A DNA stretch of 60,043 nucleotides from Actinomycetes bacterium (lineage in GTDB: Bacteria; Actinomycetota; CALGFH01), in assembly GCA_036000965.1 (NCBI GenBank), contig DASYUT010000311.1:1-60043 (forward strand). Direction: 5' to 3'. Position 1 is the stretch's first letter, and each line of letters opens with the position of its first letter. Below, in pieces: positions 1 through 60,043 of the stretch. Made by a program: the position numbers and the translations under genes. The notes beneath the pieces were generated by a model. The model saw nothing but the letters and a program-made list of their open reading frames with translations, did no database searches and was not told where the DNA came from.

Positions 1-141
1 GGTGCTGGCCGGCATCGGGAAGGTCGAAACCAACCATGGGCGCTCGCGTGCTCCGGGCGTCGTCTCCGGGGTCAACCGGTTCGGCTGCTGCTCGGGGCCG
101 ATGCAGTTCAACATCCGCAACGGTCCGCCCTCGACGTGGGA
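1..141. repeat. Terminal direct repeat, left copy (circular closure)
   Basis: These 141 bases are identical to the last 141 bases of the window (59903-60043). The lytic transglycosylase gene reads in frame across the joint, so the two ends are the same locus seen twice. An exact overlap of this kind usually means a circular assembly graph, from a circularly permuted or circular molecule. The unique genome is then 59,902 bp. Confidence 0.95.
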
Positions 142-325
142 TGCCTACGGCCGGGGCGGCAACGTGTACGACCCCGCCGACGCGATCCCTGCGGCGGCGC
201 GGCTGCTGTGCGCCAACGGCGCCCCACGCAACATCAGCCAAGCGATCTACGCCTACAACCACGCCTGGTGGTACGTCCGCCAGGTCCTGGGCTTTGCCCG
301 CTCCTACCAGAGGAGGCACCCGTGA
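2..325 (+). CDS. Secreted lytic transglycosylase (SLT-like), 3' part
   Basis: This is the C-terminal part of a gene that starts at 59670 and runs through the circle junction; the whole protein has 185 residues. The motif KVETNHGRS holds the likely catalytic glutamate of the SLT/goose-lysozyme fold. GPMQF and AYNH match the later conserved SLT motifs. The enzyme would cleave the glycan backbone of peptidoglycan outside the membrane. The stop overlaps the GTG start of the next gene, so the two are translationally coupled. It could serve lysis, or local wall opening during DNA transfer as in plasmid systems. Confidence 0.85.
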   Translation: MLAGIGKVETNHGRSRAPGVVSGVNRFGCCSGPMQFNIRNGPPSTWDAYGRGGNVYDPADAIPAAARLLCANGAPRNISQAIYAYNHAWWYVRQVLGFARSYQRRHP

Positions 326-420
326 CCCGGTTCAGCCCGCTCGATCTCGCCGCAGCTGTCGCCATCGGCCTCGCCATCGGCCAGGCACTGCGGGTTCTGC
401 TCCCCCGTTGGAGGTCCTGA
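322..420 (+). CDS. Small single-span membrane protein
   Basis: 32 residues from a GTG start that overlaps the transglycosylase stop, with AGGAGG at 311-316. Almost the whole protein is one hydrophobic helix (AAAVAIGLAIGQALRVLL) ending in basic residues. The stop overlaps the next ATG. Its size and position beside a wall hydrolase suit a holin or a spread-type membrane protein, but nothing in the sequence decides between them. Confidence 0.55.
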   Translation: MTRFSPLDLAAAVAIGLAIGQALRVLLPRWRS

Positions 421-908
421 TGGCCACCCGCCAATCCCAGATCAACACCACTCCCCTGTTCCCCGAAAAGGCCAGCCATCGGCGGCTGCTCCGCCACGCC
501 ATCCTCGTGTTGGCCCTGGCCGCCGCCGGCGGGGCGATCGGGCTGACCCGCACGCTTGGCGGCTGGCTGGTGATCGGGCTGGGCTGGCTGGTCGTGACGA
601 TCCTCGGCAGCTACCACGCCAACGGCGGGTTGCGTGCGCTCCTGCGCGCCCTCTCCGAATATGCCTTGGTGGTCATTATCGCCACGGTGGTGACGCTGAC
701 CGTCGCGCAGCCGCACCCCCAACAGCCGGCCGACGCCAAACCGAAGCCGGCCGCCGCCGCGCCCGCGCCGGCACAGGCACTCGACCTTGCCGACCTCACC
801 CGTCCCATCCAGACCTGGCTCACCCATCTGCGCGACCAGGCCAACGCCTGGGTCAAGCAGCACTCCCCCACCACCAGCCCGCCCACCACCACGACCAGAA
901 GGAGGTAG
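420..908 (+). CDS. Membrane protein with proline/alanine-rich C-terminal half
   Basis: 162 residues. It has about three hydrophobic segments within residues 25-95, then a Pro/Ala/Lys-rich linker (about 100-125) and an amphipathic tail ending in a Pro/Thr-rich stretch. The ATG overlaps the upstream TGA. It lies between a secreted transglycosylase and a DUF2637 protein and is probably co-transcribed with both. I recognise no family. A membrane partner of the wall hydrolase is plausible. Confidence 0.7.
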   Translation: MATRQSQINTTPLFPEKASHRRLLRHAILVLALAAAGGAIGLTRTLGGWLVIGLGWLVVTILGSYHANGGLRALLRALSEYALVVIIATVVTLTVAQPHPQQPADAKPKPAAAAPAPAQALDLADLTRPIQTWLTHLRDQANAWVKQHSPTTSPPTTTTRRR

Positions 909-913
909 CCAGA

Positions 914-1648
914 ATGCAGTGGATCGACTTCCCGCCGCTGGCCAAGGTCGGCATCATCAGCGCGGCCGTGCTCACCGCCGGCCTTGCGGCCGTGGCGGTC
1001 GCATTGAGCTACGACGCCGCCTACCATCTTGTGCTCGCGCACGGGCACTATTCCGCCAAGGCCGCCAAGGTCTATCCGCTCATCCTGGACGCCGGGTTTC
1101 TGATCGCCGAATTCGCCGCGATCGTCGCGGTGGCGTTGCGGCCATTGGCGCCGGATCCGCGCAAGATCAGCCGCTACCCGTTCGGGCCGCTGACGATCAT
1201 GACGATCTGTGCGGTTGGTAGCATCTGGATCAACATCCTGCATGCCGGCAGTGACAAGGTGGGAATGCTGATCGCGGCGCTTCCCCCGGTGCTGATGATT
1301 CTCGCGTTCAACGTGCTTGTGGCGATCTGCCGGTGGACCTCGCACCTGATGGGCTTCGACCCGGGTGAGATTCCGCCGGTTCGTGAGGTGCCGGGGCGGT
1401 TGGCCGCGCAGATCCGCAGGCCGACGTCTCCGCAAGCCGGCCAAACAGGACACCTGTCGGTTGCGGAGTTTGCGCGTGCGAAACTCCGTCTCAAGTCGGA
1501 CACGGCACTCGCCAGGACGACCGACTCGAGCGTCATGAAAGAATTGAAGGCAGAGGGCATCACCATGGACCGTTCATGGGCGTCCAAAGCCCTCGCCGAG
1601 GTGAAGTCCGAACGGGGGATCTCGACCAACGGGAACCACCGCAGGTAG
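914..1648 (+). CDS. DUF2637 membrane protein with C-terminal helical domain
   Basis: 244 residues. The first 145 contain four hydrophobic helices with the pattern SYDAAYHLVLAHG followed by YPLILDAGFLIAE, which is the DUF2637 signature known from Streptomyces chromosomes, plasmids and integrative elements. The remaining ~100 residues are soluble, basic and helical. DUF2637 genes commonly sit in plasmid transfer or spread neighbourhoods, which makes this one unusual in a phage. Assignment to the family is fairly firm; its function here is unknown. Confidence 0.75.
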   Translation: MQWIDFPPLAKVGIISAAVLTAGLAAVAVALSYDAAYHLVLAHGHYSAKAAKVYPLILDAGFLIAEFAAIVAVALRPLAPDPRKISRYPFGPLTIMTICAVGSIWINILHAGSDKVGMLIAALPPVLMILAFNVLVAICRWTSHLMGFDPGEIPPVREVPGRLAAQIRRPTSPQAGQTGHLSVAEFARAKLRLKSDTALARTTDSSVMKELKAEGITMDRSWASKALAEVKSERGISTNGNHRR

Positions 1649-1706
1649 ATGGGGGAGAGCGATGGGGGAGAGGCACCCGGTGAATCAGCCCGACCGAGGG
1701 CCGGTC

Positions 1707-1904
1707 ATGACCGAGAAGTGGCGGAAGAGTTCGCGGAGTGCCAGCAACGGCTGCGTGGAGGTCGCCATCGAACCGCCAGTGGTCCTCATGCGCGACTCGA
1801 AAGACCCCTGCGGGCCCCGCCTGGCCTTCACCACGGCGGAGTGGGCCTCGTTCGTGGCAGGGGTGAAAGCCAGCGAGTTCGACCTCCCCGAAGGCACACC
1901 ATGA
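1707..1904 (+). CDS. DUF397 domain protein
   Basis: 65 residues from ATG 1707. Upstream in-frame starts at 1662 (ATG) and 1680 (GTG) would add up to 15 residues. The sequence WRKSSRSASNGCVEVA, then RDSKDPCGP, then FTTAEWASFVAGVK is the full DUF397 pattern. In actinomycetes DUF397 proteins are usually encoded next to an XRE regulator and act with it. Here no such partner is adjacent; the nearest candidate round the circle is the regulator at 54069. It is the last gene of the operon, before the terminator at 1943. Confidence 0.85.
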   Translation: MTEKWRKSSRSASNGCVEVAIEPPVVLMRDSKDPCGPRLAFTTAEWASFVAGVKASEFDLPEGTP

Positions 1905-1942
1905 GCGAGCAGCCCAACCGGCCCGCCGAGTAGGCAACGTGA

Positions 1943-1980
1943 GAAGCGCCCCGGTGGGGACCGGGGCGCTTCCTCTATTT
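1943..1980 (+). terminator. Intrinsic terminator of the rightward operon
   Basis: Perfect 13-bp stem (1943-1955 with 1960-1972), four-base loop, then CTCTATTT. It follows the DUF397 gene by 38 bp and separates the rightward block from the leftward tRNA. Confidence 0.85.
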
Positions 1981-1988
1981 GGTTGTCG

Positions 1989-2063
1989 TGGGCCCGGAGG
2001 GATTTGAACCCTCGACCTCTGGGTTATGAACCCAGCGGGCTGGCCAGCCTGCCCTACGGGCCG
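1989..2063 (-). tRNA. tRNA-Met (CAU), initiator-like
   Basis: A full cloverleaf folds on the minus strand: D stem GGGC/GCCC, anticodon stem CTGGG/CCCAG, loop TTCATAA, T stem GAGGG/CCCTC with loop TTCAAAT, discriminator A. The acceptor pairs at positions 2-71 to 7-66, but position 1 faces 72 as C opposite C. An unpaired 1:72 and three consecutive G-C pairs (GGG/CCC) beside the anticodon loop are the hallmarks of initiator tRNA. CCA is not encoded. A TAGAAT box at 2075-2070 could start transcription at the mature 5' end. Confidence 0.9.
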
Positions 2064-2086
2064 GACCAGATTCTAGCCCGAACGCC

Positions 2087-2122
2087 AACGAGCGCCCCAC
2101 CCGAAAAGGTGGGGCGCTCGTT
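2087..2122. terminator. Strong hairpin upstream of the tRNA
   Basis: Perfect 15-bp stem (2087-2101 with 2108-2122), six-base loop, followed on the plus strand by GTCTTTCT. It could stop plus-strand read-through or end the leftward late transcript before the tRNA. Confidence 0.7.
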
Positions 2123-2447
2123 GTCTTTCTCGTGGGCGGGGTGCTGAGACTGCTCGATCGGCCGCCCCTCGCCACTCGTAGCTTGTCGACCGGGCACCCA
2201 CTGGTGCCGGGCAGGCCCACCATCCCCGGCGAGTCAGGATCGGCGGGCAGCTCGCCTGAACGACCGTTCTCTCAGCGTGGCCACCACCAGCCCGGGTAGG
2301 ACCCGGCGGTATGGTGGCCCCCCTCTTTGGCGATTCTGCCGAGGATTCTAACAGCAGCAGCGCCTCCACCCGTGAAGGGCAGGGGCGCTGTGCGCCCGGA
2401 CACCGGGGCTCCAGCCATGGCCTAGCCGTGGCGGTCGGATTCTACCG
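2123..2447. other. Intergenic stretch with a long stem-loop
   Basis: No convincing gene. It holds an imperfect long hairpin at 2279-2319, with outer arms GGCCACCA/TGGTGGCC and inner arms CCGGGT/ACCCGG, followed on the plus strand by CCCTCTTT. The minus-strand box TAGAATC occurs at about 2346-2340 and 2440-2434, as it does just upstream of the tRNA, and may mark promoters. Confidence 0.5.
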
Positions 2448-2837
2448 TCAGGGGCTGGGCTTGCCTGGGTCAGGTGGGGGCGGTGGCAGGTCGCTGGCCC
2501 GCGTCGCACCGGACGAGTAGCCCCCACGCTTGGGTCGCGGTGGCTGCTGCTCGGCGATTCGACTCGCCGCCGGCGGGCTCTCCGAGCCGGCCACCACCAG
2601 CCGCTTGCCGTCGCTGGAGCGCGGATCCGACGTCGGGGTGACGTGCGAGCGGGCAAGCCACCAGGTGGCCAGCGCGCCGACCACGTCGACCACGCCGGCC
2701 GCGGCCGCCTGCTCGCTGTTATCGCTCAGGGCGGGAATCCAGCCTTTGACGGCCAGGATGTGGATGGCGGCGGCGGCCGTGGCGACGATGAGCGCCCGGG
2801 CGCGGAGCGGCTCCGGGCGTCTGCTCGGGGTGTCCAT
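2448..2837 (-). CDS. Holin-like small membrane protein
   Basis: 129 residues from ATG 2837, behind a GGGAGGG ribosome site. Two hydrophobic segments (about residues 13-30 and 38-54) are joined by a short loop. A long hydrophilic tail follows, ending in a proline run. It is the last gene of the leftward late operon and lies 1.3 kb downstream of the amidase. Two-span proteins of this size and place are commonly holins in actinobacteriophages. The family is inferred from topology and position, not from a motif. Confidence 0.55.
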   Translation of the reverse strand: MDTPSRRPEPLRARALIVATAAAAIHILAVKGWIPALSDNSEQAAAAGVVDVVGALATWWLARSHVTPTSDPRSSDGKRLVVAGSESPPAASRIAEQQPPRPKRGGYSSGATRASDLPPPPPDPGKPSP

Positions 2838-2851
2838 GATGCCCTCCCTTC

Positions 2852-3139
2852 TCAGGCGGGGACCCAGCGGCCCTCGCGGACGAAGCCATGGTCGCCGCAG
2901 CCTTGCGGGCACAGGATGGATGGCTCGATGTGGACCGGGTCTGTGTCCACGATCTGGTGGCCTGAGCGACGGTCGCCCCACTGCCCGAGCCACGACCAGC
3001 CCTTGGGTTCCGTCGTGCAGTCATGCCACCACAGATAGCCGACGACCGCGTCGTTGGTGATGAGGGCCATTGCGAAGTGCCGCTCGCCGAGGTCGACCAC
3101 GCCGGGCTCGCCCTCGGGATATGTCACGCTGGCACCCAT
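2852..3139 (-). CDS. CGxHGF-motif small protein, paralog 1
   Basis: 95 residues. The C-terminus reads EPSILCPQGCGDHGFVREGRW, a Cys/Cys/His cluster ending in a Trp-rich tail. The proteins at 3124-3438 and 3782-4075 carry the same tail, so these are three diverged copies. It resembles a small family widespread in actinobacteria and their phages (DUF6527-like), with no known function. The start overlaps the upstream gene by 16 bases. Confidence 0.75.
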   Translation of the reverse strand: MGASVTYPEGEPGVVDLGERHFAMALITNDAVVGYLWWHDCTTEPKGWSWLGQWGDRRSGHQIVDTDPVHIEPSILCPQGCGDHGFVREGRWVPA

Positions 3140-3438
3140 CGGTCCTCCCGGATGAACCCGTGGTCGCCGCAGTGGCACAGCAGCGACGGACTCAGGGTGA
3201 GCGGTTCCCATGACTCGACCGTCCACCGCGGCTTGTCTGGCAGCACCCGCCGCGCAGTGTCGCCGTCGAAGAAGATCGCGCCCTCGCACAGCGAACCGTC
3301 CGGGCGGCGGTGGGCGATGATCGCGCCGATCCGCTCCACGTCGGGGAGGTCGGCATACTGCGGGTTGAGCTCCCGGTCCGGCGCCCAGCTCGTGTAGCGG
3401 AGCGTGTGGTCGTGGCCGAGGTCGAGCGGGGCGCTCAC
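3124..3438 (-). CDS. CGxHGF-motif small protein, paralog 2
   Basis: 104 residues. The tail LSPSLLCHCGDHGFIREDRW matches paralogs 1 and 3. The N-terminal two thirds differ, so the copies diverged outside the putative metal-binding tail. It overlaps the HNH-like gene upstream by four bases (ATGA). Confidence 0.75.
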   Translation of the reverse strand: MSAPLDLGHDHTLRYTSWAPDRELNPQYADLPDVERIGAIIAHRRPDGSLCEGAIFFDGDTARRVLPDKPRWTVESWEPLTLSPSLLCHCGDHGFIREDRWVPA

Positions 3439-3785
3439 GGGTCCAGCGGGATGTCGGCCTGCGGGCCGAGCGCGTCCATGGCGACCTGGGCCAGCTTCCG
3501 GACGTAGCGGGTGTAGGGCCGGAGCTCGGCCTTGGTCGGTTTCCGGTCCTGCGTGCGGGCCTTGAGATGCACGCGCAAGCAGGCGTGGACGGCACTGTGG
3601 GAGGTCGGGCAGAGCAGCACCTGGTCGCCGTTGGCGGGGCCGTGGAACGGTGCACCGACCGGGATGATGTGGTGGCTCTCCTCCTCAGCCGGGACCGGGC
3701 GGTGCCAGCGGACGCACTGGCAGCGCACATCCCCGTAGGTGAGCCGCGTCGTCACATCGACCCCGGGCGGATGCGCCTGGGTCAT
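3435..3785 (-). CDS. HNH-like nuclease-fold protein
   Basis: 116 residues from ATG 3785. Motifs in order are CQCVRWH, ESHHIIPV and LLCPTSHSAVH. The HH pair before IIP and the C..SH..VH segment resemble the active-site strands of the HNH fold, and the short Cys motif may bind zinc. The gene sits inside the cluster of three CGxHGF paralogs with ATGA overlaps on both sides. Whether it cuts DNA cannot be judged; a head-packaging HNH would normally lie beside the terminase, not here. Confidence 0.65.
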   Translation of the reverse strand: MTQAHPPGVDVTTRLTYGDVRCQCVRWHRPVPAEEESHHIIPVGAPFHGPANGDQVLLCPTSHSAVHACLRVHLKARTQDRKPTKAELRPYTRYVRKLAQVAMDALGPQADIPLDP

Positions 3786-4075
3786 GCTGATCGCCACCTT
3801 CCGTCGATGATGAAGCCGTGCGCGCCACAGCGCGGGCACACGACCGACGGTGCCAGGGTGAGGGGGTCGTGGGAGATGACCTGCCAGCCGGGATGCACCG
3901 ACCCGTCCGCCTGGGTGCGCCACGCCACGGGGCTATCGGCAAACGGCAGGCTGCATCCGCACGGCGACCCGTCCGGCGCCTGGTGCAGGTCGACCGCGCC
4001 GATCGGCCACTCGGCGGTCGTCGTGCGGTAGAGACGGGCTTGGTGGCCGCTGCCGAGGTCGTAGGTGGTGGTCAC
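3782..4075 (-). CDS. CGxHGF-motif small protein, paralog 3
   Basis: 97 residues. The tail LAPSVVCPRCGAHGFIIDGRW gives the clearest CxxC pair of the three paralogs. It overlaps the HNH-like gene (ATGA) and the tiny gene upstream. The function is unknown. Confidence 0.75.
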   Translation of the reverse strand: MTTTYDLGSGHQARLYRTTTAEWPIGAVDLHQAPDGSPCGCSLPFADSPVAWRTQADGSVHPGWQVISHDPLTLAPSVVCPRCGAHGFIIDGRWRSA

Positions 4076-4167
4076 CGCCCGCCCCGACGCCGGGCAAGCT
4101 CGAGCAGGCGCCGCTCGATCCTAGGGGCCAGCCGCTCCGCCAACCGGTCGACGCCAGGCGAGGTCAT
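4072..4167 (-). CDS. Tiny basic protein coupled to the amidase gene
   Basis: 31 residues, very rich in Arg and Leu (IERRLLELARRRGGR at the end). The ATG overlaps the amidase stop and the stop overlaps the next ATG. These tight overlaps are the main reason to accept it. One amphipathic helix is all that can be seen. Confidence 0.4.
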   Translation of the reverse strand: MTSPGVDRLAERLAPRIERRLLELARRRGGR

Positions 4168-5030
4168 GGTGTTGGCGGCGGGGCCGCCGGGGCCGCCGGG
4201 GTGAGCAGCCAGATGAGCTGGTCGAGCTTGGCGTTGGTGGCCGCCTGCGCGTCCAGCGTCGCCTGCAGCTTGAGGTTGGTGTCCTTCACTGCCGCGATGA
4301 GCTTGTCCCCCTTGTCGGCATACACCCGAAAGGCGTCCGCCCAGTTGTCCTGACCGTAGATGATTCCCTGCGCGGTCAGCTCGTTCCACGCTTCCTTGAA
4401 CTCCTGCTTGGTCAAGTCGATCTCCTCCTCTGGGTGCAGGAACGCGGGCAGCAAGATCAAGCCCCACTGGCTGATCCGAACCGACCCGGGACACGTCTTG
4501 CCAAGCGCCGGCGTCCACGGGTTGATGTCCGGGTGGGCGAACGTGTTGATCCCCGGCAGGCTGTGGTAGCCCAGTCCCCGCGGCGAGTCCCACGGGGTGG
4601 TGGCCGTGCGCCGTGGGATGGTCGGGTGCACTTCGACGAGCTTGTCGTGGAGCCAGCGGAGGCTTTCCAGTTGCGCGCGGGTCCACGGCTGGACGTTCGG
4701 GTCGTGCACCCAGGTGCCGTTGACCAGCTCCCCATCCTCGGTTTCGATCGAGATGGCCTCGTCGTTGGCGGCCAGGTTCGCGTCGGCGCGACGGGCGGTG
4801 TCCATGAACTGGATGATCTGGCCGTCCTGGGCGCCGGACCGGATCCCGCGGACCGAGAAGTGCGATTCGACCCCTGTGGAGTCGTGGAAGAACCAGTAGG
4901 TGCCGAGGGTGGAGCCGACCTGGGAGTGGTCGATGATCGCGGTCGGGGTGATCTTGCCTTGGGTGTTCCACTCGGGGAGGAGCCAGTGGTCACCGCCGTG
5001 TGGGCTGCCGGCGAAGTCGAGGAGGGCCAT
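4164..5030 (-). CDS. N-acetylmuramoyl-L-alanine amidase endolysin (PGRP/Amidase_2)
   Basis: 288 residues. The first ~190 form an Amidase_2 domain. Zinc ligands are probably His in IIDHSQ (about 35), His in TFAHPDINP and Cys in GKTCPG, which occurs as C..G after the second His as in peptidoglycan-recognition amidases. The C-terminal ~100 residues are a charged helical region with a coiled coil (KLIAAVKDTNLKLQATLDAQ) and a proline end, probably for wall binding or oligomerisation. It would cut the bond between muramic acid and L-alanine during lysis. There is no signal peptide, so it needs the holin to reach the wall. Confidence 0.85.
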   Translation of the reverse strand: MALLDFAGSPHGGDHWLLPEWNTQGKITPTAIIDHSQVGSTLGTYWFFHDSTGVESHFSVRGIRSGAQDGQIIQFMDTARRADANLAANDEAISIETEDGELVNGTWVHDPNVQPWTRAQLESLRWLHDKLVEVHPTIPRRTATTPWDSPRGLGYHSLPGINTFAHPDINPWTPALGKTCPGSVRISQWGLILLPAFLHPEEEIDLTKQEFKEAWNELTAQGIIYGQDNWADAFRVYADKGDKLIAAVKDTNLKLQATLDAQAATNAKLDQLIWLLTPAAPAAPPPTP

Positions 5031-5192
5031 TCAGGTCAGCTCCTCCGGGTCGACCGGGATCGGCTCCGGCTCGGCGTTGCCGTGGTAGGCGGCCGCCTGC
5101 TCGAGCAGGAACGCGGGGGTGTCGGCGATGCAGTCACCCTGCGGGGGTGGGAGCTGCGCGGCGGGGCTTTGCAGATCAGGTTGGCGTGGCAT
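5031..5192 (-). CDS. Small hypothetical protein upstream of endolysin
   Basis: 53 residues from ATG 5192, preceded by GGAGGAG. It is Pro/Gln/Ala-rich and acidic at the end (PIPVDPEEL), with no membrane segment. It lies directly before the amidase with no gap, so it probably shares its transcript. No family recognised. Confidence 0.6.
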   Translation of the reverse strand: MPRQPDLQSPAAQLPPPQGDCIADTPAFLLEQAAAYHGNAEPEPIPVDPEELT

Positions 5193-5225
5193 AGCTCTCC
5201 TCCATCCTCCCATCTCCCAAATGAC

Positions 5226-5275
5226 GGCCGGCCCGGCGATGGGAACCGGGCCGGCCTAACCCGCCGGGAAGCGGG
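5226..5275 (-). terminator. Double hairpin between tail genes and lysis genes
   Basis: A perfect 11-bp stem GGCCGGCCCGG/CCGGGCCGGCC (5226-5236 with 5246-5256) is followed by a second hairpin CCCGC/GCGGG near 5260-5275. It lies in one of the few gaps of the leftward late run. It could partly terminate the structural transcript or protect its 3' end. No T-run follows. Confidence 0.6.
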
Positions 5276-5283
5276 CTCCTACG

Positions 5284-5712
5284 TCAGTGCGGCAGACAGG
5301 GCCGCTGTGTCGTCGCCGGGTTCACCGTGCTCTGCGGCACCCGGCATCGTCTCGTTGTCGTGGTCGTGGTCGCCCCGACCGTGGTCGTGGTCGCCGGCTG
5401 GGTGGTGGCCACGGGCCCGGTCGTGGGTGGCGGTGGCAGGGCGACGATGACAATGCCTGACGCTCCGGCCGGTCCTGGCGGCCCCTGCGCGCCGGGCGGG
5501 CCCGGCACTGGCGGCCCGGGTGGTCCGGCCGGGGCCGTCGACGAAGGCAGAGACGTGGTCGTCGGCGGCGCCCGACCGGACGACGGCACCGGCTCGGTCG
5601 TGATGGGCGGCAGCGTGGTCGTCGTCGGCAGGGTCGGCTCGAAGGTGTTCGCCGAGACGACCACGGCCACCACGAACACGACCACAGCGACGATGCCGAG
5701 CGCTGCTTTCAT
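5284..5712 (-). CDS. Membrane-anchored Thr-rich protein with collagen-like stretch
   Basis: 142 residues. Residues 2-21 form a strongly hydrophobic N-terminal anchor or signal. Then come Thr/Pro-rich stalks and, at about 62-86, an interrupted Gly-X-Y run (GPPGPPVPGPPGAQGPPGPAG). Two Cys sit in a basic Thr-rich tail. This looks like a surface-exposed stalk protein. Collagen-like runs are common in tail fibers, but an N-terminal anchor and a place among small membrane proteins point to the cell envelope. It overlaps the upstream gene (ATGA). Confidence 0.7.
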   Translation of the reverse strand: MKAALGIVAVVVFVVAVVVSANTFEPTLPTTTTLPPITTEPVPSSGRAPPTTTSLPSSTAPAGPPGPPVPGPPGAQGPPGPAGASGIVIVALPPPPTTGPVATTQPATTTTVGATTTTTTRRCRVPQSTVNPATTQRPCLPH

Positions 5713-6044
5713 AGCGGTTCCCCGTTGGGGGTCGCGACGCCAGCGTCGCGGAGGGCGGCCTCGAGCTGGCCGACCCACCGGCGCAGGCTCCGCTCCCGGA
5801 TCCGGGCGGCTTCGAGGTCGCCCTCGAGCGCGGTGACCCGCCGGTTGCAGTTCTCGATCCGCCGCTCGGCCTCCGCGATCCCGCCCTCGTAGAGTTTCCG
5901 GGCGGTGTCGAACGCGTCGCGGACGTCGTCGCGGGTGGCTTTGCTGGCGGTGTCCTTCCGAGCCCTGTCGGCCTGCTGGAAGACCAGGAAGGCGGGGATG
6001 ATGCCGACCAGCGCGACGAGGATCCCTGGCAGCCACGCTGGCAC
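5709..6044 (-). CDS. Membrane-anchored coiled-coil protein
   Basis: 111 residues: a hydrophobic N-terminal helix (about 3-22, WLPGILVALVGIIPAFLVF) and then a long charged heptad region (30-105). This is the shape of spanin-like or envelope-linking proteins. It may work with the collagen-like protein encoded by the overlapping downstream gene. No family assigned. Confidence 0.65.
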   Translation of the reverse strand: MPAWLPGILVALVGIIPAFLVFQQADRARKDTASKATRDDVRDAFDTARKLYEGGIAEAERRIENCNRRVTALEGDLEAARIRERSLRRWVGQLEAALRDAGVATPNGEPL

Positions 6045-6050
6045 GTTCGC

Positions 6051-6491
6051 CTACTCTCTGACCGGCAGGCCCGCCGCGCACACGCTGACGAGGGTGGCGA
6101 GGGTGAGGAAGATCACGGTGGGACGTAGGATCTGCCAGTGTGCGACCGGCCATGTCGCCACCGTCGCGGTCGCCCAGATCAGTTTGATCCCGATCGCGGC
6201 GGCGTAGGCGAGCCGGTCATCATCCATCCACGCCTGTACCCCTAACAGGACCCCGATGGCGGCCATCCCCAGCGCCCATACCCAGAGTGGTGCCAACGCG
6301 AGGACGACATGGTAGGTGGGGGCCTGTTTGAGGGGTCGGGCGGCGGTCGGGTCGATCAGCGACCATGCCCAGACGAGGTCGAAGGTGGCGAACGCTCCGA
6401 GCGCGGCCCCACGGTACCCGACCCGTCGCCGCATCCACTCGGCCAGCAGCGCCACCCGATGGTCGAGGGTGAGGAGCGAGTCGCGGATCAT
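6051..6491 (-). CDS. Four-span membrane protein
   Basis: 146 residues with about four hydrophobic segments (roughly 25-45, 62-85, 92-115, 122-142). It begins at an ATG overlapping the stop of the tiny membrane ORF upstream. No catalytic motif. It belongs to a cluster of four small membrane proteins between the tail tip genes and the endolysin. Confidence 0.7.
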   Translation of the reverse strand: MIRDSLLTLDHRVALLAEWMRRRVGYRGAALGAFATFDLVWAWSLIDPTAARPLKQAPTYHVVLALAPLWVWALGMAAIGVLLGVQAWMDDDRLAYAAAIGIKLIWATATVATWPVAHWQILRPTVIFLTLATLVSVCAAGLPVRE

Positions 6492-6574
6492 CGGCGGCCC
6501 ATCCGCTCATCCATGCACTCCGCGATCCCGATCCACAGCAGGCCCCACAGGAGCAGCAGGCCGAGCGGGCTCAT
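6488..6574 (-). CDS. Tiny single-span membrane protein
   Basis: 28 residues. A Leu-rich hydrophobic helix (LGLLLLWGLLWIGIAEC) is followed by a short charged tail. The stop overlaps the ATG of the downstream membrane protein and its own ATG overlaps the upstream stop. That double coupling supports a real gene despite its size. Confidence 0.5.
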   Translation of the reverse strand: MSPLGLLLLWGLLWIGIAECMDERMGRR

Positions 6575-6774
6575 ACGGGATCCTGTTCGTCGACGGCCAA
6601 GGCGAGCCCGCATCGCTTACAGCGGGTCAGTTGCAGCAGCCGCACATGGATCGGGGCGTGGCCGAACCACTCGCAACGCCGACATGTGCGGAACTGCAAC
6701 CAGCCCCGAGGCTGACCCGGGATGAGGCCGTCCCTGATGAGCAGGCCGTTGCGGTCGAGCCGGTTGGTCGTCAT
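6571..6774 (-). CDS. Zinc-ribbon small protein
   Basis: 67 residues from ATG 6774; a GTG one codon upstream is equally likely, with AAGGG placed seven bases before it. Two knuckles, CRRCEW and CKRCGL, lie 18 residues apart and fit a rubredoxin-like zinc ribbon. Function unknown. Confidence 0.6.
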   Translation of the reverse strand: MTTNRLDRNGLLIRDGLIPGQPRGWLQFRTCRRCEWFGHAPIHVRLLQLTRCKRCGLALAVDEQDPV

Positions 6775-6799
6775 CACGCTGACGCCCTTCATCGACGGG

Positions 6800-7192
6800 T
6801 CATGGGATCGTCGCGGACCCGATGACCATCCACCCGTCCGCCGAATACGACGGTGACCCCGACGTCGCGCTCGACCAGCGATCCGCCGTCGGGCCGAGTC
6901 CGACGGCCTGCACAACCAGCACCTCACCGGTCTCCCGGTTGCGGACCACATTGCCGACCTGTAGCGCATAGGCGACCACCCGCACCGGCTGGTCGGCCGG
7001 GTCGCTGGTCCACGCGCCGGTGACCGTCCCCGACGGGCGGGCGATCTGGACCTGCCCTGTCACGGTCGCGCCACCCCCGCCGGGGGCGAGCACGTCTAGG
7101 GTGACTCCACCCGTCCCGCGGGCGGTGAGCCGGCAGGGCAGCAGCAGCGTCGAGCCGACCGGCAGGTCCGACAGTTTGGCCGTCTCCGGCAT
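6800..7192 (-). CDS. Tail-tip-associated hypothetical protein
   Basis: 130 residues, mostly beta-strand-like, Gly/Thr/Val-rich, no Cys cluster and no membrane segment. The start overlaps the stop of the large tail protein upstream (ATGA). From its place it is probably a small virion or baseplate-associated protein. Confidence 0.6.
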   Translation of the reverse strand: MPETAKLSDLPVGSTLLLPCRLTARGTGGVTLDVLAPGGGGATVTGQVQIARPSGTVTGAWTSDPADQPVRVVAYALQVGNVVRNRETGEVLVVQAVGLGPTADRWSSATSGSPSYSADGWMVIGSATIP

Positions 7193-9459
7193 CAGGCACT
7201 CCTCAAGTTCACGGTCTGCCGCATCCCATTCTCATTGAGGGTGAGTTCGATACGTGACAGGTGCGCGTCGGCGGCGACTTCCAGCCCGCCAGGGTCCTGC
7301 ACGGTGACCCTGTCGGCCAGCTGGAGCCGCGGGTCGGCGACGATGGTGACGTTGCTGTAGGCAGGGCCCGGCTGTTTCGTCGCGGTGAGCAGGTCCGCGG
7401 CGATCCCGTTGATCTGGTCGGGGTCCTGACGGAACGGATTGTCGGGGACCTCGAACAGCTGCTCACCGTAGTCGCTGATCGAGGTTGCGTCGGACACCTC
7501 GACCCGCAGGCGGGTGTTGTCTGCTGACTGGTCGAACAGGACGAACTGTCCCTCCAGGATGAGATAGGGCGCGCCGGTGGTGCCACCGTCGTTGTCGTCG
7601 GCGACCAGGTAGACCTGGCTGCCGTTGGGATTAGTGACCGCCATCAGGGCGCTGGTCGCAAACGGAGTGACCGTGAACCCGAGGTTGGAGATCTGCCCGC
7701 CGACCCCATCGCGGGCGGTGGACGCCAGATAGCGGCTCGACCCGCCGGCGAGCTGATGCGCGACCGAGGTGTCGAGGTTGGCGACCGGATTGTCGAATTG
7801 TGCATACAGGGTCCGGCCGCTGGTCGGGATCGGATGGGCCATCACGGACCGCCACACGATCCCCGACGGTTGGATCTGCGGTTGGCTCGCACGGATGACG
7901 ATCTTGTTGCGGACCTGGTCGACCGCTTCGACGGTTGCAAGCTCCTCGAGCGCGGTGGTGGATGACAGGGTGCGTTGGCTGGTGGTGTACGGCGGGGTCG
8001 TCCACCGGTCCCGCGGCCACCAGAACGGCCGGCCGGTCTCGTCGAACCCGGTGGTGGCGAACTCCGCACCAGCGATGGTTTGGAGCAGCGACCAGGCTTC
8101 CTCAGTGGCGGGGGGGACCGCCAGGATCTTCGAGTCGATCGCTGCGGAGACATGCAGGTCGACGGTTGGGACGAACCCATCATTCCATGTAGAGATGGTC
8201 GACTCGGTGGTGAGCTGGACCGCCTCGGCGAACAGATTGTTCCCGCCGGTCGCGAACCCGGTGATGATCCCCTGGTCGAGGGTGATGGTGTCCCAGCTCT
8301 CCGCCCCGGTCACCGATGAGGTCGCTATGGTCGTCGGCCCGGTGGTGGTCCCGTCGTAGCGGAAGGTGACGTCGACACCGGTGGAGGTGAACGACGCTTG
8401 CACGGCGATGTAATGCCAGCTGGAGGTCCCGGGGGTGACCGTCGGGCCGATGACCGCCCCGTTGCCGAGCCCGCGGTTGGTGGTGAACACCAGCCGGTTG
8501 TTGCCGGTCTGCCAGTACAGCGAGGCGTACGTCGCGCCCGACCCGCCACGGAACACCCAGAACAGCGGCTGGTCCTGGGCGGTGCTCCGCAGCTTGAACC
8601 AGCCCTCGAACAGCAGCTCGGCGCCGTTGTTGGCCGACATGGTGGTCCCCGAACCGAGCAGGTACCGCAGGCTCGGGTCGCTCAGCGCGCTGGTGATCGT
8701 CGCCTGGACGAACTTGGCGTCGTAGCTTGGGAACTCGGGGGTGACCGAGAAGGGGACCTGGAGGCCGTTGACGCCGTACAGCTGCGAGGCGATGCCGATC
8801 TCCGGCCAGGCGGACCCGTGCATGGTGGCCAGGAACCGGCAGCCCGACCGGGCAGGTGGGGACGAGTAGTAGCCGCTTTGCCGGAAGATCCAGTCGGCCA
8901 GGAACGTGGTCCGCAGTCCCGGCCGGACTTTCAGACCCGCAGCGGTCTCCCCATCGGCGACGATCATCGGCAGGGTGACCTGCTGCCGCATCGTCTCAGC
9001 CCGGTCGACCAGCTGCAATGTTGCGGTCCTGCCGCCGGAGGAAACCTCGAGGGTGCGGACTGACCCGACCAGCGCGGGGAGGTATTCGGGGCCGCTCGAG
9101 CCGACGAAGCCGACCTCCAGGGTCGCGGGGGCGCCACGCCGCTTATAGGCCGCCAGCGGGCTGGCGGCGTTGGCGGGTGAGTAGTACCAGGCGGTGTGTT
9201 TGGACGGGTCGGCCAGATCACCGTGCGCGAGCGTGATGGTGGCGCTGGCTGCGGCGCTGCCGGCGAACAGCTTCGCCGCGTCGGGGAGGTCGGTGGAGAG
9301 CTCCCGGGTGATGGTGCAGTCGACCACGTCGGCGGACAGGTCCTTGACAGCCAGGTCGGTGTAGCTCCCCGACCGGTTCCAGTCGACCCGGAGCCGCCAG
9401 ACGGGACGGCGTTCCTGCCCGAGGATCGCGGTGGCGAGCGCACCGGAAGCGGACTGCAT
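7192..9459 (-). CDS. Minor tail/baseplate protein with LamG-like insertion
   Basis: 755 residues. Its N-terminal ~190 and C-terminal ~300 residues look like a baseplate-hub type tail protein (RRPVWRLRVDWNRSG start; late segment with QDPDQINGIAADLL). Between about 275 and 430 there is a concanavalin/LamG-type beta sandwich (ELLFEGWFKLRS, YASLYWQTGNN, SWHYIAVQASF). It is third after the tape measure, where siphovirus tail-tip proteins lie. The insertion probably binds host-surface glycan. Confidence 0.75.
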   Translation of the reverse strand: MQSASGALATAILGQERRPVWRLRVDWNRSGSYTDLAVKDLSADVVDCTITRELSTDLPDAAKLFAGSAAASATITLAHGDLADPSKHTAWYYSPANAASPLAAYKRRGAPATLEVGFVGSSGPEYLPALVGSVRTLEVSSGGRTATLQLVDRAETMRQQVTLPMIVADGETAAGLKVRPGLRTTFLADWIFRQSGYYSSPPARSGCRFLATMHGSAWPEIGIASQLYGVNGLQVPFSVTPEFPSYDAKFVQATITSALSDPSLRYLLGSGTTMSANNGAELLFEGWFKLRSTAQDQPLFWVFRGGSGATYASLYWQTGNNRLVFTTNRGLGNGAVIGPTVTPGTSSWHYIAVQASFTSTGVDVTFRYDGTTTGPTTIATSSVTGAESWDTITLDQGIITGFATGGNNLFAEAVQLTTESTISTWNDGFVPTVDLHVSAAIDSKILAVPPATEEAWSLLQTIAGAEFATTGFDETGRPFWWPRDRWTTPPYTTSQRTLSSTTALEELATVEAVDQVRNKIVIRASQPQIQPSGIVWRSVMAHPIPTSGRTLYAQFDNPVANLDTSVAHQLAGGSSRYLASTARDGVGGQISNLGFTVTPFATSALMAVTNPNGSQVYLVADDNDGGTTGAPYLILEGQFVLFDQSADNTRLRVEVSDATSISDYGEQLFEVPDNPFRQDPDQINGIAADLLTATKQPGPAYSNVTIVADPRLQLADRVTVQDPGGLEVAADAHLSRIELTLNENGMRQTVNLRSA

Positions 9460-9462
9460 ACG

Positions 9463-10353
9463 CTAGACCTCCACCAGGACAGCAGTTGCGTTCCAGCGGG
9501 GGTCGGCGTCCCACGCCCGCTCCAACGTGGAGCTGAAGCTGTCGAAGTACACCCGGGGGGTGCCTGTCCCGATCGCCCATGCCGACGCTGCGGCGGTCTG
9601 CTCGAGCTGGAGCTCGTCGTGGAATACCAGGCGGATCGCTCCAGGGGCGGTCGAGTCCAGCACCGAGGGGACCGCGTAGGCGGCCGTCGCGGGGGAGGTT
9701 TTGTTCGCGCAGGTGAGCCGGGTCGACCAGTCCGTCGTCGACACCGCCACCGCACTCCCGAAGTCCGTCGACCCGGTTGCCGCGCCGGCAGCGGTCCGCC
9801 AGTCAATCGCGGCGTACATGGTGATCGCCGCGTTCGCGCGGACATACGACGAGAACGTGTAGACGGTCGAGGGGAGGATCGCCGCCCAGGTCGCATCCGG
9901 TGTCGACCCGGCCGTGGTCGGCAGATACACCCCACGGTTGGTCACCGTCAGCGACGTGACCGTGTCCCACTTCAACGACCGGCTGCCGCTCTTGAACTGG
10001 GTCGTGTCGGAGGTGACGGTCCCCTGGAACGGCGCGGAGAACCCCTCGGTCGTGTCGAGCGCGTCGGTGCCGGTCGACTGGTTGGCGGTCAGCAGATTCC
10101 GCCGGCTGGGGTCGACGAAGACAAGTGGCCCGCCGAGCAGGTAGAGGTTCTCGAGCTGGGCGAGTTCGTCGGTGGTCAGCAGGTTCTGCCACTCAAACTG
10201 GAACCGCCGCCGATACCCGAGCGTGTCGCGGACGCTGCCGCCGGCGAGGAGCTCGTGGGCGCCGCCCTTGCGGATCAGGGTCGGGTCCAACGCGGACGGC
10301 GCGCGGATCTGCACGAGCGCGCCAGGCGGGCCAAGCCAGAATTGGCCCGCCAT
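9463..10353 (-). CDS. Distal tail protein with carbohydrate-binding-like domain
   Basis: 296 residues, ATG overlapping the tape measure stop. The first ~85 residues (WQNLLTTDELAQLENLYLLGG) resemble a distal-tail adaptor. From about 90 to 260 there is a jelly-roll module of CBM4/9 style (SLKWDTVTSLTV, VYTFSSYVRANA, LVFHDELQLEQ). It follows the tape measure as expected for Dit. It probably links the tail tube to the tip and touches the cell wall. Confidence 0.7.
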   Translation of the reverse strand: MAGQFWLGPPGALVQIRAPSALDPTLIRKGGAHELLAGGSVRDTLGYRRRFQFEWQNLLTTDELAQLENLYLLGGPLVFVDPSRRNLLTANQSTGTDALDTTEGFSAPFQGTVTSDTTQFKSGSRSLKWDTVTSLTVTNRGVYLPTTAGSTPDATWAAILPSTVYTFSSYVRANAAITMYAAIDWRTAAGAATGSTDFGSAVAVSTTDWSTRLTCANKTSPATAAYAVPSVLDSTAPGAIRLVFHDELQLEQTAAASAWAIGTGTPRVYFDSFSSTLERAWDADPRWNATAVLVEV

Positions 10354-13334
10354 CAGTGAAGCCTTGCGTTGCGGGTCGCTGCGGTGGCCAGGACCCGGTC
10401 GACCCGGGCGCCGTCCATGACGACCTGGCCGACACCGGCCCGCCGCATCGCGTTCACGATCACGTCGGCGAGCTCGCGCATGTTGATGCCGACCTGGCCG
10501 ACACCGGCCCGCCGCATCGCCGCGGCGAGCGCGTCGTAGTCGATGCCGACTGGTTCGGCGCGGCTGGTGCCGTTGTAGCCGAGGTGGCCGGGGAGGAGCA
10601 TCCCGCCCTGGTCGAGGCTTTCGATGCGGAGCTTGGCCGGATCCCCGCCGACGGCGAGGCCACGCTGCTGGCCCAGCCAGTCGGCCAGCCCGCCGATCAG
10701 GCCGCCCCGGGCCATGTGGTATTGCGCTGGGAACGACGAGACGCTGCGGGCGGCACTGCCGACCCGGATGCCGGCGCGGGTGTTGGCGGCCTCGAACGCT
10801 AGGCCGCGGTAGTTGCCGGCCATGTGGCCGCCGGCCCGGTTCACCCCGATCGTGTAGGACCCGCCAGCGCCCGGTCGGAAGCCGAGGCCGAGGAAGTTGG
10901 AGGCGGTGGTGAAGTAGCGGCGGTAGGGGTTGAGGTGCCGCATCAGCGCGTACACGCTGCCGGTGATGCCGGAGCAGTCCCACCCGCCGGGGCCGACCCC
11001 ACCCCAAATGTAGGGGTGGCTGTCGGTCCTGCGGATGAACGCCTTGATCGCGCCGCCGCCGAACGCTTTGAGGAACGCGGCGAGGGCGGCATGCTGGCGC
11101 ACCCCGGTCCCGAACGCTTCGATCTTGTTGACCGTGCGGCCCTGGGTGTCGATCCGGCCGATCGGTCCGCCGCCGGCGAGCCCTTGCGCGTTGATCCATT
11201 GCAGCATTGGCAGCCAGCGGTTGGTGGCTTTGGCGTTGACCATGAACTCGCCGTTGCTGCCCCACAGCGGGATCCGGTCGGCGCGGGGTCCGCCGCGGCC
11301 GCGGAGCCTGCCACCGCCGGCCATCCTGCCGGCGCGGGCACGGTCGGCGACCCAGTCCTGCTGGGTGTAGGTCGGGGAGAAATTCAACTTCAAGCTGGCG
11401 GTGACCGGGATGTCTTTGCCGGTGAGCCGGTTGACCCGCTCCTGGATCTTGCCGAGCTGCTCGTCGACCGTCTTCTTCGCGGAGCGGACGGCCTCCTCTG
11501 CCTTGCGGAACGGCGCGCCCATCGGTCCGGGGAGCTTGCCCATGACCCGCAGGATCCCGGCGACGACGTTGAACTGCACGTCCAGCCAGCCTCGCAGCAG
11601 CCCGATGATGAAGTTCACCGCCGTACCGACCGCCTGCTTGATCCCGCTCCACACGCTTTGCACGACTTTGCGGAATGTTTCCGATTTTTGGTAGGCGATG
11701 ACGATGCCTGCCACCAGACCCGCGATCAGCAGGCCCACAAGCACCAGCGGATTGGCGCTCATGGCGGCGTTGAGGAGCCACTGCGCCCCGGCCCACACCT
11801 TGGTGGCTGCCGCGACCGCCTTCTGTGCCAGGCCCTGCGCGATGGCCGCCACACGGGCGCGGACCGAGGCGAGCACACCAGCGTTCTGTGCCACGTTGCT
11901 TTCGGTCTGCGCGACCGCCACGCCACGGCTGGCGACCGCCTGCTCTTTCATCGCCAGGGCGAGCGCGCGGCTGCCGCGGGCGTTGGCCAGCATCGCCACG
12001 GCGGTCAGCGGGGACGAGATGTTGGCGACCACTTGCCCCAGATCCCGGATGGGGGCGGTCACCTCGCGGACCGCTTTCATGGCTAGGAACCCGGCGAGGA
12101 TGGCGGGCAGCCATGGGATCAGGTTGTGGATGTTGCGGGCGACCACGTCCAGGATCGGCGCGAGGATGGCCAGCGAGCTGGTGAACACCCCGCCGCCGCC
12201 GCCGAGCGCTGCCAGCGCCGGCCCTGCCTTGCTGGCCTCCTTGCCCAGGCCGCTCAGGTGGATTCGGAAGTCGACAGCCCAGTCGACCACCTTGCGGCCG
12301 AACACGCCGAGCCGCTCCATCTTGCCGACGAACGAGTCAGAGCCGGTGGTGATCCCCTCGCCGGAGAATGCCGCGTCGAGCGCCTTGAGGCCCAGGCCCA
12401 GCTCTTTCGAGGTGGGGATCGCGTCGGCGAACGAGCGGGCGATGCGGGTGACCCCCCCGCCGACTCGGGGTGCGAGGTTGCCGGCCAGGGCGGTCAGGGC
12501 GGGCATGAGCTTGCTCGTCAGCGCCCTGGTCACGGCCAATTGTGCGGGGAGGAATCCTTGGCCGATGACGGTTTTCAGGCCGCCCCACTGCGCGGTGAGG
12601 ATGCGCTGCTGGTTGGCCTGTCCCTGGCTCGTCCTCGAGAAGTCGCCTTGGGCTCGGGTCGTGTCGCGGAGCATGATCGAGTACGTGGCCTGCGCTTTTT
12701 CGGCGGCGGTCAGGTCCTTCGCACTCTTCTTATGCGTCTCCCGCAGCGCCTCCTGCTCCACCCGCGCCGCGTTGATGTTCGGAATGAACCGCTGCAAAGC
12801 GTCGTATTCGCCGCGGAATGCGCTTTGCTGGGCGTCGAGGACCTGGGTGATGTCCGCGTTCGAGAACGACGCGAGGTCGCTGGCCAGCCCGACCAGCTTC
12901 TGCGACATCTTGGTGGTGGTCGGCAGGCCGATGCCGAGCTGGCGGAACATGTCCCCGAACGCGGCCGCGTTGGTCAGCGCCTGGTTGCGGGTCAGCCCCA
13001 TCGAGGTGGTCGTGCCACGCGCCCACCGCTGGATCACCGGGCTGCTCTTGCCGAAGATCACGTTGGTCTTCGACACAGTCTCGTTCAGGTCCGAGGCGGC
13101 CGCAGTCGACTTGAGGATCCCGCGGCCGGCGAGCACACCGATCGTGGCGACGCCAGCGCCGATGGCGATGCCGGCGGTCTTCAACCCGGACACGAACGTC
13201 CGGCCGAAATGGTGGCCGGCCTGCTCGCCGGCGTGGGTGGCCGGACGCTGGACCTGCTGGGCCAGCTTCGGCCCGAAGCCGGTCGCCAGCTGCGGGTGAA
13301 TGTCCAGGTAGGCGTCGCCGGCGCTAACAGCCAA
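10353..13334 (-). CDS. Tape measure protein with NlpC/P60-like wall peptidase domain
   Basis: 993 residues from TTG 13334 (GGGAG five bases upstream). The N-terminal third is the TP901-type tape measure core (LNETVSKTNVIFGKSS, then QSAFRGEYDALQRFIPNIN). Hydrophobic helices fill the middle. Near residues 750-860 is a cell-wall peptidase module: catalytic Cys in GGWDCSG (about 784) and a candidate His in GGHMAGNY. The tail end carries two copies of MRRAGVGQV. The protein sets tail length and the peptidase may open peptidoglycan during DNA entry. Confidence 0.9.
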   Translation of the reverse strand: MAVSAGDAYLDIHPQLATGFGPKLAQQVQRPATHAGEQAGHHFGRTFVSGLKTAGIAIGAGVATIGVLAGRGILKSTAAASDLNETVSKTNVIFGKSSPVIQRWARGTTTSMGLTRNQALTNAAAFGDMFRQLGIGLPTTTKMSQKLVGLASDLASFSNADITQVLDAQQSAFRGEYDALQRFIPNINAARVEQEALRETHKKSAKDLTAAEKAQATYSIMLRDTTRAQGDFSRTSQGQANQQRILTAQWGGLKTVIGQGFLPAQLAVTRALTSKLMPALTALAGNLAPRVGGGVTRIARSFADAIPTSKELGLGLKALDAAFSGEGITTGSDSFVGKMERLGVFGRKVVDWAVDFRIHLSGLGKEASKAGPALAALGGGGGVFTSSLAILAPILDVVARNIHNLIPWLPAILAGFLAMKAVREVTAPIRDLGQVVANISSPLTAVAMLANARGSRALALAMKEQAVASRGVAVAQTESNVAQNAGVLASVRARVAAIAQGLAQKAVAAATKVWAGAQWLLNAAMSANPLVLVGLLIAGLVAGIVIAYQKSETFRKVVQSVWSGIKQAVGTAVNFIIGLLRGWLDVQFNVVAGILRVMGKLPGPMGAPFRKAEEAVRSAKKTVDEQLGKIQERVNRLTGKDIPVTASLKLNFSPTYTQQDWVADRARAGRMAGGGRLRGRGGPRADRIPLWGSNGEFMVNAKATNRWLPMLQWINAQGLAGGGPIGRIDTQGRTVNKIEAFGTGVRQHAALAAFLKAFGGGAIKAFIRRTDSHPYIWGGVGPGGWDCSGITGSVYALMRHLNPYRRYFTTASNFLGLGFRPGAGGSYTIGVNRAGGHMAGNYRGLAFEAANTRAGIRVGSAARSVSSFPAQYHMARGGLIGGLADWLGQQRGLAVGGDPAKLRIESLDQGGMLLPGHLGYNGTSRAEPVGIDYDALAAAMRRAGVGQVGINMRELADVIVNAMRRAGVGQVVMDGARVDRVLATAATRNARLH

Positions 13335-13418
13335 AGGGACTCCCGATCATGGTCGAATGACCCCAGCGTCACAGCCGACGCGGACGGGTCATACTGCGGA
13401 CGAGGGAAGGGGGATCAG

Positions 13419-13598
13419 ATGGCAGACGGCAAGAGCCGCGACGAGCACCTGGCCGAGGTGGAACGACAGGCACACAAGGCGGAACGGTCGGCGACGTGGG
13501 CTGTGCGCGGGTCAGGGTGCGCGCTGATACTGATGGCCATACCGATCGTGCTGGGGGTGGCCGCGGCGATCTGGGTGGCGCTGCTGGTAGCCCGCTAA
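13419..13598 (+). CDS. Small membrane protein on the opposite strand (moron-like)
   Basis: 59 residues with GGGGG spaced well before the ATG. The N-terminal 28 residues are charged and helical; residues 32-57 form one hydrophobic span (ALILMAIPIVLGVAAAIWVALLV). It is the only rightward gene between the tape measure and tail chaperone genes, and its 3' end overlaps the chaperone frameshift product by 87 bases. That position suggests a late insertion expressed on its own from the lysogen. Confidence 0.7.
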   Translation: MADGKSRDEHLAEVERQAHKAERSATWAVRGSGCALILMAIPIVLGVAAAIWVALLVAR

Positions 13599-13766
13599 CT
13601 CAAGGTCCAGCGGCAGACCACGGATCAGGGTGAAGATCCGTCGGACGCCAACAGCGCCCGCTCCCCAGCAGACACCGGCAAGATCGAGTCGGTAGTAGGC
13701 CTGGAAGGCGCATTCGAGTTCGGCCCACCGTTGGTCGAGAACCTCGGCGAGCCAGCGGATTCCCCC
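13512..13766 (-). CDS. Tail assembly chaperone, -1 frameshift extension (T-like)
   Basis: From GGGGGAA (minus strand, 13766-13760) the -1 frame stays open for about 84 residues: IRWLAEVLDQRWAELE, then VRRIFTLIRGLPLDLELA. The last motif is typical of the T portion of actinobacteriophage GT chaperones. The fusion would start at 14044. The final ~25 residues are antisense to the small rightward gene and look unnatural, so the original end may have been replaced. Confidence 0.65.
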   Translation of the reverse strand, partial: GGIRWLAEVLDQRWAELECAFQAYYRLDLAGVCWGAGAVGVRRIFTLIRGLPLDLELAGYQQRHPDRRGHPQHDRYGHQYQRAP

Positions 13767-14044
13767 GAGCTCATCGTGTACAGCCGGGTGATCGCCTCCA
13801 GCTCGCCGACGTCGGGTTCTGCCCCGCGGAGCAACTCCCACTGGTCCGGGTCGACCAGCAGCAGCTGCAACGCCGCGCCGCCCCGGTCCGCCTGGAGCAG
13901 ATCCATGTACTCGACCGGCATCCGCGGCTTGAGTTTGAACACCAGCGGGTTGCCGTCCTTGTCGTGGCCGAGCGTCAGCTCATGTGGGGTGTTCTCGGCT
14001 TCGCTGCGGGCGGCCCGTCGTGCGTTGAGATCCAGCGTGGCCAT
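13625..14044 (-). CDS. Tail assembly chaperone, short product (G-like)
   Basis: 139 residues. The N-terminal ~95 residues (ELTLGHDKDGNPLVFKL, VEYMDLLQ, DPDQWELLRG) match the small chaperones found just upstream of the tape measure gene in siphoviruses. The last ~45 residues have low complexity, as expected of the frame read when no frameshift occurs. GGGGGAA lies at 13766-13760. Confidence 0.75.
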   Translation of the reverse strand: MATLDLNARRAARSEAENTPHELTLGHDKDGNPLVFKLKPRMPVEYMDLLQADRGGAALQLLLVDPDQWELLRGAEPDVGELEAITRLYTMSSGESAGSPRFSTNGGPNSNAPSRPTTDSILPVSAGERALLASDGSSP

Positions 14045-14049
14045 CGCTT

Positions 14050-14517
14050 CTACCTTCCTGTGATCGCGCGGCGCCCGGTTGACCCGCTGATCGCGCGTTG
14101 CCGGCGGCCGCCGATCTGCCGGCGGCGCCGCCTACCGATCGCCTTGACCGCAAGCAGCGTCGGCGGGCCGAACGTGCCAAGCGTCCCCTCGACGAGGACC
14201 CGGAAGCCGACCCGCTGCGCGGCCCGGGCCAGGATGTGACGGGCGGCCATGTGTTGGGTGCCGAACTCGGCCCAGTGCGCCTTGAAATCGGTCGCATACA
14301 CCCGGCCAACCAGCTCACCATGCTCGTTCATGCCGCTCTCGGCCTCGATGGAGTCCATGTAGGCGCCGGTGCGGTAGAACTCGCGGCGTGCGATCCACTG
14401 CCCTTCGATGGCGATCTCGTCGGCGAAGTCGCCAAGCGCCCGCTCCAGCGGCCCACCCTCCCCGAGGTGGCCGGTCAGCTCGGCCTCCAGGTTGCGGTTG
14501 ACCCGAACTGTCGCCAT
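14050..14517 (-). CDS. HK97-gp10-like head-tail joining/tail completion protein
   Basis: 155 residues. The core IARREFYRTGAYMDSIEAES, then VYATDFKAHWAEFGTQHM, is the gp10-like pattern (arm, then strand ending in EFGT). The C-terminal ~35 residues are extremely Arg-rich, which is unusual for the family. It is encoded between the tail tube and chaperone genes instead of beside the connector, so the order is slightly rearranged. Confidence 0.7.
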   Translation of the reverse strand: MATVRVNRNLEAELTGHLGEGGPLERALGDFADEIAIEGQWIARREFYRTGAYMDSIEAESGMNEHGELVGRVYATDFKAHWAEFGTQHMAARHILARAAQRVGFRVLVEGTLGTFGPPTLLAVKAIGRRRRRQIGGRRQRAISGSTGRRAITGR

Positions 14518-14522
14518 CAGAG

Positions 14523-15005
14523 CTAGGCGGGGATGGTGACGTTCTCGGCCGGGGTGCTGGAGATCTTGAAGTTGACGACGATCCGGCCCGCCTCTTCCAT
14601 GCTGCGGTCCTTCGGCGCGGAGGCGACCGTGACCGGGAACACGTCCATTTTCCGGGCGGCGACGTCGCCCTCGTCGAGGAACACGATGAAGCCGACCGTG
14701 TCGCGGGGGAGCAGGCCGCGCACGTCGACCGAGTTGGAGGAGCGGTAGAAGGTGAGGGAGGACTCGTCGGCCTTGATCCGGCCGGGCACGCTGCCGACGA
14801 ACCGGTTGGCCAGGTCGGGGGTGTCGATCGAGTCGCTGGTCGGCTCCCAGCCGCCAATGTCGGAGATCTCGCCGCTCAGCTCGGTGCCGGCGTTGAGCTC
14901 CGCGCGGGTGGGGGCGGACTTGTTGGCGATCGCCGAGCAGAAGTAGACCTTGGTGATCCCGATCGGTGAGTATCGGGCCGACGCGGTCATTGGAGTGGCG
15001 GGCAT
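14523..15005 (-). CDS. Major tail tube protein
   Basis: 160 residues, beta-rich, starting MPATPMTASARYSPIG and containing ELSGEISDIGGW and FIVFLDEGDVAA. Size, composition and place (before the chaperones and tape measure) fit the siphovirus tail tube subunit, which polymerises around the tape measure. Confidence 0.75.
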   Translation of the reverse strand: MPATPMTASARYSPIGITKVYFCSAIANKSAPTRAELNAGTELSGEISDIGGWEPTSDSIDTPDLANRFVGSVPGRIKADESSLTFYRSSNSVDVRGLLPRDTVGFIVFLDEGDVAARKMDVFPVTVASAPKDRSMEEAGRIVVNFKISSTPAENVTIPA

Positions 15006-15407
15006 CTACTCCTCCTTGCTGGACTGGCTGCTGCTGCTGGCACGGCGGCGACTGGAGGGCTTCTCCCGAGCGGGGGGTGCCGGAGTGTGCGGCTGGTCGT
15101 CTGCGCCCGCCTCCGGCTCACGTGGGGCCGCCGGCGGCGCGTTTTCGTCGGGGACGACGTACCAGCCGCGCTCCAGGTGCATGGGGGCCGCTGAGGCGGC
15201 GACGGTGATCTGGGTGCCCTCCAGGTCGGGGTGGCGCATGCGGATCTGCTGCTGCCCCTCGAACCGTTGCAGCTCCGCAGGCCACCGCTCGCCCTGCTCG
15301 GTCTGCCCTTCGATCTCCACCCAGCCGACCCGCTGATGATGTGGCACCGCCGACGGGGCGACCTCGATCTCCTGCTCGAGGTCGGGGTGGCGCATGCGGA
15401 CGCCCAT
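15006..15407 (-). CDS. Virion-associated protein with duplicated MRHPDLE motif
   Basis: 133 residues. A motif of about 28 residues occurs twice: MRHPDLEQEIEVAPSAVPHH with GW, and MRHPDLEGTQITVAASAAPM with GW. The last 45 residues are a Pro then Ser/Arg-rich disordered tail. It lies one base from the tail tube gene. The duplicated unit resembles small modules seen near connector genes of actinobacteriophages. Confidence 0.65.
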   Translation of the reverse strand: MGVRMRHPDLEQEIEVAPSAVPHHQRVGWVEIEGQTEQGERWPAELQRFEGQQQIRMRHPDLEGTQITVAASAAPMHLERGWYVVPDENAPPAAPREPEAGADDQPHTPAPPAREKPSSRRRASSSSQSSKEE

Positions 15408-15408
15408 C

Positions 15409-15759
15409 TCAGATCAGCGTCCGCACGACGATCGCCTTGACGCTGGTCGTCGAGGAGAAGGTCACGGTGCCGCGGCCGGTGGCCGGGTCGCGGTACCGCT
15501 GGGTGAGCGGGATCATCGCCAGGCCAGCGGTCGCCGGGATGGACACGGAGGTGCGGTCGGCGACGGTCAGGTCCCCGTCGACCAGCTCGGGGGTGACCAG
15601 CGTGACCGTGATCGGTGAGCCGCCGCCGTTCTGCACGAGCAGGAACAGGCCCGGGCCGGTCTCGTAGTCGTCGCCGTTGGCGGGTGTGCTGGCCGCGGCC
15701 AGCAGCGTGGACAGCGCGAGCCCGCTCAGCGGCGCAACGTTGGTAACCAAAGCAGCCAT
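15409..15759 (-). CDS. Small beta-rich virion protein
   Basis: 116 residues, Thr/Val/Ala-rich with alternating strands (LFLLVQNGGGSPITVTLVTP, GTVTFSSTTSVKAIVV). It resembles 25483-25818 in style, and both look like capsid or tail decoration proteins. It is the first gene after the 130-base structured gap. Confidence 0.6.
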   Translation of the reverse strand: MAALVTNVAPLSGLALSTLLAAASTPANGDDYETGPGLFLLVQNGGGSPITVTLVTPELVDGDLTVADRTSVSIPATAGLAMIPLTQRYRDPATGRGTVTFSSTTSVKAIVVRTLI

Positions 15760-15798
15760 GCTGCTCCTTTCAGGTGGTATGGCTGGTAGGCTTCGCCT

Positions 15799-15882
15799 GC
15801 TGCCGGGAGGCCCGCGGGCGACCCGGGCTGATGGCCGGTGCGTGTCGCACCATCCCGGAGGTGGGCGACCGGGCCCGGCAGC
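15799..15882 (-). ncRNA. Candidate cloverleaf-like structured RNA element
   Basis: GCTGCCGGG and CCCGGCAGC (15799-15807, 15874-15882) close an 84-base unit. Inside it, on the minus strand, three hairpins can form: CCCGG/CCGGG, GGTGCG/CGCACC (15837-15851, three-base loop) and GCCCG/CGGGC. It lies in a 129-base gap of an operon whose genes otherwise touch. It has no T-arm and is not a tRNA. High GC makes chance stems common. Confidence 0.35.
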
Positions 15883-15888
15883 GCCAGA

Positions 15889-16305
15889 TCAGGGGTTGAG
15901 GCTGAGGGTGAACACGCCGCCGAAGTAGCCGACGATGCCGACATCCTGGAGGCCGAGCGGGCGGAAGCTGCGGACCAGGCAGTCGCTGACCACCCCACCG
16001 AGCGTGCGATCAGCCAGGATCAGCGCGGGGATCGACTGGGGGCCGGCCAGGTCGGCGTAGCGGGCCAGCTGATGCTGGCCGAGCGCGGTCATCGCGGAGG
16101 AGACCAGCACGGTGATGGTGGGCCGCAGGACCGTCCGAAGCGCCGCCACCCCGGTGTGGTAGTCGCCGATCTCGGGCACGCCGACCACCGCCTGGGGCGG
16201 GTTGATCGCGGCGGGCACCATGTCACCGACCGACAGGCCCTGGATGGTGTCCAGGCGTGTCTCGATCGCCCCGAGGATCGCCTCGAGGGATGGCGGGGGG
16301 GGCAC
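15889..16305 (-). CDS. Tail terminator protein
   Basis: 138 residues from GTG 16305. It reads ILGAIETRLDTIQGL at the start and RPTITVLVSSAMTALGQ in the middle, like the minor proteins that cap the tail tube in siphoviruses. It lies between the connector-side genes and the tail tube gene, which is the usual place. Confidence 0.65.
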   Translation of the reverse strand: MPPPPSLEAILGAIETRLDTIQGLSVGDMVPAAINPPQAVVGVPEIGDYHTGVAALRTVLRPTITVLVSSAMTALGQHQLARYADLAGPQSIPALILADRTLGGVVSDCLVRSFRPLGLQDVGIVGYFGGVFTLSLNP

Positions 16306-16306
16306 C

Positions 16307-16567
16307 TCAGCCGCCGTCCTCGGCCGGTGGGGTCCAGCCCAACCGCTTGAGGAGCGCCTGGGTCTCCTCCGGCAGCGTCACGGCGGCCTGACCGTTGAAC
16401 TCGCTGGCCACATGGAGTAGGTGGAGCGTCGCCGTGACGATCTCGTCCGCGTCGATGCGCAGGTCGACGCCACGCAGGTCCTGCCCAATGGGCTCGCCAT
16501 CGAGCTCGACTGTGGCGGGCCGGCCGAAGCCAGTGGGAGCGGTGATTTTGAGCTGCCGCAGGGTCAT
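16307..16567 (-). CDS. Small hypothetical protein beside connector
   Basis: 86 residues, ATG 16567. It has a beta-rich first half (ATVELDGEPIGQDLRGVDL) and a helical acidic tail (PEETQALLKRLGW). The gene is wedged between connector and tail terminator genes, so a head-tail interface role is possible. No family recognised. Confidence 0.6.
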   Translation of the reverse strand: MTLRQLKITAPTGFGRPATVELDGEPIGQDLRGVDLRIDADEIVTATLHLLHVASEFNGQAAVTLPEETQALLKRLGWTPPAEDGG

Positions 16568-16569
16568 CT

Positions 16570-17472
16570 CTAGGTCTCCGGGGTCGAGTAGCGCATGACG
16601 TTGCCGAGCAGCAGCCAGGCGTCCGGGTCTTCGTAGCGGCTGATGCGGACCGGGCCGTACTCGCCCATCCCCGAGGCGAACCCATCCGGCGACTCTCGCC
16701 GTTTGAACAGCTTGGTGGCCTTCAAGATGGCGGCCTGGTTGACGTCGTCGGGGATGGTCAGCCAGCCGAACCGGGCGGTCACCTGCAACGTGGCACGCCG
16801 CCGGTCCCGGACGGGGAACCGGCGGTCGCCGACCGCGCGGATCAGCCACCACGGTTCCCCGTCCGCTGCCGCGTCCAACGGTTCCAGCTGGTAGTCGCTG
16901 GGCGCCCAGATGGTCGAGTAGGTGCCGTTCCCGGCCTCGTCGGTCGCCACGGCCAGCCCGGTCGTGGTGGCGATGTCGTGGGTGATCACGCTGGTGTGGC
17001 TGCGGGGCCGGTACAGGCGGATGGTTGGGGTGAGGTCGGGCCAGAAGCGGCGGCCGGTGGCCCGGTCGATCGCGCGGGAGGTGGCCTGGACGGCGCGGCG
17101 CAGCAGCGGCTCGGGCAGGTTGTCGGCGTCGGCGCCGGCCTGTTCGAGGATCTGGCCGATGGTGCAGTAGATGTCGGCGGCGACCGGCCGGCGGACGATG
17201 AAGATCTGTTCTTCGGTGTCGGTGACCGTGCCGGTGGCCACGAACGTGGCACGCCAGGGGCCCGCCTTAGTCGCGGGCACGTTGGCCGTGTAGGTCACCG
17301 TCGCCGGGCCGCCTGGGGTTGCCGGCGGGCCGACACCCTGTGTGGTGCCCGGAGTGGACGTGACCCCGTCAGGATCGGTGACCGTGAGCACGACCGTGGC
17401 GGCCTGGCTGATGGTGTAGACGAGCGGGACGGCGTCGCCGATGTCGTAGGACAGGTTGGTGGGGGCGCTCAT
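16570..17472 (-). CDS. Head-tail connector protein with N-terminal Ig-like domain
   Basis: 300 residues. Residues 1-95 form an Ig-like sandwich (VLTVTDPDGVTSTPG, WRATFVATGTV). From about 100 the gp6-like connector follows: ADIYCTIGQILEQ, then LRRAVQATSRAIDRATGRRFWP and PDDVNQAAILKATKLFKRRESPDG, the typical adaptor helices. It joins the portal to the tail. Fusion of the adaptor to an Ig-like domain is unusual; the domain may project from the neck. Confidence 0.8.
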   Translation of the reverse strand: MSAPTNLSYDIGDAVPLVYTISQAATVVLTVTDPDGVTSTPGTTQGVGPPATPGGPATVTYTANVPATKAGPWRATFVATGTVTDTEEQIFIVRRPVAADIYCTIGQILEQAGADADNLPEPLLRRAVQATSRAIDRATGRRFWPDLTPTIRLYRPRSHTSVITHDIATTTGLAVATDEAGNGTYSTIWAPSDYQLEPLDAAADGEPWWLIRAVGDRRFPVRDRRRATLQVTARFGWLTIPDDVNQAAILKATKLFKRRESPDGFASGMGEYGPVRISRYEDPDAWLLLGNVMRYSTPET

Positions 17473-19181
17473 CCGATGGTCACCTTTCCGCTGGCAGGCT
17501 CCAACGCGACGCTGCCGCTGGCCGGCTGGAGGGCGACACCGCCGGCGCCGGCGGGCGGGCCGAGCGTGATGGTGCCGTGGCCGGGGACGACCGGCAGCCC
17601 CATTCCTGCTGTGCCTGCGGTCCGCTGCTGCCCGACCGTCGCACCCCGGCCGCCCTTCGCCCCGGCGGTGGTGGCGCCTATCCTCTGCTGGCCGCTGGTG
17701 GCACCGACGGCGCGGTGGATCCCCGCGGTCGCGCCGGTCGTGCGCTGCTGGCCGCTCTGGGTGCTGATGGCGCCCTTGCGGCCCGTCGACAGGCCGGTGA
17801 CCCGCTGCTGCCCGACCGTCCCGGCCGACGGTGGCGGTGGGGCGGTCGTGGCCAGCCCGGTGGTGCGCTGCTCCCCGACGGTCGCGCCGAGCGCCTGCTT
17901 GCGCGCCGACGCTGTACCGACGCTGCGCTGGGCGCCGCTGGTGCCTGCCAGGGCCTGCTTGCGGACCGCGACCAGCCCGGCGGTGCGCTGCTGGCCGCTC
18001 TGCGCGCCAGCGGCGCCTTTGGTCCCGGCGCTCTGGCCGGTGACGCGTTGCTGGCCACTGGTCGCTCCGGTGGCGAACGGCGCGCCACGGACCGCGAGCC
18101 CGGTGGTGCGCTGCTCCCCGACCGTCGCCCCGGCGGCTTGCTTGCGGCCCGCGACCAGCCCTGCGGTCCGGGCCTGCCCTTGCGTGGCGCCGCCGGCGCC
18201 CTTGCTGCCGGTCGACAGCCCCGACACCCGCTGCGCGCTGGCCGTGGCGCCGGCGGCGCCCTTGACGCCCACACTGGTGCCGGCGGTGCGCTGCTCGCCG
18301 GATGCCGCGCCGGAGCTGGCCTGACCACCACCGGTGATGGCGTACTTGGTGAGCAGGTAGTTGGTGACCAGGTCCCGGTCCGCGTCGGCGATCTTGGCAG
18401 CGCCGACGTACATGATCAGCTCGGCGATGTCGCCAGCCCAGAACTCCCCGAGCCCATCCGCGCGGCCACCGACCGCAGCGGCGAGCGCGTTGGTCGCCGA
18501 CGTCGTCCCCGAGCTGGTCAGCGCCAGGTTCGACCCGATCTGCGTCCCGTCGAGGTTGAGGAACCCGTCGCCGTTGACGTAGTCCATGATCGCCGAATGG
18601 ACATGCCAGGCGGTGTCGTCGTTTGCATCTTCGATGTTGGCGGCCGCGTCGGCGTCGAGGCGGCGGGCGGTCATCCCCCACACCCCCGACCCGGCGGGGG
18701 CGCGCTGCCCCGCCTTGAGGCGGGCCGAGTTGGCGGCGGTGCCGGTGGAGATCGACAGGTAGTCGTTGGTGGTCGCGGCGGTCGCGCTCAGCTTGGCGAC
18801 CGCGAAAAAGCTGATCGCACCGATCGCGTTGGTCGCGGCGAGCAGGTCGCTGGTGGCTAGGAGCAGGCAGTCGTTGCTGCCGTCGAACCGGACGACCGGC
18901 AGGCCATTGATGACGGCGGTCTGGTAGGTGGGCTGGTTGGCGCCGGTCCCCTGCGTCGCGTCGTTTGCGCGGCCGCTCGCATCCGCCCAAGTCGCCACGG
19001 CGGCACCGCCGGACAGGCCACTGATCAGGTCGGCGGCCAGCCACAGCCGCAACCCCGCGACCTGCAGGGGGACCGGGAGAATGCCCGGGTCCAGCGCCCG
19101 CATGCGACGCTGATTCCGGACAGCGGTAGCTTCGGCCTGATACCGCTTGCGGAGCTTGCCGTAGTAGCCGCGGACGGGCAT
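17469..19181 (-). CDS. LamG-like fiber protein with twelve ~20-residue repeats
   Basis: 570 residues. Residues ~45-290 are a LamG/ConA-like sandwich (LRLWLAADL, PVVRFDGSNDCLLL, WAGDIAELIMYV). From ~295 to 540 comes a tandem array of about twelve units with consensus GATxGQQRTTGLxxGRKGA. A final short duplication is LQPASGSVALEPASG. It overlaps the connector gene (ATGA). It is probably a head or neck appendage that binds glycan. The repeat count could vary by recombination. Confidence 0.75.
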   Translation of the reverse strand: MPVRGYYGKLRKRYQAEATAVRNQRRMRALDPGILPVPLQVAGLRLWLAADLISGLSGGAAVATWADASGRANDATQGTGANQPTYQTAVINGLPVVRFDGSNDCLLLATSDLLAATNAIGAISFFAVAKLSATAATTNDYLSISTGTAANSARLKAGQRAPAGSGVWGMTARRLDADAAANIEDANDDTAWHVHSAIMDYVNGDGFLNLDGTQIGSNLALTSSGTTSATNALAAAVGGRADGLGEFWAGDIAELIMYVGAAKIADADRDLVTNYLLTKYAITGGGQASSGAASGEQRTAGTSVGVKGAAGATASAQRVSGLSTGSKGAGGATQGQARTAGLVAGRKQAAGATVGEQRTTGLAVRGAPFATGATSGQQRVTGQSAGTKGAAGAQSGQQRTAGLVAVRKQALAGTSGAQRSVGTASARKQALGATVGEQRTTGLATTAPPPPSAGTVGQQRVTGLSTGRKGAISTQSGQQRTTGATAGIHRAVGATSGQQRIGATTAGAKGGRGATVGQQRTAGTAGMGLPVVPGHGTITLGPPAGAGGVALQPASGSVALEPASGKVTIG

Positions 19182-19200
19182 GGGCTAGCCTCCCCCTGGG

Positions 19201-19653
19201 CTAGCCGATCTCCACGAACGTCCAGCCATACCGCCACGTCTGCGTGGCCGGCGCCGCAGCGAACCGGCTCCCAAGAATCCCGGAGGCCGGGACGACGATC
19301 TGCTCGTCGGGGGTTGGCAGCCACAGCCACCCGTTGACCACGTTCATGCCCTCCCCGTCGTGCACGTCAGTGACGGTCCCCTCCGCGGTGGCGTTGTGCC
19401 CCGCGGTCGCGCTGACGGTGCCCTGCGACGGGCGCACCGGGACGGGAGTGATCGCGGTGGTGGTCCCGGCGGCGCTCTTGCGGACGATCTCGATGCCGGC
19501 CTGCGCGGCGGTCGGCGACGCGGACTCGGTCACCCACCCGCGAATCATGACCAGCGGCTTGGTCGCGGACGCCACCGCCTGGATGATCGTGATCGCGGTC
19601 AAGATCGTGGCGGTCTGCCGGATGGTGTAGACGTTGCCGAGCTCAGCCGCCAT
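19201..19653 (-). CDS. Beta-rich virion-associated protein
   Basis: 150 residues, Thr/Ala/Val-rich (TIRQTATILTAITIIQAVA; PVRPSQGTVSATAGH). It lies among fiber and decoration genes in the region between capsid and connector. A structural accessory role is inferred from position only. Confidence 0.6.
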   Translation of the reverse strand: MAAELGNVYTIRQTATILTAITIIQAVASATKPLVMIRGWVTESASPTAAQAGIEIVRKSAAGTTTAITPVPVRPSQGTVSATAGHNATAEGTVTDVHDGEGMNVVNGWLWLPTPDEQIVVPASGILGSRFAAAPATQTWRYGWTFVEIG

Positions 19654-19909
19654 CAGCCACCCGCCTCCACACGCCGATCTCGTAGGTGTTGGGGACCAGC
19701 CGTCCGGTCTCGTACCGCTGATGCACGGTGACCGTCACCGCGTCCACGTCGCCGAGGAGACCAGCGACGCTCAGGTCGGGAGGCAGCATGTAGTCGGGGC
19801 CGCCGACATGCCAGCTCGCCACCAGCTCATGGCCGTCCAGCCGCGGGAACACATCGGGGGACAACTCGATCAGGGCGGACCCATCAGGCAGGTCGAACGG
19901 CAAATCCAC
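19643..19909 (-). CDS. Small hypothetical protein
   Basis: 88 residues from GTG 19909, chosen because GGAGGG lies six bases upstream; longer frames exist. It is beta-rich (DLPFDLPDGSALIELS, DAVTVTVHQRYETG). It overlaps the zinc-finger gene upstream by 26 bases and the next gene by 11. No family recognised. Confidence 0.55.
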   Translation of the reverse strand: MDLPFDLPDGSALIELSPDVFPRLDGHELVASWHVGGPDYMLPPDLSVAGLLGDVDAVTVTVHQRYETGRLVPNTYEIGVWRRVADGG

Positions 19910-20102
19910 GGCGGGCCCTCCATCCCTCCAGGCATGCAGCACACAGAAAATGAGCACTCGCCGGGGTGATCTCCACCATCCGACCACAACGCTGGTGAAC
20001 GGTCGCGCCACACGCCGAGCACACATACGTCGAACGAACCGGTACGTTTCCAGCACAGACATCACACGGCAGGGTCATCGACAGGTACGGCAGCGCCACC
20101 AT
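19884..20102 (-). CDS. PHD/RING-like zinc-finger protein
   Basis: 72 residues with cysteines spaced as CDVC, CSAC, VHQRC, then FLCAAC. This C4-H-C-C-C order is that of PHD or C1-like fingers with two interleaved zinc sites. Such fingers are common in eukaryotes and rare in phages, although treble-clef look-alikes occur. It is encoded among virion accessory genes. Confidence 0.65.
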   Translation of the reverse strand: MVALPYLSMTLPCDVCAGNVPVRSTYVCSACGATVHQRCGRMVEITPASAHFLCAACLEGWRARRGFAVRPA

Positions 20103-20111
20103 CCCGGCCTC

Positions 20112-20816
20112 CTATCGCCACGGTTGGGAGCCGAGCTGCTGGGGGTGGTAGCGCCCGAACCGCCCTGCGGGTGGTGGTGGGCCGGGCGGGAACGCCAGGG
20201 TCATCAGCGCCTTGCTGCTCGCGGTGGTGATCGTGGCCGTACTCTGGCCGGTCGCGCCCTTGGTCGCCTTGGTCGCCGAGACCAGACCGATCCCACCACC
20301 AGCGCCGGTGGTGACCCAGTTGTCCATCTGCTCCACGATGTTCGAGTAGTTCGCGTTGGTGAGCGCACCCAGCTGTGCGGTGGCGATGTCCGCGCCGGTG
20401 GCGATGATCTCCAGGATCAGGCAGTCGTCGCTGGTGGTCGTCACCCCCGGCCAGGTCGCCGACGTGTCCGAGGTCGCCTCGACCGCCGCGGCGACCACGT
20501 TCCACGGGTTCCCTGAGAGCGGGCAGCCACGGATGGCGATCATGCGGGTGACGGCGTGGTTGCTCGGACCGGTGACGGTCGGGGCGGACTCCGATGCTGT
20601 TGCGCGTTTCCACAGCACGTTGAGCTGCGTGTTGACACCCTCAACGACGGGGCTGCCGGTGACGTGGGCGTACCCGGTCGCCGCCTGCGCCGGCTCCCCG
20701 CCGGTGTTCTCCCCGACGATCAGCAGAACATCGTCTTGCGCCCACCCGGCTGGCAGGCCCGGAACCCATGGGGTGGCCGAGTCGACCACGCCGACGGCCA
20801 CGACAGTGGGCGGCAT
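20112..20816 (-). CDS. Virion accessory protein
   Basis: 234 residues. The first ~195 are beta-rich (TPWVPGLPAGWAQDDVLLIV; YAHVTGSPVVEGVNTQLNVL), and the end is Pro/Gly-rich. Similar open frames occur next to fiber genes in actinobacteriophages. The N-terminal half resembles that of 20820-22904, which suggests a shared sandwich fold. Function not known. Confidence 0.65.
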   Translation of the reverse strand: MPPTVVAVGVVDSATPWVPGLPAGWAQDDVLLIVGENTGGEPAQAATGYAHVTGSPVVEGVNTQLNVLWKRATASESAPTVTGPSNHAVTRMIAIRGCPLSGNPWNVVAAAVEATSDTSATWPGVTTTSDDCLILEIIATGADIATAQLGALTNANYSNIVEQMDNWVTTGAGGGIGLVSATKATKGATGQSTATITTASSKALMTLAFPPGPPPPAGRFGRYHPQQLGSQPWR

Positions 20817-20819
20817 CGC

Positions 20820-22904
20820 TCAGCTCGAGGGGGTCGGTTCGGGGTCGGGGTAGATCGCCACGTAGTTGACGGTCGGATGGTCCGGCGCGTCGACCACCTG
20901 CGTGTCGGACGAGGCGGCGCCCACGGCCACATCCGTCGGGCTGGCGTTCACCTCGTAATGCAGCGTGACGCCCCGCTCCGCCGGGGTGGCGGTGGCCAGG
21001 CCGCTGACCCCACCGGTCACCGCGTCATAGGACGCGCTCACCGTCACATCCCCGCTTGTCCCGAACATGGCTTGGGTGGCGGTGGTCTGCACGGCGACCT
21101 CCGCGTAGATCGCGTGGATGCCGATGTCGGGGGTGGCGTCGTCGGAGAACCCGACCCGGAACGCAAGCGCATCCAGCTTTGCCTGTGTCCACCCGTTCGC
21201 GGGCCGGTACATCTGGCACACCCACCCGGGGGTGGACGTGTTGTCGAAGTTGGTGTCCACGGTGGCGAGCAGGATCGTCTCAGCCGACCCCTCCCACCCG
21301 CGGAACCCGATCGTCGCGGCGGTCGCCGAGGCCGCCCACCCGCACGCGCACATCCGCACCGCCCGGATATTGCCGGTGGGGGCGGCCTGCCAGGTCTCCA
21401 TCGGGATCTCAACGTAGTCGGAGGCGGCGGCGGTGACCTGGCAGAACCCGTCAGCGGACGCGCCGACCGTCGGGGGGACCTCGTCGATCGAGTCGCGGGC
21501 GGTGGTCGCGTTCCACGCACCCCCCGTAGCGTTGCTGGCCATCAACGCGAAGTTCGCGGCCGTCCCCGAGAGGGTGAGGGTGCCGGCCGGATCCGGCTTC
21601 AGCAGCACCATCGTCCAGTCGCCGAGCGGGTAGTGCCCCGCGATGATCGAGAACAGCGCGTACGCGAAGGTGACCGTCCCCGTCTGCGCGGCCGACCAGC
21701 CAAGCACCGGGACCAGCGACCCGAGGACCGCCCCGGCGGTGAAGGTCGCCTGGGTCTGGACGACCGGGCCGGCCCCATAGTCCAGCTGCCAGTCGACCGT
21801 GCGTGCGGTCGTGGTCCCCATCGCCCGCACATCAAGGTTGTAGAACACCCCGGTCGTCACGGTGGCGTCGGAGAGGACCTCGGTGCCGGTCCCGACCTTC
21901 ACCCCGATCTTCTGGCTCGCGCTCACGTAGCGGACGACGGTGCTGGCGCCGCCGCTGTCGGTCAGCGTGGCTAGCTCCAGGTCCCCCGACAGCGAATCGA
22001 GCCGGAACCGGATCCGGGTCACATGCGCCTTCGCGGCCTGCAACGCGGTGGTGATCGACGCGGCCGCCACACTCTGCGCCGACGCCGCCCCGGTCAGCTG
22101 CAACCCGTCAGCGGTGATCGCCGGGACACCGACCACCGTCTCGAAATAGCGGCTGCCGGCGTTGCCGACGCTAAGGCCCGCCGGTGTCGACGACACACCT
22201 GGGAAGAACCCCCAGAAGTGCGCGACGTTCGGCTCACGCTTGGCACCCTCCGCGGCGTAGCACACGATCGTCGCGCTGGCCGAGCTGGTCCCCGTCAACG
22301 TGGCCGAGGCGGTCGCGGCACACTCGAACGTGTCCAGCACCTCGGTGGTCTTCATCGACACCGACAGGTCGACCGCCTTGCTCACCCCATCGTCGGCCGA
22401 CCCCTCATCCACCTCCGTGAACCCGTTGGTGTCGGCCGAGAAGGTCGTCGGGGTCGTCGAGACCGAGTTGTAGCTGGCATGGGCGGCCACCACCAGCCCG
22501 TCGTAGGCGGTGGAGCGGGGCAGCGTCCCCGTCGACGCGCTGGTCCCAGACGTGGTGGCGGTGGTGGAGGTCTTCTTCACATCGACCGGAGCGACAGGGT
22601 CCAGGCCGGCCAGCTCATAGACGGTCCAGCGGCTGAACGTGCCAGCGCTGGCGGTCAGCGTCCACGAGGTCTCCCCGGCGCCCACGTTCGACTTGCGGAG
22701 GATGAACACCCGCGAGTTGCCGCTCTGCGACCCGGAATCGTCGGTGAACCCGGGCGAGCTCATCAGCACCGAATTCGTGGAGACGACGATCAGCACCGTC
22801 GACCCGGCAGCAGTGCCATTGGGCAGGGTCGCGCTACCCGACGCCCCGGTGAAGCTGCTCGAATTGGACGGCTGCACCTGGATCGTGTCAAGCGACAGCG
22901 GCAT
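20820..22904 (-). CDS. Large fiber-like minor structural protein
   Basis: 694 residues from ATG 22904 (GGGAGGGG upstream). It seems to be built of three beta-sandwich units: about 1-210 (TLPNGTAAGSTVLIVVSTNS, WTVYELAGLDPV), 230-420 with a LamG-like look (RIRFRLDSLSGDLELATL), and 430-620 (WTMVLLKPDPAGTLTLSG). The place, between capsid and neck genes and far from the tail tip, suggests a head- or neck-attached fiber. Confidence 0.7.
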   Translation of the reverse strand: MPLSLDTIQVQPSNSSSFTGASGSATLPNGTAAGSTVLIVVSTNSVLMSSPGFTDDSGSQSGNSRVFILRKSNVGAGETSWTLTASAGTFSRWTVYELAGLDPVAPVDVKKTSTTATTSGTSASTGTLPRSTAYDGLVVAAHASYNSVSTTPTTFSADTNGFTEVDEGSADDGVSKAVDLSVSMKTTEVLDTFECAATASATLTGTSSASATIVCYAAEGAKREPNVAHFWGFFPGVSSTPAGLSVGNAGSRYFETVVGVPAITADGLQLTGAASAQSVAAASITTALQAAKAHVTRIRFRLDSLSGDLELATLTDSGGASTVVRYVSASQKIGVKVGTGTEVLSDATVTTGVFYNLDVRAMGTTTARTVDWQLDYGAGPVVQTQATFTAGAVLGSLVPVLGWSAAQTGTVTFAYALFSIIAGHYPLGDWTMVLLKPDPAGTLTLSGTAANFALMASNATGGAWNATTARDSIDEVPPTVGASADGFCQVTAAASDYVEIPMETWQAAPTGNIRAVRMCACGWAASATAATIGFRGWEGSAETILLATVDTNFDNTSTPGWVCQMYRPANGWTQAKLDALAFRVGFSDDATPDIGIHAIYAEVAVQTTATQAMFGTSGDVTVSASYDAVTGGVSGLATATPAERGVTLHYEVNASPTDVAVGAASSDTQVVDAPDHPTVNYVAIYPDPEPTPSS

Positions 22905-22963
22905 ACCCAACCCCTCCCGGGGTACGACGTGAGCGCAAGGAACCCCAACGAAAGGACACTGAC

Positions 22964-23209
22964 GTGCGGAAGCTGCGCGGCCCCCTGCTGGGCGTGCTGG
23001 TCGGGGCGGTCCTTGCCCTCGGTGGGACGGCCCTGGCCGACATCCCCGACGCGACCCCCTCCAGCCCCGACCCGTCCCACACGTTCTACGTGTGCACCGC
23101 CAACCAGCCGCAGCCGTACAAGACGATCTACGCGCTCGACAAGAGCCAGGGGAACTGCCCCACCGGGACCACCCAGCATGAGCTGGTCCCCGCCATCGTC
23201 ACCCCGTAG
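22964..23209 (+). CDS. Secreted small protein on opposite strand (moron-like)
   Basis: 81 residues from GTG 22964 with GAAAGGA eight bases upstream. A clear signal peptide (LLGVLVGAVLALGGTALA) ends before DIPDATPS. The mature part has two Cys (YVCTANQ, GNCPTG) and resembles small secreted actinobacterial proteins that begin with IPD after cleavage. It runs against the late operon and is divergent from the fiber gene, so it is probably expressed on its own. Confidence 0.75.
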   Translation: MRKLRGPLLGVLVGAVLALGGTALADIPDATPSSPDPSHTFYVCTANQPQPYKTIYALDKSQGNCPTGTTQHELVPAIVTP

Positions 23210-23269
23210 GCTCCCTGGTGGTCCTGGTGGGCGGCGGTCTCAACCGGCGTCGCCCGCCGGGGCCGCTTC
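23210..23269. terminator. Convergent gap with hairpin
   Basis: Between the convergent genes 22964-23209 and 23270-23902. GGGCGGCG and CGTCGCCC form an imperfect stem near 23231-23262, followed by CTTCTTATC on the plus strand. This is a weak terminator candidate. Confidence 0.4.
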
Positions 23270-23902
23270 TTATCCGGCTGGCAGGCTGATCGGGAACGAG
23301 CTCACCTGGTAGGTGCCCTGCGCGGCGAACACCTCTGGGGTGAACTTCTGCACGTCCCCATCCCCGATCGCGGTGATGTCCACCGCGGAGCCGCCGAGGG
23401 TGGTCGACACCTCGAACACGTCGGCGGTCAGCCCGGCCGCGATGACGAAGTACTCGGTGTCCTCCGCCAGGCCAGTCGGGAGGGCCGCGCCGATGGTGGC
23501 CCAGAACACCACCGACTGGCCCGCGGACAGGCCGTGCGCTGGGGATTGGATCGTGTTGCCGGCCAGGTCCCCGGCGATGACCGAGAACGCGCGGCGTGCC
23601 GTGCTCCCTGCCGGCAGCCACGCCCGGCTGGTGCCGGCGGTGGACGCCGACCAGAGCTGCACAGCACGGATCGTGGCTGCCGGCACGTCGAAGGTCTGCG
23701 CCGCGGCGATGTCCTTGGCCCGGGACGCGGCCGCGTTCCAGGTGATCGCCTTCCGCGCATACGCCGGGCTGCCGCCGGTCACCTCGGCACCGGCGGCGCC
23801 GAGGGCGGTGTGCAGGCCGAGGAACAGCGCCGTGCCGGGCGCGCCCGCGACCGCCGAGTCCAGCATCGCGTTGACGCAGACGTCGGTGAGGATCGCGCTC
23901 AC
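23270..23902 (-). CDS. Virion accessory protein with Ig/beta module
   Basis: 210 residues from GTG 23902, coupled to the upstream stop (GTGA). The first ~115 residues (NAMLDSAVAGAPGTALFLGLH, YARKAITWNAAASRA) resemble phage tail or head accessory proteins. The rest contains a small beta module with GLSAGQSVVFWATIGAALPTG and TEYFVIAAGL, a motif frequent in fiber proteins. Confidence 0.65.
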   Translation of the reverse strand: MSAILTDVCVNAMLDSAVAGAPGTALFLGLHTALGAAGAEVTGGSPAYARKAITWNAAASRAKDIAAAQTFDVPAATIRAVQLWSASTAGTSRAWLPAGSTARRAFSVIAGDLAGNTIQSPAHGLSAGQSVVFWATIGAALPTGLAEDTEYFVIAAGLTADVFEVSTTLGGSAVDITAIGDGDVQKFTPEVFAAQGTYQVSSFPISLPAG

Positions 23903-24216
23903 TGGCGGCCCCCCTGCATGCCGTTGGGCTGGCCGGGCAGCGCCGCGCGGATCTGCTCCAGGTTGCCAGCAGGCACAGCGATGCCCTGTGGGACAGTCCG
24001 ACGCACCGGCTCGCCCCGCCGCCAGAGAGCGACGAGATCGCCGCGGATGCGCAGCGGGTCCGAGCGGCCCGGGTCGTCGATGATCGACAAGCAGCGCAGG
24101 CTGCCGTCGTCGGTCAGGTCGACCGCGACGACTTTGCCGGTGATGCCGCTGGCACCGGTGACCAGGTCGAGGGTGACCGGGTCGCCGGGCGCCAGATAGG
24201 GGTAGACGTCGGCCAC
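23899..24216 (-). CDS. Small virion accessory protein
   Basis: 105 residues, beta-rich (DVYPYLAPGDPVTLDLVTGA, GKVVAVDLTDDGSLRC). It ends with a Gln/Gly-rich tail that overlaps the next GTG. It probably forms one transcription unit with 23270-23902. Confidence 0.6.
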   Translation of the reverse strand: MADVYPYLAPGDPVTLDLVTGASGITGKVVAVDLTDDGSLRCLSIIDDPGRSDPLRIRGDLVALWRRGEPVRRTVPQGIAVPAGNLEQIRAALPGQPNGMQGGRQ

Positions 24217-24297
24217 GGTCGATTCCTTTCGGACTGCTCACGAGATGATCACGGGAAGGTCACGGCGGCCTGCTGGCCTGCCATGCTGGGCGCTGAC

Positions 24298-24348
24298 GCT
24301 GGGTGGCGGGCGCTCCCCTGTGGGGGCAGGGTTGAGCGCCCGCCCAGC
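24298..24348 (-). terminator. Hairpin downstream of secreted-protein gene
   Basis: GCTGGGTGGCGGGCGCTC and GAGCGCCCGCCCAGC (24298-24315, 24334-24348) form a long stem with one two-base bulge. It follows the gene at 24387-24806 on the minus strand and likely isolates the secreted-protein unit. Confidence 0.6.
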
Positions 24349-24386
24349 GGACCACGGCCACGGCCCGCCGCCCGCCCTGCGACAGC

Positions 24387-24806
24387 TCAGAACGTGCCGG
24401 GGAACGTGAACGTGAGGCTGTTGGTGCTGTCGAACACGGTCACGTTGCCGATCACCAGCGACATGGGCGGGTTGCACCTGGGCTGGACGGCGAAGGTCAG
24501 GGTGACCTGGTAGTCGGCCTTGCCGTTCTGCACGGGCACCGTGATGGTGGTTGAGAATGTCTGCTTGTTGGCGGCCTGCGGGAAGTTCTCCCCCGGGTTG
24601 AGGCAGGCGGCGTCGGCGGACACGGTGACGACGATCTGCTCCTCGTCGCCGAGGCCGGCTTCCTTGCCGCCGACGGTGAGCGTGTCGCCGGAGCGGGCCA
24701 CGGAGAATGCCGAGTCGATGAAGTGGGGCTCACCGGCATGGGCGACCGGCACAGCCAGCGTCAGCGCTCCGACGAGCGTGGCCAGGACGAGCAGGATGCG
24801 CTTCAA
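24387..24806 (-). CDS. Secreted actinobacterial-type protein
   Basis: 139 residues from TTG 24806, with AAGGAGG five bases upstream. The signal peptide (ILLVLATLVGALTLAVPVAHA) is followed by GEPHFIDSAFSVARSGDTL and GKEAGLGDEEQIVVTVSA. This pattern is found in chromosomal secreted proteins of actinomycetes. Two Cys may pair. It is flanked by hairpins on both sides and lies beside another secreted gene. A lysogenic-conversion gene of host origin is the simplest reading. Confidence 0.75.
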   Translation of the reverse strand: MKRILLVLATLVGALTLAVPVAHAGEPHFIDSAFSVARSGDTLTVGGKEAGLGDEEQIVVTVSADAACLNPGENFPQAANKQTFSTTITVPVQNGKADYQVTLTFAVQPRCNPPMSLVIGNVTVFDSTNSLTFTFPGTF

Positions 24807-24875
24807 GATGCCTCCTTCGGGTGGCATGGTCAGGTGGGCGGCCGCTGAGCGGGCCACCGTGGGGTCAGGGAACTG

Positions 24876-25052
24876 CTACTTGGTCGCCGGGCACACCTCC
24901 GGCCGGTCGGCCGGGTTGCCGGTGCACTGCCCAGACTGGCCGGCGCCGTTGCCGCCGTTGGTCGGCGGGGGCGAGTCCGCGTGGGCGACGGTGGCTGCGC
25001 CGAACAGCGCGGCGAGGGTCGCGGCGATGACGAGCGTGCGCTTGGTTCGCAT
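24876..25052 (-). CDS. Small secreted Gly/Asn-rich protein
   Basis: 58 residues, ATG 25052 with AAGGGAG upstream. The signal peptide (TLVIAATLAALFGAATVAHA) is followed by a 34-residue mature peptide (NGGNGAGQSGQCTGNP, then EVCP) with two Cys. Together with the gene downstream it forms a pair of exported proteins. Confidence 0.65.
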   Translation of the reverse strand: MRTKRTLVIAATLAALFGAATVAHADSPPPTNGGNGAGQSGQCTGNPADRPEVCPATK

Positions 25053-25132
25053 GATGCTGCTCCCTTCTGGGATGTGGATGGAACGGGAACGGGGGCCGGT
25101 TGGCCTGCGATAATGCGGTTGCTGGGCGGTGT

Positions 25133-25172
25133 GTGGGCGCTCCCCCTTGGGGTTGGGATGGGGCGCCCGCCC
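25133..25172 (-). terminator. Hairpin between capsid accessory genes and secreted pair
   Basis: GGGCGCTCCCC and GGGGCGCCC form a stem with one bulge near 25136-25170. It would reduce late read-through from the capsid operon into the secreted-protein genes. Confidence 0.45.
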
Positions 25173-25184
25173 GCCCTCCCCGGG

Positions 25185-25481
25185 TCAGCCCCGCCGACGG
25201 TTGCTCGAGCGGCTGCTGCTGCTGGGACGGGTGATGCCGGGGTGGTCGGCGGTGGTCATGGCGCCCTGGCTGCCTGCTGATCGCTCCCCCGCCGTCTCCT
25301 CCCCCGCCGGCTGGGTGCCGGTCTTGGCCTCCTCGCCCAGCCCGGGGATCTGCTTGAGGGTGTCGGAGGAGTCGCGGTTGACCCATTCGGCGTCGTCGGC
25401 GTCGAGCTCGATCTTGCTGCCCTTCTCCCACGGACCGTGACCGCCGCTGCGATAGTCCTTGAGGACCTCGTAGCGGGGCAT
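25185..25481 (-). CDS. Small capsid-region protein with disordered tail
   Basis: 98 residues from ATG 25481. The first 50 residues (RYEVLKDYRSGGHGPWEKGS, DADDAEWVNRDS) form a small fold known from connector regions of actinobacteriophages. The rest is Gly/Ser/Arg-rich and ends in SSSSRSSNRRRG, much like the tail of the protein at 15006-15407. Confidence 0.6.
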   Translation of the reverse strand: MPRYEVLKDYRSGGHGPWEKGSKIELDADDAEWVNRDSSDTLKQIPGLGEEAKTGTQPAGEETAGERSAGSQGAMTTADHPGITRPSSSSRSSNRRRG

Positions 25482-25482
25482 G

Positions 25483-25818
25483 TCAGGCTCCCACCAGGGC
25501 ACGCCAGGCGGCGCCGTCGCAAAAGAGGATCGCCGCCTTGTTCTGCGCGACGGTGGCGATGGTGGCGGCGGCTGGGTTGCGGACCGTGAGCGAGAACGCG
25601 CCGCCGGAGGCGTTGTAGATGAACAGGTACGCGCCGGCGCTGGCCGCCTCGGCTGGCAGGTCGAGGTTGCGGGCCGCGGTCGGCGCGAACACGAACATCT
25701 GGAACTGCTCGATCTCGGCGACGGTGAGCACCCGGTCGGCAGTCAGGGATTCGCTGGCGCGCACGGTCACCCGGCTGGCCCGATCGCTCGGCCAGGTGGC
25801 GATCTTCTCTCTTGGCAT
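25483..25818 (-). CDS. Putative capsid decoration/fiber protein
   Basis: 111 residues. LTVAEIEQFQMFVFAPTAAR is followed by AYLFIYNASGGAFSLTVRNP and ILFCDGAAWRALVG, the strand pattern of phage head-fiber or decoration proteins. It lies close to the major capsid gene, which supports a head-surface role. Confidence 0.6.
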   Translation of the reverse strand: MPREKIATWPSDRASRVTVRASESLTADRVLTVAEIEQFQMFVFAPTAARNLDLPAEAASAGAYLFIYNASGGAFSLTVRNPAAATIATVAQNKAAILFCDGAAWRALVGA

Positions 25819-25821
25819 CGG

Positions 25822-26115
25822 TCATGCTCCTTTCGTGCCGAACCCGGCCGGCCAAGCCTCGGCCGCCGCCTCGGCGTTGGTGAGACCGGGCACCCGCTCG
25901 AGCAGCAGCGCGTGGGACTGCTGGTCCCAGCCGGTCACGCGGTAGACGACCTGGCCGCCGAGGACCAGCCGGTCGCCGGAGACCCGTATGGTGACCTGGT
26001 CGGCACTGGCCAGCAGCGCCAGGCTCATCCGCGCTATCGGCGGGGCCTGCTCGACCACCACCCGCCCGTCCGCCTCACGCCGGACGATGACCTCACCCTC
26101 AAGCAGCTCACTCAT
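25822..26115 (-). CDS. Small capsid-associated protein
   Basis: 97 residues from ATG 26115. Beta-rich (GEVIVRREADGRVVVEQAP; RLVLGGQVVYRVTGW) with an alanine-rich end. It overlaps the upstream gene by eight bases. Unknown function; head accessory role inferred from place. Confidence 0.6.
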   Translation of the reverse strand: MSELLEGEVIVRREADGRVVVEQAPPIARMSLALLASADQVTIRVSGDRLVLGGQVVYRVTGWDQQSHALLLERVPGLTNAEAAAEAWPAGFGTKGA

Positions 26116-26953
26116 CCTGGTCTCCTGTCTCCTCGCACAGCTGTCCGAACAGGCCAAACATGGCGTCCTGGAGGTAGCGGACGGTGGGCCGCAGCACCGC
26201 CCACGCGCTGTCGGATGGTGCGCGGAGCGCGGCGGTCAGCGCGGTGGCGCTCACGCATTCGACCGCCTGGCGGACCGCCATCGCGGCGCCGATCGAGCAG
26301 ACCCGCTCCAACGCTCCACCGTCGGCCTGCTGCCGCTGGCTGGCCCGCAGCGCAGCGACCAGCGCGCCGGTCAGCGTGAGCCCGTCGGCGCGGTCCAGCT
26401 CGAGCAGACACCCATCCCGTGCGGAGAACACGCCAGCGGCATGGGTCGCCCAGGTGGACGCCTCGACCGCCTGGCTGGCCGTCTTCGATGTTGCCCACGC
26501 GGCTTCCAGCCCGCTCCGCGCGGCATATCCGGCCGCCTCCACGGTCGGCTGGACTGCAAGCGCCGACTCCCAGTCGCTGATCGGCGCGGCCCGCTCAAGT
26601 GGGGTGGCGTGGCCGGCTAGGCTGGCGCAGCGCAGCAGCGCTGGCGTGGCGCTGCGGACCAGCCAGTCGGCAAGTTGCAGCGCCCGCCACCGGTCGCGCC
26701 CGTCGTCGGCGCTGGTCGCCAGCTTCGGGATGAGCGGCTTGAGCCGCTGCCGGGGTCCGTCGTTCAACGCGGCCGCCCAACTGCGACCAAGGGTGGCCAG
26801 CACCGGGGAGACGCATGCGGGCGTGTCCGAATGCGCCTCCCCGGCCCACCAGGCGGCCGCCTCGAGCAGGCTGGTCCCGTCCGCGCGGCGCCCGTGCGCA
26901 CCGGCTGCAAGGTGCAGCGCGTCGAGGTCGAGCCCGCCAGCGACCGTGCTCAT
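26108..26953 (-). CDS. Conserved helical protein beside the capsid gene
   Basis: 281 residues, almost entirely alpha-helical and alanine-rich (LLEAAAWWAGEAHSD, RQRLKPLIPKLATS, RWRALQLADWLVRSATPALL). The ATG overlaps the capsid stop. Similar frames occur in actinomycete genomes and phages but I know no function. It is not a decoration fold; a helper in head assembly or a non-virion cargo are both possible. Confidence 0.6.
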   Translation of the reverse strand: MSTVAGGLDLDALHLAAGAHGRRADGTSLLEAAAWWAGEAHSDTPACVSPVLATLGRSWAAALNDGPRQRLKPLIPKLATSADDGRDRWRALQLADWLVRSATPALLRCASLAGHATPLERAAPISDWESALAVQPTVEAAGYAARSGLEAAWATSKTASQAVEASTWATHAAGVFSARDGCLLELDRADGLTLTGALVAALRASQRQQADGGALERVCSIGAAMAVRQAVECVSATALTAALRAPSDSAWAVLRPTVRYLQDAMFGLFGQLCEETGDQDE

Positions 26954-28530
26954 CAGGTGACGAGCAGGTTGTAGAGCGCCGCGACCGCCTCGATCGCCGA
27001 GGCCGCACCGGTCGGCGAGAACCGGCCGAAGCCCAGCCGCAGCGAGTAGACCAGGCGGGTCTGGTCGGTCGCTGGGAGCCGCTCCGTCTCCACCATCACC
27101 CGACGGCGCCAGCCCGTCTTGAAGCCGCGACGGTTGAATGCCAGGCAGCCACCCTTGATGTTGTTGGCGGGGGTGGCCGCGTCGCTCTTGCCGTCCGCAG
27201 CGGTCAGGTTCATCGCCATCGCCCCGACCAGCGGGTAGCGGGCGATCTTGGCGATCTCGCCGGTGAGCACGGTCGCCTGGGGGCCGTACTTGTCGACGGT
27301 GAGGACCTCGTCGATGAGGGCGATCCGGTCGGCGGTCTCCGGGTCGCTCACGTACACCAGGTCGTTGGGGTCGGCGGGGTGGCCCCAGTCGACCAGCCGC
27401 GGGCGGTCCAGCATCAGCCCACGCAGCGTGTGCAGCTTGACCAGGGTCGGGTAGCCGGCCGCGCCGTCCACGGCGTTGGCGGTGTTGTCGACGATGTAGG
27501 CGTGGCGGATCCCGTCGAAGGCGAGGTAGTGCTTGGTGGCGCCTGGGGTCTGGTCGTCGCTGTTGATGTTGCCGGTCGCCGAGGCAGTGTCATCGCCGTT
27601 CAGCACGAGGCTGTCGCTGTAGTGCGCGATCGACGTGGCCGCCTGGCGGCGCAGGAACGGCACGAACGGGATGATCGAATCCTCGTCGATCTCCCCGGAC
27701 CAGACTTGGTGGATGAGGAATTTCTTGGCGTTGACCTGCACCCGGTTGGAGCCGGTCTTGACGGTGGCGTAGGCACCGGCGGTGGGCAGGCCGGTGGTGT
27801 TGTCGTAAGTGGTCGACTCCGGCACGAACAGCATTTCGGGGATGTCGACCTCGACCGGGAGGAACGCGGTCGGGTCGGTCATCTCGAACGACTCGATCAG
27901 GCCGAAGACGCGGGAGTCGCGGCGGGCCGCATCCCACAGGGTGCCGACGTACTGCGCGCCGATCAGCTGCTGCCCGAACCCGGATTCGGCGGTGTCCATC
28001 GCGCCGGTGTCGGCCAGGGCGACCATGGCCTGCTGGTAGGCGGTGGTCTGCTCCCACGCGCCACGACGGGCAAGCGCCCGGTCGGGGCCGTGGAACATGG
28101 TCAGCGGGAGGCGAGGGAACATGTCGTCGATCGCCTTGCGGTCCAGCTCGCGGACCTGCGCCTCCGGGAGGTAGTAGGCGTCGGTGACCTGGCCGAACGT
28201 GCTGTTCAGGGTCTCCGAGGGGCCTTCGTAGATGCCGACGGCGTTGACCTTCTTCTGCCCCTTCAACGAGGTCTGGAGCTCGTGGAGGAACTCGATGTCG
28301 GCAACGGACAGGCCCCAGCGGCGGTACTTGGTGCCGACCAGCTTGCCATCGTCGGCGCCGGCGCCGAACCGCATCTTGCGCTGGAACTCGGGGTCGTCGC
28401 CGAGGCTCTCGATGATGCCGCGGACGATCCCGGTGAGCGCCACATCGCTGGTGCGCGCCGACAGGTCTTCGCTGATGCCGTCCAGGCGCTGGCGGATGTC
28501 CAGGGCCAGCGCGTCGAGCGTGACGGTCAT
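26953..28530 (-). CDS. Major capsid protein (HK97-like)
   Basis: 525 residues, long for an HK97 subunit. The N-terminal ~190 residues are charged and helical (DIRQRLDGISEDL, ELDRKAIDDMFPRLPL), like a scaffolding delta domain. The shell domain follows (FGLIESFEMTDPTAFLPVEV, NAKKFLIHQVWSGEIDED, and a late YSLRLGFGRFSP). It lies directly downstream of the protease. It forms the icosahedral shell after proteolytic maturation. Confidence 0.85.
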   Translation of the reverse strand: MTVTLDALALDIRQRLDGISEDLSARTSDVALTGIVRGIIESLGDDPEFQRKMRFGAGADDGKLVGTKYRRWGLSVADIEFLHELQTSLKGQKKVNAVGIYEGPSETLNSTFGQVTDAYYLPEAQVRELDRKAIDDMFPRLPLTMFHGPDRALARRGAWEQTTAYQQAMVALADTGAMDTAESGFGQQLIGAQYVGTLWDAARRDSRVFGLIESFEMTDPTAFLPVEVDIPEMLFVPESTTYDNTTGLPTAGAYATVKTGSNRVQVNAKKFLIHQVWSGEIDEDSIIPFVPFLRRQAATSIAHYSDSLVLNGDDTASATGNINSDDQTPGATKHYLAFDGIRHAYIVDNTANAVDGAAGYPTLVKLHTLRGLMLDRPRLVDWGHPADPNDLVYVSDPETADRIALIDEVLTVDKYGPQATVLTGEIAKIARYPLVGAMAMNLTAADGKSDAATPANNIKGGCLAFNRRGFKTGWRRRVMVETERLPATDQTRLVYSLRLGFGRFSPTGAASAIEAVAALYNLLVT

Positions 28531-28550
28531 GTGCCGTGCTCCTTTCCCGC

Positions 28551-29648
28551 TCAGAGGCGGATGGCTGCCAGGAAGTCCTGCACAGCGTTGGGTGCCGGCG
28601 TCCAGCCCTCCTGGGTCTGGGCGTCGAGGTGGTTCTGCAGGTGCGCCTTGACACCCGTCTTGTCGGCTTCGGGGATGTCGGCGCCCTCCAGGCGCGCCAG
28701 TCCGTTGCGGCAGCCGCCGAGGTTGGCGGGGCCGCCCTGCTCGCGGTGGTGGGGGAACTTGTAGGAGGCCTTGGCGTCCTGGTCGCCGGCGGCGTCACGC
28801 CAGGCGTGGCAGTAGCGCAGCGTGGCGGCCTCGTTCGGCATCCCCGACACGGCTGCGTCGGCGTCCCACTCCGAGTCCTCCACTGCGGTGGTGTGGGAGG
28901 GGATCGCCACCAGCGCCTGCTGGATCCGGGGGACCTCCAGCGCCCGGCCCAGCGTCTGCTCGAGCAGGTCCATGAGCCGGTTGACGGTCGCCTCCATGCG
29001 GTCGAGCCGATCACCGGTCATGCCCGGCGCTGGCGGGGCGGGGAAGTCGGGTGGGGCCAGCGGCGCACCGGCGGGGGGCAGCTTCGGGTCGGCGATCAGC
29101 GCCTCCCAGCCGGCAAGCTGCTCGGGGTCGCCGAAGTCCTCCAGGAGTTCTCGCCCGAACATGCTGAGCGCCGCCAGCGACACGCGGCTGGCCTTGAGCG
29201 CGCCCGGGTCGGCCGGGACCGGCACCGACGACACCTCGGCGAGGTCGTAGTAGGCCTCCTTCTCGATCTGCTCCGCGGTCAGCCGGCCGGTGAGCGGCGC
29301 GCCGTTCTTGTCGACGAAGTCGATTCCCACGCTCACGGCGTTGAGGAACCCGGCGCGGTACTGCCGCTCGACGTCGGCGGCGAACGGGTTGTCCCGGTCG
29401 AAGGTGATCGTGTTGAGCAGCCGACCGTCCCGCAGCGACGCGCGGCCCCGGCCGATCGGGCGGAGGAACGGGATGTGCATCCACAGGACCACCGGGTTGG
29501 CGTTGTAGTTGTCGATCCGCCAGCCCTCGTGGCGCAGCCGGAACCCGTAGCGGTTCAGCCGGGTCGTGCTCGCGGTGAACGTGAGCGCCTCGTCGTCGCT
29601 GGGCGACTGCAGCAGCCCGCGGGTCAGCGCGCGCCGTGGTTCGGTCAT
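28551..29648 (-). CDS. Prohead protease with C-terminal extension
   Basis: 365 residues. The U35-type protease spans about 1-165: WMHIPF with the likely catalytic His, FLNAVSVGID with Ser, then DLAEVSSVPVPADPGA. A Pro-rich linker and a short coiled coil follow (RLDRMEATVNRLMDLLEQ), and a C-terminal domain (EWDADAAV, YKFPHHREQGG, DIPEADKTGVKAHL) known from actinobacteriophage maturation proteases. It would process the capsid delta domain. The ATG overlaps the portal stop. Confidence 0.85.
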   Translation of the reverse strand: MTEPRRALTRGLLQSPSDDEALTFTASTTRLNRYGFRLRHEGWRIDNYNANPVVLWMHIPFLRPIGRGRASLRDGRLLNTITFDRDNPFAADVERQYRAGFLNAVSVGIDFVDKNGAPLTGRLTAEQIEKEAYYDLAEVSSVPVPADPGALKASRVSLAALSMFGRELLEDFGDPEQLAGWEALIADPKLPPAGAPLAPPDFPAPPAPGMTGDRLDRMEATVNRLMDLLEQTLGRALEVPRIQQALVAIPSHTTAVEDSEWDADAAVSGMPNEAATLRYCHAWRDAAGDQDAKASYKFPHHREQGGPANLGGCRNGLARLEGADIPEADKTGVKAHLQNHLDAQTQEGWTPAPNAVQDFLAAIRL

Positions 29649-31087
29649 CGGTGCCCCTTTCCGTTGCGCCCGTTGAGGGCGAATGGGCCGTGCCGCAGCT
29701 CCATCTGCGCCAGCTCGAGGGCGGCCATCATGCTGGCCGCCTCCTGCTGGTCGACCTGGCCGTTGCCGCCGCCATTGCCGCCATCCCCGCCGTTGCCGCC
29801 GGTCGGCGTGGTGTCGCCCTGCGGCTTGCTGGTCGCGCCGGTGACGGCGCTCTTGTTGACCGGCGCCCACCAGGCGTCACCCCACGCGACCTCGGGGAGG
29901 CCCTGGCGGCGCCGCCACTCGTTGATGGTGAGCGCGCCGATCTCGATCGCCCGGCGGTCCCGGTCCCACCCTTCGCTGGCGAGCTGCTGCAGCTCGGGCA
30001 CCTGGGAGTAGTCGAACTCGGCATGATCGGCGGTCGCTGGGCGACCGCGGGTGCGGGCGAACATGGGGAGGAACTGCTGCACGATCTCGTCGGCGCGCAA
30101 CTGGGAGTCCGGGCGGAGCGCGTCGGTCCACAGCTGCTGACGAAACTCCCGCATGTTGCTGAGCGTGGCGTAGGCGAGGTCGTTCATGAGCGGCGCGGGA
30201 ATCCCCAGCGCATTCCAGACCTGGCGGGCCATCAGCCCCAGGCCTTCGACGAACTGGGCATCCTTGGGGGTGACGTTCAGCGCACGGAGCTGCGCCTCGA
30301 AGCGGAGCACGCTCCAGCGGTGCGCCTTGTCGACGCCACTCCAGCGCCGCTCCAGCATCTCCTCCAGCTCCAACTGCTGCTGCTTGGAGAAGGTGACCTT
30401 GTCGTGGTCGGGGACGATCAGCCCGCCGGCCATCAGGCCCTGCCGGAACAGGTTGGCGTTGGCCTGCAGCATCGCCGAGCCGGTGTCGGCGGCCCGCAAC
30501 GCGGCGGTCAGCGGCGACAGCGACTGGAACTCGTCGTTCGGGTTCGGGTAGCGGAACCACACCACCTCGCCCGGGGCGAACTCGATGGTCGGCCCGCCGG
30601 TGAGCGGCAGGTACAGGAACTTCTCGAGATACCACTTCGGGTGGGGGACGGGGCGCATCTGGGTGGGCTTGCACCACCAGATTTCCTGCGGGTTGCCCTC
30701 CAGCGCGCCCTCGACCGCCCAGAACGACTCCCCCCACAGGCACATGGCCAGCTCGTCCATCCGGTCGAGCCGCCGGCGGGTCCAGAACGGGTTGACCCGG
30801 CGGAGCAGGTCGACTGCGGGGCCGCTGGTGAGCTCGGTGCGCTCCGGGCCGGAGCCGTTGAAGACCTGCAGGTTGAGGCTCGACATGTGCCGGGCGCGCA
30901 ACGCCGCCGCGGAGTAGACCTCGTTGGAGGTGGCCAGATACTGGCCATACTTCTCCGGGTCGTAACTGGCCGCATGCCCGGTCAGGCCCTCGAACGGGGG
31001 GGCGATCGCGCCGGCGACCGGGGATGCCAGCTCCGCGCCGCCACGACGGCTCCGGTAAACCTCCAGGACGCGCTCGGCCAGGCCCAC
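29645..31087 (-). CDS. Portal protein
   Basis: 480 residues from GTG 31087. It has HK97-portal features: SNEVYSAAALRARHMSSLNL, PTIEFAPGEVVWFRYPNPND, a stem helix near QQQLELEEMLERRW and the wing region ALTINEWRRRQGLPEVAWGD. The last ~60 residues are Gly/Asn-rich, then helical. It forms the dodecameric DNA channel at one vertex. Confidence 0.9.
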   Translation of the reverse strand: MGLAERVLEVYRSRRGGAELASPVAGAIAPPFEGLTGHAASYDPEKYGQYLATSNEVYSAAALRARHMSSLNLQVFNGSGPERTELTSGPAVDLLRRVNPFWTRRRLDRMDELAMCLWGESFWAVEGALEGNPQEIWWCKPTQMRPVPHPKWYLEKFLYLPLTGGPTIEFAPGEVVWFRYPNPNDEFQSLSPLTAALRAADTGSAMLQANANLFRQGLMAGGLIVPDHDKVTFSKQQQLELEEMLERRWSGVDKAHRWSVLRFEAQLRALNVTPKDAQFVEGLGLMARQVWNALGIPAPLMNDLAYATLSNMREFRQQLWTDALRPDSQLRADEIVQQFLPMFARTRGRPATADHAEFDYSQVPELQQLASEGWDRDRRAIEIGALTINEWRRRQGLPEVAWGDAWWAPVNKSAVTGATSKPQGDTTPTGGNGGDGGNGGGNGQVDQQEAASMMAALELAQMELRHGPFALNGRNGKGHR

Positions 31088-31088
31088 G

Positions 31089-31277
31089 TCAGCTCTCCTC
31101 GACCCGCTCGGGCCAGTGCCACGTCCCGCCAGCCTTGCCGTCCTCGTCCTGGCGGCAGCCACCGTCGGCGATCGCGTGGAAGAACAGGCCGGTCGGATTC
31201 AGCACGCACAGCCCGACGACCGGCCCTGGCGTGCCATAGGACACGTAGTGGACGATCCGTCCGACGCTCGGCCTCAT
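31089..31277 (-). CDS. Conserved small phage protein (RPSVGRIVHYVSYG family)
   Basis: 62 residues. RPSVGRIVHYVSYGTPGP, then LCVLNPTGLFFH and GGTWHWPE, is a motif set I recognise from many actinobacteriophages, where the protein is usually of unknown role. This copy is short because the central part between YGTP and VGLCVLN seems trimmed. It lies between portal and terminase genes. Confidence 0.75.
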   Translation of the reverse strand: MRPSVGRIVHYVSYGTPGPVVGLCVLNPTGLFFHAIADGGCRQDEDGKAGGTWHWPERVEES

Positions 31278-31405
31278 GGTCGCCTCCCGATCTGGTAGCG
31301 GCCCAGCCACCGCCGGAACGTGCGAAGCCGGCGGGGCACCGTGATGCCGGCGGCGCGCAGCCGGGCCTGCTCGAAGCGCAGCCGCTTGGCGACGACGGAC
31401 CTCAT
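31274..31405 (-). CDS. Tiny arginine-rich protein
   Basis: 43 residues, about one third Arg/Lys (KRLRFEQARLRAAGI, RRLRTFRRWLGRYQ). It overlaps both neighbours by four bases. It may bind nucleic acid. Confidence 0.5.
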   Translation of the reverse strand: MRSVVAKRLRFEQARLRAAGITVPRRLRTFRRWLGRYQIGRRP

Positions 31406-31650
31406 GCGTACGGGTCCACCTTCCGCTTGCCACGGATCGCGTCCAGGCCGCCGGCCTGCTGCCACCCGACCAGCGCACCCGACCAGGCGAACGCCACCGC
31501 CATCCACGCGACCTGGAGAATCAGCACCGCCAGGAAGCCGAGCACGAACAGCGGCGCGCTGATCACCGCCAGCAGCGCCTTGGCCGGATCCAGCCCGCGT
31601 GCCTCCCGCTCGACCCGCTCGAAGATCTGCTGCCACGCCTGCACCGTCAT
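31402..31650 (-). CDS. Small membrane protein
   Basis: 82 residues with two hydrophobic segments (about 25-48 and 50-64; AVISAPLFVLGFLAVLILQ) and charged ends. It lies between terminase and portal genes, divergent from the leaderless gene at 31681. No family. Confidence 0.6.
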   Translation of the reverse strand: MTVQAWQQIFERVEREARGLDPAKALLAVISAPLFVLGFLAVLILQVAWMAVAFAWSGALVGWQQAGGLDAIRGKRKVDPYA

Positions 31651-31668
31651 GGGCTCATCTCCTGGGAA

Positions 31669-31683
31669 TACGCTGTGCGGATG
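31669..31683 (+). promoter_or_regulatory. Leaderless-start motif TACGCTGTGCGGATG
   Basis: A TANNNT -10 box lies six bases before the ATG, so transcription would start at the ATG itself. The same 15-base arrangement with two differences precedes the gene at 59210 on the minus strand. No -35 box is evident. There is no ribosome site, which agrees with a leaderless message. Confidence 0.5.
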
Positions 31684-31854
31684 AACTCGCTGGTTGACTA
31701 CCTGGCCGTCTGCCCGAACGGGCATCGCAGCTTCCTGCGCCTGGCCGGCATCGCCATCCCGGCACTGGGCATCGAGGCGGACCCGGAGATCAAGGGCGTC
31801 TGCACCACCTGCCAAGCCCCAGCCCAGCTCCACCGCCTGCCACCGGTCCGCTAG
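31681..31854 (+). CDS. Zinc-ribbon-like small protein on opposite strand
   Basis: 57 residues. VCPNGHRSFLRL and GVCTTCQAP supply a C..H / CxxC pair about 25 residues apart. The gene runs against the late operon and its end overlaps the terminase stop by four bases. The promoter-like motif touching the ATG suggests leaderless expression independent of the late genes. Confidence 0.55.
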   Translation: MNSLVDYLAVCPNGHRSFLRLAGIAIPALGIEADPEIKGVCTTCQAPAQLHRLPPVR

Positions 31855-33503
31855 ACCATCAGCGGACCCTCAAGCACCACCCGACGCTGGGCAAGCGCGC
31901 CATCCTCGATCGCCTGCCCACGCGCCGCCTCGGCGAGCAGCCCAGCGACGAACGCGTCGATGTTGGCCACCTCGCGTTTCTTGACGATCCGCTGGAAGAA
32001 CCGGGGAATGGATGGGTCCTCGTTCGGGCGGGGCTGCCGCCGCTTCCCCTTCGCCAGCGCCGCCGCCTTCGCATGCTCGGCGAGCAGCGGATCGCCGTCG
32101 TGGGTGAACCCGCCAGCGAAGTGCTCAAGGAACCGGGTGATCGCGTCGTCCATGCGATGCTCGACGTTGGTGGGGAACTCGATCACCCGGGTCGACTGCT
32201 TGCCGTCCAGGCGGGTCGGCCAGCGTGCCTCCCAGATGTCGAAGTACTCCTGCCACCGGTACGGGTCGCCGAACATGCACCACACCTGGTAGGCGTCGAA
32301 CGCGTCGGTGACGGCCTGGTCGACCTCCACGCGCGGCACCCTGTGGTCCGGGTACTCGGACGGCTTCCACGACCGCAGGTGGAACCAGCGGCCATCCGTC
32401 ACGCGGCTGGCGATGAGGCTGGTCAGGTCGAGCGCGCGTGACCCGTCGAACCCGAGGCAGATCAGCTCGTTCGGCACCAGACTGCCGGGCCGGGCCTTGC
32501 TGTCCCACCGGGCCCCGTCCACCGCAGAGGACTGGCCAACCTCGAGCACGTTGAAGAAGAACCTGAGCGCATCCGCCGGGGTCGGGCACACCGCCGGGTC
32601 ACGGGCGTCCGCGAGGATCCGCCGGCGGTCCACCCACCACGAGTCGCCGTACACCTCGTCGAGCAGCTCCAGGCAACCCTGGTCGTCGCGGAGGTCCGGC
32701 CGGCGTGACGGGGGCCGGTAGTCGATCAGCACGTCCTCGGCTGGGGAGGTGTGGGTGCGCTGTGCGACGCTCTGCTCGGAAGGGTCGTAGGCGTTGGTCG
32801 TCTCAAGCCACCGGCCACGCATCCCGCCGATGTTGCGTTTCATCGTGGTGGCCAGGTGGACGCCGCCGTTGGACTCGAGCATCAGCCCGGTCTCGTCGAA
32901 CAGGTCGAAGGTGGTCCGCGCGCCCAGCCGCGATTTGCCGCTGGAGCTGCGCGGCTCGATCTTCCCGCCGCTGGGCAGGTTGATGTCCTCGATGCCGATG
33001 TCGATCCCGGGGGTGTTGGCGATCTCCCCGCGGCTGGCCATCTCGTACACGCACAGCCAGGTGTTGTCGGTCTGCTCCTCCGCCGTGGCGACGATCTGCA
33101 CCCATGGGGTCGGCTGCTCCCGGCCGACCGGCTCCCCCTTGTCGTCCCACCCGTCGAAGCTGACCGGCCCGAACGTCTCCCCGAGGATGATGGACGCGGC
33201 GAACGGGCCCTTCCCCCACTTCTGCGCGCGCATCAGCAGCCCGCCGCGGTAGAAGAACGGCGAGGGGGGCAGCTCGAGCTCGGGGTGGCGGAGCTTCGCC
33301 TCGAGCATCGCCACGTCGATCGGCCGGGCGTCGGGGTGGAGGCGGTAGTAGCGCAGCAGGAACCGCCACATCTCGTCGGTCAGCCGGTACTCGCGGCCCT
33401 GCAGCAGCCCGTCAGGGATGACGCAGTTCGCCTCGATCCACTCGCCGATCAGGTAGCCGAGCGTGGGGAACTCGCCCGGCACTTCCGGGCCCCGCCACGG
33501 CAT
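31851..33503 (-). CDS. Terminase large subunit
   Basis: 550 residues. The ATPase comes first, with a Walker-A-like KWGKGPFAAS at about 96-104 (deviant P-loop) and Walker B TFDLFDETG at about 188-196. The RNase-H-like nuclease follows, with GFDGSRALD and further acidic positions in FGDPYRWQEYFD and RMDDAITRF. It packages DNA into the prohead and cuts it. The deviant P-loop is normal in this terminase group. Confidence 0.9.
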   Translation of the reverse strand: MPWRGPEVPGEFPTLGYLIGEWIEANCVIPDGLLQGREYRLTDEMWRFLLRYYRLHPDARPIDVAMLEAKLRHPELELPPSPFFYRGGLLMRAQKWGKGPFAASIILGETFGPVSFDGWDDKGEPVGREQPTPWVQIVATAEEQTDNTWLCVYEMASRGEIANTPGIDIGIEDINLPSGGKIEPRSSSGKSRLGARTTFDLFDETGLMLESNGGVHLATTMKRNIGGMRGRWLETTNAYDPSEQSVAQRTHTSPAEDVLIDYRPPSRRPDLRDDQGCLELLDEVYGDSWWVDRRRILADARDPAVCPTPADALRFFFNVLEVGQSSAVDGARWDSKARPGSLVPNELICLGFDGSRALDLTSLIASRVTDGRWFHLRSWKPSEYPDHRVPRVEVDQAVTDAFDAYQVWCMFGDPYRWQEYFDIWEARWPTRLDGKQSTRVIEFPTNVEHRMDDAITRFLEHFAGGFTHDGDPLLAEHAKAAALAKGKRRQPRPNEDPSIPRFFQRIVKKREVANIDAFVAGLLAEAARGQAIEDGALAQRRVVLEGPLMV

Positions 33504-33506
33504 CGG

Positions 33507-33905
33507 CTACTCGACCGCCTCACGCTTGGCTGTCAAGTAGTCCATGAGAAACACGTCGCCGCTCTCGCCCGGGCGGACCAACAGCGCCCAACAATTGCGC
33601 TTGTCCTTGTGGAACAGGTAGTGCGGTTCGACCTGCTCGCAGGTTGCCTCATGCCAGGCGCGCCAGCCCTGTGGGTCCGCGTCGCGCGTGCGCATGCCCT
33701 CTTCGAGGAACATGTTGTTCAGGCCGAGCACGCGGACACCGTCGGCGCCGTGCAGGCTGGCGACCTCGAGCAAGCCGAGGGCGCCGTCGCGCCAGCGGAC
33801 GCCGATGTGGTCGCACTCGCACCAGCGCCACGACCGGTCCGTCTCCCACGCGCGACGGGGCGAGACGATGTCCCAGCAGGCCGCGCAGATGGCCGCCTTG
33901 GTCAT
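33507..33905 (-). CDS. Conserved MTKAAICAACWDIVSP family protein
   Basis: 132 residues. A CAAC motif at the start, then RSWRWCECDHIGVRWRDG and LGLLEVASLHGADGVRVLGL, matches a small family I recognise from many actinobacteriophages and Streptomyces prophages. Four Cys and a His could bind zinc. It is always near terminase genes in my experience, but its role is unknown. Confidence 0.7.
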   Translation of the reverse strand: MTKAAICAACWDIVSPRRAWETDRSWRWCECDHIGVRWRDGALGLLEVASLHGADGVRVLGLNNMFLEEGMRTRDADPQGWRAWHEATCEQVEPHYLFHKDKRNCWALLVRPGESGDVFLMDYLTAKREAVE

Positions 33906-33906
33906 G

Positions 33907-34317
33907 CTAGTCGACCGCTCGCAGGCGAGCGCGCACGTCCGCTGGGCGCTGCTGCTCCAGCTCCTCGCCGGCGTCATCGTCGCCGATCGTCCACAGCAGC
34001 AGCCGCATCGCCTTGGGTGTCAGCCCCAGCCGGTCCTCCAGCGCACTCGCCTGCGCCAGGTCCTTGGAGTCGAGCGTCTCTTCGGCCCAGAGCACGACGC
34101 GGACGTAGCGGGCCACCACGCGGGTCCAGCCGAGCCGCTGCCACTCGACCGCCTGCGGGGTGCGCCACAGCTTGGCCCACAGCTTGCGCTGCTCGACGGT
34201 CAGGACCGTGTCGAGTGGCCAGGTCGGCGCGCGTCCCTTGCGGCCCTCCGGGGGGAGCTTGACGGGGCCGACGCGGGCGTTGCGCCGGCGCGGCTCGAAC
34301 TTCGGCACCGTCGGCAT
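33907..34317 (-). CDS. Terminase small subunit
   Basis: 136 residues from ATG 34317 (AAAGGGG upstream). The pattern LPPEGRKGRAPTWPL, LWAKLWRTPQAVEW, GWTRVVARYV and LEDRLGLTPKAMRLL is that of the small terminase family common in actinobacteriophages. It recognises the packaging site and feeds the large subunit. It is the first gene of the leftward late operon. Confidence 0.8.
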   Translation of the reverse strand: MPTVPKFEPRRRNARVGPVKLPPEGRKGRAPTWPLDTVLTVEQRKLWAKLWRTPQAVEWQRLGWTRVVARYVRVVLWAEETLDSKDLAQASALEDRLGLTPKAMRLLLWTIGDDDAGEELEQQRPADVRARLRAVD

Positions 34318-34654
34318 CCGGTTCACCCCTTTAGGCCGCTATGCGGCATCCAACGTGTCTCCATTGACCGAGTTAATGTCCAGTTTGACAGGATCAGAAG
34401 GGTGTAAACCTGTCATATTGGACGAAAATATGGGTATAAACTAGAACAAATAGGCCCATATCTTCACTCTCGCTGGAACGCTCGGTCGCCGCCCACGTTA
34501 CTTGTCTTGCTTGCCCAAAACTTCCCGCTCCTGTCGAACCGATCATGCCCGCCAGGGCGGCCCGGGCCGATGCGTACATGGTGCGAGACAGGTCGGCCGG
34601 GGTGTCAGCAGGGCGTTTGCGATCGTGATTTTCGAGGCCCATCCCCGCTCTGAC
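34318..34654. promoter_or_regulatory. AT-richer divergent control region
   Basis: No gene. Two dyads stand out: TGACAGG/CCTGTCA (34386-34392, 34409-34415) and ATATGGG/CCCATAT (34428-34434, 34455-34461). Both sit between the leftward late operon and the rightward early operon and are operator candidates. A late promoter for the terminase genes must lie here, but I cannot pick one with confidence. Confidence 0.5.
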
Positions 34655-34722
34655 CTGTAGGTTTGCAGTTGACTACTGTAGGTGGTTGTCCTACACTGTG
34701 ACTGTCGGTAGTTGACCTACAG
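34655..34722 (+). promoter_or_regulatory. Early promoter with three CTGTAGGT operator-like sites
   Basis: TTGACT (34669-34674), a 17-base spacer and TACACT (34692-34697) give a good sigma-70-type promoter. CTGTAGGT occurs at 34655-34662 and 34676-34683 and, inverted, at 34715-34722. The first two lie 21 bp apart, on one helix face, and bracket the -35 box. The third lies just past the start site. This is the layout of a repressed promoter. Confidence 0.7.
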
Positions 34723-34735
34723 AAGGGCGGACAGG

Positions 34736-34885
34736 ATGAGCAGGCTCGATTGGGTGCTCGAGGCGGTCAAGGGCTGGGCGATCTTCACCAGCAAGCCGGA
34801 GCCATGCGCCGCGGCCTGCATGGCAGCACAAGGCCCGGCCTGTGACTGCCATTGCGGCGGCGCCAACCACGGCAGAGCGAGGTAG
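34736..34885 (+). CDS. Small Cys-cluster protein (CxCxCGGxxHG)
   Basis: 49 residues. A short helix is followed by C-x3-C-x7-CDCHCGGANHG. The spacing is identical to that in the protein at 42746-42988, so a common metal-binding family is likely. It is the first gene behind the operator-rich promoter. Confidence 0.6.
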   Translation: MSRLDWVLEAVKGWAIFTSKPEPCAAACMAAQGPACDCHCGGANHGRAR

Positions 34886-34888
34886 GCC

Positions 34889-35065
34889 ATGACAGAGCAG
34901 GAAGCCTACGACATCGGCAAGCGGGCAGGGCAGGCCGCCAAGCATGGCGACTGGGCCCTAGTCCGCCATTTCAAGCGCATGGTGCCGTCCGATCCCGAAC
35001 ATGCCGACCTGCACCGTGCCTACGACGAGGGCTACAAGGCCGCCAACCATGGCAGGGCGAGGTGA
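34889..35065 (+). CDS. Small helical protein ending in NHGRAR
   Basis: 58 residues, charged and helical (EAYDIGKRAGQAAKHGDWAL; HRAYDEGYKAANHG). The last residues repeat those of the preceding protein (ANHGRAR), which hints at a local duplication of the gene end. The stop overlaps the next ATG. Confidence 0.6.
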   Translation: MTEQEAYDIGKRAGQAAKHGDWALVRHFKRMVPSDPEHADLHRAYDEGYKAANHGRAR

Positions 35066-35178
35066 TGGTGATCGACCGTACCTCCACCTATGACCGCGAG
35101 TACGGCGGTATCCCCAACCCTTGGGTGCCCGATTCGAGCGACCTCGAGCAGGAAGACCAGGAAGGGCCCGAAGCATGA
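35065..35178 (+). CDS. Tiny acidic protein
   Basis: 37 residues: a Tyr/Arg-containing start (STYDREYGGIPNPW) and a very acidic end (SSDLEQEDQEGPEA). It overlaps both neighbours by one to four bases, so it is probably translated by coupling. No family. Confidence 0.45.
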   Translation: MVIDRTSTYDREYGGIPNPWVPDSSDLEQEDQEGPEA

Positions 35179-36146
35179 TCACCATCACCCATACTCGCCC
35201 GGAGGGAACCATTGTCGAGGGCACTGCCCGCGGCGATGGTTCGGCGCCGATCCTCAAGACGGCCGGTTTCCGCTGGGCGCCCGGTATCCGCGCATGGATC
35301 ATCCAACAGTCCAGGGATCGGGCCGCGAAGACCTGGCGCATCGACCAGGCCGCCAAGCAGCTGCGCGCGGCAGGCTTCCAGGTCGAGGTGTCGATTGACG
35401 AGACACCTCGAGCGTTCGCGGAGGCGGAGGCGGAACGGGAGGCCCGGGCGGAACAGCGCGCGGACACCTACGCCGATCGGGCCGAACGGGCGGAGTCTGC
35501 GGCCGCGGCCGCATTCCAGCGCTTCCATGACATCCTCGAGCCGATCCCGCCTGGTCAGCCGATCCTGATCGGCCATCACTCCGAGCGTGGCCATCGGGCC
35601 GCTTTGAAGCGGGCCGACAACGCTATCCGCCGCTCGATCGAGGAAGACGGCAAGGCGAGCCACTACCAGCAGGCGGCCGCGACATCGGAGCGGTACAAGC
35701 AGCGGCGCGAGTCTCTCGGCACGACGTTGCGGCGGATTGAGCGGCTGGAGGCGGAGCAGCGCGACATCGCCCGGAAGCTGCAGGGCTACCAGCGGCAGTA
35801 CCGGAACGGGCGCGGCGAGGTCGCCTACGTCGAAGACCATGAGGCGGCTACTGGCCAATGGGCGGAGCAGCTGCAAGCCCAGCAGCAGCAGAACGCCGAC
35901 GAGCTCGAGCACTGGCGCCAAGTGGTGGCAGCCAAGCAGGCGAGCGGCGCGAAAGTGTGGGGCCCGGGCGATTTCGCCAAGGGCGACGAGGTGCTGGACC
36001 GCTGGAATCGTTGGCGCCCAGTGCTTCGGGTGAATCCGAAGTCACTCACTGTCCCGAGCGGCTACACGTGGAACGACAAAATCCCCTATCCCGAGGTGCG
36101 CGGCCGCCGCGAGGCCTCGATCCCGCCAACGGTGCAAGGTGCGTAG
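35175..36146 (+). CDS. DUF3560 domain protein
   Basis: 323 residues. Residues ~95-185 hold the DUF3560 pattern (RADTYADRAERAESAA, PIPPGQPILIGHHSERGHR, then RADNAIRRSIEED). It is followed by a coiled coil and a C-terminal region with GDEVLDRWNRWRPVLRVN. The N-terminal ~75 residues are a separate small domain. DUF3560 proteins occur on actinobacterial plasmids and in phages; their function is unknown. Here it heads the group with the sliding clamp. Confidence 0.75.
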   Translation: MITITHTRPEGTIVEGTARGDGSAPILKTAGFRWAPGIRAWIIQQSRDRAAKTWRIDQAAKQLRAAGFQVEVSIDETPRAFAEAEAEREARAEQRADTYADRAERAESAAAAAFQRFHDILEPIPPGQPILIGHHSERGHRAALKRADNAIRRSIEEDGKASHYQQAAATSERYKQRRESLGTTLRRIERLEAEQRDIARKLQGYQRQYRNGRGEVAYVEDHEAATGQWAEQLQAQQQQNADELEHWRQVVAAKQASGAKVWGPGDFAKGDEVLDRWNRWRPVLRVNPKSLTVPSGYTWNDKIPYPEVRGRREASIPPTVQGA

Positions 36147-36333
36147 TCGCCTGCTCGCCCTCTGGGCCCTGCTACGGGGCTTGGAGGGCGTTCTGCATTG
36201 GGCGGATCCCCTATCCGGCTTGCACGTGGAACTACGGCTTGAGGGCGGCCGCCTCCATGCCCGCTGCTGGACCGACGACGACGAGACCGACGACGAAACG
36301 CCACCAGAAGGGGCGGATGATGCGCGATGGTAA
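36139..36333 (+). CDS. Small acidic-tailed hypothetical protein
   Basis: 64 residues from GTG 36139, overlapping the DUF3560 stop. A Leu-rich first part (LLALWALLRGLEGVLHWAD) is followed by an acidic tail rich in Asp and Glu. It overlaps the next ORF by 17 bases. Modest support. Confidence 0.45.
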   Translation: MRSRLLALWALLRGLEGVLHWADPLSGLHVELRLEGGRLHARCWTDDDETDDETPPEGADDARW

Positions 36334-36682
36334 CAATACGGCGGTTCCTGCCAGGGCAAGCCTTGTCGACCGTGCAGAGGTCACGATTGCTGGCGGCCGC
36401 ACAGTCAAAGTCGAGCTCTGGTCTGGTGAGGCTTCGGACGGCTACCAAACCGACTATCGACCGCGCCCGGCAGCATGGGTTGCGTGGATTCGCCTCGAGG
36501 GTGGCCGCGTCACCTACCGCTACGTCAAACGGTACACGGGCCGCAACTACCGCAAGTCCCAAACCGACTACAACGCGGCCGCCGCGGAGGTCAAGCGCGA
36601 GGCCGCCAAGCAGGCAGCAGCCAAGCAAGCGGCCAGCGGTCAAGCGGCCAATCTCGAGCGCGGCGCCAAGCAAGCCGGCTAG
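36317..36682 (+). CDS. Unknown domain upstream of and possibly joined to the sliding clamp
   Basis: 121 residues. A beta-rich core (RAEVTIAGGRTVKVELWSG, WIRLEGGRVTYRYVKRYTG) is followed by a Lys/Ala/Gln-rich helix up to the stop at 36682. From about 36645 the +1 frame turns into a Pro/Lys/Ala-rich linker that continues in frame into the sliding clamp with no start codon in between. The small domain and clamp may therefore be one protein joined by a frameshift, or one gene split by a recent or assembly indel. Confidence 0.6.
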   Translation: MMRDGNNTAVPARASLVDRAEVTIAGGRTVKVELWSGEASDGYQTDYRPRPAAWVAWIRLEGGRVTYRYVKRYTGRNYRKSQTDYNAAAAEVKREAAKQAAAKQAASGQAANLERGAKQAG

Positions 36683-36788
36683 CCCACCGAAGCCCGCCCA
36701 GCCACCGAAGCCTGCCCAGCCGGCTACTCCGCCGCGGCCTACCCCGCCACCTACCCCGCCGAAGCCGGCTACCCAAGGGACAGGCGGT

Positions 36789-37931
36789 TTGCATTTCGAC
36801 GTTGACCATGCCGAGCTCGTCCGCGCGCTCAAAGTCGCGGCTGGCACGTGCTCGCGTCGTCCGACCCTGCCCGTTCTGGGCGGAGTGAAGATCGAGGCGG
36901 CCGGCTGGGGCCGCCCGGTCACGATCACCACGACGGACCTTGAGTTGACCAGCACGACGCGGCTTGACTCGTCGCTGGTGGTCGACACTGGTGCCGTCGT
37001 GGTGCCGTTGCGCGAGCTCGCCGCAACCCTCAAGGGACGCCAGCCAAAGGGAACACTCGCGCGGCTCGAGCTCGACCAGGAAGCCGGCCTGCTGCGCATG
37101 CATGCTGGCGGCCTGCATGCGGCGCTCCACGTCAACGCGCTCGAGGACTATCCGACGTTGCGCGGCGAGGTCTCAGAGGGCGAGGTGCGCGTGACCTCCG
37201 ACCTCGGCCTGCTTGGCACGTGGGCGCGGCGGGTACTGCCAGCGACCAGCGGCGATGAGGCTCGCCCAGTGTTGACCGCGGTCCAGGTCAAGCGCGACCA
37301 GGGCACGCTGACCGCGACCGCGACCGATTCCTATCGCCTCCACACCTACCAGACCGAACAGCTAGACGATTCGGCGTTTTGCTTCCTGCTACCCGCCCGG
37401 GCGCTCACCCTGGTCAAGCAGGCCATCGCGCTGTACAAGGCGACCGAGGGCGGCGCCTGGTGGCATGGCACGGGCACCGACACACACGGCACGGGCGAGG
37501 TGCGCGTGCAGGTTGGGCCGTCGATGTTCTGGGCCCGGGCCATAGAGGGCGAGTTTCCCTCCACTTGGGAGCGGCTGATCCCGACCATGACGGGCGATGT
37601 GCCAACCATCGACGTCACCGATGGTGCGGCGGCCGCCGCGGCGATCGTGGCATCGTTCGGACGCGAGCCGATCATCCTCGAGGCGAGCGGCGCGACCATC
37701 GCCGCCTCGTGCAAGCGGCAGGACATCGGCAAGGTCGAGGCGGAACTACCAGGCCTGAAACTGGCAGGCTACACGCCGTTCACCCCTACCAGCTTCAAGC
37801 CGCTGTACCTACGTGAGCTGCTGGCCGCGGTCGACCACGGGACGATGCAGCTCCGGGATAGCCTCAAGCCGGCTTTGGTGACCGATGGTAACGGCTTCCG
37901 CGGCCTGATCATGCCCGTTCGCATCCCCTAG
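36789..37931 (+). CDS. dnaN: DNA polymerase III beta subunit-like sliding clamp
   Basis: 380 residues from TTG 36789 (AAGGGA about nine bases upstream), the usual clamp length. LVRALKVAAGTCSRRPTLPV opens the first domain. Later signatures are TLTATATDSYRLHTYQ in domain two and LKPALVTDGNGFRGLIMPVR at the C-terminal edge. Three repeated clamp domains can be traced. The protein encircles DNA and tethers a polymerase. No polymerase is encoded in this genome, so the host replicase is the probable partner. The reading frame extends upstream as a Pro-rich segment without a start. Confidence 0.85.
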   Translation: MHFDVDHAELVRALKVAAGTCSRRPTLPVLGGVKIEAAGWGRPVTITTTDLELTSTTRLDSSLVVDTGAVVVPLRELAATLKGRQPKGTLARLELDQEAGLLRMHAGGLHAALHVNALEDYPTLRGEVSEGEVRVTSDLGLLGTWARRVLPATSGDEARPVLTAVQVKRDQGTLTATATDSYRLHTYQTEQLDDSAFCFLLPARALTLVKQAIALYKATEGGAWWHGTGTDTHGTGEVRVQVGPSMFWARAIEGEFPSTWERLIPTMTGDVPTIDVTDGAAAAAAIVASFGREPIILEASGATIAASCKRQDIGKVEAELPGLKLAGYTPFTPTSFKPLYLRELLAAVDHGTMQLRDSLKPALVTDGNGFRGLIMPVRIP

Positions 37932-37945
37932 CCGCTTCACCCTTG

Positions 37946-37976
37946 GGGCCCGGGCCGCGCGCCCGGGCCCTTTGGC
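37946..37976 (+). terminator. Terminator of the clamp operon
   Basis: Perfect 10-bp stem GGGCCCGGGC/GCCCGGGCCC (37946-37955, 37961-37970), five-base loop, short TTT. It separates the rightward clamp operon from the leftward early operon that converges on it. Confidence 0.75.
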
Positions 37977-38035
37977 ACGCGCCCAGCAGGGCGGCAGCAG
38001 GGCGGCAGCAGCTGGGCGCGTAGGCGCCTAGGCTG

Positions 38036-38314
38036 TCATGCCCTCGCGCCGCTCCGATCCCAACGGCTCGGCCTGGTCTGTTTCGCCCACGGGACAATCT
38101 GATGGGGCCAGCACCATGCCGGGCCGTTCCCTACCCGCCCCCAAGGCTTGGGGAGTAGGCCGCGGACGTACCAGGTGTTGGGAGTCTTCGCGCTCACGCC
38201 CAGCCGATCGGCTATCTGTTTCTGCCCGACCGGCTCGCAGCCACAGGCGGCATGTTCCGCGTGCCCGAAATCCTCGCGCTCACCAGGTGTGGTCTGGGCG
38301 GTCTGGGCGGTCAC
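38036..38314 (-). CDS. Helix-turn-helix DNA-binding protein
   Basis: 92 residues from GTG 38314, chosen for GGAGG eight bases upstream; GTG 38353 is an alternative. VGQKQIADRLGVSAKTPNTWYVRGLLPKP is split over a MerR/AlpA-like helix-turn-helix and wing. Small proteins of this kind act as excisionases or repressors. It is the last gene of the leftward early region and is separated from the HNH gene upstream by 224 bases that hold promoter-like sequence. Confidence 0.65.
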   Translation of the reverse strand: MTAQTAQTTPGEREDFGHAEHAACGCEPVGQKQIADRLGVSAKTPNTWYVRGLLPKPWGRVGNGPAWCWPHQIVPWAKQTRPSRWDRSGARA

Positions 38315-38538
38315 GGTGGAGGCCTCCGACGTGGCGGGTAGTGTCCCGACCACCGTAGGCCAACGTCCGACACCATGTCAACCAACCACCAGCCGGATCG
38401 ACCGGATTCAGACGTTTGAGCGTGGTGCTTGTCTTGCTTGGCGACACTCCACAGGGAAAATCGGTCTAAACTATCCCAAACCACCCCAAAATTAGGGTAT
38501 AATCGTATCTTTCCGGTCAATCTGGTCGTCCGTTTGGT
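38315..38538. promoter_or_regulatory. AT-richer control region with TATAAT box
   Basis: No gene. A perfect TATAAT lies at 38498-38503 on the plus strand without a good -35. On the minus strand TTGACC followed by AT-rich sequence could serve the downstream regulator. GTGACCG and GGTGACCCG near 38540-38560 look like half sites. The regulator at 38036 may control itself here. Confidence 0.45.
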
Positions 38539-38892
38539 CTACTGTGACCGGTTCGGTGACCCGATTGCGCTGTTTTTGGAGCGGCAAAGCGCCACGAGAC
38601 GGACGCCGCCGGGTCCGTCGACATGGTGGGCGGTCAGGTCGGCGCTCGGATGCCGCGGATGGCCAGGCCAGCCCTGGCACCAGCCGCCAGCGGCGGCGAC
38701 CACCTGCGCGCGCCGACGCTTCTCGGCGGGATCATGCAGGTCCGGCCGGCGCGCATTGTGACGGGCGTTGTGCTCCGCCCGGCACAGGATGCAGCGGCCG
38801 GCCTGCTTGACGTTACGACGCACCGTCACCATCGCACCCGCAGGGCAGGGTGGGGTGCCGTTGGCGGGGCCGGGGCAGGGCCTACTGGGCAT
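38539..38892 (-). CDS. Small HNH-type endonuclease
   Basis: 117 residues. A Cys knuckle (CILCRAEHNARHN) is followed by DLTAHHVDGPGG and VALCRSKNSAIG, the HNH strands. A second Cys expected in the last motif (CRSC) is Lys here, so one zinc ligand is missing. It could be a free-standing homing enzyme or a packaging-related HNH. It overlaps the gene upstream by 11 bases. Confidence 0.65.
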   Translation of the reverse strand: MPSRPCPGPANGTPPCPAGAMVTVRRNVKQAGRCILCRAEHNARHNARRPDLHDPAEKRRRAQVVAAAGGWCQGWPGHPRHPSADLTAHHVDGPGGVRLVALCRSKNSAIGSPNRSQ

Positions 38893-39052
38893 CGTCCAGC
38901 CGCTCCCGCACCCAGCGCCACAGCGCCACGCCGAGGGCGCACTGCCACTCGTTCTCCCCGACCTGGATCATCGGCTCGTTGCAGCAGGGGCAGCAGGGGA
39001 TGCCATTCCGGATGTTGACCGGCTGGAGCTGGGCGAACCCGGTCACGTCCAT
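38882..39052 (-). CDS. Zinc-ribbon small protein
   Basis: 56 residues. IPCCPCCNEPMIQVGENEWQ then C gives a CxxC knuckle and a later Cys. The end is helical (ALWRWVRERLDD). The ATG overlaps the upstream stop. Confidence 0.55.
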   Translation of the reverse strand: MDVTGFAQLQPVNIRNGIPCCPCCNEPMIQVGENEWQCALGVALWRWVRERLDDAQ

Positions 39053-39324
39053 CAGTCCGGCCACTCTAGGACGTGGCACCGGTAGTCCTCCAGGTGCTCG
39101 CCGATGCGGTAGATGACGGTGCGGTTGCTGCCACGGATGGTGAGCACCTCGCCGTCCAGGGTGACCCATGGCCTGGCCTTGCCCTGGCGGATCTCCTCCA
39201 GCAGCTCGTCAACGATCAGCGTGCGAGGGTCAGCCTGGATGACTTCGGGGCGCTGATGGCGCCAGCCGCGCAGGATGAGATCGCCGTAGGTCTCCCACCG
39301 CCCGTGGACGATGACGCCGCTCAC
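39052..39324 (-). CDS. Hypothetical early protein
   Basis: 90 residues from GTG 39324, overlapping the upstream stop (GTGA). Mixed alpha/beta (TYGDLILRGWRHQRPE, RTLIVDELLEEIRQGKARPW, LEDYRCHVLEW). No family recognised. Confidence 0.55.
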   Translation of the reverse strand: MSGVIVHGRWETYGDLILRGWRHQRPEVIQADPRTLIVDELLEEIRQGKARPWVTLDGEVLTIRGSNRTVIYRIGEHLEDYRCHVLEWPD

Positions 39325-39668
39325 CGTGGCGCCTCGGGGCGGTAGCGGACGACCTCGACGGCGGGCAGGCGCCGCATGGGGATCATCAGGGTTTCGCTGG
39401 CGATCTCGCCGTCCTGGCCGACGTAGCGGAGGCCCTGCTCGTTGTTGCGCCACAGGTCGACCTGCATGCGGACCGGGCCGTTCCAGGTCGGGCCGCCATG
39501 GACGCTGTCGACGGTCCAGCGGATAGCGACCTGGTAGCAGTCGGCGACCCGGATGCCGTGTTCCAGCAGCCACGCTTCCAGCTCGGGCCAGAACACGCCA
39601 TCGCTCACTGGGGGCAACTCAGCGTAGGGGCGCACTTCTGGCCGGTATCGAAACACTCGGCATAGCAA
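39321..39668 (-). CDS. Hypothetical early protein
   Basis: 115 residues if read from TTG 39668; GTG 39608 would give 95. The conserved-looking part is ELPPVSDGVFWPELEAWLLE then VADCYQVAIRWTVDS. Beta-rich and acidic, no metal motif. Part of the coupled early operon. Confidence 0.5.
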   Translation of the reverse strand: MLCRVFRYRPEVRPYAELPPVSDGVFWPELEAWLLEHGIRVADCYQVAIRWTVDSVHGGPTWNGPVRMQVDLWRNNEQGLRYVGQDGEIASETLMIPMRRLPAVEVVRYRPEAPR

Positions 39669-39671
39669 ACG

Positions 39672-40274
39672 TCAATGACTCTCATGACCTGCGGCGACAC
39701 CACGCGCGTCCCGGTTGTCGCTTTTCGCAATTGCATCTTCGAGCCAGCGTAGGTCGTAGCGGAGCCGGTCGTGGGCGACGTCGCGGATGCTGCGGAGGTG
39801 GGCGAGGTCCTTGTCGGTGAAGGCGGGCGGCCGCTGCCAGGTGGGGCCGGTGCGGGGCTCGCCGACATGCAGGCAGGTGCCATAGTCGCAGGCAGCCTGG
39901 TAGGGGCAATCGGCACACTGCATAGCCTGGCCGGGGGTGATGCGGGCGGCGACGGGATCGCCGCCGCGCTGGTAGGTGCGCATGTCTGCCTGGCCGCGTC
40001 CTGCGGCGACGGCGTCCTCGGCCTGGGCGATACGCACATCCAGGAGCGCGAGGGCGCGCGCCCATCGCTCCAGCAGCGCGCTGGTGCCTGGCCGGCGTGG
40101 GATGTGCAGGCGCAGCCCGGTCGCCTCGACGGCGTCCAGGAGGCGGGCGATGTGGCCGGCGGGTGAGTCGAAGCGGCCGGCGCCGGCGTCAAGGTTCCAT
40201 TGGCGGAGCATGACTGCGGCGGCCAGGCGGCGGGCGGCCCGGTGCGCGGCGGTCCAGCGGCGCCTACTCGGCAT
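39672..40274 (-). CDS. Helical protein with four-Cys cluster
   Basis: 200 residues from ATG 40274. Long helices (LLDAVEATGLRLHIP, LLERWARALALLDVRIAQ) surround a cluster C-x2-C-x4-C-x4-C in MQCADCPYQAACDYGTC. The close spacing resembles iron-sulfur or zinc clusters of the kind seen at the end of RecB/Cas4-like nucleases, but no nuclease motif is present. Function unknown. Confidence 0.6.
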   Translation of the reverse strand: MPSRRRWTAAHRAARRLAAAVMLRQWNLDAGAGRFDSPAGHIARLLDAVEATGLRLHIPRRPGTSALLERWARALALLDVRIAQAEDAVAAGRGQADMRTYQRGGDPVAARITPGQAMQCADCPYQAACDYGTCLHVGEPRTGPTWQRPPAFTDKDLAHLRSIRDVAHDRLRYDLRWLEDAIAKSDNRDARGVAAGHESH

Positions 40275-40485
40275 CGGCGCCCCCGTGGCGGGCGAACTCC
40301 GGGAAGTCGGCACCAACCATGTGCACGTAGGCGCGCCTGGCAGCCTCGATGATCCGCTCACCGGGGATCTCAGTGCCGGCGGGCAATTCGATTTCGACGG
40401 AGGCGATGGTCTGGTAGTCGAGGTTGCCGCCTGGTGGGGTCGCATCGTCGTACAGCTCGATCCGCAGTTTCCGCTGGCGCGGCAT
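40264..40485 (-). CDS. Small acidic hypothetical protein
   Basis: 73 residues from ATG 40485 (GTG 40494 possible). KLRIELYDDATPPGGNLDY and IASVEIELPAGTEIPGE suggest a small beta-alpha fold. It overlaps the gene downstream by 11 bases. Confidence 0.55.
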   Translation of the reverse strand: MPRQRKLRIELYDDATPPGGNLDYQTIASVEIELPAGTEIPGERIIEAARRAYVHMVGADFPEFARHGGADAE

Positions 40486-40486
40486 G

Positions 40487-40765
40487 TCATCCACCCGCTT
40501 TTGCCATGAGTGCGGCGGCCTGGTCGGGCCATAGTTGTCGGATGGTGTTGCAGAACACCTGGGCGGCTTCGAGCATGCGGCGTTGCTCGTGCAGCCGGCG
40601 GAAGCCGCCTTGTTGCATGGTGGTCGGGTCCAGGATGGGGCCGAGCGTTTCGGCGCGGTGGACGATGTCGAGGAGCTGGTCGACGGGGATGAGGAGCAGC
40701 ATCCGGCCGGCTGCGGCGAGCAGGTCCATGTGCTGCTCGAACTCCTCGCCGGTTATTGTGGGCAT
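40487..40765 (-). CDS. Helical hypothetical protein
   Basis: 92 residues, all-helical (EFEQHMDLLAAAGRMLLLIP, RLHEQRRMLEAAQVFCNTI). It is the first gene after the repeat-rich gap that follows the helicase gene. No family. Confidence 0.55.
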   Translation of the reverse strand: MPTITGEEFEQHMDLLAAAGRMLLLIPVDQLLDIVHRAETLGPILDPTTMQQGGFRRLHEQRRMLEAAQVFCNTIRQLWPDQAAALMAKAGG

Positions 40766-40808
40766 CGCGCTTGTTGTCCTTCCTGGCCGTTTCGTAGCGT
40801 GCTGTGCC

Positions 40809-40848
40809 TCCCCCGGGGGGTGTGCTTTACAGCACCCCCCGGGGGGCA
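40809..40848 (-). terminator. GC-rich hairpin after the helicase region
   Basis: CCCCGGGGGGTGTGCT and AGCACCCCCCGGGG form a near-perfect stem with a four-base loop at about 40811-40844. On the minus strand it would attenuate transcription between the helicase gene and the downstream early genes. Confidence 0.6.
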
Positions 40849-40861
40849 GCCGCTGTGAAAA

Positions 40862-40981
40862 CCGTGATTAGTGGCATGAATACCCTGACCTGCATAAACG
40901 CTCGGATTCGTGATGTCGCGTGTATACCGTTCTGTGAGGGTGCCTTGCTGGCCGTGAATACCGTGAACACCCCCGTGATTA
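40862..40981. repeat. Iteron-like array CCGTGAWNA (four copies)
   Basis: CCGTGATTA at 40862-40870 and 40973-40981, CCGTGAATA at 40952-40960 and CCGTGAACA at 40961-40969 lie in an AT-richer gap of about 240 bases beside the DnaB-like helicase gene. An ORF of 61 residues (41012-40827) crosses it but is Thr/Val/Phe-rich because it translates the repeats. An origin or operator is more likely than a gene. Confidence 0.5.
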
Positions 40982-41008
40982 CGGACGTAGGCGGAATGCT
41001 GGTGTCGC

Positions 41009-42478
41009 TCATGGGGCGTCCAGGTCGACGACAGGGTGGTAGGTCGCTGGGTTGATGGCACCGCCGACGCGGCCGCGCGTGCCTGGCTGCTGCTTGACGA
41101 GGCCGCGGCGCACCAGCGAGTCGAGCCGCCGACGGGCCTTCTCCACCTCTTTGGGCTCAGCGGAGCGGCCCTCCACGTCGAACAGGAGCCGGGCGGCGTC
41201 GGCGGCGGTCAGGCCAGGCTGAGTGCGCACCAGGGTAAGCAGATCAACACCCTGCTGGACGGAGATGCCACCGGTCTCGGCGTCGTGCAGCAGCTTCATC
41301 GGCCCGATCTCCTCAACGGGCTGTTTCAGGTGACTCAATTCGACGATCGGATCGCCAGGTTCACCCCACAATAGGAGCACCGAGCCGGCACCGGCGGTCA
41401 GCCAATTCGACCCGTACACGTCGTCGAGCTTGCGTGGCCGTTTGTTGTCGGCTGCGGCTTTGCGCTGGTGATGGAGTTCCAGCAGGTCGATACCCTCGGT
41501 CAGGCAGATTTGGCGGGCCTGGTTGTATCTGGCGCCCACCTCATCCTTGACTAGATCTAGCGCGGCGTCCTTGAGGGAGTCGATGACGACGGTGTCGGCG
41601 TCGGCGTTGCGGGCCAGGCTGAGCAGCGCGCGAGGCTCCTTGGCCAGGTCGACAGGTGGCGGTCCACGCCACACCATCAGCCGTTCGGCGAGCGTGACAC
41701 GGTCCTCCTCGGTGACCATGCGTCGCATGGACCGGGCGATCTGGCCGGGCCGGTCACAGGCGAGATAGAGCACGCGGCTGGCGGTAGGAGCCACGGGCAT
41801 GCCAAGCAGCGTGGCCGGGCCGACACCGATGCGGGCCAGCGTGAGCCGCTGTGCCAGGGTGGACTTGCCGACGCCCTGCGGGCCGGCGATGACGAGGCTC
41901 TCGCCGGATGGCCAGGCGACCTCCTGGCCGTCGCCCCAGATGGCGGGCAGGTCGGCGAACGGGTCGAAGATGAACACGGGGGCCTCCTGGAGGCGGCGGT
42001 CGCGGACGAGTGCGTGCGGTCTTGCGTTGCCGACCTGCTCCAGCAGCTCCGCAGCGATCTGCTGCGCCTTGTCAGGGTCGAGGCCCTGCTCGTGGCCGAG
42101 TTGGGTGATGCGGTGGCCGACGTCGATGAGGCGCCGCGCGGCGGCCGCCTGGGCGACCAGGTCGAGGTAGGTGGCGGTCTGCGCGATGGTGGGGACGGCT
42201 TCGAGCAGGTCGTGGAGGTAGGTGGCGCCGCCGATCTGCTCGAGCTGGCCGGCGGCTGCCAAGTGGGCGGCGACGGTGACGGGGTCGACTGGCTGGCTGG
42301 CGGCTTCGAGGTGCGCGCAGGCGGTGAAGATGAGCCGGTGGGTGGGGTTGTAGAAGTCGCCGGCATCCAAGGTGACGAGGGCGCGCTCCAGGGCGGCGGT
42401 GTCCAGCAGCATGGCGCCCAGGACCGCGGCCTCGGCGTCGGGGTTGCGGGGTGGCTGGTGGTGGTCATTGGCTGGCAC
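41009..42478 (-). CDS. DnaB-like replicative helicase
   Basis: 489 residues from GTG 42478 (GTG 42484 possible). The DnaB N-terminal domain comes first (PDAEAAVLGAMLLD, DFYNPTHRLIFTACAHLE, TYLHDLLEAVPT). The RecA-like motor follows, with Walker A GPQGVGKST at about 189-197 and Walker B VVIDSLKDA. A winged-helix-like tail ends it (DSLVRRGLVKQQPG). The motor resembles RepA/AAA_25 ATPases more than classic DnaB. It unwinds DNA at the fork; no phage primase is seen. Confidence 0.85.
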   Translation of the reverse strand: MPANDHHQPPRNPDAEAAVLGAMLLDTAALERALVTLDAGDFYNPTHRLIFTACAHLEAASQPVDPVTVAAHLAAAGQLEQIGGATYLHDLLEAVPTIAQTATYLDLVAQAAAARRLIDVGHRITQLGHEQGLDPDKAQQIAAELLEQVGNARPHALVRDRRLQEAPVFIFDPFADLPAIWGDGQEVAWPSGESLVIAGPQGVGKSTLAQRLTLARIGVGPATLLGMPVAPTASRVLYLACDRPGQIARSMRRMVTEEDRVTLAERLMVWRGPPPVDLAKEPRALLSLARNADADTVVIDSLKDAALDLVKDEVGARYNQARQICLTEGIDLLELHHQRKAAADNKRPRKLDDVYGSNWLTAGAGSVLLLWGEPGDPIVELSHLKQPVEEIGPMKLLHDAETGGISVQQGVDLLTLVRTQPGLTAADAARLLFDVEGRSAEPKEVEKARRRLDSLVRRGLVKQQPGTRGRVGGAINPATYHPVVDLDAP

Positions 42479-42749
42479 TGGCACCCCAGGGGCCGACGAT
42501 GACGTTGCTGGGCTGCTGCTGACGTTGTTGGAGGGTGGTGAGGATCTGGTGGGCGGTGACCCGCTGGTGGTTGGTGCCGGCGTGTTCGAGGCGGCCATGC
42601 TCGGGGCAGTGGGTCCAGTGGAGGTTGCAGTCGAGGCAGCGTCCGTCGGGTTCGAGGTGGTTGGCCCAGCGGTGGCAGCTTGGGCACTCGTGGAGTGGAT
42701 GCTCGCGGAGGAGCACCTGGCAGCGGGGGCACTCCACGAGGGCGCTCAT
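42465..42749 (-). CDS. Multi-zinc-ribbon protein
   Basis: 94 residues with CPRC, CPSC, CLDC and CPEHG in the first 60 positions, enough for two treble-clef zinc sites. The tail is Gln-rich. It overlaps the helicase start. It could guide the helicase or a primase-like activity, but that is speculation from place. Confidence 0.6.
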   Translation of the reverse strand: MSALVECPRCQVLLREHPLHECPSCHRWANHLEPDGRCLDCNLHWTHCPEHGRLEHAGTNHQRVTAHQILTTLQQRQQQPSNVIVGPWGASASQ

Positions 42750-42988
42750 GGCGTCTCGCCGAGTGGGAGAGTGAGCTGCTCGCGGAGCGCTTCGACGGCG
42801 ACCCGGATCTCCTCACCGAAGCGGCCATTTTGGAGGTCCTGGCTCATCTGCTCGCGGGCTTGGGCGAGACCCTTGCCGTGGTAGCGGCCACCGCACACAC
42901 AGTCGCAGTCGGGCTCGGTGGCCTGGTGGCAGCGGGCGTCGCAGCGGCGCTCTCCCTCGGAGTTGCCCACACTCAGCAAGGTGACCAT
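42746..42988 (-). CDS. Cys-cluster protein (CxCxCGGxxHG)
   Basis: 80 residues. C-x3-C-x7-CDCVCGGRYHG near residues 16-37 has exactly the spacing of the 49-residue protein at 34736-34885. A helical acidic tail follows (FGEEIRVAVEALREQL). Coupled at both ends (ATGA). Confidence 0.65.
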   Translation of the reverse strand: MVTLLSVGNSEGERRCDARCHQATEPDCDCVCGGRYHGKGLAQAREQMSQDLQNGRFGEEIRVAVEALREQLTLPLGETP

Positions 42989-43806
42989 CAGCCGCTCCGC
43001 ATTCGCAGGCGGCGCAGGAGCCGGACGACGTCGTCGACTTCGGCAGCGGACAGGCGCCGGCGGCCGGTGCGTGGCAGGCCGGCGGTCTCGCGGAGCCGGT
43101 CGAGCTTGCGGCCGTAGGCGGCCTCCTGCGCGCGGCAGCCGCACCGCTCGGAGCAGTAGCGCTTGAGCGCGAAGATCAGGTAGCCGTCGTCGGTGACGCT
43201 GGTGATCGGCTCGCCGCAGGTCTCGCATGGCCAGGTTTCGGCCTCGGGACGCCGGACGAGCCGGTAGATGCTCGGCCGAGCGGTGACGCGGCCGTCGCCG
43301 CGGGTGCCGCCCATGCCGCGCTGTTCGACGGTGATCCAGCCGCGTCCGGTCAGGGTTGGTTGCAGGCCGTTGTAGGGGGTGTCGGGGGCGACGTCGGCGA
43401 CGAGCTTGGTGAGGTGGCCGGTCCAGCGGCCGTTGACCGCCGTGGCGGCCATCGCGTCGTAGATGGCCTGGTAGGTGGTAAGCGGGATGCGGGCGGCCCA
43501 GTGGCGTGACCCCGGGCGCTGCCGCGCTTGGCGGCGGGCGGCGCTGGGGTCGTAGGCGTCGCCGTACAGCTCGCTGGGGTGGCAGCCGAGCACGGCGCAG
43601 AGTTTCTCGACGGTGGTGACGGCCACGGTCGGGTTGTGGCCGGCACGTTCGAAGGCGCGTTTGGCGGCGGTGTTGCGGCCGAGGATGTCGGTGAGGGGGA
43701 GATTGCGCGCGCGGGTGTACGCGCGGATGGCTTCGACCAAAGGCTCGGAGGGGAGCTTGGCCTGGCCGTTGCCGCGGACGGTCTGCCGTGGCGCGCTCAC
43801 CGTCAT
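42988..43806 (-). CDS. Helix-turn-helix protein with C-terminal zinc motif
   Basis: 272 residues from ATG 43806. An XRE-like N-terminal part (LVEAIRAYTRARNLPLTDIL, AVTTVEKLCAVLGCHPSELYG) is followed by a middle domain (IYDAMAATAVNGRWTGHLTK) and a zinc motif (CETCGEP, CSERCGCR). Its place just upstream of the helicase genes makes a replication initiator or operon regulator plausible. No exact family. Confidence 0.6.
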   Translation of the reverse strand: MTVSAPRQTVRGNGQAKLPSEPLVEAIRAYTRARNLPLTDILGRNTAAKRAFERAGHNPTVAVTTVEKLCAVLGCHPSELYGDAYDPSAARRQARQRPGSRHWAARIPLTTYQAIYDAMAATAVNGRWTGHLTKLVADVAPDTPYNGLQPTLTGRGWITVEQRGMGGTRGDGRVTARPSIYRLVRRPEAETWPCETCGEPITSVTDDGYLIFALKRYCSERCGCRAQEAAYGRKLDRLRETAGLPRTGRRRLSAAEVDDVVRLLRRLRMRSG

Positions 43807-44039
43807 TGCCGCCGGTCCTCCCCGGGGAGCCAGCCGCATGGGAGTCGCCGGTCGTTGTCCTGGTAGCGCGGGCAGTCCTGATGGTGCTCGGAAACGGCGT
43901 CGACCGCGCCGCAGGTGCAGGCTGGCCGGGGGACGAGGTGGCCGTGTTGGACCATGAGCCGGTGGTATTCCTCACGGCTGTAGGCGGGGGTGCCGCCGCC
44001 GGCCTGGCGCCACAGCTCGAAGGGGGATGGGTCAGGCAT
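43803..44039 (-). CDS. Small protein with CxC...C motif
   Basis: 78 residues from ATG 44039. FELWRQAGGGTPAYSREEYH, then ACTCGAVDAVSEHHQDCPRY, gives CxC and a later H-H-x-x-C, a possible zinc site. ATGA coupling downstream. Confidence 0.55.
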   Translation of the reverse strand: MPDPSPFELWRQAGGGTPAYSREEYHRLMVQHGHLVPRPACTCGAVDAVSEHHQDCPRYQDNDRRLPCGWLPGEDRRQ

Positions 44040-44403
44040 GATCGGCTCTCTTCGCGGTGGCGGCCGCTTCGAGCCGCTCATGTTCGCGCTGGGTGTGTAG
44101 CAGCGCCTTGGCGCACATGGGGCAGATGGGCACGTGGATGAGCTCGTGGTAGATCGGGTCGCGGCGGCCGGTGTTGCGGGTCACACCACCCCAGTTGCCT
44201 TTCATTTCGGGGAAGGCACGCTGGCGGAGCTCGCCGCGGGCGCACGCGCGGGCGCCGGGGCGTTTGGGGTGGGCATGGTCGCAGTGCCACACCTCACGGC
44301 CCTTAGTGTTGCCTTCGCGGAGCAGGCCCATGTAGACGGTGTGCACCTCGGGGTCAAGGGCGAGCGCCGAGGTGGTGGCCACATGCAAGATGGGGACGCT
44401 CAT
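44032..44403 (-). CDS. Cys/His-rich early protein
   Basis: 123 residues from ATG 44403. WHCDHAHPKRPGARACARGE and then CPMCAKALL suggest two metal-binding sites. The rest is mixed alpha/beta. Unknown function. Confidence 0.55.
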   Translation of the reverse strand: MSVPILHVATTSALALDPEVHTVYMGLLREGNTKGREVWHCDHAHPKRPGARACARGELRQRAFPEMKGNWGGVTRNTGRRDPIYHELIHVPICPMCAKALLHTQREHERLEAAATAKRADHA

Positions 44404-44675
44404 CCGGTCCGCACCTCGCCCTCTTGGAGCGCCCAACCGACATACACCTGGTCGGGGTCCTCGCCGAACGTAGGGTCACCGTGGTAGTGGCACTCGGCCC
44501 GTTCGGCGCCGTAGTCGGCGACGAGCATCATCGCTTCGGTGGCGACCCGCTCGGCGGTCTCACGGAGATGCTCGGCGAGCAGTGGGCTGCGCACCTGGTC
44601 GGCGGCTTGGCGCATGAGCCGTGCCCGCAGGTTCAACGTGACCAGGTGCTGGTCGGGATCCTCACGGCAGGTCAT
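44400..44675 (-). CDS. Helical hypothetical protein
   Basis: 91 residues. Central helices LMRQAADQVRSPLLAEHLRE and VATEAMMLVADYGAERAE, then an acidic end. ATGA overlap on both sides. No family. Confidence 0.5.
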   Translation of the reverse strand: MTCREDPDQHLVTLNLRARLMRQAADQVRSPLLAEHLRETAERVATEAMMLVADYGAERAECHYHGDPTFGEDPDQVYVGWALQEGEVRTG

Positions 44676-44890
44676 GGCGTGGTCTCCGCGCCCCAGGCGG
44701 TGAGCGCGTCGCGGACGATCTGGGCGCGCTCAGGGTCGGTGAGTGGGCGGGTGGCGGTCGCGTAGATGGCGCGGCGGATGTCGCGGGGCAGCTCGTACCA
44801 GTGGGGGGCGCAGGCGAACAGGTGGTTGCCGACGATCTGGCGGCATTCAGGTTTGGGGCAGCGGTGCTCCCCGACGCGGGGCACTCTCAT
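44672..44890 (-). CDS. Small zinc-binding protein
   Basis: 72 residues. HRCPKPECRQIVGNHLFACA followed by PHWYELP gives C-x4-C...C-x2-H. This CxPxCxxxxxNHLFxCxxHW pattern is familiar from actinobacteriophages. A helical tail follows (PERAQIVRDALTAW). Confidence 0.6.
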   Translation of the reverse strand: MRVPRVGEHRCPKPECRQIVGNHLFACAPHWYELPRDIRRAIYATATRPLTDPERAQIVRDALTAWGAETTP

Positions 44891-45546
44891 GTGTGGCTCC
44901 TGGCGTGCTGGTCGAGGACGCGCATGGCGGCTTGGATGCGGGTGAACGCCTCGTGGCTGCCGCCGGCGTCGGGGTGGAGGCGGCGGGCCGCGTCGTGGTA
45001 GTAGGCCTGGCGGATGCCCATGAGGTTCTCGAGGATGTCCTCCCAGGCGTCCGGGTTGTCAGCGCCCTCAGCGACGATGCGTGCGGCCTGCTCCGGCGTC
45101 ATGCGCCCGTCGGGCGGCGCCGGCGGTGGGAGCTGCGCCCAGCCGCGGTACTGTTCGTCGGTCTTGACCACGCCATACCGTGCGGCGGCGCGCAGCGCCT
45201 GGAGGGTGAGGGCGATGACGCGCATGTTGGTCTCCCACCAGGTGTAGGTGTCGCAGGCGAACTGCAACGCCCCGTGGCGGCTGGTGAACGACAGGATCAC
45301 GCCGGGATGGCCGGGGGGCCGCGCGTTGGCGCGGGGCAGCCCGTCCTGGCGGATGTCCCGCTCTGTCAGGTCGAGTTGCAGCACGATGTCTTCCGCCTTG
45401 AGCTGGCGGAGCTCCAGCGCGAGGAGGTCCAGGGTGGATGTCCAGGGGGCGCTGAACTGGCGGCCGACGCGGCGCTCCCACGGCCGGGTCATCGACCCGG
45501 GCCACCGGTCGATCGGCCGGAAGGTGACGCCGGGGATCGTGTTCAC
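44887..45546 (-). CDS. J-domain-containing protein
   Basis: 219 residues. The last ~45 residues carry the DnaJ signature: AYYHDAARRLHPDAGGSHEA with the HPD tripeptide between two helices. The first ~120 residues form an unrelated alpha/beta domain (WTSTLDLLALELRQLKAEDI, PGVILSFTSRHGALQFACDT). It would recruit host Hsp70 (DnaK), perhaps to remodel the replication complex as in lambda. It overlaps the VRR-NUC gene. Confidence 0.75.
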   Translation of the reverse strand: MNTIPGVTFRPIDRWPGSMTRPWERRVGRQFSAPWTSTLDLLALELRQLKAEDIVLQLDLTERDIRQDGLPRANARPPGHPGVILSFTSRHGALQFACDTYTWWETNMRVIALTLQALRAAARYGVVKTDEQYRGWAQLPPPAPPDGRMTPEQAARIVAEGADNPDAWEDILENLMGIRQAYYHDAARRLHPDAGGSHEAFTRIQAAMRVLDQHARSHT

Positions 45547-46031
45547 GTCGCACCTCCGGTGTCCACGGGGGAGACGCCTTTATCGCCGCGGCGGTGGTCG
45601 ACGTCGGGGATGGTCCGCCGGGGGGGCGTCTCCGGTGGAAGCTCGAGCACGCGGCCGCGGCTGCCGTGCCATCGGCCGGTGAGTGCGATGACGACCTCGG
45701 GCCAGTCGGAGGGGTGCCACAGGTGCACTTCGGCGCCGGCCTTGCGCAGCCCGTCCATGATCTCGAGCTGCTTGGCGGTCGGCTGTTTGCCTTCGGCTTT
45801 GAGTTCGGCGAAGAAGTGTCGTTCGCGGATGAACAGCCAGTCGGGCAGGCCGGCGGCGTCCTTGTCTCCGACCAGGATCGGCTTGCCGTTGTTGTCGGTG
45901 CCGACCTGCCGGCGGGAGTCGTGGTGGTGCAGGGCGCGCCAGTGCAGGGTGAGTGCGAGGTCGAGGACGGTGGCCTGCCATTGCGCCTCGCTCATGGCCA
46001 GGTCGATCTGGCGGCGCGCCGGGCTGGTCAT
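45543..46031 (-). CDS. VRR-NUC domain nuclease
   Basis: 162 residues from ATG 46031. MSEAQWQATVLDLALTLHWR, then AAGLPDWLFIRERHFFAELK, holds the E...D...ExK active site of the PD-(D/E)xK VRR-NUC family. A HLWHPSDWPEVVIAL strand closes the fold. Such enzymes process branched DNA like Holliday junctions. Place among recombination genes fits. Confidence 0.85.
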   Translation of the reverse strand: MTSPARRQIDLAMSEAQWQATVLDLALTLHWRALHHHDSRRQVGTDNNGKPILVGDKDAAGLPDWLFIRERHFFAELKAEGKQPTAKQLEIMDGLRKAGAEVHLWHPSDWPEVVIALTGRWHGSRGRVLELPPETPPRRTIPDVDHRRGDKGVSPVDTGGAT

Positions 46032-46534
46032 GGCTGCCGCTCCGGCGTCTCGAGCGCGCGGCGCCGCGCCGCCCAGCCGGCACAGACTTCGGCGGGGGTG
46101 CCATCGGCGCGGTACGGCACGCCGTCGATGATCGGCGGCTGATAGTTGACGGGTGAGCCGGGGATTTGGACGCCTGCGGGGTGGCGCCAGGCGATCGGAC
46201 GGCGGATGCCCTGATGGCACCAGAACCGCTCGCCACGCTGCACGATCTGCTCGAGGAGCTCCTGGTCGCCGGCGACGTTCGGGTCGCCGCGGCGCTCTGG
46301 GGAGTCGGGCCGGTAGGCGCAGTCGTCGCAGGGACGCTGGCGGGTGACCGGCTGGACGCCGGCGGCGAGCAAGGTGACGGTCTGGGAGTCGGGTGGGGTC
46401 TGCTCCACCTCGAAGACGGGCTCCCAGCACGTGCACCGCTCCGGCCCCATGCACGCTGCGCCGTAGCAGCACGTGCCCTGGCCGGCGTCGGGCAGCTTTG
46501 GCTGGCTAGGCTGGCTGAGTCCGCACAGGTTCAT
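46028..46534 (-). CDS. Cys-rich conserved phage protein
   Basis: 168 residues. The first part holds CCYGAACMGPERCTCWE, then RPCDDCAYRPDSPER, FWCHQGIRRP and EVCAGWAARR. The second set (C-x2-C, C-x-x-G, C-x-G-W) recurs in actinobacteriophage proteins and could bind an iron-sulfur cluster or zinc. Role unknown. Confidence 0.6.
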   Translation of the reverse strand: MNLCGLSQPSQPKLPDAGQGTCCYGAACMGPERCTCWEPVFEVEQTPPDSQTVTLLAAGVQPVTRQRPCDDCAYRPDSPERRGDPNVAGDQELLEQIVQRGERFWCHQGIRRPIAWRHPAGVQIPGSPVNYQPPIIDGVPYRADGTPAEVCAGWAARRRALETPERQP

Positions 46535-46926
46535 GGCGCACCTCGGTAGCCGTAGACCTTGTGGGTGGTGTCACACCGCGGGCAGGCGGTCACGCCGACC
46601 ACGACCAGCCGGCGCGGCGGTGGCGGCTGCAGGTGCGGCAGCCGGACCTCCAGTGCCGCGACGGCCTCCTCGAGCGTCACCGCATCCGCCACAGGCGTGG
46701 CCAGGGGCGGCGGGGGCGGCGGGGGCGGCGGGGGTGTGGCGGCGGGGCGGGGCCGGTAGGCGGTGCGGTGGCGGCGTGGCCCGCCGTTGTTGGCGATCCA
46801 GCACGCCTCCTGGCAGTACAGGCCAGCCCACGCCGGGTGCGGGAGCGGCGTGAACGGGTCACCACAGTTGAGGCACTCCCGCTCGCCGGCGAGCTGCGGC
46901 TGGTAGACCGCGCTGGGCCTACCCAT
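46531..46926 (-). CDS. Two zinc knuckles joined by polyproline
   Basis: 131 residues from ATG 46926. The first knuckle is ECLNCGDPF with YCQEAC; then comes a run of ten prolines, a short helix (DAVTLEEAVAALEVRLPHL), another PPPP and a final CPRC. The polyproline acts as a rigid spacer. No family. Confidence 0.55.
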   Translation of the reverse strand: MGRPSAVYQPQLAGERECLNCGDPFTPLPHPAWAGLYCQEACWIANNGGPRRHRTAYRPRPAATPPPPPPPPPPLATPVADAVTLEEAVAALEVRLPHLQPPPPRRLVVVGVTACPRCDTTHKVYGYRGAP

Positions 46927-47164
46927 CGCCGACCGTCCCGGAGACTCGCCACCAGACTTGCCGCCAGCCCGCCAGCTTGACCCGCTCAACCCGCCCCGCC
47001 TTGGCGAGCGTGTCGAGCCGCTTCCAGGTGATGTAGTCGGGTGGCCATGCCATCGGCCCGGCCGCCTCACACACCTGCCGGGTGGACAGCGGGAACCCCT
47101 GCGCGTCACGCAACACGGCCAGGAGCTGGTCATCGAGGGCTTGGGCGGCGAGGATGTCAGCCAT
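46919..47164 (-). CDS. Winged-helix protein
   Basis: 81 residues. LLAVLRDAQGFPLSTRQVCE, then YITWKRLDTLAKAGRVERVK and WWRVS, is a helix-turn-helix with wing of the sort used in small regulators. It overlaps the downstream gene by eight bases. It may regulate the early operon. Confidence 0.6.
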   Translation of the reverse strand: MADILAAQALDDQLLAVLRDAQGFPLSTRQVCEAAGPMAWPPDYITWKRLDTLAKAGRVERVKLAGWRQVWWRVSGTVGDG

Positions 47165-47459
47165 GCTCGGCCTCCTTGAGGCCTGCCCGGGCCTCGCGGA
47201 GCTGCTGGTTGGCTTGGCGGAGCAGCTCCCGCGCGGTATGCAGCCGCTGTGCCAGGGCCTGGGCGGCCTGGACCGCGGCCGGCTCGGTGTCGAACAGGGC
47301 GAACAGGTCACGGTCGGCGGGGGCGCCGAGCCCTGCGGGTGGGGTCGCGGTGACCCGCCATGGGCATGCGCGCCCGTCGGGCGTGTGGGTGATCTTCACC
47401 ATCGGGTCGCCGTCCACCAACACCTCGCTCACGAGGGTGTGCACCTCCACGTCAGCCAT
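47157..47459 (-). CDS. Coiled-coil early protein
   Basis: 100 residues from ATG 47459. A beta-rich first part (VEVHTLVSEVLVDGDPMVKI) is followed by a long Gln/Arg/Ala coiled coil (AALAQRLHTARELL-like, to LREARAGLKEAEH). No family. Confidence 0.55.
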   Translation of the reverse strand: MADVEVHTLVSEVLVDGDPMVKITHTPDGRACPWRVTATPPAGLGAPADRDLFALFDTEPAAVQAAQALAQRLHTARELLRQANQQLREARAGLKEAEHG

Positions 47460-47796
47460 CGGTCTCACCGCCGAGGTGGCCGATGATGGCGACCAGGTCG
47501 CCGCCGATCTCCAGCTGCTCGAGCGCGTCGGCGCCGGCGAGCAGTGCGACCCGCAGATCGGGGAAGAGGGATGGCCCGTTGCGCCGCTCGTAACTGCGAA
47601 GGATCTCGGCTGGGGGGACGCCGGTGCCGCCCTCTTCGCGGCGTCGCCGGCAGTAGCGGCAGTCGTCGTGCCAGCGGCCGTCGGTCATGTGCCGCAGGTG
47701 CTCATCCACCAGCCCAGCCTCGGACCGGGGAGGCTGGGATGGTTGGGCCCGGGGCACCTCCCGCCGCGAAGGCGCCCCGGGCGTCTGCGCGCTCAT
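47452..47796 (-). CDS. Small protein with CxxC motif
   Basis: 114 residues. A disordered start, then HMTDGRWHDDCRYCRRRREE, then a helical acidic end (LLAGADALEQLEIGGDLVAI). Its ATG overlaps the stop of the broken exonuclease 3' end at 47793, which shows the gene order before the HNH insertion. Confidence 0.55.
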   Translation of the reverse strand: MSAQTPGAPSRREVPRAQPSQPPRSEAGLVDEHLRHMTDGRWHDDCRYCRRRREEGGTGVPPAEILRSYERRNGPSLFPDLRVALLAGADALEQLEIGGDLVAIIGHLGGETDG

Positions 47797-47880
47797 GGCT
47801 GCCGCCTCTCAGCCATGACCGCGTCGTAGATGGCGCGCACCCAGCGGGCGTCGCCAAGCGCGGTGTGCCGCTCGAAGTCC
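47793..47880 (-). pseudogene. Displaced original 3' end of the DnaQ-like exonuclease
   Basis: No start codon. The frame reads EDFERHTALGDARW, then YDAVMAERRQP and stop. It repeats the ExoIII region of the intact exonuclease (HTALGDARW, then YDAVM), matching at 15 of 18 residues while most third codon positions differ. The stop overlaps the next gene (ATGA) as coupled operon genes do. It is what remains of the end of the gene after the HNH cassette went in. Confidence 0.75.
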
Positions 47881-47889
47881 TCCGGTGCG

Positions 47890-48426
47890 CTACGTCCGCT
47901 GTCGCTCGCGAATCCAGCGCTCGACCTCACGATGCTTGCCCTCCAGCCAAGCGGAAGTGCCAAGCGGGTCGAGGTGGGGGCAGATGCCACCATTGATTGA
48001 GCGACCGGAATTGCAGTTGTAGCAGAGCACTTGGTACTCGGGCGGGAAGCCTCGCTTGAGGATGTCAAGCCAGACGCGGCCTGACCCCCTGCCGAGGGCT
48101 TCCCGGTGAAGGCGACCGTCCCCGTTGATGTGGTCGATGGTGAGGAACCTCGGGTCGGCCTCGCCGCAGCACGCGCACTTCCCGCCATAGCCGGCGAGCA
48201 CACGGATGCGGTACTGCCCCCAGCGTTTCCGTCGGTTGGCGAGGCACCGCTCGTGCGAGCGGCCACGCAGCGGCTCATCCCCGAGCTTCCCGCCGCAGTA
48301 CCGGCATCGGTCAGGCTGGTTCCGCCGCCATCGCGCATAGCAGGCGGTGCAAAGGCCCCTGGCGCAGTTCGCACGGGTTATCTCCCTCCCGCACTCATCA
48401 CAGCGTCGTACAGGTCTCTCGCCCAC
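47890..48426 (-). CDS. HNH homing-type endonuclease inserted in exonuclease gene
   Basis: 178 residues from GTG 48426 (GGGAG seven bases upstream); the start lies inside the exonuclease 3' end. Zinc knuckles CDECGRE, CTACYARW and CRYCGGKL come first. The HNH core follows: CACCGEADPRFLTIDHINGD, HREALG and LCYNCNSGR. The tail is helical and basic. GC content is lower than in its surroundings. Together with the duplicated exonuclease end this marks a free-standing homing endonuclease invasion. Confidence 0.8.
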   Translation of the reverse strand: MGERPVRRCDECGREITRANCARGLCTACYARWRRNQPDRCRYCGGKLGDEPLRGRSHERCLANRRKRWGQYRIRVLAGYGGKCACCGEADPRFLTIDHINGDGRLHREALGRGSGRVWLDILKRGFPPEYQVLCYNCNSGRSINGGICPHLDPLGTSAWLEGKHREVERWIRERQRT

Positions 48427-48977
48427 CGCGCGTCTCCCAATGCCGTGTGCTTCTCGTACCTCTCTACATCGACACCCATCATTGTAGAGAGATCGTGCGA
48501 CACCCACGGTGGCGCGACAGGTTTGCCTTGCGCTGCGAGATAGCCAACGGCGAGGTTTTCCACGCAGCAAAGGTGGTAGTGCCATGCCGGGCAGCAGCCC
48601 CGCTGGCGCAGGAACGGCGAGAGGAACGCCGCGTCGAACGAGGGGACGGCGCCGACCAGGTGCGCGCTGGCGGTCAGTTCCATCAGCGAGGCGGCGACCT
48701 CCCAGGTGTCGGCCTGCTCGACCTGGCCGGCCTGATCGGGTGCCCACTGGAGCGCGCCTGTCCAGGTGCGGCTCTGCGGCGGCCGACGCTCGAAGTAGCG
48801 GCCGACCTCAAGCGACATCGGGTCGGCGCGGCCGAGGTCGATGGGTAGCCACCAGCGCCACTCCAAATCGAGGGCACTGCTGCCCGGGTCGCGGACGATG
48901 AGTCCGATCTCGTAGACCTCGCCGCGGTCCGGGTCGAGCGACGTGGTCTCGGTGTCCAGGAAGCAGAGGCGGGTCAT
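48378..48977 (-). CDS. DnaQ-like 3'-5' exonuclease (DEDDh)
   Basis: 199 residues. ExoI is LCFLDTETTSLD, ExoII falls around VGAVPSFDAAFL, and ExoIII is KHTALGDARWARDLYDAV with the catalytic His and Asp. The enzyme would trim or proofread DNA ends; it is a lone exonuclease, not fused to a polymerase. The last ~25 codons, with AT-richer synonymous changes, seem to have come in with the HNH gene and restore the enzyme. The ATG overlaps the annealing-protein stop. Confidence 0.85.
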   Translation of the reverse strand: MTRLCFLDTETTSLDPDRGEVYEIGLIVRDPGSSALDLEWRWWLPIDLGRADPMSLEVGRYFERRPPQSRTWTGALQWAPDQAGQVEQADTWEVAASLMELTASAHLVGAVPSFDAAFLSPFLRQRGCCPAWHYHLCCVENLAVGYLAAQGKPVAPPWVSHDLSTMMGVDVERYEKHTALGDARWARDLYDAVMSAGGR

Positions 48978-49897
48978 GCTGGGGCTCCTGCGGCGTCGAG
49001 CAGCCACGCCTTGGCCAGGTTGAAGTCGTCGCCGGCGAGCGCTTTGAGCTGGTCGATCGTGTCGATGTTGGCGAACGGCTGTTCGGGCAGTTTCTGGGGG
49101 TGGTTGGGGGGGAGCTGGCCGGCGCGGCGCAAGCGCAGCATCACGTTGGTGAGTGACCGGTTGAGCGCGGTGGCGAGCTGTTCGATGTTCTGTGCGGCTT
49201 CGAGGGGGCCGCCGGGGGTGATGGTGGCCCGGGCCTCCTCGGCGGGGGAAGTCGCCGAGGTGGCCCGGGCGTCCGCCGTCGGCGAGGCGGGGGGTGCCTC
49301 TGCCGGTTCGGCGGGGGTCTGCTGTGGTGGGGTGGTGGCAGGCTGTGGGGGCGGGGCGGCTGGCGCCGGCGTCCGCGAGTCCGCTGGCGCCGCCGACCCG
49401 TTCCCCTGTGTCTTGGGGACGGGGAGCCACTTGTCGAGGATGTAGCCACGGTCGGCCCACAGGTGCAGGCCCAGGCCGAGCCGCATCGCGCACCGTTTCA
49501 GCGCATCCGACTCGGCATCTTTCAGGCGGGCACCGTCGTGCTGCCACAGGTCGGCGTGCTCGACATCACCGGTCTGCTCGATCACCACCCGCTCGCCGTC
49601 CACGGTGGCGGCGAGCCGGAAGGTGGCACCCACGACCACGTTGTGGAGCTTGACCACCGACTTGCCCTCAAGGAAACGGCCCTTGTTCGGGTCCTCGCGG
49701 ATGCGTTCGAGGACATCACCGCGGTGGATCTGCACGAGCTTGAAGCTGAACGGGCCGAGGATCAGCAGCAGCAACTGGTTGACGGCGTGGTGGGGCGCGT
49801 AGTCCTCCCCTTTGCCGTCGTCGCGGGTGTTGCGGATGAACCCTTGGTCGATGCGCTGCGCCAGCCTGGCGAGCTGTGGACGGTCCGTGGTGGTCAT
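48974..49897 (-). CDS. Rad52/Sak-like single-strand annealing protein
   Basis: 307 residues. The first ~160 hold the annealing domain: DDGKGEDYAPHHAVNQLLL, FRLAATVDGERVVIEQTGD and the family hallmark AESDALKRCAMRLGLGLHLW. A long Pro/Ala-rich linker (165-245) leads to a C-terminal helical part (EQLATALNRSLTNVMLRLRR). It pairs complementary single strands during phage recombination, working with the nuclease encoded just upstream. Confidence 0.8.
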   Translation of the reverse strand: MTTTDRPQLARLAQRIDQGFIRNTRDDGKGEDYAPHHAVNQLLLLILGPFSFKLVQIHRGDVLERIREDPNKGRFLEGKSVVKLHNVVVGATFRLAATVDGERVVIEQTGDVEHADLWQHDGARLKDAESDALKRCAMRLGLGLHLWADRGYILDKWLPVPKTQGNGSAAPADSRTPAPAAPPPQPATTPPQQTPAEPAEAPPASPTADARATSATSPAEEARATITPGGPLEAAQNIEQLATALNRSLTNVMLRLRRAGQLPPNHPQKLPEQPFANIDTIDQLKALAGDDFNLAKAWLLDAAGAPA

Positions 49898-50973
49898 GCT
49901 GGGGTCACCTCTTCTGCGGCGGGCTGCTCGAGGTCTTCGAGCGCCTGGAACTGGAAGCCGTTGCCGGCTAGGTCAAAGCACAAGTCCGTGTAGGAGCAGA
50001 TCCCGCACGGTCCGAAGGTGGCGACCGGGGGGCCTTCGATCAGGTCGCGGGCGTACCGGCAGGTGTCAAGCAGCTTGATGTCCCACATCGGCTTGACCGG
50101 GTAGGTGTCGGTCGACGGGCCCTTGTCGAGGTCGATGAAGCGGACCAGGTCTGGGCGCTGGCCGATCACCTCGGTGACGCCGAGCGCGTAGCAGGCAGCC
50201 TGAATCCACCGTTCGTGCTTGCTCCAGTTGCCCGACCCGGTCTTGTAGTCGACTACCACCAGCGCGTCCCGGACCGGGTCGAGGTCGATGCGGTCGACCC
50301 GGCCGCCGAGCTTGAAGTGGCCCCGGTCCAGCAGGGTCTCGAAGCGGCGTTCGCAGTGCAGGATCTCCGGCCGATCATCGGCGGGCGTGTTGTGCCACCA
50401 GGCCGTGTAGGCGTGCGCGGTGTCCAGCGACGACTGGTACTCGTCGAACCCGCTCCTGGTCGTGGCCTCCCAGGGGGAGCGCTCAGGGTCGTCCAGCAAC
50501 TCGCGTTCGGCGGCACGCAACGAGTCGATGGTGTCGCGCCATGGGCCGATCAGGTCCGCTTCGGCCTTGCGGTAGTCGTTGGTCATGCGGGGGGCCTGGG
50601 CGCCGCCCTTGCGCCGGCCGGCTTCGGCGTCGGTCTTGATCCGGTCGGCGATGGAGTCCAGCTCGGCCATCTGTGGGGCCATGTCGTCATGCAGCGCGAG
50701 CCACTGGCTGAACAGCCCTGTCCACGGTGGTGGCGCGTTGAACTGCCACGCCTCCCTGACCTCTGTGGTCAGGTGGGCGACGCCGGGCAGGTCAGGGCGA
50801 CCCTTGGTCGCCTCAAGCGCGGCATGCAGCTGGTTGCCACGGAAGGCGGGCAGGGCTGGCTTTTCGCGCAGCTTGAGCTTGTAGCGGCGCTGCGCGCGCA
50901 GCGGGCAGCCAAGCGCCATGCTGATCTTGGTCGGCGACAGCCAGTACGGGCCATCCTGCAGCACGCCGCTCAT
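49894..50973 (-). CDS. RecB/Cas4-like PD-(D/E)xK nuclease
   Basis: 359 residues from ATG 50973. The nuclease core is in the second half: HFKLGGRVDRIDLDP with the first acidic residue, then ALVVVDYKTGSGNW with D-x-K, and QAACYALGV. Cys residues in PLRAQ (GCPLRAQ) near the start and in FGPCGICSYTDLC near the end frame the domain, as in iron-sulfur RecB-family nucleases. It would resect ends for the annealing protein. Confidence 0.8.
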   Translation of the reverse strand: MSGVLQDGPYWLSPTKISMALGCPLRAQRRYKLKLREKPALPAFRGNQLHAALEATKGRPDLPGVAHLTTEVREAWQFNAPPPWTGLFSQWLALHDDMAPQMAELDSIADRIKTDAEAGRRKGGAQAPRMTNDYRKAEADLIGPWRDTIDSLRAAERELLDDPERSPWEATTRSGFDEYQSSLDTAHAYTAWWHNTPADDRPEILHCERRFETLLDRGHFKLGGRVDRIDLDPVRDALVVVDYKTGSGNWSKHERWIQAACYALGVTEVIGQRPDLVRFIDLDKGPSTDTYPVKPMWDIKLLDTCRYARDLIEGPPVATFGPCGICSYTDLCFDLAGNGFQFQALEDLEQPAAEEVTPA

Positions 50974-51086
50974 CCGCCCCACCATCCCCTGGTCAGCCAG
51001 ATGGCCAGGAAGAGGAGCAGCCAGAAGCAGAGGCCAACGCCGATCCCGGTCACGCAGCCTGTGGCGGCCCGCAGGTCCTTTTTCAC
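50970..51086 (-). CDS. Tiny single-span membrane protein
   Basis: 38 residues from GTG 51086. One hydrophobic helix (VTGIGVGLCFWLLLFLAIWL) follows a basic start and ends in RGWWGG. GTGA and ATGA overlaps on the two sides support it. Confidence 0.5.
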   Translation of the reverse strand: MKKDLRAATGCVTGIGVGLCFWLLLFLAIWLTRGWWGG

Positions 51087-51493
51087 GAGGTCCGTCCTCG
51101 TCCGCGCAGATGCACGTGGATGCCAAGGTCGGCGGCGGCGGTCTCCCCGATCATTCGGACTCGGCCGGCCGCTTCGTGCAGCGCGCTTCCAGCTTCGGCG
51201 CGCTGTTGTACGTAGCGGGTGATGAGGAGCAGGTCGGCCGCGTCGAGCACGCTGATGGCCGTGTGGGCGCGCCGCCCGGCCCCCGGACGGAGCTGGGCGG
51301 CCGGCGGTGGCGGTGGGATGGCGATCGTCGCGGCCAGCGCCCGGGCGGTCGCGGCGGTCTGCCGGTCCAGCCGGCCGCGGAGCTCCTCGACAAGCCGGCG
51401 GTATCGTCGGCGGCCATCCCACAGGGCCGCCAGGCCGCAGACCAGCACGAGCACGACCGCCACGAGGGCAAGGATGAGCGTGGACGTGGGCAT
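51083..51493 (-). CDS. Membrane-anchored early protein
   Basis: 136 residues from ATG 51493. An N-terminal hydrophobic span (LILALVAVVLVLVCGLAALW) is followed by a basic coiled coil (RRLVEELRGRLDRQTAATAR) and an Ala-rich cytoplasmic part (VLDAADLLLITRYVQQR). No family. Confidence 0.55.
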   Translation of the reverse strand: MPTSTLILALVAVVLVLVCGLAALWDGRRRYRRLVEELRGRLDRQTAATARALAATIAIPPPPPAAQLRPGAGRRAHTAISVLDAADLLLITRYVQQRAEAGSALHEAAGRVRMIGETAAADLGIHVHLRGRGRTS

Positions 51494-51506
51494 GGGAGCC
51501 TCCGGG

Positions 51507-51893
51507 TCAGTCGTAGAAGCCGGCCATCGCCTCGGCGGGACGCTGCGGCGGCGGTTCGGGCGTGGGCGGGACAGGGATGTGGGTGCCGCGGTGATGGGCC
51601 TCTTCGCCGGCGGCGGCATGGATGTGCGAACAGGCCTGATCAGTGCGGATCGGCAGGCCTTCGCGCTGGCGGAGCAGGGCGGGGTGGTCGCAGGTGGCGG
51701 TCCACCGGTCGGCGAATAGGCGCACCGTGACCTGGTAGACCAGGCCCTGGTCGCCGAGCACCAGGTACACCGCCCATGTGGGGCCGAAGGCGTCGCGGCT
51801 GATGTGCTCGTGGTCGCGCAACCGGTCGGCCTTGTCGGCGCAGTAGGCGCTCACCTGTACCGGGTCGATGTTCACCCACTGGCGGGCGGTCAC
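51507..51893 (-). CDS. Hypothetical early protein
   Basis: 128 residues. A beta-rich core (PTWAVYLVLGDQGLVYQVTV, RWTATCDHPALLRQ) lies between a helical start and a Pro-rich end. The His-rich stretch HIHAAAGEEAHHRGTH could bind metal. No family. Confidence 0.5.
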   Translation of the reverse strand: MTARQWVNIDPVQVSAYCADKADRLRDHEHISRDAFGPTWAVYLVLGDQGLVYQVTVRLFADRWTATCDHPALLRQREGLPIRTDQACSHIHAAAGEEAHHRGTHIPVPPTPEPPPQRPAEAMAGFYD

Positions 51894-52150
51894 TGGGCAC
51901 CGTCCGGCATCATGCCGTTGCGGATGGCAAAGTTGACCGCTTCAACCTGTGAATGGACGTCGAGCTTGACGTACAGATTCTGCAGGTGCGTGCGGATTGT
52001 GTGACGACTGATGCCGAGGTCAGCGGCGATCTTCTCTGGCCTGCGACCGTTGACGAGGCATTGCAGCACCTGGCGCTCCGCCGACGTGAGCCATTCCAGG
52101 AGGTGACCATCGGCGAACTCGGTCCCGCAGCGCGGGCAGGTCCAAGTCAT
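51890..52150 (-). CDS. LuxR-type helix-turn-helix regulator with zinc ribbon
   Basis: 86 residues. CPRCGTEF opens the protein. Then comes a complete GerE/LuxR DNA-binding domain: LTSAERQVLQCLVNG, KIAADLGISRHTIRTHLQNL and YVKLDVHSQVEAV. There is no sensor or receiver domain, so it is a bare DNA-binding unit. It may control phage promoters or host genes. It lies mid-operon. Confidence 0.75.
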   Translation of the reverse strand: MTWTCPRCGTEFADGHLLEWLTSAERQVLQCLVNGRRPEKIAADLGISRHTIRTHLQNLYVKLDVHSQVEAVNFAIRNGMMPDGAQ

Positions 52151-52431
52151 GGCCTGGCCGCCCTGCAGATGGGGCACAACTGGCGTGCCTTGTGCCACCG
52201 CTTCAATCGGCGTTCCAACGCGCGGGTGCCCGACCAGGTGCGCGCAACCTGAAAGCCGATCCCTTGGTTGCGGATCGCACGCATGATCGCCGCGCCGTTC
52301 CCGGTGGTGTGCGCCTCCAGCCTCCTGGCTGGCGTCGCGGACCAGCCGAAATAGTGTTGGGCCATCGCCCGCGGGTTGGCCGGGTTGCCGATCGGGCGGT
52401 CGAAATGCAGCAGGTACACGGTGCCCGCCAT
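52147..52431 (-). CDS. GIY-YIG-like endonuclease domain protein
   Basis: 94 residues from ATG 52431. VYLLHFDRPI, then AQHYFGWSATPARRLEAHTT, and ARTWSGTRALERRLKRWHKA, follow the URI/GIY-YIG fold (two strands, helix with Arg, late Glu). It ends in a CPIC knuckle. It might nick DNA or be a repair-type nuclease. Confidence 0.65.
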   Translation of the reverse strand: MAGTVYLLHFDRPIGNPANPRAMAQHYFGWSATPARRLEAHTTGNGAAIMRAIRNQGIGFQVARTWSGTRALERRLKRWHKARQLCPICRAARP

Positions 52432-52652
52432 CAGCGCACCTGCTCCTCGATCCAGACCGGGTGGAACCGCTCGAGGAACGCCAACGCGCGGGCGCGCCGG
52501 CCGAACGCGAACCACCACGGGCTCCACTCAAGGGCGGACCAGCTGATCCGGTACTGCCAGCCCAGCAGTGCGGGACGCAACTGCCCGTGGCCCCGGCAGG
52601 TCGGGGCCATGCGCAACCTCTGGACGCGGCGGGGCTGCTCACGCCCGGTCAT
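52431..52652 (-). CDS. Small Trp/Arg-rich protein
   Basis: 73 residues, basic, with WSALEWSPWWFAFGRRARAL near the end. No metal motif. Coupled to both neighbours. Confidence 0.5.
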   Translation of the reverse strand: MTGREQPRRVQRLRMAPTCRGHGQLRPALLGWQYRISWSALEWSPWWFAFGRRARALAFLERFHPVWIEEQVR

Positions 52653-52891
52653 GACGACCGCCTCCACCAGCGCCGCGGCGGGGTGGGCGTTTCGAGGGTG
52701 AGCTGCAGCGTCCCGACACGCTGCAACGTGCCGCACATCGCCTGCACTGCCGCGATGGACTGGATGCCGTCGTGGATTTCGCGGACCTGCTCGTCGGTGA
52801 GGCCGGCCTGGTAGCCGGCGTCGCCCAGATAGCCGGACACGACCGCGAGCCGCTGGAAGATGCCGGCGGCGTCCAGCGGCACGATGAGCAT
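52649..52891 (-). CDS. Small hypothetical early protein
   Basis: 80 residues. LIVPLDAAGIFQRLAVVSGY, then LTDEQVREIHDGIQSIAAVQ, helix-rich with a Pro/Arg/Trp tail. Overlaps on both sides. No family. Confidence 0.5.
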   Translation of the reverse strand: MLIVPLDAAGIFQRLAVVSGYLGDAGYQAGLTDEQVREIHDGIQSIAAVQAMCGTLQRVGTLQLTLETPTPPRRWWRRSS

Positions 52892-53313
52892 CACCGGGTC
52901 GCCCCCCGCGCTTTGCGGCGGACCTCGGCCAACGGTTCGATCCCGTCGGTCTCGCCGGCCCGCTCTGCCTCCTGGGTGTGCAGGGTGCGGAGCTTGCTGA
53001 GTGCGGAGTCGATCTGGCGGCATTCGGCGCGGAGCCGCTCAAGCTGGCCGGCCGGGTCGTTGCTGGCACCCATCACCCTGGCCATCGTCGCGGCGATCCG
53101 GTTGTTCCCTCCGACACGGGCACCCATGACGGTGAGCAGCCGCCGCGCGGCCTGCACGTAGCCGGCTTCGGTCGCCCAATGGGCCGGCTGCCGCCGCGTG
53201 ACTGCCAGGTCGGCGAGCTCCGACAACTGCTGCTCGGTTGGCAGGACCGTCGGCTCGTCAGGTCTACGCACCAGAGCCCGGGGGAGGCTGCGGATGCGGC
53301 TACCCAGGTCCAT
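52891..53313 (-). CDS. Helical early protein
   Basis: 140 residues, mostly helix with a coiled coil near the end (QLERLRAECRQIDSALSKLR). The middle has GYVQAARRLLTVMGARVGG. No family recognised. Confidence 0.55.
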   Translation of the reverse strand: MDLGSRIRSLPRALVRRPDEPTVLPTEQQLSELADLAVTRRQPAHWATEAGYVQAARRLLTVMGARVGGNNRIAATMARVMGASNDPAGQLERLRAECRQIDSALSKLRTLHTQEAERAGETDGIEPLAEVRRKARGATR

Positions 53314-53384
53314 CGGCTATGGTCCTTTCGTTTGGGGCGCCGCCTTTGATCTCTTGGTCGGGGACAAGGGCGGCGCTTGCTGTT

Positions 53385-53657
53385 TCAGGTCTGCCGGGCT
53401 GCTCGCTTCCTGCGGAGGCGGCGCGCCCGCGCCTTCTCGCTCTCCGACCGCCACCCCGCGGGCAGCCTGGTCACCCGCGGGCGTGGACGTTCCCGCCAGC
53501 AGGCATGCGGCACCGCGGTGGTGCCGTGGGGTGGGCGTGACCGGTCCTGCGCGCGGACCCGTTGCCGCTGGTCGTTCCGGACGCTCCGCCGTTCCGCATC
53601 GACGGTCTTGCGGAGCGGCTTACGCACCGCGGGGGCAGGCCTGACCAGCGGGGTCAT
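53385..53657 (-). CDS. Very basic small protein
   Basis: 90 residues with about one third Arg/Lys (RRSVRNDQRQRVRAQ; KARARRLRRKRAARQ). It overlaps the XRE stop (ATGA). It may bind nucleic acid. A 71-base gap without features follows it. Confidence 0.5.
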   Translation of the reverse strand: MTPLVRPAPAVRKPLRKTVDAERRSVRNDQRQRVRAQDRSRPPHGTTAVPHACWRERPRPRVTRLPAGWRSESEKARARRLRRKRAARQT

Positions 53658-53896
53658 GAGGCAACCGCCTGCCGGTCGCCGGCCGGCTCGCCCGCTGTTG
53701 GCCCGGCGCCCAGCAGCTGCTCGATCGTGAGCTGCAACACGGCGGCCAGCGCGGGCAGGACGTCCACGTCGGGCCGTTGCCGGCCAAGCTCCCACGACGT
53801 GACGGTCGACCGGTCACGGCCAACGGCGGCGGCGACCTGCGCCTGGGACAGCCTGAGAGTCTTCCGCTGAGTCTTCATGAGCTCGGTGTCCAACAT
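53654..53896 (-). CDS. XRE-family regulator (Cro/CI-like)
   Basis: 80 residues from ATG 53896 (GGGAG upstream). KTLRLSQAQVAAAVGRDRST then VTSWELGRQRPDVDVLPALA is a compact helix-turn-helix. It is the first gene of the long leftward early operon and faces another XRE gene across the switch region. By analogy with other temperate phages it would repress its own or the divergent promoter. Confidence 0.8.
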   Translation of the reverse strand: MLDTELMKTQRKTLRLSQAQVAAAVGRDRSTVTSWELGRQRPDVDVLPALAAVLQLTIEQLLGAGPTAGEPAGDRQAVAS

Positions 53897-54068
53897 CACG
53901 CTCCCGAATGAGGTACACATCATGTGTGCGCGTCGCACCGCTGTCAAGAGCCTATCCCGAACGACACTCGCCCCGTGTACACAGTGGACACGAGGGGTGT
54001 GTCACGCTAACGTGGTGCGCGGCGCGCACCGCGCGAGAGTGTGTTAGATGCAACAAGGAGGCAGAACG
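53897..54068. promoter_or_regulatory. Divergent genetic switch region
   Basis: Leftward promoter: TTGACA (53947-53942), 17-base spacer, CATGAT (53924-53919). Rightward promoter: TGGACA (53985-53990), 17-base spacer, TAACGT (54008-54013). The palindrome ACACAT-C-ATGTGT (53915-53927) covers the leftward -10. GTGTACAC (53975-53982) lies just before the rightward -35. The shared half site GTGTAC/TGTGT suggests one regulator acts on both. Confidence 0.7.
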
Positions 54069-54572
54069 GTGCCCACGGTCCTGCGCATCGACCCGGAGCT
54101 TGGTCGGAAGCTCGAGGCGGCCAGGAAGAGGCGTGGCTGGTCACTGGCGACCGTGGCCACGATGATCGGCCCAGTCGGCAATCCACCCAAGGGACTACGC
54201 GACACCCAGATCGGCCGGCTCGAGGCGGGGGAGCGCAACCTCACCGCCGAGGAGGCATGGCGCCTGGCGGACCTGTACTCCGAGATCGACGCCTGGAAGC
54301 TGCTGGAGGAGGCTCGCGCGGTCAGCCCGCTCTCATCCCCGGCGTTCAAGGATGCGGTCAGGGAGGAAGCGAGGCGACGCCGGTCGGGGGAAGCGATGGG
54401 CTTCCGCCGCTATGACATGGTGCTCGCGGCGGCCGCCGATGCGACTTCTGACCTGCACGATCACACTAAGGTCGGGTTGTGGGATCGCGCTGGTCAGCGC
54501 CCTACCCGGTCGGGACATCGCAAACTGCGCCGGATGGCCGAAGAGACCCAAGCACTCCCCATCCCGGCCTGA
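54069..54572 (+). CDS. XRE-family repressor-like regulator
   Basis: 167 residues from GTG 54069, eight bases after AAGGAGG; an in-frame ATG at 54048 lies ahead of that ribosome site and is less likely. LEAARKRRGWSLATVATMIG, then RDTQIGRLEAGERNLTAEEA, is the helix-turn-helix. The C-terminal half is charged and helical. It is transcribed towards the integrase and is the best candidate for the immunity repressor. Confidence 0.75.
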   Translation: MPTVLRIDPELGRKLEAARKRRGWSLATVATMIGPVGNPPKGLRDTQIGRLEAGERNLTAEEAWRLADLYSEIDAWKLLEEARAVSPLSSPAFKDAVREEARRRRSGEAMGFRRYDMVLAAAADATSDLHDHTKVGLWDRAGQRPTRSGHRKLRRMAEETQALPIPA

Positions 54573-54718
54573 GTAGCCAATTACTCACGAACACCGGCAA
54601 CTCCTCAAATGCCGTACTCGAATTACGTCGCTTTCATATGGTGAAAGCGGCCGGATCGCACGAGCATCGGAAACTCTCCCCATGGCAGCCGGTCTTCCCA
54701 AACCCATGGAAAGGGGCA

Positions 54719-55855
54719 CCGTTGCTCCCCCTCTGGACGGATCTCCTTGACCCCGGCGCGCGACGCGCGCTGCACCTCCACGTTGGCCACCTGAACCCCC
54801 GGACCATGCTGTACCTGTTCGTCGGCGCTGTGGTGCTGCTGATGGCTGACCGGGTCCGCCAAAACCTCGGCCTTGACGACGATTTCCCCCTGGTGGGGAT
54901 CGTCACCTTCGGCACGGCCCTGGACCGCTACCGGTCGTGGATGTGGATGGCCGGCCATGAGCAGCGAACCATCACCGACTACAGCCGCACGCTCAAGGCA
55001 TTCACCGACACGCTGCCCCGCGACGGCTCGGGCGAGCCACGCTGGCATGCACGCAACCTCCCCAAACACCTGGAACGATGGCTTGGCCAGCCGGCCAAGT
55101 CCGGGCCGAACCGGGGCGGGCCGAAGTCGGTCGCCACCCGCGCCCACGAGACCATGATCGCCCGCCGCTTCTACCACTGGTGCTCATCGATCAGCGCACC
55201 GCCGCTGCTCACCCGCAACCCGCTCGCCGGCGTGATCAGCCCCCGGGTGGGGGAGGGCCCGCCGCGGGACCTGCCCGACGAGATGGTCGCCGCGATCCTC
55301 GAGCTGGCCGAGAAGACCGACGAGCGGATGGGGATGATGTGCTGGCTCGCCTGGGCTGGGGGGCTGCGCTGCATGGAGATCGCCGGCGCCCGCATCGAAC
55401 GGTTCCGCGTCAGCGAGCAGGAAATCACCCTGCTTGTGCACGGCAAGGGCCGCAAACAGCGGATCATCCCCCTGCACCCGGCCGCCCACCAGTTCATCCG
55501 CAAGTACCTCATCAGGCGGCCGCAGACCGGGCCGCTGGTGGAGGGCCGCGACCACAATGGGCAGCCGACCGGCCGGCCGATGAAGCCGGCGACCGTCAGC
55601 GTGACGATGGGCCGATGGCTGCGCGCCAACGGCTTCCCGGCCTCAGCGCACCAGCTGCGCCACTCGATCGCCACGGCGATCTACCGGGCCGGCGAGGGCA
55701 CCAACATTGACCATCTGCAGCAGTTCCTCGGCCACGCATCGGCGAACACGACCCGCCGTTACGCCAAGGGATACACGTTGCAGGTCGGCCGCTGGTTGGA
55801 GCGCGTTCCCGACCCGCGGGACATCCCAGGCGACAGCCCTCGCCCGGCATGCTAG
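54719..55855 (+). CDS. Tyrosine site-specific integrase
   Basis: 378 residues from TTG 54719 (AAAGGGG six bases upstream); ATG 54638 would add 27. An N-terminal part with a hydrophobic helix (MLYLFVGAVVLLMADR) precedes the core-binding domain (RYRSWMWMAGHEQRTITDYS). Catalytic residues are Arg in GGLRCMEIAGAR, His-x-x-Arg in HQLRHSIATAIY, His in FLGHASANTT and Tyr in RRYAKGY. It would insert the circular genome into the host chromosome. No attP could be identified by eye. Confidence 0.9.
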   Translation, partial: PLLPLWTDLLDPGARRALHLHVGHLNPRTMLYLFVGAVVLLMADRVRQNLGLDDDFPLVGIVTFGTALDRYRSWMWMAGHEQRTITDYSRTLKAFTDTLPRDGSGEPRWHARNLPKHLERWLGQPAKSGPNRGGPKSVATRAHETMIARRFYHWCSSISAPPLLTRNPLAGVISPRVGEGPPRDLPDEMVAAILELAEKTDERMGMMCWLAWAGGLRCMEIAGARIERFRVSEQEITLLVHGKGRKQRIIPLHPAAHQFIRKYLIRRPQTGPLVEGRDHNGQPTGRPMKPATVSVTMGRWLRANGFPASAHQLRHSIATAIYRAGEGTNIDHLQQFLGHASANTTRRYAKGYTLQVGRWLERVPDPRDIPGDSPRPAC

Positions 55856-55894
55856 GATAGCGCCCTGGGAACCCCGGCTGAGGGAGCGGAGCGC

Positions 55895-56248
55895 ATGGAC
55901 AGGGCCTATCCGACCGGCTGGTGCTGGTGCGGCTGCGGCGAAGCGACCGCACCGCGCAGCCTCTTCCGGCCCGGCCACGACGCGGCCGCCCGCGCGATGA
56001 TCTTGAAGCACCACTACCAGGGCGACACCGCCACCATGGTGCTCGCCCACGGCTACGAGCAGCCCGGCCCCCACGGGTTCGAGCGGACCACTACACCGGA
56101 AGCACGCGGCGCATCCGGCACCATGCCGGAGCAGGAGGCGGGGCGCATCCCGCTCCCCGAGAGCGCCGGCGTTCCCCGGGAGGTGCGCGAGCGGTACGAG
56201 CGGCCGGCCGCCCCCGGGCACACTCCCCCGGCGGGGGAGCGGCCATGA
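55895..56248 (+). CDS. CxCGCG motif small protein
   Basis: 117 residues. WCWCGCGEAT, then SLFRPGHDAAARAMIL and MVLAHGYE, resembles a small family found in actinobacterial mobile elements (Cys cluster, then F-x-PGHD). The C-terminal half is Pro/Glu-rich and disordered. The stop overlaps the next ATG, behind the palindrome at 56223. Confidence 0.6.
   Translation: MDRAYPTGWCWCGCGEATAPRSLFRPGHDAAARAMILKHHYQGDTATMVLAHGYEQPGPHGFERTTTPEARGASGTMPEQEAGRIPLPESAGVPREVRERYERPAAPGHTPPAGERP
56223..56239. repeat. CTCCCCCGGCGGGGGAG palindrome, copy 1
   Basis: A 17-base hairpin-forming palindrome a few bases before the ATG at 56245. Identical to the copy at 56516-56532 and nearly identical to that at 57535-57551. 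All three sit at the very end of a coding region. Confidence 0.7.
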
Positions 56249-56544
56249 GCGTCCGCTACTTCCTGGTCACCGCGCCCGACGAGGCGCGCATGCGCATGTG
56301 GATCAACACTGCTGCCTACGCCAATTGGCTGGAAGGCCGCCCCAACCGGCATGGCGGCGAAACCTGGGCGGTGACCGTGTTCGGCGAGCACGCCGGCCAC
56401 TTCGAGGAGGTGGCTCGGGCCGTGCCCGTCACCCTGGAGGAGATCGAAGGCGCTGGAGGCAACGAGCAGTACCGACTGCTGGTCGGCGACCCCGAAACGG
56501 GCTGGGGCGAGCCGACTCCCCCGGCGGGGGAGAGCAAGCCATGA
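56245..56544 (+). CDS. Hypothetical protein of integrase operon
   Basis: 99 residues. RYFLVTAPDEARMRMWINTA, then ETWAVTVFGEHAGHFEEVAR, suggests a small alpha/beta fold. The end encodes the second palindrome (TPPAGES). ATGA coupling on both sides. No family. Confidence 0.55.
   Translation: MSVRYFLVTAPDEARMRMWINTAAYANWLEGRPNRHGGETWAVTVFGEHAGHFEEVARAVPVTLEEIEGAGGNEQYRLLVGDPETGWGEPTPPAGESKP
56516..56532. repeat. CTCCCCCGGCGGGGGAG palindrome, copy 2
   Basis: Identical 17-base palindrome, nine bases before the HNH gene ATG at 56541. It could modulate translation of the coupled downstream gene or act as an RNA 3'-end stem. Confidence 0.7.
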
Positions 56545-56990
56545 GCGAGCAGCTGCTGGGCGAACTTGGGTTGCCGCCTTGGCGCTACCAGGAATATCTG
56601 GAAAGCCCCGAGTGGCAGGCAAAACGTGCCCTGGCGCTTGAGCGGGATGGGCACCAGTGCACCGAGTGTCACCGCGCCGATAGGCTCGAGGTGCACCACA
56701 TCACCTATGTTCGGCTCGGCAGGGAGCTGTTGGAGGATCTGGTCACGCTCTGCTTTCACTGCCATATGGACCGGCATGATGACAGCCCTTGGGGCTACGA
56801 GGCGGACGGCAGTGTTTCGCCCATAGAGTCCGTGCCAGTGTGGCCGGAGCAGATGCATGACCGCGAGTTCGTCTGCGACCGCTGCGGCCACCGTACGATC
56901 CCGCTGTGCCCACAGATCGAGGGGACGCCGCATGCAGGCTGCGGGGGTCGATTCAAGCCGGCCGAGACCACTCTCGCATCTCCCCCATAA
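56541..56990 (+). CDS. HNH endonuclease with C-terminal zinc ribbon
   Basis: 149 residues. YLESPEWQAKRALALERDGH, then CTECHRADRLEVHHITYVRL, then LVTLCFHCHMDRHDD is a full HNH core with two Cys pairs. The tail adds FVCDRCGHRTIPLC and AGCGG, a zinc ribbon. It is probably a free-standing nuclease gene carried in the integrase operon. Confidence 0.8.
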   Translation: MSEQLLGELGLPPWRYQEYLESPEWQAKRALALERDGHQCTECHRADRLEVHHITYVRLGRELLEDLVTLCFHCHMDRHDDSPWGYEADGSVSPIESVPVWPEQMHDREFVCDRCGHRTIPLCPQIEGTPHAGCGGRFKPAETTLASPP

Positions 56991-57041
56991 TAAACATTAT
57001 GTAAACCTGAGACTTTTCGCCCTGGTAGGAGGCACTCCCCC

Positions 57042-57278
57042 ATGATCAAGTTCACCACCATCGCCAAGGACGGCCGCACGGTTGTGGGGCTCGGCCTCAG
57101 CGCCGAGAACGTCCGCCGACTCCAGGCAGGAGAGCCGATCGCGGTCGACCTCCGAGAGCAACTCAAGATCGAGCGCGGCCCCCATGTGATGATCTTCTTC
57201 GGAGAGACCGAGGAAGCAATGCGCCGCGAGCTGGCGCCCTACATCACCTCGGCCACGGTCATCCACGACCAGCCATGA
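57042..57278 (+). CDS. Conserved small protein (GLGLSxENVRRLxAGEPI)
   Basis: 78 residues, preceded by TAGGAGG. KFTTIAKDGRTVVGLGLSAE, then NVRRLQAGEPIAVDL and IFFGETEEAMRREL, matches a small family seen in actinobacteriophages. Function unknown. An AT-rich stretch (56985-57010) before it may hold a promoter. Confidence 0.7.
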   Translation: MIKFTTIAKDGRTVVGLGLSAENVRRLQAGEPIAVDLREQLKIERGPHVMIFFGETEEAMRRELAPYITSATVIHDQP

Positions 57279-57556
57279 ACCTGCTCGACCAGTGCATCGA
57301 GGACGCCGGGACGCCCGCCACCCCGGCCGAGGCGCGCTTCTTCGACGAGGGTGTCGCCCTCCTCCGCGACTGCCTGAAAGCCTACGACACCGACCTGGAC
57401 GACATCGCGCAGGCCCGGGCGGCACTGGCGGGCATGATGGCGGTTTCCGCCGTGATGGAACGGGACGGCACCCCGCAGCCCAACGAGCTGACCGGCATGG
57501 AGTATGTGCTCTCGCAGTGGCTGCGCCGCCGCCACTCCCCCGCCGGGGGAGACTAG
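57275..57556 (+). CDS. Helical hypothetical protein
   Basis: 93 residues, all-helical and acidic (ARFFDEGVALLRDCLKAYDT; LAGMMAVSAVMERDG). ATGA overlap with the preceding gene. Its end contains the third palindrome (57535-57551) and it overlaps the convergent membrane protein gene by four bases. Confidence 0.6.
   Translation: MNLLDQCIEDAGTPATPAEARFFDEGVALLRDCLKAYDTDLDDIAQARAALAGMMAVSAVMERDGTPQPNELTGMEYVLSQWLRRRHSPAGGD
57535..57551. repeat. CTCCCCCGCCGGGGGAG palindrome, copy 3
   Basis: Same 17-base design as copies 1 and 2 except for one central base. It lies at the end of the rightward operon, in front of the convergent gene, and could act as terminator stem. Confidence 0.65.
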
Positions 57557-57762
57557 CGGCTCCCCCGGGCCAGCCGTCGGATGGCGACCCAGAAGGCCGC
57601 GCATCCCCACATCCCGTAGGCGACGGTGATGCAGAGCTCCAGCCAAACCACCTTGCCGCGACCAAGCATGACGACCTGCAGGATGCCTGGCAGGACGAGC
57701 GCGGCGAGTACCCAGAAGCACAGGCCCATCAGGAGCAGCAGCCATAACGCGGGACGCGACAT
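57553..57762 (-). CDS. Two-span membrane protein
   Basis: 69 residues, ATG with GAGGAGG upstream. Two hydrophobic segments (LWLLLLMGLCFWVLAALVLP and VVWLELCITVAYGMWGCAAF) and a basic end. It ends the leftward group 59210-57553. A holin or superinfection-exclusion protein are guesses from size only. Confidence 0.6.
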   Translation of the reverse strand: MSRPALWLLLLMGLCFWVLAALVLPGILQVVMLGRGKVVWLELCITVAYGMWGCAAFWVAIRRLARGSR

Positions 57763-57782
57763 GGTGGCCTCCTCTCCCGGCG

Positions 57783-58250
57783 CTAGATTCTAGGATGTAG
57801 CGGCGGGTGGTCGGTGACACTCGGGTCGACGGTCGGGTTGTGGTCCCCAGGGCTGCCGGGGTCCGATACCGCTTCAGAGTGCGCAGCCACGGCCACCCGG
57901 CTGAATCGTTGCGCATGCAGGCCCTCATGTCCTGGGCAGGCGCCAAGATGCCGGCGGCCACCATGCGCCTGGCGTGGCTGGTCGCAGCTGGCGCACAGCA
58001 CGGCCATGCCAGGATCGGGCAGGCGACCGTCTGGGGTGCGCCGGACGAGCGAGGGGTGGGTGAGCCGCTGCTGGCCGGTGCGCAGCTCGTAGCGGCGCAG
58101 CGCGGCCAGCGTCACCCGTAGGACCCTGCGGGACAGCTCGTCGCCGCAGCCGGCCAGGTCGTGCTCCCAGGCGGACTGGCAGACGTTGAGGGCGAGCTCC
58201 GCCCACTCCCGGTCGACCGGGCCGGCGGGCAGCGGCGCCGGGTCGCTCAT
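57783..58250 (-). CDS. Hypothetical protein with CxxC
   Basis: 155 residues from ATG 58250. A helical first half (REWAELALNVCQSAWEHDLA, LRVTLAALRRYELRTGQQ) is followed by VLCASCDQPRQAHGGRRHLG and a Pro/Asp-rich tail. One zinc knuckle is possible. No family. Confidence 0.55.
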   Translation of the reverse strand: MSDPAPLPAGPVDREWAELALNVCQSAWEHDLAGCGDELSRRVLRVTLAALRRYELRTGQQRLTHPSLVRRTPDGRLPDPGMAVLCASCDQPRQAHGGRRHLGACPGHEGLHAQRFSRVAVAAHSEAVSDPGSPGDHNPTVDPSVTDHPPLHPRI

Positions 58251-58275
58251 GGCGTCACCGCCGTCGGGCGGTCGC

Positions 58276-58899
58276 TCACGTCGTGCCGTGGACCCGCTCG
58301 AACTGCTGGAACAGCGTCTCCTCCCACTCCCCCAGATGGAATGCGAACGCTGGCGCCAAGTCGCGGCGGAAGGTGGCGTTGGTGTTGTAGAGCCGGTGCA
58401 GGTGGCCGAGGCCATGGATCAGGACATCCCAGTCCCGCGGTTGTGGGCGCTCCCCGGAGGCATGGGTGGGGGGCGGGCCGACCATCGCGGCGAGCTGGGT
58501 GGAGACCGGCAGCGCGAGCGGCCAGCGGGCCCGGACCGGCCCGTCGCAGGGAATGACCGCCATGTAGGTGTGTACCACGCCGATGCCAATGTCCCGATCG
58601 GAGGTCTGGTGCAGCGGCGTGGTGGGGCGGACGGGGATGTCCCGGCGGGTAAGCTCCCGGACGATCAGGTCGTGCAGCCGCACACCCTGCTTCTTGAATG
58701 GCGTCGTCCACGGCAGCGTGCCGCTACACAGCCAGATCCCCGCCTGTTCGGCGGGGATGGTCGGGTCGATGGTGAGCGGCCACACCTCACCGAGCACGCC
58801 TGCCGGCTCGTCATCGCCGATCGGAAGGTCGGCCGCTTCCGGGTCCACCCACCCGTTCGGGTTGGGCACCTCATGCCAGGGACCGATGTGCTCCGTCAT
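58276..58899 (-). CDS. Hypothetical protein of leftward accessory operon
   Basis: 207 residues, mixed alpha/beta, Trp/Pro-rich. Notable segments are GIWLCSGTLPWTTPFKKQGV, VVHTYMAVIPCDGPVRARWP and DWDVLIHGLGHLHRLYNTNA. The ATG overlaps the upstream stop. I recognise no family. Confidence 0.6.
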   Translation of the reverse strand: MTEHIGPWHEVPNPNGWVDPEAADLPIGDDEPAGVLGEVWPLTIDPTIPAEQAGIWLCSGTLPWTTPFKKQGVRLHDLIVRELTRRDIPVRPTTPLHQTSDRDIGIGVVHTYMAVIPCDGPVRARWPLALPVSTQLAAMVGPPPTHASGERPQPRDWDVLIHGLGHLHRLYNTNATFRRDLAPAFAFHLGEWEETLFQQFERVHGTT

Positions 58900-59210
58900 G
58901 GCTGCTCTCCTTCCGGGCGGTTGGCCAGCTCCAGCGCGCGCTGCTTGAGCTGGCCGGCGCGGGCCTTGCGGACGCTGATCCGCTGCGCCAGCACTTCCAG
59001 GGTCATCGTCTCGCTCGCCCAGATCCTGCCAACCTGGCGGGCACGCAGATCAGCGGCCTGTCCTTCCAGCCGGCCGAGATCATCGACGAGCTCGGTGGCC
59101 AACTCGAACGCCTGTTGCGGGTCGGTGACCTGCTCGACCGCTTGGAATGCGCCCTGGAGTCCCTCCAGCGCTTCGGCGATCTGCCTGGCGACCTGGTCAT
59201 GGTTGGGCAT
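58896..59210 (-). CDS. Helical DNA-binding-like protein, leaderless
   Basis: 104 residues from ATG 59210. The first 75 residues are a long charged helix pair (QIAEALEGLQGAFQAVEQVT, DLGRLEGQAADLRARQ). The last part (ASETMTLEVLAQRISVRKAR) resembles a helix-turn-helix. The motif TATGCTGTGCGCATG puts a -10 box six bases from the start, so the message is probably leaderless. Confidence 0.6.
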   Translation of the reverse strand: MPNHDQVARQIAEALEGLQGAFQAVEQVTDPQQAFELATELVDDLGRLEGQAADLRARQVGRIWASETMTLEVLAQRISVRKARAGQLKQRALELANRPEGEQP

Positions 59211-59222
59211 GCGCACAGCATA
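59208..59222 (-). promoter_or_regulatory. Leaderless-start motif TATGCTGTGCGCATG
   Basis: On the minus strand this 15-mer differs at two positions from TACGCTGTGCGGATG at 31669-31683. Box TATGCT (59222-59217) would start transcription at the ATG of the downstream gene. It is divergent from the rightward promoter at 59244. Confidence 0.5.
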
Positions 59223-59243
59223 CCCGGTTTGTCTAGAGGGCAC

Positions 59244-59272
59244 TGGACGCGAGCGTGGGGAGATCGTATTCT
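59244..59272 (+). promoter_or_regulatory. Rightward promoter of the transglycosylase operon
   Basis: TGGACG (59244-59249), 17-base spacer, TATTCT (59267-59272); the start would be near 59279. TCTAGA at 59232-59237 and CTAGTAGGCCCTAG at 59285-59298 flank it and are operator candidates. Confidence 0.55.
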
Positions 59273-59278
59273 GACCCG

Positions 59279-59440
59279 CGAAATCTAGTAGGCCCTAGAC
59301 GCGCCGGTGAGGGGCGGCGCAGAGCTCACGCGATGCTTCTGCGGACAACTGCATAGCGGGCGCATCCGAGGCGGGTGCGCCGCAACCCGTTCCAAAACCG
59401 ACCCGGGCGGGAGGTGCCATCTCCCGCCCGGGCTTCTTTC
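59279..59440 (+). ncRNA. Candidate structured leader RNA or small RNA
   Basis: Between promoter and terminator there is no credible gene. GCGGCGCA (59314-59321) can pair with TGCGCCGC (59376-59383), enclosing ATGC/GCAT. Alternatively GGCGCA (59359-59364) pairs with the same 3' arm. Mutually exclusive stems followed by a terminator are the layout of an attenuator; a free small RNA of about 160 bases is the other reading. Confidence 0.45.
59402..59440 (+). terminator. Intrinsic terminator upstream of the transglycosylase operon
   Basis: Perfect 12-bp stem CCCGGGCGGGAG/CTCCCGCCCGGG (59402-59413, 59421-59432), seven-base loop, then CTTCTTTC. It stands between the promoter and the first gene, so read-through must be regulated or a further start must exist. 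Confidence 0.85.
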
Positions 59441-59460
59441 GCATCGGAGGTTGCGCTCCA

Positions 59461-59670
59461 ATGCCGCTGCATCGTCCCACCCTGCCGCCACGCGCGGCCA
59501 GGCCCACGCTGGACGCCCAGGTCGAGGCGTGGTGCCAGTCCCTGTTGGAGCAGCCGTGCGACGGATGCTTGGGTGAGGGGCGGCTGTGGCCGGTCGGCGA
59601 CCGGTGGCTGTGCGCGGACTGCCGGGGAGAGCAGCTGGAGCCGCCACCGCGGTGGCGTGAGGTGGCCTGA
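59461..59670 (+). CDS. Zinc-ribbon small protein
   Basis: 69 residues, ATG 59461 with GGAGG upstream. EQPCDGCLGEGRLWPVGDRW then LCADCRGEQ holds two CxxC knuckles. The stop overlaps the transglycosylase ATG. Small two-knuckle proteins like this are frequent in the genome; the role is unknown. Confidence 0.65.
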   Translation: MPLHRPTLPPRAARPTLDAQVEAWCQSLLEQPCDGCLGEGRLWPVGDRWLCADCRGEQLEPPPRWREVA

Positions 59671-60043
59671 TGGGCCGCCGCGACGACCACCGCGGTGAGG
59701 GGCCGTGGCTGATGCTGTTCCTGGTGCTGCTGGCGGTGGGCGCCAAGCCTGCCGCGGAAGCCGCCACACCCCACCACCGTCGCACTCCCCCGCCAGCGCC
59801 GACGCCGGCGGCGGCGAGCTCGACCGGCCGGGCGGACATCCCGCCGGCCTACCTGGTGCTGTACCAGCGGGGCGCCCACGCCTGCCCGGGCCTGTCCTGG
59901 GCGGTGCTGGCCGGCATCGGGAAGGTCGAAACCAACCATGGGCGCTCGCGTGCTCCGGGCGTCGTCTCCGGGGTCAACCGGTTCGGCTGCTGCTCGGGGC
60001 CGATGCAGTTCAACATCCGCAACGGTCCGCCCTCGACGTGGGA
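59670..60043 (+). CDS. Secreted lytic transglycosylase (SLT-like), 5' part
   Basis: ATG 59670 overlaps the preceding TGA. Residues ~13-31 are a hydrophobic signal or anchor (WLMLFLVLLAVGAKPAAEA), followed by a Pro/Ala linker and the start of the catalytic domain (PAYLVLYQRGAHACPGLSWA). The frame continues at base 2 of the window after circular closure. A signal on a wall hydrolase lets it act without a holin, as in secreted endolysins or conjugation-type transglycosylases. Confidence 0.85.
   Translation, partial: MGRRDDHRGEGPWLMLFLVLLAVGAKPAAEAATPHHRRTPPPAPTPAAASSTGRADIPPAYLVLYQRGAHACPGLSWAVLAGIGKVETNHGRSRAPGVVSGVNRFGCCSGPMQFNIRNGPPSTW
59903..60043. repeat. Terminal direct repeat, right copy (circular closure)
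   Basis: Identical to bases 1-141. A short true terminal repeat of the virion DNA is less likely, because the repeat lies inside a coding region and not near the terminase genes, but sequence alone cannot exclude it. Confidence 0.95.

Follow-up and report, generated by a model that had tools for sequence, protein, structure and literature searches.

An initiator-type tRNA-Met as the sole tRNA gene of a complete tailed phage, evidently derived from the family of its host

Initiator-like tRNAs are found in several tailed phages, among them the Caulobacter CcrColossus-type phages, Erythrobacter phage R6L and Mycobacterium phage Myrna. Stenotrophomonas phage vB_Sm_QDWS359, also tailed, has such a gene annotated as tRNA-fMet and adjoining a tRNA-Ile. 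Phage tRNAs are mostly explained through codon usage, an argument that cannot account for a copy of the initiator, and a survey of Shigella flexneri phages found that they generally avoid encoding tRNA-fMet (PMC10264068). A literature search returned no study devoted to phage initiator tRNAs. The phage described here is likewise tailed and carries an initiator-like tRNA-Met; in contrast to QDWS359, this gene is its only tRNA and lies in the gap between plus-strand and minus-strand gene blocks.

The window, that is the whole stretch of 60,043 nucleotides analysed, is one entire contig (C311) of an assembled genome of 358 contigs. Its first 141 bp are repeated exactly at its other end (1-141 = 59903-60043), as is typical of closed circles, and we therefore read the contig as a circular molecule with a unit length of 59,902 bp that was binned with a bacterial genome. 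Because it encodes a terminase, a portal, a tape measure, a DnaB-type helicase and a tyrosine integrase (54479-55855), the contig is a complete tailed phage and probably a temperate one. A 20-kb stretch of it had no near match among annotated phages. Relatives of the terminase come from metagenomic phages (40-70% identity) and from one Nocardioides prophage (47%).

ARAGORN reported a single tRNA in the whole window, tRNA-Met(CAT), on the minus strand at 2063..1988, and the Rfam tRNA model placed it at 2063..1989 (60.5 bits, E 1.2e-10), a gene of 75 nt without CCA. The covariance-model fold, read on the minus strand, is CGGCCCG TA GGGC AGGCTGGCCA GCCC G CTGGG TTCATAA CCCAG AGGTC GAGGG TTCAAAT CCCTC CGGGCCC A. 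The earlier note had proposed an initiator from an unpaired C1 opposite C72 and from three G-C pairs beside the anticodon loop, and both features hold in this fold: C1-C72 is the only non-standard pair, and G29-G30-G31 faces CCC at 39-41 in an anticodon stem of CTGGG/CCCAG that closes the loop TTCATAA. The three consecutive G:C pairs at 29-31:39-41 occurred in none of 27 non-initiator CAU tRNAs (alignment A2). The third hallmark, a purine at 11 paired with a pyrimidine at 24, is present as G11:C24, where initiators of the phylum have A11:U24.

A classification of the tRNA as initiator or elongator, suggested as a check in the earlier note, was made with two covariance models. R1 was built on 23 distinct initiators taken from genomes of the host's phylum; the input of R2 was 27 CAU tRNAs of non-initiator type from that same genome set. 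The phage tRNA scored 73.7 bits with R1 and 67.7 bits with R2, a modest margin of +6 bits that is small because its acceptor stem resembles those of some non-initiator CAU tRNAs. Known non-initiators scored better with R2 by about 20-35 bits, these examples being part of the R2 input or near twins of it. All discrete hallmarks were of the initiator type. In E. coli, the base pairs C3:G70 and G4:C69 near the 1:72 mismatch aid formylation; both pairs are reversed in the phage tRNA, which counts against reading it as functional in initiation. Taken on its sequence, the tRNA at 2063-1989 is of initiator (fMet) type, an identity that is borne out by the hallmarks, by the model scores and by its near identity over positions 26-65 to the fMet of the host's family.

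The comparison with the host fMet was made on two genomes of the same family as the host bin (G001 and G002), in which the gene reads CGCGGGG TG GAGC AGTCTGGTA GCTC G CTGGG CTCATAA CCCAG AGGTC GAGGG TTCAAAT CCCTC CCCCGCC A CCA. Over positions 26-65 the phage tRNA is identical to both at 39 of 40 positions, the sole change being C32 to U32, while the best match among genomes of the phylum outside the family was 37 of 40 and the others were 27-35. The phage and host-family tRNAs share the CAU anticodon, C1-C72, the three G:C pairs, the purine 11:pyrimidine 24 pair, the variable loop and the T arm. The C-C mismatch, which the earlier note had treated as notable, is thus the ordinary form in the host's family, although C1-U72 is the majority form in the phylum. 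The copies differ in the acceptor and D stems, which are re-paired in the phage, in a phage D loop that is one base longer, at position 32, and at positions 8-9 (TA for TG).

Two-sided changes that keep pairing have reversed four of the six inner acceptor pairs (3:70 to 6:67) and turned one D-stem pair, 11:24, from A:U to G:C. Despite the changes in the acceptor stem, 1:72 remained unpaired. This pattern of two-sided changes with pairing kept points to selection acting on an initiator that folds. Given the 39/40 match to the family fMet and stem pairs that differ yet still pair, the gene evidently derives from a host, by capture from a close relative of this one within its family, and is probably functional. 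Recombination with another host-family tRNA was considered as the source of the acceptor stem and rejected, as no family tRNA examined matched well. Close twins of the phage tRNA with the same D arm were not found in IMG/VR.

The working interpretation that we favour, with a probability of about 0.62, is that the phage possesses in this gene a functioning copy of the host initiator tRNA, captured from the host's family, that tops up or replaces the fMet pool during infection. The source of the captured fMet gene would be a bacterium of that family; the acceptor and D stems would since have diverged through paired changes, with the features that define an initiator retained. Transcription would start from a small promoter of its own or come by read-through of late genes. 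Host enzymes would process the 5' and 3' ends and add CCA, the tRNA would be charged with methionine and then formylated, and its use in the ribosomal P site would supplement or replace host fMet-tRNA. The need for it may arise when infection raises demand or when cleavage of host tRNAs cuts supply. Since the copy is an initiator, codon supply does not explain it; the simplest reading, and the most likely role, is that it adds to the initiator pool or takes its place. A boost to initiation, as the earlier note suggested, is possible, but the reason given there, an abundance of GTG and TTG starts, does not fit the genome: a crude gene call that leans slightly to ATG gave 73 ATG, 22 GTG and 1 TTG.

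The flanks bear on how such a copy might be expressed. Strong hairpins do lie on both sides of the gene, as the earlier note had it. The upstream one (2080..2129) has 22-nt arms and a 6-nt loop (-38.0 kcal/mol, z -7.1), and the downstream one (1943..1972) has perfect 13-nt arms and a 4-nt loop (-29.3 kcal/mol, z -6.3). The terminator scores of both hairpins fall on the plus strand (for the upstream one at 2086-2123), so they look mainly like terminators for plus-strand genes whose ends lie before 1943. A possible -10 box, TAGAAT at 2075-2070, would place +1 at 2063, the mature end, as claimed; a -35/-10 pair for the gene, on the other hand, did not emerge from the consensus scan. In actinobacteria, CCA is templated mainly by initiator tRNA genes (PMC5143459). 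It is encoded in the host-family fMet genes and absent from the phage gene, which has CGA after A73, so that the phage tRNA would need CCA addition by the host.

We also considered whether the host depends on the phage for its fMet. No second fMet was found in the host bin by pattern search, and the bin yielded only 33 tRNA matches, so other tRNAs are missing too. In both same-family genomes the fMet gene lies some 50 bp after a UPF0182-like gene. The corresponding contig of the host bin continues for 21 bases past the matched part of that gene and then breaks off. A host without its own fMet was rejected on these grounds: the contig breaks where fMet is expected, an assembly gap is the best reading, and dependence on the phage copy is therefore unsupported.

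Initiator-like tRNAs were common in other viral sequences. At least 120 stretches in IMG/VR match a strict initiator pattern, and 542 phage records gave a match to the host fMet, which covered 80% or more of its length in 287 cases; the hallmarks were checked for only part of these records. The earlier note's implication that phage initiators are rare is contradicted by these counts, which also show that, outside the S. flexneri phages surveyed (PMC10264068), phages often encode tRNA-fMet. Of 84 distinct initiator-like tRNAs from viruses, 62 have no pair at 1:72, compared to 8 of 286 other tRNAs from the same stretches; since the 84 were chosen by anticodon arm and variable loop, 1:72 is an independent hallmark in this comparison. 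A single clear initiator-like tRNA-Met was present in five out of 23 terminase relatives, at places in the genome that differ between them, so that the initiator has been gained or kept repeatedly. All five score higher with R1 than with R2 and none has a standard 1:72 pair. A relative whose neighbouring gene is 81% identical has no tRNA in the 16 kb available; either that lineage can do without the gene or it lies elsewhere in that genome. Phage initiator copies thus turn out to be fairly common, usually labelled just 'tRNA-Met', and the copy described here is ordinary in kind. Some viral stretches carry several CAU tRNAs, and one IMG/VR locus (L182) also has a tRNA-Pyl(CTA) call.

An initiator-like tRNA was the sole tRNA in 54 of the IMG/VR stretches examined, some of which may be host genes at prophage edges. 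In 30 of the 54 the contig is at least 30 kb and the tRNA more than 5 kb from either end, although several of these may still be host DNA. The lone initiators favour a broader, tentative proposal, in which carrying a lone initiator tRNA is a strategy that recurs among phages and acts on translation initiation, either by adding capacity or by replacing a host initiator cut by defence toxins, and in which the strategy has been overlooked because annotation says 'tRNA-Met'. The recurrence merits a proper count. With pairs of host and phage initiators that differ at a few defined sites, it could be tested directly whether translation initiation is limited, protected or retuned by phages.

A rather unlikely alternative is that the tRNA serves as a decoy or spare that resists cleavage by host toxins of the VapC type that cut tRNA-fMet, with the C32-to-U32 change in the loop giving resistance. 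Changes in the anticodon loops of phage tRNAs have been proposed as a means of escaping such tRNA-cutting nucleases (PMC10264068). The only change from the host-family fMet over positions 26-65 falls in this loop, at a site that is C in all 23 distinct initiators of the phylum, and the host bin encodes five PIN-domain proteins. U32, however, occurs in only 4 of the 84 viral initiator-like tRNAs, so it is no general rule; it is no known resistance change, and cleavage of fMet is not known for any of this host's toxins. Replacement of an initiator cut by a PIN-type toxin is reasonably regarded as a special case of pool replacement.

We judge it slightly less probable still that the tRNA copy is an attachment site or its scar, the phage or an ancestor integrating in the host fMet by means of its tyrosine integrase, with a role in recombination and not in translation. 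From U33 to C66, over 34 nt, the phage tRNA matches the host-family fMet exactly, a stretch of the usual size and place for a tRNA attachment core, and in G002 another tyrosine integrase ORF (L051:1549-2184, minus strand) abuts the 3' end of fMet, which marks fMet as an integration target in the host family. That integrase is only distantly similar to the one of the phage (38% over 64 residues), whose own gene is about 6 kb from the tRNA around the circle. The match to the same-family fMet (that of the bin not being assembled) ends at position 66, short of the 3' end, which speaks against an attachment site that restores the host gene. As the 3' acceptor strand differs from that of the same-family hosts, a crossover would break four acceptor pairs in each of the two hybrid tRNAs. 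Nor does an attachment site need a full tRNA with both halves covarying. An attachment site nearer the integrase was sought and rejected, host-family tRNAs giving only chance-length matches elsewhere in the phage. That the gene is a passenger, a captured host gene drifting without function, is improbable: it is a lone tRNA that lacks a clear promoter and is absent from the available stretch of the relative with a similar neighbouring gene, but paired two-sided acceptor changes with a kept 1:72 mismatch are hard to obtain by drift, and such tRNAs are present at different places in five relatives.

Genes for DUF2637 and DUF397 proteins adjoin the tRNA, the latter (1662-1904, plus strand) directly before it, and their presence, too, is consistent with an actinobacterial host. 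In actinobacteria, genes for DUF397 proteins and their HTH partners are usually adjacent; here an HTH protein is encoded apart from the DUF397 gene, at 54069-54572, where it precedes the integrase. A search found no relatives of the minus-strand ORF at 2852-3730, which a later gene call suggests to be over-extended. The plus-strand gene at 36327-37931 encodes a protein whose C-terminal part matches the phage DNA polymerase processivity factor family.
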